Source: a virus. Taken from it: a stretch of DNA of 20,972 bases. A program made the position numbers and the translations under genes. The stretch lies in the IMG/VR virus record IMGVR_UViG_3300013136_000054, positions 1 to 20,972 of that record, one strand, 5' to 3'. Below are positions 1 through 20,972 of the stretch, one piece after another (position 1 is the stretch's first letter; every line of letters begins with the position of its first letter). The notes under the pieces are model-generated. The model searched no databases. It was not told the DNA's origin and worked only from the letters and a program-made list of their open reading frames with translations.

Positions 1-249
1 ATAATTTTCCGTGAACAAGATGTTAATATTGAAGTTCAACCAGGCATTAAAGTCGAAGATCAGTGGAAAATTCAAATGGAAATTCTTTCAGCAATTGGAA
101 CAAGAAAAATAAAACTATTTGGCGATGGAGGCACTGAATTACAAATAAACTCATCTGGAACAATCTCGGGATATCCTACAACATCGAGTTCGTCACCAGA
201 TGCCGATAATAGTACTCAGCCAAAATTCACAATGAACATGAAATTCTAA
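1..249 (+). CDS. phage structural protein, 3' end only (5' truncated by window)
   Basis: Frame 1 is open from the first base to TAA at 247-249, giving 82 residues. They begin IIFREQDVNIEVQPGIKV and end in a Ser/Thr-rich tail followed by FTMNMKF. The stop overlaps the next ATG (TAATG), so it is translationally linked to the tail gene that follows. Its place just before the tail-terminator-like gene suggests a head-completion, neck or capsid-decoration protein. I do not recognise the family from this fragment, and no catalytic motif is visible. Confidence 0.75.
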   Translation: MIFREQDVNIEVQPGIKVEDQWKIQMEILSAIGTRKIKLFGDGGTELQINSSGTISGYPTTSSSSPDADNSTQPKFTMNMKF

Positions 250-917
250 TGGATAAAATTGAAAAGGAAATAAGGGATTTGCTCAAAACCAACATCAATA
301 CGGTTCATACCGCAGAGGCTGGCACTACAGCGACAAATATTACAATAACAAACCATGGTTTGTCAACTGGCGAATTTATCCAAAATGTTACACGTAGTGC
401 AGTGCTGGAAATTACCGTGGTTGATGCAAATAATTTCACCGTGGTTTCAACCACCGGACAAACAGTAGGAGATTCCATCACCTTTTTAAGATTCAAAAAA
501 TATTATGTTGGTCAAGTTGATGCTTTTCCTTTGGAATATTTGCCTTGTCTATGTCTATACGGCAAATCAACAGACATGAGGGCGTTATCATCAAACACTG
601 ATATGTGGGCAATGAGTATTGTGATTGAGGCGTATATTGATGCTTTCAGTAAAGTTTCATTATCAGACGTTTCTGATAATGATGATATTTTACGGGCGCA
701 ACAAACGCTCAAGCAGCTCATGGAACAAAGAGACGCAAATGGAATTGCTCTACCTAATACTGTCCTGGGAGTTTTACGCCGAAATATTCTTGGATCAAAT
801 TATCTTTATTCAAACGCCATTTCTATTCAATATAGTAAGCATGTAATTAAAAATAAAGTCTATTTTAAGGCGATAATGGAATTAAAAGCAGTTACGAAAT
901 TCTCTTTAAGAAAATAA
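249..917 (+). CDS. tail-terminator/neck-type protein with inserted FCCH-like domain
   Basis: This 222-residue protein starts at the ATG overlapping the previous stop. Residues 1-18 and 82-222 look like a small alpha/beta tail-completion protein, consistent with its position before the tail tube gene. Residues about 19-81 are an inserted beta-rich domain (HGLSTGEFIQNV, then VVDANNFTVV). This resembles the module annotated as ubiquitin-activating E1 FCCH-like in many phage tail proteins. A second copy lies in the tail hub at 8056-8247. Role at the head-tail junction is inferred from gene order only. Without the insert it would be about 160 residues, a usual length for such proteins. Confidence 0.7.
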   Translation: MDKIEKEIRDLLKTNINTVHTAEAGTTATNITITNHGLSTGEFIQNVTRSAVLEITVVDANNFTVVSTTGQTVGDSITFLRFKKYYVGQVDAFPLEYLPCLCLYGKSTDMRALSSNTDMWAMSIVIEAYIDAFSKVSLSDVSDNDDILRAQQTLKQLMEQRDANGIALPNTVLGVLRRNILGSNYLYSNAISIQYSKHVIKNKVYFKAIMELKAVTKFSLRK

Positions 918-936
918 TTTTTAACCATAAAAAATC

Positions 937-1134
937 ATGATTATAAAAGCACTCGCAAATTTCAACACTCCGTCTCATCCAGCTTTTGAAGAATCAAAAT
1001 CGTATTTTGTATCTGATGAACTCGGCAAGGAGTTGATAGATAGAGGATTGGCAGAAGAGGATAAAACCAAAAAAGTTACTCCTCAACCAAAAGTAGAAAA
1101 ATCCGAAAAAATAGATGAAAAAATTAAAAAATAA
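937..1134 (+). CDS. small conserved phage protein before the tail tube gene
   Basis: A 65-residue protein. The N-terminal 40 residues (IIKALANF, SYFVSDELGKELIDRGLAEE) resemble the short proteins often found between head-completion and tail tube genes, with the pattern 'VSDELGKELIDxGLAE'. The last 25 residues are Lys/Glu-rich and probably disordered. It starts after an A-rich leader with no Shine-Dalgarno. Function is unknown; a structural or assembly role is inferred from context. Confidence 0.65.
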   Translation: MIIKALANFNTPSHPAFEESKSYFVSDELGKELIDRGLAEEDKTKKVTPQPKVEKSEKIDEKIKK

Positions 1135-1152
1135 TCCATAACTAATTAAAAC

Positions 1153-2562
1153 ATGAGTACATCAGCATTTTATTCTCGTGTGGCGAGTATATCTTTGAAA
1201 AAAGAAACAACACCAGCCACCCCAGTAACTCCAGATCAATTTTTTGGAATAAATGAAGAATCTGTAGTTACACAATACCCACTCGAACCAGCGCAACCAG
1301 TATCTGCAAATCGAACAATGAATTTGAGAGCGGTCAAAAAGGCTGTTCCAGCACCAACAGGTTCAATCAAATTAAATATTGAACCAAAGCAATTCGGCTA
1401 TCTAGCGGAAGGTGTTTATGGAACTTTAACAGAAGGTAATTATTTGCCAATGAATACAGTAGTGGGAACATTTCAGATTGGCGAGACTGTCACAGGAGGC
1501 ACTTCGGCAAAAAGCGGCACAGTCGCCTTTGTTTCTACGGAATATTTATTGATTACTGCGCCAACTGGAAATTTTATCGCTGCCGAAACGATCACAGGAG
1601 GCACTTCAGGAGCTACCGCTAAGGTTACTGCTTTCGATACGACTGTTTATGGTCATCGTGGCAAACTTCCACAAAATACGATGCCAACATTCACACTACA
1701 GTTTAATTTTCAAGATACGGCAGTCAGATATTTTGGCGTTCGATTTACCGCTCTCGATCAAATTGCTCAATCAAATAACATTATCACCGCAGATGTTAAA
1801 ATGATTTCTCAACAAGAATTTCGTGAAGGAAAAATCACTACAGCAACAGTATCAGGAGCAGGAGCAAAGCAGCTTATTCTTGATCAAACAAAAGGACTTG
1901 TTGCAGGTGATACCATTAAACTATGGAGGCCAGGAACTGGCTTCATGGAATTTTCAGCAGCCTTGACATATACACATACTATTACAACTGTCAACGATGA
2001 TACCCATATTACCGTCACAAATTTGCAAACTTCTACCATTGCAGGAGACTTGATTGTTCTAGCTCCTCAAACAGCAACTTATAGCGTCGGTGATGAATTT
2101 GCATGGATTGGTTCAACAACTGGCAAAATTGGTGACGCATTGAGTAGTTTGGCAGTCGCAGATTTTGAAGATTTCACATATGCAGTGATAAACGCATATG
2201 AAGAACGACATGCAGCTACTGGATTTTTGCCAAAAGATAGATTTCCAGCGGCAATCATTCAGAAAGGTTTAACCGCCAAGGGTTCATTCAAGGCATACTA
2301 CAAAGATGAAACCTATTACAGACTTTTGAGACTAAATACTCAACAAGCTTTCTCAATTGCTTGTACGGGCAAGGCAATTGGTGTAACCGCTTTGAATTAC
2401 GAAATTGATTTCATTTTCCCAAATGTTCAATTTGATTCATTCCAAACCTCTATTGCGAAGGATGCAGTAGTTAATCAAGCAATCCCGTTTACTGCTTATT
2501 ATGATTCAACAACAGGAGAATTAGCAGAGTTATTACTTATCAATGACGTAGCCAGCTACTAA
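1153..2562 (+). CDS. major tail tube protein (predicted)
   Basis: 469 residues, beta-rich, with no signal peptide or membrane segment. It sits between tail-terminator-like and gpG-like genes, the usual place of the tail tube gene. An insertion at residues about 110-160 contains two copies of a short beta module built on 'TGGTS' (GETVTGGTSAKSGTV and AETITGGTSGATAKV). A further insert at about 230-325 (KGLVAGDTIKLW, DDTHITVTNL, YSVGDEFAWIG) looks like a decoration domain. The conserved fold appears to resume around FEDFTYAVINAYEERHAATG. Length exceeds a bare tube protein (about 150-250 residues) because of these inserts. A major capsid role is much less likely given its place after the neck genes. 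Confidence 0.7.
   Translation: MSTSAFYSRVASISLKKETTPATPVTPDQFFGINEESVVTQYPLEPAQPVSANRTMNLRAVKKAVPAPTGSIKLNIEPKQFGYLAEGVYGTLTEGNYLPMNTVVGTFQIGETVTGGTSAKSGTVAFVSTEYLLITAPTGNFIAAETITGGTSGATAKVTAFDTTVYGHRGKLPQNTMPTFTLQFNFQDTAVRYFGVRFTALDQIAQSNNIITADVKMISQQEFREGKITTATVSGAGAKQLILDQTKGLVAGDTIKLWRPGTGFMEFSAALTYTHTITTVNDDTHITVTNLQTSTIAGDLIVLAPQTATYSVGDEFAWIGSTTGKIGDALSSLAVADFEDFTYAVINAYEERHAATGFLPKDRFPAAIIQKGLTAKGSFKAYYKDETYYRLLRLNTQQAFSIACTGKAIGVTALNYEIDFIFPNVQFDSFQTSIAKDAVVNQAIPFTAYYDSTTGELAELLLINDVASY
1491..1607 (+). repeat. 15-bp direct repeat inside the tail tube gene
   Basis: CACAGGAGGCACTTC occurs exactly at 1491-1505 and 1593-1607, in the same reading frame, and encodes the TGGTS core of the duplicated beta module. 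The surrounding sequence has diverged, so this is an old internal duplication of about 100 bp. Confidence 0.8.
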
Positions 2563-2563
2563 A

Positions 2564-2962
2564 ATGGAAATTCAAATAATTGGCCTGGAAAAATTAAATA
2601 ATAGAATCGACGGATTTAAAAAAAGACTTGCAGACTTGTCGCCAGCATTTGCGGATTCTGGCGACGTGATCTTGCAAGAATTCAAGGCCAATTTTTCGGA
2701 AGAAGGACGAATATTGACAGATGGTTGGCAGCCAAGAAAAAAAAGTTATCCGTGGCCAATTTTGGAAAAAACAGGTAAATTAAAAAACACATGGAATTCT
2801 AAAATTGAAAATAAGAAATTAACAATCAGTAGTCCGATTGAATATGCCACTTATCATCAATTTGGAACTCCAAAAATGCCAGCCCGTAAAATTGTCGGCA
2901 TTACAAAATCTCTCCTTGAGAATGTTATAGACAGAATTAAAAAATATCTTTTAACTCCATAA
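2564..2962 (+). CDS. phage virion morphogenesis (Mu gpG-like) tail completion protein
   Basis: 132 residues. The C-terminal motif YATYHQFGTPKMPARKIVGI matches the HQFG..(P)ARP/K signature of the phage virion morphogenesis (gpG-like) family. The middle (LEKTGKLKNTW, then SSPIEYATYHQFG) also fits, as does the length. These proteins help complete tails or join them to heads. It begins one base after the tail tube stop and ends two bases before the chaperone gene, so it is part of the tail operon. Confidence 0.85.
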   Translation: MEIQIIGLEKLNNRIDGFKKRLADLSPAFADSGDVILQEFKANFSEEGRILTDGWQPRKKSYPWPILEKTGKLKNTWNSKIENKKLTISSPIEYATYHQFGTPKMPARKIVGITKSLLENVIDRIKKYLLTP

Positions 2963-2964
2963 AA

Positions 2965-3288
2965 ATGATTTCATTCGTTGACGACAAGCCATCCAGATTA
3001 GTTTTTGGAAATGACTGGATTGATATAAAATCAAGCCTCTCTTTCGAAGATTTTAGAGTTTTCTTTAAAAACAAGGAAGATTCACTAGAAAATATATTAC
3101 CTGCTCTAAAAAAAGTGGTGGTGGCGTGGAGTTTTAATATGCCAGTTTCGCCCGAAAATATTGAAAAGTTGACATATGCTAGCGTTATGGAATTGGGTGT
3201 TAAGGTTTTGGCTTTGTATACTCCCGAAAAAAAAAGCTCGACGCAATCACAGCCAGAATCATCCACGGAGTCCAAACCGACTGTTTAG
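2965..3288 (+). CDS. tail assembly chaperone, short product (lambda gpG analogue)
   Basis: 107 residues, the zero-frame product directly upstream of the tape measure gene. Residues about 10-80 are predicted helical (SLSFEDFRVFFKN, ASVMELGVKVLALY). The tail after residue 88 is a low-complexity Ser/Gln/Pro stretch, as expected for a sequence that is normally bypassed by frameshifting. Such chaperones hold the tape measure protein during tail assembly and are absent from the mature virion. The identification rests on position plus the frameshift arrangement described for 2965-3428. Confidence 0.75.
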   Translation: MISFVDDKPSRLVFGNDWIDIKSSLSFEDFRVFFKNKEDSLENILPALKKVVVAWSFNMPVSPENIEKLTYASVMELGVKVLALYTPEKKSSTQSQPESSTESKPTV

Positions 3289-3428
3289 ATGAAATTACGG
3301 ATTTTGAAATGTCAAAGATGTTCGGATTAGAATGGAAAGATCACGATAATGTGCGTATGAGAAATTTTATTACAATTTTAAACGCACAAAATAAAAAAAT
3401 TGACTTAGACTCACGAAAACATGGCTGA
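2965..3428 (+). CDS. tail assembly chaperone, -1 frameshift product (lambda gpGT analogue)
   Basis: A nine-A run at 3227-3235 lies within codons GAA AAA AAA AGC. A slip of -1 after codon 90 moves reading into a frame that stays open to TGA at 3426-3428. It adds 64 residues (LDAITARIIHGVQTDCL, then FEMSKMFGLEWKDHDNV), giving about 154 residues. The extension is ordinary-looking protein, covers the otherwise empty 3289-3420 gap and overlaps the tape measure start by 8 bases. This is the G/GT architecture known from lambda and many siphophages. The zero-frame tail it replaces is low complexity. Confidence 0.8.
3227..3235 (+). other. slippery A9 run for programmed -1 frameshifting
   Basis: The heptamer A AAA AAA is in the correct X_XXY_YYZ phase relative to the 2965 start (bases 3228-3234) and is followed by AG. 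It lies at the only point where the G frame and the -1 T frame overlap productively. Confidence 0.75.
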
Positions 3429-6400
3429 TGATGAAGTAAAAATAGTCCTTTCGGCAGAAGATCAAGCCACTCCCGCAATCGAAAATGTAAAACAGAGGCT
3501 ATCTGATTTAGGTGCGACCCAAAATGAATTGGCAGGAGCAACACAAGAATTTAATGCAGGAATACAATCACAAGAAGCTAGTTTTGCCTCTTTATCTGGG
3601 CAAATGGAAGCGTTTGATTTACAGGCACAGCTTACTAATAAAGATTGGCAAGATTATGCAACCTATCTTTCCGAGGCGAATACTAAAACAGAAGAAGGCG
3701 CAGGCTTAATTGATGAATTCACAACCAGGCTTGAATACATGGCGGTGAGAATGGCTGCGACTTTTGTTTTATTCAAGGGATGGCAAGAATTGACAAAAAC
3801 TATAAAAAACATAGATGAAGCTGAAAAGACACTCATTGAAACAACAGGAGCTTTCGGAGACAAACTAGATTCACTAAAGGGAAGTCTATCTAATGTTTTG
3901 GGAACTGTTCCACAAAACATTAAGGATGTTTCGATTACAGTTGCAGATATAAATCAACGATTTGGGGTTACTGGACAACAATTAGACAATCTTTCTAAAA
4001 ATTTTTTAGATTTTTCACGAATTACTGGATCAAATGTTAAACAGTCTATTCAGGACGTTTCGCAAATGATGAATAATTGGAATATCTCGACGGATAAAAC
4101 AAGTCGTGTTTTAGACGCATTAACCACTGTTTCCCAAAAAACAGGAATTGGCGTGGACAGTTTAACAAAAACGGCTCAACAGTTTGGAGAACAATTTAGA
4201 TCAATGGGCTTTGATTTCACGCATACAATAGCTTTGCTTGGTAATTTTCAGATGGAGGGAGGTAACACAGAAAAAATGGTTACAGCTCTTAATCTGGCAA
4301 TGACTAATTTTGCAAAACATGGAATTAAAGATCCCGCAGCAGCATTTTCCGAGTTAATCGCGAACATTAAAGACGCAAAAACAGACATGGATGCCGCAAA
4401 AATTTCTATAGCTGCTTTTGGTGCAAAAGCAGGTCCAGATTTTGCCACTCAAATAAGAGAAGGCAAGTTGGCATACGGTGATTTAGTTAAATCCATTCAA
4501 GATTCAAAAGGAATTGTTGAGAAAACATCAGATACCGCAACGACGCTCTCTGATACAGTTTCAAAAATGGGAAATAATATAGTTGCCGGATTCACGCAGG
4601 CGAGTGGAGCAGCAAGCATTTTAAATGAACAATTGACGAAAATAAATGATTCTTGGACAGAAAATAATCGACTCAACGTAGAATTATCGAATAATTTAGA
4701 ATCTGATTCAAAATTTTACGATCAACTTTCGGAAGCTGCAAAAAATACCAGTGGAGATTTACATGATTTTTTCACAAAATGGAAAGATGCACAAGAAGGA
4801 ATTGTTGCAAGCGATGTTGCATTAAGAGAGGGAAATTCTGCCTTGTCTAAAGATTTACATGATACGGCAATGGATCAACTCGCAGATTTGCAAAAAATAA
4901 AATCTTCCTTAAATTTAACCTCAACAGAAGTTTCTAATTATTCAGATGCGTATTTAGCAAAATGGAAAACCATAAATGCTGAAATAATTAAATCAATGGC
5001 CGCAACTGGCAAAGACGTTGGTGATATTTGGGCAGCATCTATGGCAAATATGATCAGTTCTGGTTATTCATGGGAAAAGAGCATGATAATATCCATAGAT
5101 AATGTGCGTCGCCAAATGCAATCTGTTAGCATTGCTCAATGGGGATTATCGGCAGGATTCGCAGGATTAAAATCTGCCAAAAAATCTACTGATGAATTTG
5201 GAACTGGTGGTGGAGGTGGTGGAGGTGGGGCGGACCTTTCTTCTTTATTAGATAGTGGCAAAAAAACCAAGGAAAAAATTGACGAAAATATGAAAGGTTT
5301 TGCGGATGCTTTGGAAAAATCCGCAGATGCTTATAGGTCTTTGTCTACAGAAGGAGCAAAAGACTTAGAAACGCTAAAAGAAGCCCACAATACAACAACC
5401 AAAGACATTATTGATAAGCTCGTCACATTAGACGATACCTATAAGTCTACAATCAAATCAGAAAAAGAATCGCTACAAAGCCTTGCGGAACAGCACAATA
5501 AAACAACGGAATCTATACAGAACAATATAGATAAAATACGTCAATCATTATCTGATCTTGATGACAAGTTAGCGGCAGATACACAGGTTGCAGTAGATGA
5601 TTTATCAAAAGCTTTTATTGAAACAAAAAAGAGCGTTGCAGATTTACAAAATCAATTAGATAACTGGAAAACTCCGAATAATATTGCTGAAACGCAATTG
5701 AAAATTGATCAATTGCAAGAAAAGCTTAATCAAGCAAAAAATCCACAAGATCAAAGACTTATTGAGGATGAAATAAAAAATCAAAAGATTGTTTTGCAAT
5801 CATATATAGATTCTGATTCGGAAAAGAAAAAGACAGTCCAAGATTCTTTATTAAAACAACAAGCTTCGCTAAATCAATATTCTGATCTAGCTGCACAATA
5901 CGCAAAAGACATTGCAAACGCCCAAAAATCAGCCGATGCAACAGTTTTGGAGTCAGCGGTGAAAACATTTCAACAAAAAACTCTAGCCGCACAAGATGCT
6001 TATAATAAACAAAAAAACGTACTCAATCAGCAATTATCTGATTTGCAAGCTTCTTTACAGATAGAAATGCAAGCATATTCACAAAAAGAAGCAAAAATAG
6101 AGGAAGAAACAGCGGTAAAATTAAAAAACCTAAAGAAACAAAAAACAGATTTAGAAGAAAAATTAAAAGAAGAGAATACACTTTATAAGGAAAAGTCAGA
6201 TGAAATAAATAAAATTCTGAAAGATGCTTATCAATACCGAAGAGAACAGGAAGATTATTTCACTCAACAGGTCACATCGGACATAGAAGCGCAAATCAAA
6301 GAATATCAAAAACTTGCACAGGCAATTTCGGCCGCAAATTCGGCAAAGTCAGCCGGAATATTACACGTGACCACCAAGGCAAGAGCTACTGGTGGCCCTG

Positions 6401-6609
6401 TTTCTCCGGATGAAGGATATTTAGTTGGTGAAAATGGCCCTGAATATTTTAATCCTTCAACATCTGGAACGATTATCCCGAATGATAAGCTGGGAGGAAA
6501 TACAACAATCAATTTCAATTTCAATGGTGTAATTTCTAGCAAACAAGTGGCTCAAGAATATGCCGACATTATGTTTCGCAACTTCAAACTTCAATCACAA
6601 GCTTTCTAA
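3421..6609 (+). CDS. tail tape measure protein
   Basis: 1062 residues. The N-terminus has the usual 'ADDEVKIVLSAEDQATPAIE' opening of tape measures. Residues about 115-400 match the phage tape measure core (GVTGQQLDNLSKNFLDFSRITG, GIGVDSLTKTAQQFGEQFRSMG, AAISIAAFG-like segment). A Gly run at about 595-606 acts as a linker. Residues about 620-980 are long Lys/Glu/Gln coiled coil. The C-terminus carries the common closing motif GGPVSPDEGYLVGENGPEYF...GTIIPN. By the usual rule of about 1.5 angstrom per residue this would set a tail near 160 nm. It is also expected to take part in DNA delivery. Confidence 0.93.
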   Translation: MADDEVKIVLSAEDQATPAIENVKQRLSDLGATQNELAGATQEFNAGIQSQEASFASLSGQMEAFDLQAQLTNKDWQDYATYLSEANTKTEEGAGLIDEFTTRLEYMAVRMAATFVLFKGWQELTKTIKNIDEAEKTLIETTGAFGDKLDSLKGSLSNVLGTVPQNIKDVSITVADINQRFGVTGQQLDNLSKNFLDFSRITGSNVKQSIQDVSQMMNNWNISTDKTSRVLDALTTVSQKTGIGVDSLTKTAQQFGEQFRSMGFDFTHTIALLGNFQMEGGNTEKMVTALNLAMTNFAKHGIKDPAAAFSELIANIKDAKTDMDAAKISIAAFGAKAGPDFATQIREGKLAYGDLVKSIQDSKGIVEKTSDTATTLSDTVSKMGNNIVAGFTQASGAASILNEQLTKINDSWTENNRLNVELSNNLESDSKFYDQLSEAAKNTSGDLHDFFTKWKDAQEGIVASDVALREGNSALSKDLHDTAMDQLADLQKIKSSLNLTSTEVSNYSDAYLAKWKTINAEIIKSMAATGKDVGDIWAASMANMISSGYSWEKSMIISIDNVRRQMQSVSIAQWGLSAGFAGLKSAKKSTDEFGTGGGGGGGGADLSSLLDSGKKTKEKIDENMKGFADALEKSADAYRSLSTEGAKDLETLKEAHNTTTKDIIDKLVTLDDTYKSTIKSEKESLQSLAEQHNKTTESIQNNIDKIRQSLSDLDDKLAADTQVAVDDLSKAFIETKKSVADLQNQLDNWKTPNNIAETQLKIDQLQEKLNQAKNPQDQRLIEDEIKNQKIVLQSYIDSDSEKKKTVQDSLLKQQASLNQYSDLAAQYAKDIANAQKSADATVLESAVKTFQQKTLAAQDAYNKQKNVLNQQLSDLQASLQIEMQAYSQKEAKIEEETAVKLKNLKKQKTDLEEKLKEENTLYKEKSDEINKILKDAYQYRREQEDYFTQQVTSDIEAQIKEYQKLAQAISAANSAKSAGILHVTTKARATGGPVSPDEGYLVGENGPEYFNPSTSGTIIPNDKLGGNTTINFNFNGVISSKQVAQEYADIMFRNFKLQSQAF

Positions 6610-9033
6610 ATGCTTTTTCTTTACGTAAATGGAACAGACAGAACGGGCGATCTACAAAGGGAAACACTTGAAAAACAAAATCAAGTGCAACAACGTGCAG
6701 ACACGCTTAACTTCACGTTGTTTCAGGGATCAAAGCCGAGTCATGATGAAGATGTAAAATTATATGTTGGAGACACGGTTAAAAGCATTGCAGGGGCAGT
6801 CATAACGCTTGATGGACATTTTGAAAAATCAACAAATAAATTTTATGCTGGCCAAATTATTCATTTGCGAATAGGCCAAACAGACGAAACAAAAGCCACA
6901 GTATTGTCTTATGATGAATCAACACTAATTCTTACTTTGACCACATCGCCGAGTGTTACGGTCAATCCTGGTGATAAAATTGGAGAACTTGTATATGGCG
7001 GCGTTATATCAAGAACTAAAGATCAAAACATAGAAGTATTGGCAAATCTGGAATATCCGATCGAATGTGTTGACTATACAAAAATTTTTGATAAAAAACT
7101 CATTGCAGATAGCTGGATTGCATATGACGGTCGACAGATCATTAACGATTTTTTAAACACTACAATAAATTATAATTCTACTGTTGATAGCTTATCTTAC
7201 GGCACAAATGGCGCAATTCAGGCGGTATGGACACCGACAAATGATGGTAATGCCGCCACCGTTGATTTAGCGGATTTTATAGAAGGTTCAGGATCAGGAT
7301 CGCTGAATTGGACATTTGCTGGTGGAACGGCTAAATGGGAGGCCACCCCTACAATCAAGAACGTCTCTCCGTGGACGGGTGTTAATAATGGAACGCCAAC
7401 GAAGGGATTTTTGATGTTTTGGGTGAAGCCGTTAGACTACACAAAAATCACAGCATTAAAACTTAGAATTGGATCAAGTAATGTGAATTATGTTGAGGTG
7501 ACATTACCTCTTCCCACAAATAACAACTGGCAATATTTAAGTGCAAATTTGGCGACGGGAACAGTTGTCGGCGTACCAGATTGGACGGTTATGAATTATG
7601 CTGCAATTATTATAACCGAGACTGCAACATCATCAACTAAAGTTAATGGATTCCGTCTAAATTCCACTGGAAGTTTCACTGCATATAATCTTAATCCTAC
7701 AACTAAATTAGATGATTTTAGGTCGAACAACATAAAGCCAACGGCCTTAATGCAAACTTTGGCCAAAAATTTCTCTTTCATGTGGTACGTAGACTATGAA
7801 AAAGATGTGCATTTTTTTGGCATGGATACTATTTCGGCTCCCTTTAGTTTGACTGATACGTCGAACAATTTTAAATATTTAACTCTTGAAGTAGATCAAA
7901 GCCAACTTTCAAATCGAGTGATTGTGCAGGGAGGTGAGACGGATTCTGTTTCGCAATATGCACAAGTCGTTCCAGGGGATGCCGCTCGAAGAGAATGGCT
8001 CATGAAGAATAAATTTGATGATGTTGGGATGACGATCAAAATTGACGACAATACAACAACACACGCAGCAGAGGTGGGCACTATCACCACAAATATCAAA
8101 ATAACTGGTCATGGTCTATCTTCTGGCGATCATGTGATAAATAGAACCAGAGGAAATACCGTGAGACAAATTTTAGTAGTAGATGCAAACAACTTCACCG
8201 TCGAGGCCGTTGTCGGACAAACTAATGGCGACACAATTAGCTTTTTTGCAATCTCTAAAACTTATGGACGTGAAGGACTCGATGATGAAAGTGTTTTTGA
8301 TTATATGGTAAATGCTCAGGTCCAATCAGTAAGGGCATCAACCCAAACAATTACATTATCGTCGGGAACATTTATAAGATTTTCTTATTTTGAAAAAATA
8401 CCCATTCAAATACAGTACACAGACACGGCTTCGGCTAATGCCCTCAAGGCCTTGGGGTTGGGAGATGGCGTATTTGATCTATTACCAGTTTCCGATGTGA
8501 GTATTCAAGACTTAGCAACGGCGGTTGCCTTGGCACAGGCGGCAATTCAAGATTATAAAAATCCTATTGTCACCGCAACATTCAAGACAGATCGTCAAGG
8601 ATTAAGGGCAGGACAAACAATCCACATTCAAGATTCGGTGCGTGGAATTGGTAATGATTATTTAATTCAAATTGTGGCTGCTAAACAGATAGCTGGTGAA
8701 TTTTCAGACTATTTTATTTATGAAATAACCGCAGGCACGACACTTTTTGGCTTAATCGAGTTTTATCAAAAATTGCTTGCCCGACAAGCACAAGTTGTGA
8801 ATAATATTAACGAGGTGGTCGAAACATTCGTTACGGCATCCGAAGGAGTAACAACAACAACGACATCTGAGTCCGCCGCAATTGGTGGATTCAAAAAAGC
8901 AACGAAAATTGAAGGTGTTACAGCAGTTAAAACGGCTGAACACACCTATAAGCATAATCAAGGAACATGGCACTGGGAGGCTTCTGTCGGACAAGACCTG
9001 CCAACAAGATGGAATTTATTTGATTGGGGATGA
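6610..9033 (+). CDS. tail hub / distal tail protein with inserted jelly-roll and FCCH-like domains
   Basis: 807 residues, starting at the ATG directly after the tape measure stop. The N-terminus (VNGTDRTGDL...QQRADTLNFTLF) and the segment GELVYGGVISRTKDQNIEV are typical of Dit/Tal or gp27-like hub proteins, split by a beta insert at about 58-125. Residues about 215-355 (LNWTFAGGTAKWEATP, GFLMFWVKPLDY, NNNWQYLSANL) look like a jelly-roll carbohydrate-binding module. Hub-type sequence resumes around LMQTLAKNFSFMWYVDYEKDVHFF. Residues about 483-546 are an FCCH-like domain shared with the protein at 249-917. The C-terminal part (VTATFKTDRQGLRAGQTI) fits a baseplate hub. Likely role: tail tip and receptor or cell-surface contact. 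Confidence 0.75.
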   Translation: MLFLYVNGTDRTGDLQRETLEKQNQVQQRADTLNFTLFQGSKPSHDEDVKLYVGDTVKSIAGAVITLDGHFEKSTNKFYAGQIIHLRIGQTDETKATVLSYDESTLILTLTTSPSVTVNPGDKIGELVYGGVISRTKDQNIEVLANLEYPIECVDYTKIFDKKLIADSWIAYDGRQIINDFLNTTINYNSTVDSLSYGTNGAIQAVWTPTNDGNAATVDLADFIEGSGSGSLNWTFAGGTAKWEATPTIKNVSPWTGVNNGTPTKGFLMFWVKPLDYTKITALKLRIGSSNVNYVEVTLPLPTNNNWQYLSANLATGTVVGVPDWTVMNYAAIIITETATSSTKVNGFRLNSTGSFTAYNLNPTTKLDDFRSNNIKPTALMQTLAKNFSFMWYVDYEKDVHFFGMDTISAPFSLTDTSNNFKYLTLEVDQSQLSNRVIVQGGETDSVSQYAQVVPGDAARREWLMKNKFDDVGMTIKIDDNTTTHAAEVGTITTNIKITGHGLSSGDHVINRTRGNTVRQILVVDANNFTVEAVVGQTNGDTISFFAISKTYGREGLDDESVFDYMVNAQVQSVRASTQTITLSSGTFIRFSYFEKIPIQIQYTDTASANALKALGLGDGVFDLLPVSDVSIQDLATAVALAQAAIQDYKNPIVTATFKTDRQGLRAGQTIHIQDSVRGIGNDYLIQIVAAKQIAGEFSDYFIYEITAGTTLFGLIEFYQKLLARQAQVVNNINEVVETFVTASEGVTTTTTSESAAIGGFKKATKIEGVTAVKTAEHTYKHNQGTWHWEASVGQDLPTRWNLFDWG

Positions 9034-9050
9034 TTTTTTAAATTATTTTT

Positions 9051-9668
9051 ATGAATACAAAAGAACAAAATCAGATTATGGTCGGAAAAGAATTACATTT
9101 ACTTACGCTTTGCGATGCAAAAAGTGAAGTGGCAAAAGACTTAGAAAGACAAATTGAAAAAGTAAGAATAAATCGAGAAGAATTATTAAAAAATGGAAAC
9201 TATAACGAAAAAGCAGCTTTTGAACTTTGGAAAATCTATAGTTATTTAATAGAAAAATTACATAAAAGTTTTATGATTCGGCAGTTTCGGGTCGAAAACA
9301 TAACCACAACGGTTGGAAGATCTGTTTTTGCTCAGAGATTGGCTGGTGTCAATACCTATACGGGAAATGTTACGCATACAGCACTAGGAACAAGTAATGC
9401 TGCCCCAGCAGTTGGAAATACTACCCTCGGAACAGAAACATACAGAAAAGCTTTGTCAAGTGGAACATTTTTAAACAACGTTTCTTATTTAGAAACTTTT
9501 TTTACGGCGGCAGAAGTGAACGGAACTTTTGAGGAATATGGGAATTTTATTGATGGAACAGGTGCGGCAAATTCCGGCCAACTTTTTAATAGATTTATTC
9601 AAACGGTTGCAAAATCAAATGTAGAAACTCTTAATGTACAAACAACCATCACGTGGTCAGATGGATGA
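9051..9668 (+). CDS. tail-tip/baseplate accessory protein
   Basis: 205 residues in two parts. Residues 1-75 are charged and helical (AKDLERQIEKVRINREELL, AFELWKIYSYLIEKLH). Residues 76-205 are a beta-rich phage structural domain (TGNVTHTALGTSN, TLGTETYRKALSSGTFLNNV, EYGNFIDGTGAANSG) of a kind common between hub and fibre genes. Function is inferred from context. The two-part layout suggests an N-terminal attachment helix and an exposed C-terminal domain. Confidence 0.65.
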   Translation: MNTKEQNQIMVGKELHLLTLCDAKSEVAKDLERQIEKVRINREELLKNGNYNEKAAFELWKIYSYLIEKLHKSFMIRQFRVENITTTVGRSVFAQRLAGVNTYTGNVTHTALGTSNAAPAVGNTTLGTETYRKALSSGTFLNNVSYLETFFTAAEVNGTFEEYGNFIDGTGAANSGQLFNRFIQTVAKSNVETLNVQTTITWSDG

Positions 9669-9683
9669 TAATAAAATTAAAAT

Positions 9684-11828
9684 ATGTCAATAAGTTCATC
9701 AATAGTAGCGGCGAACGATCAAGCCCTTGCGACTCAGTACAATAGTGTCAGATTGGATATTCTTACTCATGCGGCAGACACGCTTAGTGATACGGGTGTG
9801 GCAGATGCGTACATTGTGACATGTGATAACCAAATTACCGCTCTGGCAACTGGACAAGTAGTGAAGTTTATTGCAGGACATGCTAATACTGGAGCTTCGA
9901 CGTTAAGATTTAAAAACTCTCTTGCTCTTGATGTTACAAAAAATATTAAAAAATCAAACGGTGAAGATTTAATTTATGGAGATATTGCGCTTAATGCTTT
10001 AATTGTTTGTGTATATGACGGAACTCAATTTGTCATTCAAGGTTCTGCGGGGGCAAAAAGTATTGATAGAATATTTACAGCAAACGAATCTATATCTGTA
10101 AATGATAGGGTCTCGTTAATTGATGGAACCGCCAATACTGTAGAAAAAACAATTCGTCATAATTATGATAATCCTCCTAGTAGCGTAAGTCCTGGTGGAA
10201 CAAGAACACAATATAAAAATTGTAAATGTGATATAGATCATTCAGCCGTCATTTATAGCGATGGAACTAATTGGCAGGCAATAATTGCAGAAATAAATAG
10301 AGAGACTTTAGGTTTGTCTTTTGGCACACCTGTTCAGTTAAATACTGCAAGTACTGCAAGTACTATTTGGGCAAAATGCACATATATGGCAGACAATAAG
10401 ATCGCCTTTTTATATTTTACCGCAGATAAACATTTGCGAATTCGTGTTGGTACAGTTTCCGGCACAACAATTACTTTAGGAACAGAATCTGATCTGTATA
10501 CCGGAACTAATATTTATGGGTGTTCAATGGCTCTAATGAGTACAGATAAACTTGTTGTTGCTTATTCTGATGATACGACTGGCGGAGGAAATTCAACAAT
10601 TGGAATATTCGACGTGACGGTGTCTGGCACAAACTGTACTAATCATATTGCTAATAAAATCACAAAACCTAATGGATATACTACTGGAAATGATCCCATA
10701 GATTTAGTTTGTTTGAATTCTACGATTGCGATGGTGATAGTAAGTTATCAAACTGCTACAGTATTGGGCTGGAAGGTCACATTTACGGGAGATGTACCAG
10801 CGGACACAGCCACATATACAGTCGGCGTATCTGGCGTTGCCGAATTCGTAAATGCAACTCAAACCTGTACGAATGCAGGAAACGAACAAATACTTATCAC
10901 ATGGTATGATAGTGGGCCTAAATATAATGCAAGAACATTGAAAGTTGATGGCACTCTTTCATCTGTTCTTGCTCTATCAACAACTCCAGATGGATTCAGT
11001 AATTCTCCTCAATATTTAGGCATTGTGTGTATTGAAGTTGATTCTACGTCGAACAACACATCAAGAAGTTTTATTAGTGGAAGTAGTGGAACACTTATGG
11101 AAATTATTACAGGTGGAGCAAGTTGTAGTTTTGTTTCAATTAGAGGCATAGGAAGTGGTGATTATTCATGTATTACACTTATCGATTCCAACAGGAAAAA
11201 AATTGTATGGATAAATGGTACATTTTCCGCTCGGGCCATGTCTGAATATGATAATTCTAATCTCTATATTGGATGTGCGCTGCAAACAGTCACAATTGGA
11301 AATTCAATAGCAATAAGATCAATTGGAATAATTAATGGTTTTGCTGGTCTATTGATAGGAAAAACATATTATCAAGATTTCAATTCTTATACCCTAACAA
11401 CTATTGATACAGGAATAATAATTGGCACAGCTATATCGACAACAGAACTAGATGTCAATAATTCAAAAAAATGCTTAAATATTTCTTTTTATACGAATTC
11501 TAAGATTAAAAATACAGGAGCATTCACTTGGAGAATTTATCATAATTTAGGGGTAGTTCCTTCAATAATCCGTGCATCCGAGGGAGGCAATCCGAATACT
11601 GGAGTATCTAATAATGGACAATTTGGAAATGGAACATATCGAAATTTTATATATTCATATTCATATGGTTCTGCTCTTGGTGCAGGGCGGGGGGATGCGG
11701 CATTGGTTAATTGGGGTAACTGGGTAGTCACAGTGAGTCAATCAACAAGATTCTATACAGATTTTTCTATTTCTAGTCCTGCCGATATTGGAAGTGATGC
11801 AGTTTTTTCTCTTGAGTTTGAAGCATAA
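9684..11828 (+). CDS. tail fibre / receptor-binding protein
   Basis: 714 residues and the last gene of the tail operon. The N-terminus (DQALATQYNSVRLDIL, then ITALATGQVVKFIAGHANTGASTLRF) is typical of phage fibre N-terminal modules. Residues about 150-560 are repeated beta segments (e.g. IWAKCTYMADNKIAFLYF, GCSMALMSTDKLVVAYSDD, FAGLLIGKTYY), suggestive of a beta-propeller-like or beta-helical body. The C-terminus (FTWRIYHNLGVVPSIIRAS...) resembles fibre tip domains with a 'HxLGxxPs' motif. No tail-fibre chaperone gene follows. Receptor binding is inferred. Confidence 0.72.
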   Translation: MSISSSIVAANDQALATQYNSVRLDILTHAADTLSDTGVADAYIVTCDNQITALATGQVVKFIAGHANTGASTLRFKNSLALDVTKNIKKSNGEDLIYGDIALNALIVCVYDGTQFVIQGSAGAKSIDRIFTANESISVNDRVSLIDGTANTVEKTIRHNYDNPPSSVSPGGTRTQYKNCKCDIDHSAVIYSDGTNWQAIIAEINRETLGLSFGTPVQLNTASTASTIWAKCTYMADNKIAFLYFTADKHLRIRVGTVSGTTITLGTESDLYTGTNIYGCSMALMSTDKLVVAYSDDTTGGGNSTIGIFDVTVSGTNCTNHIANKITKPNGYTTGNDPIDLVCLNSTIAMVIVSYQTATVLGWKVTFTGDVPADTATYTVGVSGVAEFVNATQTCTNAGNEQILITWYDSGPKYNARTLKVDGTLSSVLALSTTPDGFSNSPQYLGIVCIEVDSTSNNTSRSFISGSSGTLMEIITGGASCSFVSIRGIGSGDYSCITLIDSNRKKIVWINGTFSARAMSEYDNSNLYIGCALQTVTIGNSIAIRSIGIINGFAGLLIGKTYYQDFNSYTLTTIDTGIIIGTAISTTELDVNNSKKCLNISFYTNSKIKNTGAFTWRIYHNLGVVPSIIRASEGGNPNTGVSNNGQFGNGTYRNFIYSYSYGSALGAGRGDAALVNWGNWVVTVSQSTRFYTDFSISSPADIGSDAVFSLEFEA

Positions 11829-11937
11829 ATAAATCTAAATCTAGTATTTGTTTTATATGCGGTGTTTTAAGCAATGGCGAAGGGTAATTGCCGTTGTGTC
11901 GTTCGGGCAAAAATTAAGACAAAGCAAAACTAGGCTA

Positions 11938-11964
11938 TTGACAGTCCTCAATCTATAGTATAGT
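11938..11964 (+). promoter_or_regulatory. candidate sigma-70 promoter before a small-RNA-like unit
   Basis: TTGACA at 11938-11943 and TATAGT at 11959-11964, with a 15-bp spacer (shorter than ideal; a 16-17 bp register gives weaker -10 matches). It would start transcription near 11971, just ahead of a hairpin and a terminator. Confidence 0.45.
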
Positions 11965-11970
11965 GTTCAA

Positions 11971-12039
11971 TGTGTACTACAATTAGTAGTGGTAAACCAA
12001 TTTTCAAGGAGCAAGATCTCGCGAGAGCGGGATTTTTGC
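11971..12039 (+). ncRNA. candidate ~70-nt small RNA (promoter, hairpin, terminator)
   Basis: Between the candidate promoter and the terminator there is no ORF of note. The unit has a 5-bp hairpin ACTAC/GTAGT with an AATTA loop (11976-11990), a single-stranded A-rich middle containing AAGGAG, and the terminator hairpin. That is the minimal layout of a trans-acting small RNA or an attenuator leader. The middle could instead be part of a regulatory leader for transcription continuing beyond the terminator. Confidence 0.3.
12011..12039 (+). terminator. intrinsic terminator
   Basis: Stem ATCTCGC (12016-12022) and GCGGGAT (12027-12033), one G-T pair, closed by a GAGA tetraloop and followed by a T run. 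Outer bases GCAA/TTGC can extend the stem. It is placed to end both the candidate small RNA and read-through from the tail operon. Confidence 0.7.
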
Positions 12040-12086
12040 TTATGCGTATGTTTTGAAGTTTCTGGCACAAGGGTCGATGAGGCCGT

Positions 12087-12247
12087 CATTGATTCAACAA
12101 TGCGCCGGTTAATCCAATATGCTCATCGTCCATTCATATTGGCGGCGGTAGGGCTTTAATTCCCTTGCAGGGCTTCGTCTTGCGTCAAAACCCTGCAAGG
12201 AGATTAAATATTGACTAGAGGGCAGAATAGAAGATTTTTTTCTGCCC
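12087..12247. repeat. four consecutive inverted repeats (structured RNA or origin-like region)
   Basis: Perfect or near-perfect stems in series: CATTG/CAATG (12087-12091/12098-12102), CCAATATG/CATATTGG (12114-12121/12135-12142), CCTTGCAGGG/CCCTGCAAGG (12163-12172/12191-12200) and GGGCAGAA/TTCTGCCC (12220-12227/12240-12247). None is followed by a terminator-like T run. Such a density of stems in non-coding DNA suggests a folded RNA or a protein-binding or origin region. Confidence 0.6.
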
Positions 12248-12323
12248 AGGGCATGCGTTCTGTTGTCATAATAGCTCAGAAAAATTAAAAAGCAAATACA
12301 AATTATAATTATGGTTATATCAT

Positions 12324-12343
12324 CGAACTCAGTTCGAACTCAG
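12324..12343. promoter_or_regulatory. palindrome plus direct repeat, operator-like
   Basis: CGAACTCAGTTCG (12324-12336) is a perfect 13-bp palindrome around a central C, and CGAACTCAG is repeated directly at 12335-12343. It lies about 30 bp upstream of the -35 box at 12373, a plausible site for a dimeric regulator. Confidence 0.4.
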
Positions 12344-12372
12344 ATAAATTATGATTTAATTGTCAAATTCTC

Positions 12373-12401
12373 TTGCAAATAATTATAGTTTAAAATATAA
12401 T
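12373..12401 (+). promoter_or_regulatory. sigma-70 promoter for the small-gene cluster
   Basis: TTGCAA (12373-12378), 17-bp spacer, TATAAT (12396-12401), 31 bases before the ATG at 12433. The spacer and -10 box lie in a 25-bp block (12379-12403) that recurs inverted at 17949-17973 with 22 of 25 bases the same. Confidence 0.7.
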
Positions 12402-12403
12402 TG
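12379..12403 (+). promoter_or_regulatory. 25-bp shared operator/promoter motif, copy 1
   Basis: Begins ATAATTATAGTTTA and ends TATAATTG. The other copy is on the opposite strand at 17949-17973 and differs only in the three central bases (AAA here, GTT there). Both copies overlap a promoter, suggesting a common regulator. Confidence 0.55.
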
Positions 12404-12432
12404 AATAAATTTAGTTACTTAACTCTTTTCTT

Positions 12433-12570
12433 ATGATAGAAAAACTTGATCGTGATTTGATGATTTTATCGGTTGTCTCTGTATTCTTATCGTTTTTTGT
12501 TTCGTCCTGGCTTGAATTAACGGTGATTGGAATTTGGTTTGCGGTTTTGGCAATATTTTTTAAAATTTAA
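12433..12570 (+). CDS. small membrane protein, 45 aa
   Basis: MIEKLDRDLMILSVVSVFLS... to FFKI, TAA at 12568-12570. Two hydrophobic stretches (about residues 9-25 and 28-44) separated by a short charged turn (SSWLE) give a hairpin of two membrane segments. It is the first gene after the 12373 promoter. Size and topology would suit a holin-like or superinfection-exclusion protein, but no family is recognised. Confidence 0.55.
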   Translation: MIEKLDRDLMILSVVSVFLSFFVSSWLELTVIGIWFAVLAIFFKI

Positions 12571-12574
12571 AATT

Positions 12575-12724
12575 ATGGAAAAAACATATTATCAAATCAA
12601 TCTTAAAAAATCTAATTCTGGAAATATTATCATTGAGGCGTTAATTCTATTAGCGGCAACCTTTTGTTTCGTTCTTGCGGCGTTTTGTGTGTGGTTTATT
12701 TTATCCATTATATTTTGTCTATGA
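12575..12724 (+). CDS. small single-pass membrane protein, 49 aa
   Basis: Start chosen at 12575 (after ...AAAATT, like its neighbours) rather than the in-frame ATG at 12527, which lies inside the preceding gene. A polar N-terminus (MEKTYYQINLKKSNSGN) is followed by one long hydrophobic segment (about residues 18-48). Its TGA overlaps the next ATG (ATGA at 12721-12724), indicating translational coupling. Function unknown. Confidence 0.55.
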   Translation: MEKTYYQINLKKSNSGNIIIEALILLAATFCFVLAAFCVWFILSIIFCL

Positions 12725-12876
12725 AATGTGATTATTGTCAAAAAGAGACAGATATATTGGCAAACACCCCGTATCTTATTGATTCTCTCAGGGGAGCAAA
12801 AATGTGTCGTCGTTGTTGGAATACTTCTTTTTTAACTAATTTTCCGGATGGACCAAAATTTAATCCAAAAAATTAA
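12721..12876 (+). CDS. small zinc-ribbon protein, 51 aa
   Basis: Cysteine pairs C3-x2-C6 and C29-x2-C32 (MKCDYC; MCRRCW) form a four-Cys zinc-ribbon pattern. The start at 12721 overlaps the upstream stop and places the first CxxC at the N-terminus; the in-frame start at 12664 would lie inside the previous membrane-protein gene. Possible roles are nucleic-acid or protein binding; nothing more can be said. Confidence 0.6.
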   Translation: MKCDYCQKETDILANTPYLIDSLRGAKMCRRCWNTSFLTNFPDGPKFNPKN

Positions 12877-12889
12877 ATATATTAAATAA
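12873..12889 (+). promoter_or_regulatory. 17-bp AT-rich leader motif, copy 1
   Basis: TTAAATATATTAAATAA, starting in the last codons of the preceding gene and ending 13 bases before the ATG at 12903. An identical 17-mer lies 10 bases before the ATG at 13390. A shared leader, enhancer of translation or phage-specific promoter element is possible. Confidence 0.45.
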
Positions 12890-12902
12890 ATCAAAAACCA
12901 TT

Positions 12903-13040
12903 ATGAATGTATCTTATAAACAATTTTCCTGGGGTGTATATTTAATTTGCGGATCAATATTTGGTGCTAATGGACACTCCATAGCTGCCTTGATGTTTGT
13001 GGTGATGTCTTTATTTTCAGTCATATCTATTAAAAACTAA
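12903..13040 (+). CDS. small membrane protein, 45 aa
   Basis: MNVSYKQFSWGVYLICGS... to ISIKN, TAA at 13038-13040. Two hydrophobic stretches (about residues 10-22 and 26-42) around a GANGHS turn. It follows the 17-bp leader motif. Function unknown; third small hydrophobic protein in the cluster. Confidence 0.5.
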   Translation: MNVSYKQFSWGVYLICGSIFGANGHSIAALMFVVMSLFSVISIKN

Positions 13041-13041
13041 C

Positions 13042-13320
13042 ATGAAACCAAAGAAGAAAAAAGAGGCGGAAGATAGGATCGTTGACAAAGTGGTGGTTGC
13101 GTTAATTTATGACGATGTTATGTTCGGAAAAACACCAAAAATCACTTTAAAAGAAGATCTTGAGATCCTCGAAGATCGCATTAATGCAATGTGGAGAAAG
13201 AAGATTGAGGAGGCAACGGCACATCCAGAATGGTTTTCTTATCCCGATAATGCTTTTAAGTACATTCGTGCAAAATTATTAGATAACAAAGCAGCCTCAT
13301 ACCTGGAACGCCTGAAATAG
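13042..13320 (+). CDS. hypothetical protein, 92 aa
   Basis: A Lys-rich N-terminus (MKPKKKKEAEDRIVDKVVV) is followed by a mostly helical, charged sequence (LKEDLEILEDRINAMWRKKIEEA). No cysteine pairs, membrane segment or known motif. It starts two bases after the previous stop, so it shares that transcript. The fold may be a small helical DNA- or protein-binding protein; not recognised. Confidence 0.6.
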   Translation: MKPKKKKEAEDRIVDKVVVALIYDDVMFGKTPKITLKEDLEILEDRINAMWRKKIEEATAHPEWFSYPDNAFKYIRAKLLDNKAASYLERLK

Positions 13321-13362
13321 AAGTTTATTTAGGGGGAACCCGCAAGATATTATTAAAAGCTC

Positions 13363-13379
13363 TTAAATATATTAAATAA
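13363..13379 (+). promoter_or_regulatory. 17-bp AT-rich leader motif, copy 2
   Basis: Exact copy of 12873-12889, here followed by CTAAAAAACT and then ATG at 13390. Confidence 0.45.
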
Positions 13380-13389
13380 CTAAAAAACT

Positions 13390-13890
13390 ATGTCAGACAC
13401 AAGCTGTGAGAATTGTAATTTATGCTATGGCTGCGAAGACTGCGGTGGCTGCGAAGGCTGCGGTGGCTGCGAAGGCTGCGGTGGCTGCTACAGTTTGCTA
13501 GGAGGTAAAAACTGCAAAGCTGTAAGTAGATCTATTTTTACGCTTAATGTTAAGGGGGATAAATTCCTTATTTTCCGTACCAAGGTTTCTGAATATAGAT
13601 TCGAAGAAATAAATAGCAAAATCTATTCACTTTTAAATGGATGGAGACCAAATCAAACAAACGCTTTTGAACTTTATATGAAAGCTGGCAACGAATGGAA
13701 CAAAATAAATCTTTTTGAATTGACCTACAAAAACTGGAATGATTCATGGCTAGATATGCCTAAAGTTGCAATTGATTATATCAAATCTCTTCCAGAGTTC
13801 ATAGCAGAAGATTTTAAAGAAATCACAGGCCTAGACGTTTCAAAAGAGGACGGTAAAAAGAAAGAACTTTTAAAAAAGCCGAGAAATTAA
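13390..13890 (+). CDS. protein with ten Cys at exact three-residue spacing (CxxCxxC array)
   Basis: 166 residues. Cys at 6, 9, 12, 15, 18, 21, 24, 27, 30 and 33 follow a strict period of three, mostly as C-G-G-C-E-G, with one more at 42. The array is encoded by an 18-bp tandem repeat (13441-13476 and a partial third copy). The rest (about 45-166) is an ordinary globular sequence (FTLNVKGDKFLIFRTK, INLFELTYKNWNDSW, IDYIKSLPEFIAEDFKEI) with a Lys-rich tail. The array could bind several metals or iron-sulfur clusters or form a small Cys-lined helix. No known family is assigned. Confidence 0.75.
   Translation: MSDTSCENCNLCYGCEDCGGCEGCGGCEGCGGCYSLLGGKNCKAVSRSIFTLNVKGDKFLIFRTKVSEYRFEEINSKIYSLLNGWRPNQTNAFELYMKAGNEWNKINLFELTYKNWNDSWLDMPKVAIDYIKSLPEFIAEDFKEITGLDVSKEDGKKKELLKKPRN
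13441..13491 (+). repeat. 18-bp tandem repeat encoding CGGCEG
   Basis: TGCGGTGGCTGCGAAGGC occurs exactly at 13441-13458 and 13459-13476, with a partial third unit at 13477-13488. The array is GC-rich against an AT-rich genome and could expand or contract by slippage without breaking frame. Confidence 0.85.
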
Positions 13891-13927
13891 TAGAGAAGGC
13901 CAAATTAGCCCCATATTTCACCGCTAA

Positions 13928-13950
13928 GGGGCAACGGAATAACTAAAACT
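13928..13950 (+). promoter_or_regulatory. recurring gene leader GGGGCAACGG...CTAAAACT, copy 1
   Basis: GGGGCAACGG (13928-13937) then CTAAAACT directly before ATG 13951. The GGGGC can pair with GCCCC about 20 bases upstream. Copy 2 is at 16967-16984. Confidence 0.4.
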
Positions 13951-14211
13951 ATGAAAAAAGATTGGATGAAAACCTGTGACTTATGTAGCTACAAAATGAA
14001 AGCTGGGGAAGTTTACATTTGTTATCTCGGGAAAACTGGTACTCGCATGAACTTTTGCATGGATTGTTCTCAAAAATATCCAGATGAGAAACGAAGAAAA
14101 GGAGTAAAATGGGCAGTGGTAAAGAATGGCGAAGATGACTTTGAATCCACAGCAGACAGAAGGATTCACTCAAAGAAACGGCCAAGGATGATAGGGACAC
14201 GTTCATCCTAA
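13951..14211 (+). CDS. zinc-ribbon protein, 86 aa
   Basis: C9-x2-C12 and C36-x2-C39 (CDLC; CMDC) make a treble-clef or ribbon-type zinc site. A basic tail (KYPDEKRRKG, RRIHSKKRP) suits nucleic-acid binding. It starts after GGGGCAACGG...CTAAAACTATG, a leader also found before the gene at 16985. Function unknown. Confidence 0.65.
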   Translation: MKKDWMKTCDLCSYKMKAGEVYICYLGKTGTRMNFCMDCSQKYPDEKRRKGVKWAVVKNGEDDFESTADRRIHSKKRPRMIGTRSS

Positions 14212-14253
14212 TTCCTATTATCCTTTCGCACTTTAACAACTAGAAGATTAAGA

Positions 14254-14409
14254 GGGGCTGTGGCGGAATAGTAAACGCACAAGAAAGGCCTGTCTATGGG
14301 TAAAATTATAGATTTGCAAGGTGACTATTCGTGAGAAAAAAAACGAGCCGTAGTAGGGCGTAAACGGCTCCAAGTACTCTCGTCCTTCGCGCAAATCCTT
14401 GCCAGCCCC
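14254..14409 (+). ncRNA. tRNA-like or structured RNA, not a canonical tRNA
   Basis: A perfect terminal helix (GGGGCTG 14254-14260 with CAGCCCC 14403-14409, extendable to 9 bp) is followed by TG and a Leu-type D-arm (GCG/CGC at 14263-14265/14276-14278). No proper anticodon arm or T-arm follows. Instead GATTTGC (14311-14317) pairs with GCAAATC (14391-14397), AAGG with CCTT, and GAGCCGT (14345-14351) with ACGGCTC (14364-14370). The insert relative to a tRNA-Leu is about 70 bases, too small for a group I intron. It could be a decayed tRNA, an intron-bearing tRNA or a distinct folded RNA. Confidence 0.4.
14336..14370 (-). terminator. intrinsic terminator facing the minus strand
   Basis: Read on the minus strand, GAGCCGT, a 12-base loop and ACGGCTC are followed by G and eight T (the A8 run at 14336-14343). 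No minus-strand gene lies upstream, so an antisense RNA crossing the tRNA-like pair is one possibility. Alternatively the hairpin belongs only to the plus-strand fold. Confidence 0.4.
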
Positions 14410-14427
14410 TCCTAGTTTTCTAACGAG

Positions 14428-14496
14428 GTGAAGATAGTTCAATGGTAGAACACTGCTGCAGCAAATATAGGAGTTAAACTCTCCTTCTTCACACCA
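14428..14496 (+). tRNA. tRNA-like gene with shortened anticodon region, CCA encoded
   Basis: Acceptor GTGAAGA/TCTTCAC (14428-14434/14486-14492), discriminator A and encoded CCA (14494-14496). D-arm GTTC/GAAC with the AATGGTA loop, T-arm AGGAG/CTCCT with loop TTAAACT. Between D- and T-arms there are only 17 bases, against about 22 in a normal tRNA. The sequence there (CTGCTGCAGC) could present a GCA (Cys) anticodon but cannot form a 5-bp anticodon stem. At most TGC/GCA pairs around a TGCA loop. It is either a defective tRNA-Cys or a tRNA mimic. Confidence 0.5.
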
Positions 14497-14540
14497 AATT
14501 AAATATTTTAGCCCATGCTCAAACTAATTAAATCAATACT

Positions 14541-14969
14541 ATGAAGCACTTGAAAGATATAAAAAGTTGGAAAGAATGTATAAACGAGATTATTTGTGGA
14601 GATTGCTTAGAGGGAATGAAATCGATTCCTAATGACAGTATCGATCTCGTTTTAACAGATCCACCGTATGGAATGAACTATCAGTCCTCCTGGAGGACTG
14701 ATAAATTTGATAAAATAGAAAATGACGACAATCTTGAATGGATAGAACCATTTTGTAAATCTATTTATAGAATCTTAAAAGATAATTCCCACACCTATAT
14801 TTTTTGTAATGAATATACTATTGGGGATTTAAGACTATACTTAAAAAATGCTGGATTTGTGTTGAAAAGAATGCTTGTTTGGGTCAAAAATAATCACACG
14901 AGTGGAGATTTAGAGGGTGATTATGGCAATAAAACTGAATACATAATCTATGCTCACAAAGGCAGGAGG
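14541..14969 (+). pseudogene. DNA methyltransferase (beta class), N-terminal half, split by IS607-like element
   Basis: 143 codons to the insertion point, then a TAG supplied by the element. Motif IV DPPY is at residues 40-43 (LTDPPYGMNY), preceded by the usual CGDCLEGMKSIPNDSIDLV. The helical region RILKDNSHTYIFCNEYTIGDL and FVLKRMLVWVKNN are target-recognition and core segments. The order, motif IV before motif I, is that of beta-class N6-adenine/N4-cytosine methyltransferases. The SAM-binding half lies at 16323-16589. Alone this half lacks motif I and should be inactive. Confidence 0.88.
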
Positions 14970-15022
14970 TAGTAACTGCTTACAAAAACCCTACAATATC
15001 CACAGAAATCGGTTAAAAACAC

Positions 15023-15051
15023 TTGCTTTTTATTATTAAATAACCTATAAT
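15023..15051 (+). promoter_or_regulatory. sigma-70 promoter of the IS607-like element
   Basis: TTGCTT (15023-15028), 17-bp spacer, TATAAT (15046-15051). The ATG at 15056 begins only five bases after the -10 box, so the first mRNA would be leaderless or nearly so. Confidence 0.75.
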
Positions 15052-15055
15052 TGAT

Positions 15056-15250
15056 ATGAAGATAACAAAAATAACAAAAGAGTATTATGAGGTTGAAGGA
15101 GAAAAAGTTTACTTCTTCGAGCCCTTAGAAAGGGTCATATCCATAAAGGAATTACAGAAGATTATGGATACGGTGGAACAGGATTTGCTGGCGGTTAAAA
15201 GTAGGAGAGTCAGTGCTAAGGAAGTTGTTAATAAATTAAAAGATAAATAA
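15056..15250 (+). CDS. element passenger protein, 64 aa
   Basis: A short beta-type N-terminus (KITKITKEYYEVEGEKVYFFEPLERV) is followed by a helix-rich C-terminus (IKELQKIMDTVEQDLLAVKSRRVSAKEVVNKLKDK). No known motif. It is first in the element's operon, probably leaderless, and ends one base before the next start. A helper for recombination, a regulator of the recombinase, or unrelated cargo are all possible. Confidence 0.65.
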   Translation: MKITKITKEYYEVEGEKVYFFEPLERVISIKELQKIMDTVEQDLLAVKSRRVSAKEVVNKLKDK

Positions 15251-15251
15251 T

Positions 15252-15728
15252 ATGAATAAACTACTAGAACCAATAAATTACTTTGGAAAAGTCAGCATCT
15301 CCTTTGATGATATTAACGGAAAGATTGTAGGGCGTTTAGCTGACAAAGGTATTTGTTTTTCTCTTAAAAAACCAGAGTATTTCTTTTGCCCACATTGTAA
15401 AACAACTAATTTTGACAATGTAAAGGAAGAAAGGATTGATGGAGAACCAGAAATAAAATCAATCGCTTATGGAATGGGTTTCGCAGACACTAAATATGGC
15501 AAAAGTTATGTGCCTATAATGGACGGAGATAAAAGCCGAGATTATCCAGTATCATTTAAGTATTTTTGTGAAAATTGTCGGAACGAATTTACAAAACCAG
15601 AGTTAATGGAGGCGTTAAATGAGAGGGATAAAGTTTTTGAAAAAGAGAAAACAAACAAAATTATAGCTATATTGAAAGCGTTAAACGCCAAACCTTATGA
15701 AAATATACAAAATAACCGAAGCGAGTAA
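15252..15728 (+). CDS. element passenger protein with zinc ribbon, 158 aa
   Basis: C46-x2-C49 (FCPHCK) and C106-x2-C109 (FCENCR) enclose about 55 residues, an interrupted zinc-ribbon arrangement. The C-terminus is helical and charged (EALNERDKVFEKEKTNKIIAILKALN). Its last 32 bases overlap the recombinase gene in another frame, suggesting coupled translation. It occupies the position where TnpB would be expected in many IS607-family elements but shows no RuvC motifs and is far shorter. Function unknown. Confidence 0.65.
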   Translation: MNKLLEPINYFGKVSISFDDINGKIVGRLADKGICFSLKKPEYFFCPHCKTTNFDNVKEERIDGEPEIKSIAYGMGFADTKYGKSYVPIMDGDKSRDYPVSFKYFCENCRNEFTKPELMEALNERDKVFEKEKTNKIIAILKALNAKPYENIQNNRSE

Positions 15729-16314
15729 ATATCTCGGCATAAGCATAAATTCGTTAAAGACACTGGCGAATAACGGCAAATTAAATTCTTTCAAAACAAG
15801 CGGTGAACACAGAAGATTCAGAGAAGATGACCTTGATGCTTATATGGGAGTCAAGAAAGAAAAACAAGAACGCCTAACAGTAATTTATGCCAGATGTTCT
15901 ACCGCCAAACAGAAAGAAAACTTGGAAAGGCAAAAAGACAGACTAAGAAAACACGCTGAAGAAAAGGGATACAAGTATTTGATGATAGACGAAATAGCAA
16001 GCGGAATAAACGAGAAACGCAAAGGCATACATAAACTGATTAAGATGTGTTTTGAGGGAAAAGTTGAACGGGTTTTAATTGAATATAAAGATAGGCTGGC
16101 AAGATTTGGATATGAATACTTGGACGCAATTTTTAGAAATTTAGAGATTATTGTTGAAGTAGTAGAAATTAAAGAAAAGAAATACGAAGAGGAGTTAGCT
16201 GAAGATATTATGAAGATTCTTACTTGCTACTCTGCCCGATATTATGGGGCAAGAGGCGGTCGAAAGAAGAAAAATGAGCAACAAAATGAACCCAACGAAT
16301 CTAATGGAATTTAA
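15697..16314 (+). CDS. tnpA: IS607-family serine recombinase (TnpA)
   Basis: 205 residues. Residues 1-50 are a MerR-type helix-turn-helix (YKITEASKYLGISINSLKTL, then SGEHRRFREDDLDAYM). Residues 60-190 are the small serine-recombinase domain: YARCST with the catalytic Ser at 68, QKENLERQ, and KDRLARFG at 131-138. The basic tail GARGGRKKK is typical. An N-terminal DNA-binding domain before the catalytic domain is diagnostic of IS607 transposases. All visible catalytic-domain motifs are intact, so the element may be active. Confidence 0.93.
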   Translation: MKIYKITEASKYLGISINSLKTLANNGKLNSFKTSGEHRRFREDDLDAYMGVKKEKQERLTVIYARCSTAKQKENLERQKDRLRKHAEEKGYKYLMIDEIASGINEKRKGIHKLIKMCFEGKVERVLIEYKDRLARFGYEYLDAIFRNLEIIVEVVEIKEKKYEEELAEDIMKILTCYSARYYGARGGRKKKNEQQNEPNESNGI

Positions 16315-16322
16315 AAAGGAGG

Positions 16323-16589
16323 ATTCTAAGCGGAAACAGGGCTGTAAACGTCTTGAATTACCCCAGGGGTGAAAATTTAAAACATCCGACCGAAAAACCT
16401 CTACAAATCATAGAATTTTTAATGCAAAAAAGCAGTAAAGAGGGCGATTTAATCTGCGACCCCTTTATGGGAAGTTGGACAACTGCTAGAGCTTGTAAAG
16501 ACATGGGTAGAAACTTTATAGGATTTGAGATAAACGAAAAATATTGCAAAATTGGAACTGAGCGACTTAGGCAAGAAAATCTATTTTAG
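16323..16589 (+). pseudogene. DNA methyltransferase (beta class), C-terminal half
   Basis: 88 codons in frame with the N-terminal half once the element is removed. It contains NYPRGENLKHPTEKPLQIIE and motif I DPFMGSWTTARACKDMGRNFIGFEI. The canonical motif is DPFxGSGTT; here the second Gly is Trp (TGG), which is likely to damage SAM binding and could reflect decay after the split. Translation from the in-frame TTG at 16353 could at most make a 78-residue fragment. Confidence 0.85.
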
Positions 16590-16593
16590 CCTC

Positions 16594-16622
16594 TTGACTT
16601 TTATCATTAGAACATGTATCAT
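16594..16622 (+). promoter_or_regulatory. sigma-70 promoter of the lysis-type genes
   Basis: TTGACT (16594-16599), 17-bp spacer, TATCAT (16617-16622). The leader of about 60 bases carries a small hairpin GCC-GAAA-GGC and then an A-rich stretch before ATG 16689. Confidence 0.65.
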
Positions 16623-16688
16623 TGGGTATAGCAACAATCGCCGAAAGGCTTTACATAAAACAAAAATAACCTAAAAACAAAATGTTAT

Positions 16689-16967
16689 ATGGAAAAACAA
16701 TTACTATGGAAGGTAGTGAAGGTAGCGGTGATAATCTTTGTCTCAGCTATTATGCTGGGGTCATTCTTTGTGCCTCTATTTTCAGGAAACACTCAGGCAT
16801 CAAATCCACAAGCTCAGATAGAACAGAAAATCAATGAAGCGGCTAAACAATGGGCTGAAGCAAATATCCAGATCCAGAAATATCAGCCAGTCGTATTGAA
16901 AGCTCAAGAAGATAAGAAGAACGCTGAACAAACTGTATCGTCTTTTCTAGTGCCGGCCCAAAGATAG
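16689..16967 (+). CDS. membrane-anchored coiled-coil protein (lysis-type, or N-part of a frameshifted endolysin)
   Basis: 92 residues. One membrane segment at about 10-32 (VVKVAVIIFVSAIMLGSFFV) is followed by an extracytoplasmic helical stretch (QAQIEQKINEAAKQWAEANIQIQ, VLKAQEDKKNAEQTV). The layout suits a signal-anchor, i-spanin or holin-like protein. It lies directly before a lysozyme-like gene. A -1 shift at TTT 16944-16946 would fuse it to that gene, giving about 202 residues, so the two may be one membrane-anchored enzyme. Confidence 0.6.
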   Translation: MEKQLLWKVVKVAVIIFVSAIMLGSFFVPLFSGNTQASNPQAQIEQKINEAAKQWAEANIQIQKYQPVVLKAQEDKKNAEQTVSSFLVPAQR

Positions 16968-16984
16968 GGGCAACGGCTAAAACT
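16967..16984 (+). promoter_or_regulatory. recurring gene leader GGGGCAACGG-CTAAAACT, copy 2
   Basis: GGGGCAACGG (16967-16976) followed directly by CTAAAACT and ATG 16985. The same parts with five extra bases between them precede ATG 13951. This favours 16985 as a real start. Confidence 0.4.
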
Positions 16985-17296
16985 ATGCAAAACTTTGCAA
17001 AGACAGGGCGAGATGCCCAGTTTGATATCAATAAATTAGCCTATGCCGTAGCAATGGCTGAAACCCAGGATTGTACAAAAGGACTAGGTAAAAAGTATTT
17101 CAATTGTTTCGGAATTCGTCATAACGGCAAAGACATGCAATATAAATCAAAGAAAGACAGCTATGACGAATTTAAAAGGGTCTGGCAGAAGTTTTACGGG
17201 GGATTCCCTACTTATCAGCAGGCAGTTATCTGGACTGGCAACAGCGCGCCAGAAAGTTGGCTTGTAGCAGTCAAGCAATTCTACTACGGAAAATAA
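16985..17296 (+). CDS. lysozyme-like / glucosaminidase-type domain protein (candidate endolysin)
   Basis: 103 residues. LAYAVAMAETQDCTKGLGKKYFNCFGIRHNGK has the lysozyme-superfamily pattern of a catalytic Glu at the end of a helix followed by a G..N.FGI segment. SYDEFKRVWQKFY and WTGNSAPESWLVAVKQFYYGK resemble the end of glucosaminidase/transglycosylase-like domains. Likely substrate is host peptidoglycan. It is short for a free enzyme. Its frame is open upstream back to 16928, matching the possible fusion with the membrane protein before it. Bidirectional terminator follows. Confidence 0.6.
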   Translation: MQNFAKTGRDAQFDINKLAYAVAMAETQDCTKGLGKKYFNCFGIRHNGKDMQYKSKKDSYDEFKRVWQKFYGGFPTYQQAVIWTGNSAPESWLVAVKQFYYGK

Positions 17297-17362
17297 TTCA
17301 AAAATGTTGGACAAATTATAAATGAAGAATATAATTTAATTACATAGGAAAAGGAGAAAATC

Positions 17363-17394
17363 AAAAAAGCCGCCGATTGAAAGGCGGTTTTTTT
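17363..17394. terminator. bidirectional intrinsic terminator between convergent genes
   Basis: A6, stem GCCGCC/GGCGGT (17369-17374/17383-17388), loop GATTGAAA, then T7. The flanking A and T runs allow termination from both sides, fitting the + gene that ends at 17296 and the - gene that ends at 17404. Confidence 0.88.
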
Positions 17395-17403
17395 GAATTA
17401 AAT

Positions 17404-17856
17404 TCAATTCAAAATCATATGTGCGCTTCCAGTGATTGCATGATACCGAGTAATCGAAGCTCTATCGCCAAACCATGGGTCTATAATCTTATATCGTCCA
17501 AACCAATTCTTGCCAATGGCAACAACCCAGTGATAATGATCTACTTCTAGGATGACGGCTTTTTTCGGGTCTTGCAACGAAATGTCTATCTCTGGATCAT
17601 TTTCGCCATATAATCTTTTTTCGAGACGAAATTGTGTCGCCTTCGATAGAGAACCCCAGATAATCAATCCATCAGCAGTGAAATCTAATTTCTGTCCGAG
17701 CTGATCCGGACTCTTCCATGAGCCGTCGAATTTTGTAAAATAATCGGTGAGCATGGATAAGCAGGTAATAGTACAGCCATATCTACCTATTTGATAGGGT
17801 GAATTACCCAGGGATGCAGAGGCCCACTTCGGATCACGTTGACATAGATTAAGCAT
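17404..17856 (-). CDS. C39-like (papain-fold) cysteine peptidase, candidate lytic or host-interaction enzyme
   Basis: 150 residues from ATG at 17856; the in-frame start at 17892 lies upstream of the predicted transcription start and is less likely. Catalytic-type Cys28 (GRYGCTITCLSM), His109 (DHYHWVVAIG) and Asp126 (IIDPWFG) follow the peptidase C39-like order. There is no signal peptide or ABC-transporter fusion. Short C39-like proteins occur as phage lysins and as secreted peptidases. It is the only convincing minus-strand gene in the window, with its own promoter, so it may be expressed apart from the lytic operon. Confidence 0.72.
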   Translation of the reverse strand: MLNLCQRDPKWASASLGNSPYQIGRYGCTITCLSMLTDYFTKFDGSWKSPDQLGQKLDFTADGLIIWGSLSKATQFRLEKRLYGENDPEIDISLQDPKKAVILEVDHYHWVVAIGKNWFGRYKIIDPWFGDRASITRYHAITGSAHMILN

Positions 17857-17882
17857 TTTTATATGGGTTAATGATATTTTTG

Positions 17883-17910
17883 ATGATAACACAATTACAG
17901 TTTAATGCAA
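17883..17910 (-). promoter_or_regulatory. promoter of the C39-like peptidase gene
   Basis: On the minus strand TTGCAT (17910-17905), 16-bp spacer, TATCAT (17888-17883). Transcription would start near 17876, about 20 bases before the ATG at 17856. Confidence 0.55.
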
Positions 17911-17941
17911 GCATTCTTATAAAGAAAACTATAATTGCCCC

Positions 17942-17970
17942 TTGACTTCAATTATAAACTAAACTATAAT
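17942..17970 (+). promoter_or_regulatory. sigma-70 promoter of the early/recombination module
   Basis: TTGACT (17942-17947), 17-bp spacer, TATAAT (17965-17970). The spacer and -10 lie in the inverted copy of the 25-bp motif found at 12379-12403. It is divergent from the promoter at 17883-17910. Confidence 0.8.
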
Positions 17971-17973
17971 TAT
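17949..17973 (-). promoter_or_regulatory. 25-bp shared operator/promoter motif, copy 2 (inverted)
   Basis: Read on the minus strand this matches 12379-12403 at 22 of 25 positions. An 11-base part, AAACTATAATT, also occurs at 17926-17936, 35 bases away on the same strand as 17961-17971. It lies between divergent promoters, where a repressor site would be expected. Confidence 0.55.
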
Positions 17974-18001
17974 GCTGTTCTTATTACATAATATCAAATA
18001 T

Positions 18002-18103
18002 ATGAACACAAAAAAATGCACATGTTGTCAGCAATCATATGATTACGAGGATGAACCAGCAGAAGTCAAGCAAGGTGGTGAATTTATCTGCCCTGATTGT
18101 TGA
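18002..18103 (+). CDS. tiny zinc-binding protein, 33 aa
   Basis: MNTKKCTCCQQS... to FICPDC, stop TGA at 18101. Cys at 6, 9, 30 and 33 form two CxxC knuckles, with an extra Cys8, like a minimal rubredoxin-type ribbon. An in-frame ATG at 17972 would add ten residues but lies at the predicted transcription start. First gene of the early promoter transcript. Confidence 0.6.
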   Translation: MNTKKCTCCQQSYDYEDEPAEVKQGGEFICPDC

Positions 18104-18138
18104 AATGAGTAATCTAATTATTTTTTAATTTTAAAAAT

Positions 18139-19032
18139 ATGGAAGAAAAAAAAGAAATTGTAATACAAAAACAAAATGTAGATCAGTTTTTTTCACAAAC
18201 TTATCTACAACAGGCCCTGGATATTGCTAATCAATTCCACAAAGCGGGATGTTTCGGGAAAGATGTACAGAATGTTCATCAGGCCTTTGTGAAGATTCAG
18301 GCGGGCAGAGAGATGGGCATGGCGCCAATGGAAGCCATGAAATCGCTCTATATCGTGAATGGCAACATAACCATCTGGGGAAGTGCCATGACGAAGCGAT
18401 TGCGTGAAGCAGGCTGGATTATTACTTATTCGGAAGAACCTGGCAAATGCACGGCTCGAATCAATAAAGGCGTGGAAAAATACGAATTCACGGCAACGAA
18501 AGAACAGATGCTTAATCTCAAGAGTCGAGCCTATGGATTCGCACCGGAAGATAAGCTCCGATGGCACGCAATCAGTCGTCTGGTTAGATTCTATGTGCCA
18601 GAAGTTCTTGGCGCAGTATCCTATACGAAGGAAGAGGCGGAGGATTTTTCATCCGAGCCTAATGTTGTAGATGTTACCGAAAAGCAAAAACGAGTTGATG
18701 AAATTTTGTTAAAATTGAAAAATGCTAAAACAATCGCCGAATATAACGAAGCTACTACTATGATTAGCATTACGGTTGGACTGTCGAAAGACGACATCGA
18801 AATTATCAAAAAAGTCGCAATTTCAAAAAAAACCGAATTAGCTAAGTGGCCGACCGTTATCGAAAAAGAGAAGCCAAAAAAATCCGAATGTCCAAAGTGT
18901 AAAAAAATTGCCACAAAAGCAGACCTTGACTTGATTAAAAATTTAGGTTATTGTTATAATTGTGAAAAAAAGATGCAAATTCAAAACGAAGCTGAAAAAG
19001 AGGCTTGTCAATCAGAATATCCTTTAAATTAA
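18139..19032 (+). CDS. recT: RecT-family single-strand annealing protein with C-terminal zinc ribbon
   Basis: 297 residues. Residues about 30-170 carry the RecT-like core: VQNVHQAFVKIQAGREMGM, APMEAMKSLYIVNGNITIWG, SAMTKRLREAGW and KLRWHAISRLVRFYVPEVLG. After an acidic linker and a helical region, residues 249-278 contain C251/C254 and C272/C275 (SECPKCKK; GYCYNCEKK), a zinc ribbon not usual in RecT. The protein should anneal complementary ssDNA during phage recombination. The next gene encodes its nuclease partner. Confidence 0.85.
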   Translation: MEEKKEIVIQKQNVDQFFSQTYLQQALDIANQFHKAGCFGKDVQNVHQAFVKIQAGREMGMAPMEAMKSLYIVNGNITIWGSAMTKRLREAGWIITYSEEPGKCTARINKGVEKYEFTATKEQMLNLKSRAYGFAPEDKLRWHAISRLVRFYVPEVLGAVSYTKEEAEDFSSEPNVVDVTEKQKRVDEILLKLKNAKTIAEYNEATTMISITVGLSKDDIEIIKKVAISKKTELAKWPTVIEKEKPKKSECPKCKKIATKADLDLIKNLGYCYNCEKKMQIQNEAEKEACQSEYPLN

Positions 19033-19038
19033 AACTCT

Positions 19039-19869
19039 ATGAATTTACAAAAAATTATTGAAAAATGTCAAAAATCTAAAAAATGGACTGAGCTTGAAGA
19101 ATACTGCTTAACTCCCGAATTTCAAAATCTCGGTTATGTTGAGAAAAACAAACATTTTATTACCAGTTCAAAATTAAAAGATTTTGAAAAATGCCAGCTT
19201 ACCTACAAGCTCAAGCATGTAGACTTAATTCCGGATCCGACAGAGAAGGAAGCAGACTATTTCATTGTTGGAAGGGCATTAGACGATCTTCTAACTTACG
19301 GACAGGACTACTATCAATCTACATACGAAACAGTTGCTAGACGCAACGAAAAGGCCCAAAAAGTACAGCTCACCAATACGATGTCAAAATTGATTGATCA
19401 GATGCATCATGAATTTAAAAATCAAACCGTTTTTGCGCCAAATCCAAAAAAGAAAGTATTTTTTCATGAGGTAGCAGGCTTTATTCTCAAGGCTGAAATG
19501 GATGATTATGAGAATGGCATAATTAGAGATATAAAAACCACAGCTAATATTTTAACTTTTGATCCGAAAGATTATGAATTGCAAATGAGTTTCTATCATT
19601 GGTTAGTCGAAGAAAATACAGGCATGAGGCCACGAGTCTTTCTCGAAGTCGTGGACAAATATACACATTTTTCAAGATCAAAAATGATTGAATATAGTGA
19701 AAATTGCCTCTTGGGAAAAAGAGCGGAATTATTATCTCTATTAGAGAAACTCCGAGAAGCACATGATCTTAATATTTTTATTCGATCAAATATTGAGCAA
19801 ATAGTTTTCAATTCTCCTTATTATGGCCATCCACAATATGGTCGATGGACAGAAACACAAATTTATTAA
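19039..19869 (+). CDS. PD-(D/E)XK exonuclease, RecE/Cas4-like partner of RecT
   Basis: 276 residues. ITSSKLKDFEKCQLTYKLKH is the N-terminal motif of PDDEXK_1/RecB-like nucleases. The active site is ILKAEMDDY (Asp155), IIRDIKTT (D164-x-K166) and the YELQMSFYHWL motif (Gln182, Tyr186). It starts six bases after the recT stop, so the two are co-expressed as an end-resecting exonuclease and annealing protein. The C-terminus lacks an obvious iron-sulfur cluster Cys set. Confidence 0.85.
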   Translation: MNLQKIIEKCQKSKKWTELEEYCLTPEFQNLGYVEKNKHFITSSKLKDFEKCQLTYKLKHVDLIPDPTEKEADYFIVGRALDDLLTYGQDYYQSTYETVARRNEKAQKVQLTNTMSKLIDQMHHEFKNQTVFAPNPKKKVFFHEVAGFILKAEMDDYENGIIRDIKTTANILTFDPKDYELQMSFYHWLVEENTGMRPRVFLEVVDKYTHFSRSKMIEYSENCLLGKRAELLSLLEKLREAHDLNIFIRSNIEQIVFNSPYYGHPQYGRWTETQIY

Positions 19870-19877
19870 AAATAGTT

Positions 19878-20186
19878 ATGAACGCAATACAACTACGGAC
19901 TGGATGGGAATGGAGCGAGAGCTGGAGCTGGAGCGGGAGCAGGAGCGGGAGCTGGAGCGTGAGCAGGAGCAGGAGCAGGAGCAGGAGCGAGAGCTGGAGC
20001 AGGAGCGAGAGCTGGAGCGAGAGCGGGAGCGGGAGCGGGAGCAGGAGCGGGAGCAGGAGCTGGAGCAGGAGCGGGAGCTGGAGCGTGAGCAGGAGCAGGA
20101 GCAGGAGCAGGAGCGAGAGCTGGAGCGAGAGCGGGAGCGGGAGCGGGAGCTGGAGCTGGAGCAGGAGCTGGAGCAGGAATATTTAA
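19878..20186 (+). CDS. low-complexity Ser-Trp/Arg/Gly/Glu repeat protein, 102 aa
   Basis: After MNAIQLRTGWEW the whole protein alternates Ser with W, R, G, E or V (SWSWSGSRSGSWSVSRSRSR...). The ATG follows AAAAATAGTT, exactly the leader used by the gene at 20571, which favours this frame. The same DNA is also open in the frame that starts at 19823 and would encode E-[L/R/Q] repeats; the third frame has stops. In that other frame the CGG/CGA/CGT variants are all Arg, which is a counter-argument. Function unknown. Confidence 0.55.
   Translation: MNAIQLRTGWEWSESWSWSGSRSGSWSVSRSRSRSRSESWSRSESWSESGSGSGSRSGSRSWSRSGSWSVSRSRSRSRSESWSESGSGSGSWSWSRSWSRNI
19912..20177 (+). repeat. GGAGCN hexanucleotide array, about 44 units
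   Basis: Near-perfect tandem hexamers (GGAGC plus T, G or A, with a few GAGCGA/GAGCGT variants). A block of about 50 bases containing GCGTGAGCAGGAGCAGG recurs in the array, pointing to segmental duplication. It is purine-rich (G/A) on the + strand and very GC-rich against its neighbours. Confidence 0.95.
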
Positions 20187-20217
20187 ATTTTAACCAATAA
20201 ATCTTAACTAAATAACC

Positions 20218-20568
20218 ATGAAAAATGAAATCAAAGAAATCCAGAAACTCTTGTCAAAAATTTCTGAAAGCAAATCTGAATCGGTAGAGCTGAATATTCC
20301 TGTACCTGAAACTCCGTTTGAGATTGGTAAATCCTATTTAATTAGGACGGTTACTTTGTATTACACAGGACGAGTTAAAGATGCGAAAGGGAAATTTGTT
20401 CAACTGGAAGAGGCTGCTTGGATTGCTGATGCCGGTAGATGGGAGCAGGCAACAAAAGATGGTTCTTTTAATGAAGTAGAGCCATTCCATTATGATCCGT
20501 GGATAAATACAGACGCAGTGATTGATTTCGGGGAAATTAAATACGCCTTACCGTCTAATCAAAAATAG
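20218..20568 (+). CDS. conserved hypothetical protein, 116 aa
   Basis: The core 'SYLIRTVTLYYTGRV', 'QLEEAAWIADAGRWEQA' and 'FNEVEPFHY...VIDFGEI' resembles a short beta-rich family I recall from many phages and bacterial islands ('IRTVTxYYTGRV...AAWIADTGR'). No function is known to me. It follows the hexamer-repeat gene; I have the impression that such genes often sit next to low-complexity repeat genes, but cannot check it here. Residues 1-30 are helical and charged. Confidence 0.7.
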   Translation: MKNEIKEIQKLLSKISESKSESVELNIPVPETPFEIGKSYLIRTVTLYYTGRVKDAKGKFVQLEEAAWIADAGRWEQATKDGSFNEVEPFHYDPWINTDAVIDFGEIKYALPSNQK

Positions 20569-20570
20569 TT

Positions 20571-20804
20571 ATGAAAATGAAAAAACCACAGGAAAACTGC
20601 GAGAGGATACTTGAATTAGCCATTATGAATCTTTTGGCTCAAATAAAAAGAAGGACAGGGGATTTTAATAAAATAGGATTATCACATTACCTAGATGAAT
20701 TAAATGGCAACTTTAATTCAAAATGTTTAATGTGGATAAGTCACAATATTAAGAAAGATAAAACAACGCTCAAGATAATATTTGAATTCCCAGAAATAAA
20801 ATAA
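20571..20804 (+). CDS. hypothetical protein, 77 aa
   Basis: MKMKKPQENCERILELAIMN..., with the leader AAAAATAGTT directly before its ATG. Helical N-terminal half, then a beta-like end (TTLKIIFEFPEIK). No motif recognised. Located two bases after the previous stop region in the early operon. Confidence 0.55.
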   Translation: MKMKKPQENCERILELAIMNLLAQIKRRTGDFNKIGLSHYLDELNGNFNSKCLMWISHNIKKDKTTLKIIFEFPEIK

Positions 20805-20809
20805 TCAAA

Positions 20810-20972
20810 TGAAATTTATTGCATATTTCCAAAACGGAAAATTTCAGTTTACAAATCCAGACAAATTAAATTCTTTTTTGGGCAGAAATCCTGGTATTTT
20901 ATATATCAATATTGAAAAAGAATCTAAAAATAATAATAACAGAACAGACAAAGAGAATCGTTATTATTGGGG
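20810..20972 (+). CDS. NinB/YqaN-like recombination protein, 5' part only
   Basis: 54 codons are visible to the window end: MKFIAYFQNGKFQFTNPD ... RTDKENRYYWG. The motif 'R(T/S)xxxNRYYWG' is the start signature of NinB-like and related phage proteins that act in recombination or replication. The 3' end is outside the window, so the class is provisional. Confidence 0.5.

Follow-up and report, generated by a model that had tools for sequence, protein, structure and literature searches.

An IS607-type element without TnpB in a phage methyltransferase gene, and a putative family of virus-borne gene cassettes

The viral record IMGVR_UViG_3300013136_000054, whose full stretch of 20,972 nucleotides is referred to here as the window, contains a phage DNA methyltransferase gene that is split by a 1,353-bp IS607-type element without TnpB. 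This locus raises the question of what type of mobile element is involved, and which role is played by the two small genes, orf64 and orf158, that precede its transposase gene tnpA. Comparison with related viral sequences indicates that the element very probably belongs to a virus-borne family of IS607-type transposons that lack TnpB and serve as mobile gene cassettes.

The element and its insertion site

The element, its components and the interrupted gene are located in the window as follows.

14967..16319 (equivalently 14965-16317; 1,353 bp), + strand: whole element, with family-conserved ends; its joined flanks restore the methyltransferase frame, ungapped versus the homologue L140
14965..14966, strand not applicable: left exchange core GG; GG is found here in 26 of 31 family insertions, a GG target being the IS607 rule (PMC6188088)
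16318..16319, strand not applicable: right exchange core GG, read from the sequence; GG also follows the family right ends
14967..15055, + strand: left end (AGGTAGTAACTGCTTACAAAAACCC...), family-conserved in a comparison of left ends
15023..15051, + strand: promoter-like TTGCTT-17-TATAAT just 5' of orf64, read from the sequence; the first hexamer matches at 3/6 positions only
15056..15250, + strand: orf64, 64 aa, conserved small family gene (residues 1-42 conserved)
15252..15728, + strand: orf158, 158 aa, gene in the cargo slot of the window copy, zinc-ribbon-like with two CxxC pairs; 32-bp overlap with tnpA
15697..16314, + strand: tnpA, IS607-family serine recombinase, 205 aa, HTH and Resolvase domains
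16290..16319, + strand: right end (GAATCTAATGGAATTTAAAAAGG), overlapping the tnpA 3' end and stop codon, from a comparison of ends
14541..14972, + strand: 5' part of the interrupted N6/N4 DNA methyltransferase, reaching a TAG in the left end (PF01555 positions 1-108; alternatively delimited as 14541-14969)
16320..16589, + strand: 3' part of the interrupted methyltransferase (PF01555 positions 150-219; alternatively delimited as 16317-16586), ungapped versus L140 across the junction

The three ORFs are placed as in the initial annotation, including the overlap of exactly 32 bases (15697-15728) between orf158 and tnpA, and the assignment to a TnpB-less IS607 type was confirmed. TnpA scores 180.5 bits with the NCBIfam IS607 equivalog NF033518 (cut-off 110), displays the IS607 domain order of HTH_17 (4-50) followed by Resolvase (62-192), and has the ISC1926 TnpA as its closest solved structure (by sequence, as best PDB match). 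No PF07282 match indicative of TnpB was found in the window record, nor within the element in 24 related records. Both tnpA and orf64 are under purifying selection, with a dN/dS of approximately 0.03 between the window and its relative L129. The element lacks terminal inverted repeats (8 of 20 terminal positions match; the longest inverted match is 7 bp), and the promoter-like sequence was rated as weak because a consensus scan did not report it. An Rfam scan detected neither a group I intron nor any further RNA family inside the element; outside of it, just upstream of the interrupted methyltransferase, the scan reported a tRNA gene (14428-14493; 51 bits) for which ARAGORN gave no call.

The boundaries 14970-16322, as annotated initially, were indeed GG-flanked and are 3 bp off the actual ones, a shift that falls within the ambiguity of the cut position, since AGGAGG stands at both element ends (14964-14969 and 16317-16322). 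The core GG at 14965-14966 and 16318-16319 agrees both with L140 and with a family member's empty site, described below. Excision of the element in silico yields ...YAHKGRRILSGNRAV... and restores the methyltransferase frame at this core; the joined gene aligns without gaps to L140, an uninterrupted methyltransferase of another virus (56% identical), and from this alignment we infer that the window element made no target duplication. The window copy would have inserted into an AGGAGG inside the methyltransferase gene and broken that gene. A core at the second left-end GG, with the element starting TTnTAAC, was rejected, because the real empty site lacks the additional AGG that such a core would require. 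A search of the collection for an element-free form of the window's own virus returned none.

Organization of the family

Related contigs were gathered from IMG/VR using tnpA, orf64, an orf64 alignment and left-end DNA. The searches with tnpA, orf64 and the orf64 alignment, combined with the genome search, gave 95 contigs, 52 of which hold both orf64 and tnpA, 25 orf64 only and 18 tnpA only; in the latter two groups, some elements are truncated by the end of the contig, and a few weak matches have no element ends. Family size can be put at approximately 90 metagenomic virus contigs. Weak orf64 matches without element ends (L068, L069 and L123) were kept out of the evidence. An exact-pattern scan recovered the left end in 52 stretches of IMG/VR.

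The family layout is constant. The left end and orf64 come first and are followed by at least one cargo ORF; tnpA starts inside the 3' end of the last cargo ORF, and its stop codon lies at the right end GAATCTAATGGAATTTAAAAAGG. The window copy shares these traits, having the conserved ends, orf64, and a cargo that overlaps the tnpA start. The arrangement did not arise by chance, as the same two ends and the same two genes, orf64 and tnpA, are seen in many other virus contigs and purifying selection acts on both genes. The suggestion of a new element type holds: judged from its genes and ends, the family is a distinct IS607-type element, without the usual tnpB and with tnpA placed last. It is apparently undescribed; no description was found in the literature searched, whose coverage is without most subscription journals and preprints.

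Content and exchange of the cargo slot

The cargo is of a DNA-modification type in 66 of the 67 contigs with classified cargo, a count in which 13 PAPS-reductase-like proteins are included by their similarity to SspD of phosphorothioate systems only, and in which near-duplicate contigs are present, so that the numbers are not independent events. Representative cargo proteins were classed by their matches in Pfam, PHROGs and PADLOC, and BLAST clustering carried the classes over to the others. Besides the PAPS-reductase-like proteins, the slot holds N6/N4 methyltransferases (20), MT-A70 proteins (16), members of phrog_757, another phage DNA methyltransferase family (5), C5 (4) and D12 (4) methyltransferases, Mom (3) and Dam (1). 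L029, L055, L091, L104 and L112 each carry two or three consecutive modification genes. The 67th contig is the window, with orf158.

This enrichment has close to an even chance of being a by-product, in which any gene can enter the slot and viral selection retains the useful ones, without specialization of the element. The presence in slots of genes other than modification genes, namely orf158, YopX, an unclassified 338-aa protein in L114 and NUMOD3 proteins, fits such an explanation. Against it stand the proportion of modification-type proteins encoded around the elements, where they account for 3 of 146 ORFs of the same loci (approximately 2%, compared with 66 of 67 in the slot), and the fact that other useful phage genes are hardly found in the slot. 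The NUMOD3 proteins (L034 3409-3999; L112 5953-6552; L115 4791-5381; L132 3400-3999) are located between cargo and tnpA, with a weak REase-like (MTES_1575) match, and may represent a homing-type nuclease in the slot. In L184 (1146-2543) a family left end is followed by genes resembling by eye QueE of the 7-deazaguanine pathway and GTP cyclohydrolase, possibly a further DNA-modification cargo; its right end was not found.

Cargo type is out of step with the tnpA tree. The tnpA genes of L014 and L130 are 97.1% identical at the nucleotide level, with an MT-A70 cargo in one and an N6/N4 methyltransferase in the other; those of L026 and L027 are 95.0% identical, with PAPS reductase versus MT-A70; and those of the window and L129 are 92.2% identical (92.4% from tnpA to the right end), with orf158 versus YopX and MT-A70. 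Pairwise DNA homology is confined to two blocks, from the left end to orf64 and from tnpA to the right end, and extends neither into the cargo nor into the flanks. Cargo has thus been exchanged, since near-identical tnpA genes (95-97% at the nucleotide level) are associated with unrelated cargos in unrelated flanks. The simplest mechanism would be replacement of the cargo by homologous recombination between the conserved modules that flank the slot.

The two small genes

The initial annotation had treated the 64-aa and 158-aa genes alike, as regulators, accessory factors or cargo. The two are not equals: orf64 is a conserved family gene, and orf158 can be assigned as cargo, because it is confined to the window virus and lies in a slot that holds DNA-modification genes in relatives. 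Likewise, the expected recurrence of both genes with tnpA applies to orf64, and not to orf158, which was seen only in the window and in one record identical to it. Single-sequence patterns in IMG/VR, together with searches of isolate phages, plasmids, PDB, Pfam, PHROGs and PADLOC, gave no homologue of orf158, and none was found among 380 genomes of one candidate host phylum, in a search without a positive control. The CxxC pairs of orf158 are at residues 46-49 and 106-109. A structure model of the protein gave no useful information (mean pLDDT 38), and the NCBIfam profile ECs_2282_CxxC was set aside, as it matched 17 residues below its cut-off. The protein matches no modification enzyme, the sole exception in this respect among the classified cargos; its position and length in the slot suggest that it is a functional gene.

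It is unlikely that orf64, or less likely still orf158, provides an element function, for example as an accessory recombination factor or regulator, and is not cargo at all. The conservation of orf64, the purifying selection acting on it and its position before nearly every cargo in the family favour such a function. Orf158, on the other hand, is missing from all relatives, where the slot holds enzymes, and L192, with a cargo and both ends, has neither orf64 nor tnpA; orf64 is therefore not in every copy, although it may have an element function. The model of orf64, at a mean pLDDT of 78.7, predicts three strands plus one helix, and a structure search with it returned no significant match. The idea that the small genes might be widespread in phages without tnpA was not borne out: none of 50,697 isolate phages gave a match to orf64, and most contigs without tnpA look like the same element after truncation, decay or loss of tnpA.

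Mobility and target choice

A pattern scan identified a single clean pair of an empty and a filled site, in the same virus population. Contig L142 (empty) and contigs L094, L096 and L097 (filled) have flanks that are 99.7-100% identical and differ by 1,068 bp, joined at GGAGG. Between its left and right ends this 1,068-bp element carries orf64 and an SspD-like cargo, without tnpA. The insertion produced no target-site duplication, as L142 equals the joined flanks with a single shared core; the AGGTTA end that belongs to the element accounts for the longer GGAGGTTA shared in this pair. No tnpA was found elsewhere in the L094, L096 and L097 records, which may be fragments of viruses that have a tnpA in another place. 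Because the filled copy of this pair lacks tnpA, as do L102 and L192, tnpA-less copies are likely mobilized in trans. TnpA, in cis or in trans, would catalyse both the excision of the element and its insertion at a GG core, with no duplication of the target.

Among 31 distinct sites, for whose tabulation the right-junction GG was part of the search pattern, GGRGG is present at the right junction in 21, compared with 2.8% of the GG dinucleotides in the flanks, and GGRGG with an ATG 3-12 bases downstream is present in 15, compared with 0.66%. A separate comparison of family right ends found the right GG in nearly all of them. The left core is without GG at five of the 31 left junctions, which probably reflects a tolerated core mismatch. 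Insertion thus appears to favour the GG of a GGAGG located 5' of a start codon, a bias that may partly come from the survival of harmless insertions rather than from target choice.

According to the proposed mechanism, the element would preferentially enter GGAGG ribosome-binding sites at the GG, in sense orientation, and entry at the first GG would leave a Shine-Dalgarno sequence ahead of the downstream gene. Since the left end begins with AGG and the right end finishes with AAAAA before the core GG, the downstream gene would regain its Shine-Dalgarno sequence and the cargo would join the operon.

These target sites also bear on whether the element acts as a switch that regulates the methyltransferase, with precise excision restoring the gene. 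Its location inside a methyltransferase whose frame is restored by precise loss, together with IS607 insertion without target duplication (PMC6188088), would suit a switch; this is very improbable all the same, as the relatives are found at unrelated sites, about half of them at a Shine-Dalgarno sequence before an ATG, and an excised form of the window virus was not found.

Going beyond the cassette family as such, it is conceivable, at somewhat less than even chance, that virus-specialized IS607-derived transposons, inserting at ribosome-binding sites while sparing the operon, form a shared, shuffling pool of phage DNA-modification genes, and that orf158 is a new anti-restriction or DNA-modification factor, betrayed by its position in the slot. 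The usual DNA-modification cargos would most simply provide an escape from host restriction and could help viruses to evade bacterial defences. If this is right, phages own a dedicated mobile cassette to gain and swap DNA-modification genes, which would help to account for the patchy spread of such genes among related phages; the insertion preference would represent an unusual case, in which a transposon is directed to translation signals and reconstitutes them on landing; and the slot would offer a guilt-by-position route to new anti-restriction genes, with orf158 as the first.

A left-end-like stretch of 27 bp is located just upstream of a gene for a 551-aa protein, polymerase-like by eye, in a group of related phages (L149, L161, L167, L188 and L189). 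The same 27 bp, which look like the scar of an old insertion, are also present in L178, L185 and L191.

Comparison with known mobile elements

The family resembles IS607 elements (IS607, ISC1926, IS1535) in its serine-recombinase TnpA with N-terminal HTH, its GG core, and the lack of terminal inverted repeats and of target duplication. IS607 targets a GG core, makes no target duplication and requires only tnpA for transposition (PMC6188088). In contrast to IS607, the family has no tnpB, its tnpA is last instead of first, and orf64 and an exchangeable cargo precede tnpA. Four IS607 elements inspected in isolate phages have tnpA first, overlapping a gene of approximately 1.1-1.2 kb downstream in the tnpB position. 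A very improbable explanation is that an ordinary IS607 element lost tnpB, which would be tolerable for an element that needs only tnpA (PMC6188088), and once captured two unrelated phage genes by accident: orf158 is unique to the window virus, but the orf64-cargo-tnpA order and the ends recur in many contigs with varied cargo, and the 25 family records hold only two TnpB genes, both outside the element.

IStrons, which combine an IS with a group I intron (PMC4227781), are similar in joining an IS607-type transposase to extra cargo that alters or reduces the cost of insertion, whereas the window element has no intron or RNA family inside. Phage integron gene cassettes (PMC9892861) are likewise mobile, changing single genes in phage genomes; unlike these, each family element has its own left and right ends and usually its own transposase. 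Passenger-gene transposons also combine a transposase with cargo, but the present family differs from them in having one fixed slot in a small element, a DNA-modification bias, and a distribution nearly confined to viruses.

Distribution and possible hosts

Members of the family are hardly seen in cellular genomes and not at all in isolate phages. A pattern search of 84,980 genomes, which covers close relatives only, gave six matches, all in MAG contigs; a search for orf64 in 380 genomes from the phylum to which one of these MAGs belongs detected it in that same MAG only. Within the 50,697 isolate phages, the best tnpA was 37% identical. The nearest relatives of the window tnpA include the MAG contigs L129 and L130, labelled Gracilibacteria and Patescibacteria, and these labels give a weak hint of a host of this type for the window virus.

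Elsewhere in the window, positions 17404-17892 (- strand, with neighbours on the other strand) encode a Peptidase_C39-like protein just under the Pfam cut-off, and positions 19845-20200, preceding a gene for a 116-aa protein, are highly repetitive coding sequence (ELERE..., or SWSWSGSRSG... in another frame) that may be a hypervariable tract. A short repeated coding motif (KSVSDNATI...) was also observed near the family element of the Gracilibacteria MAG contig L129 (142-1026).
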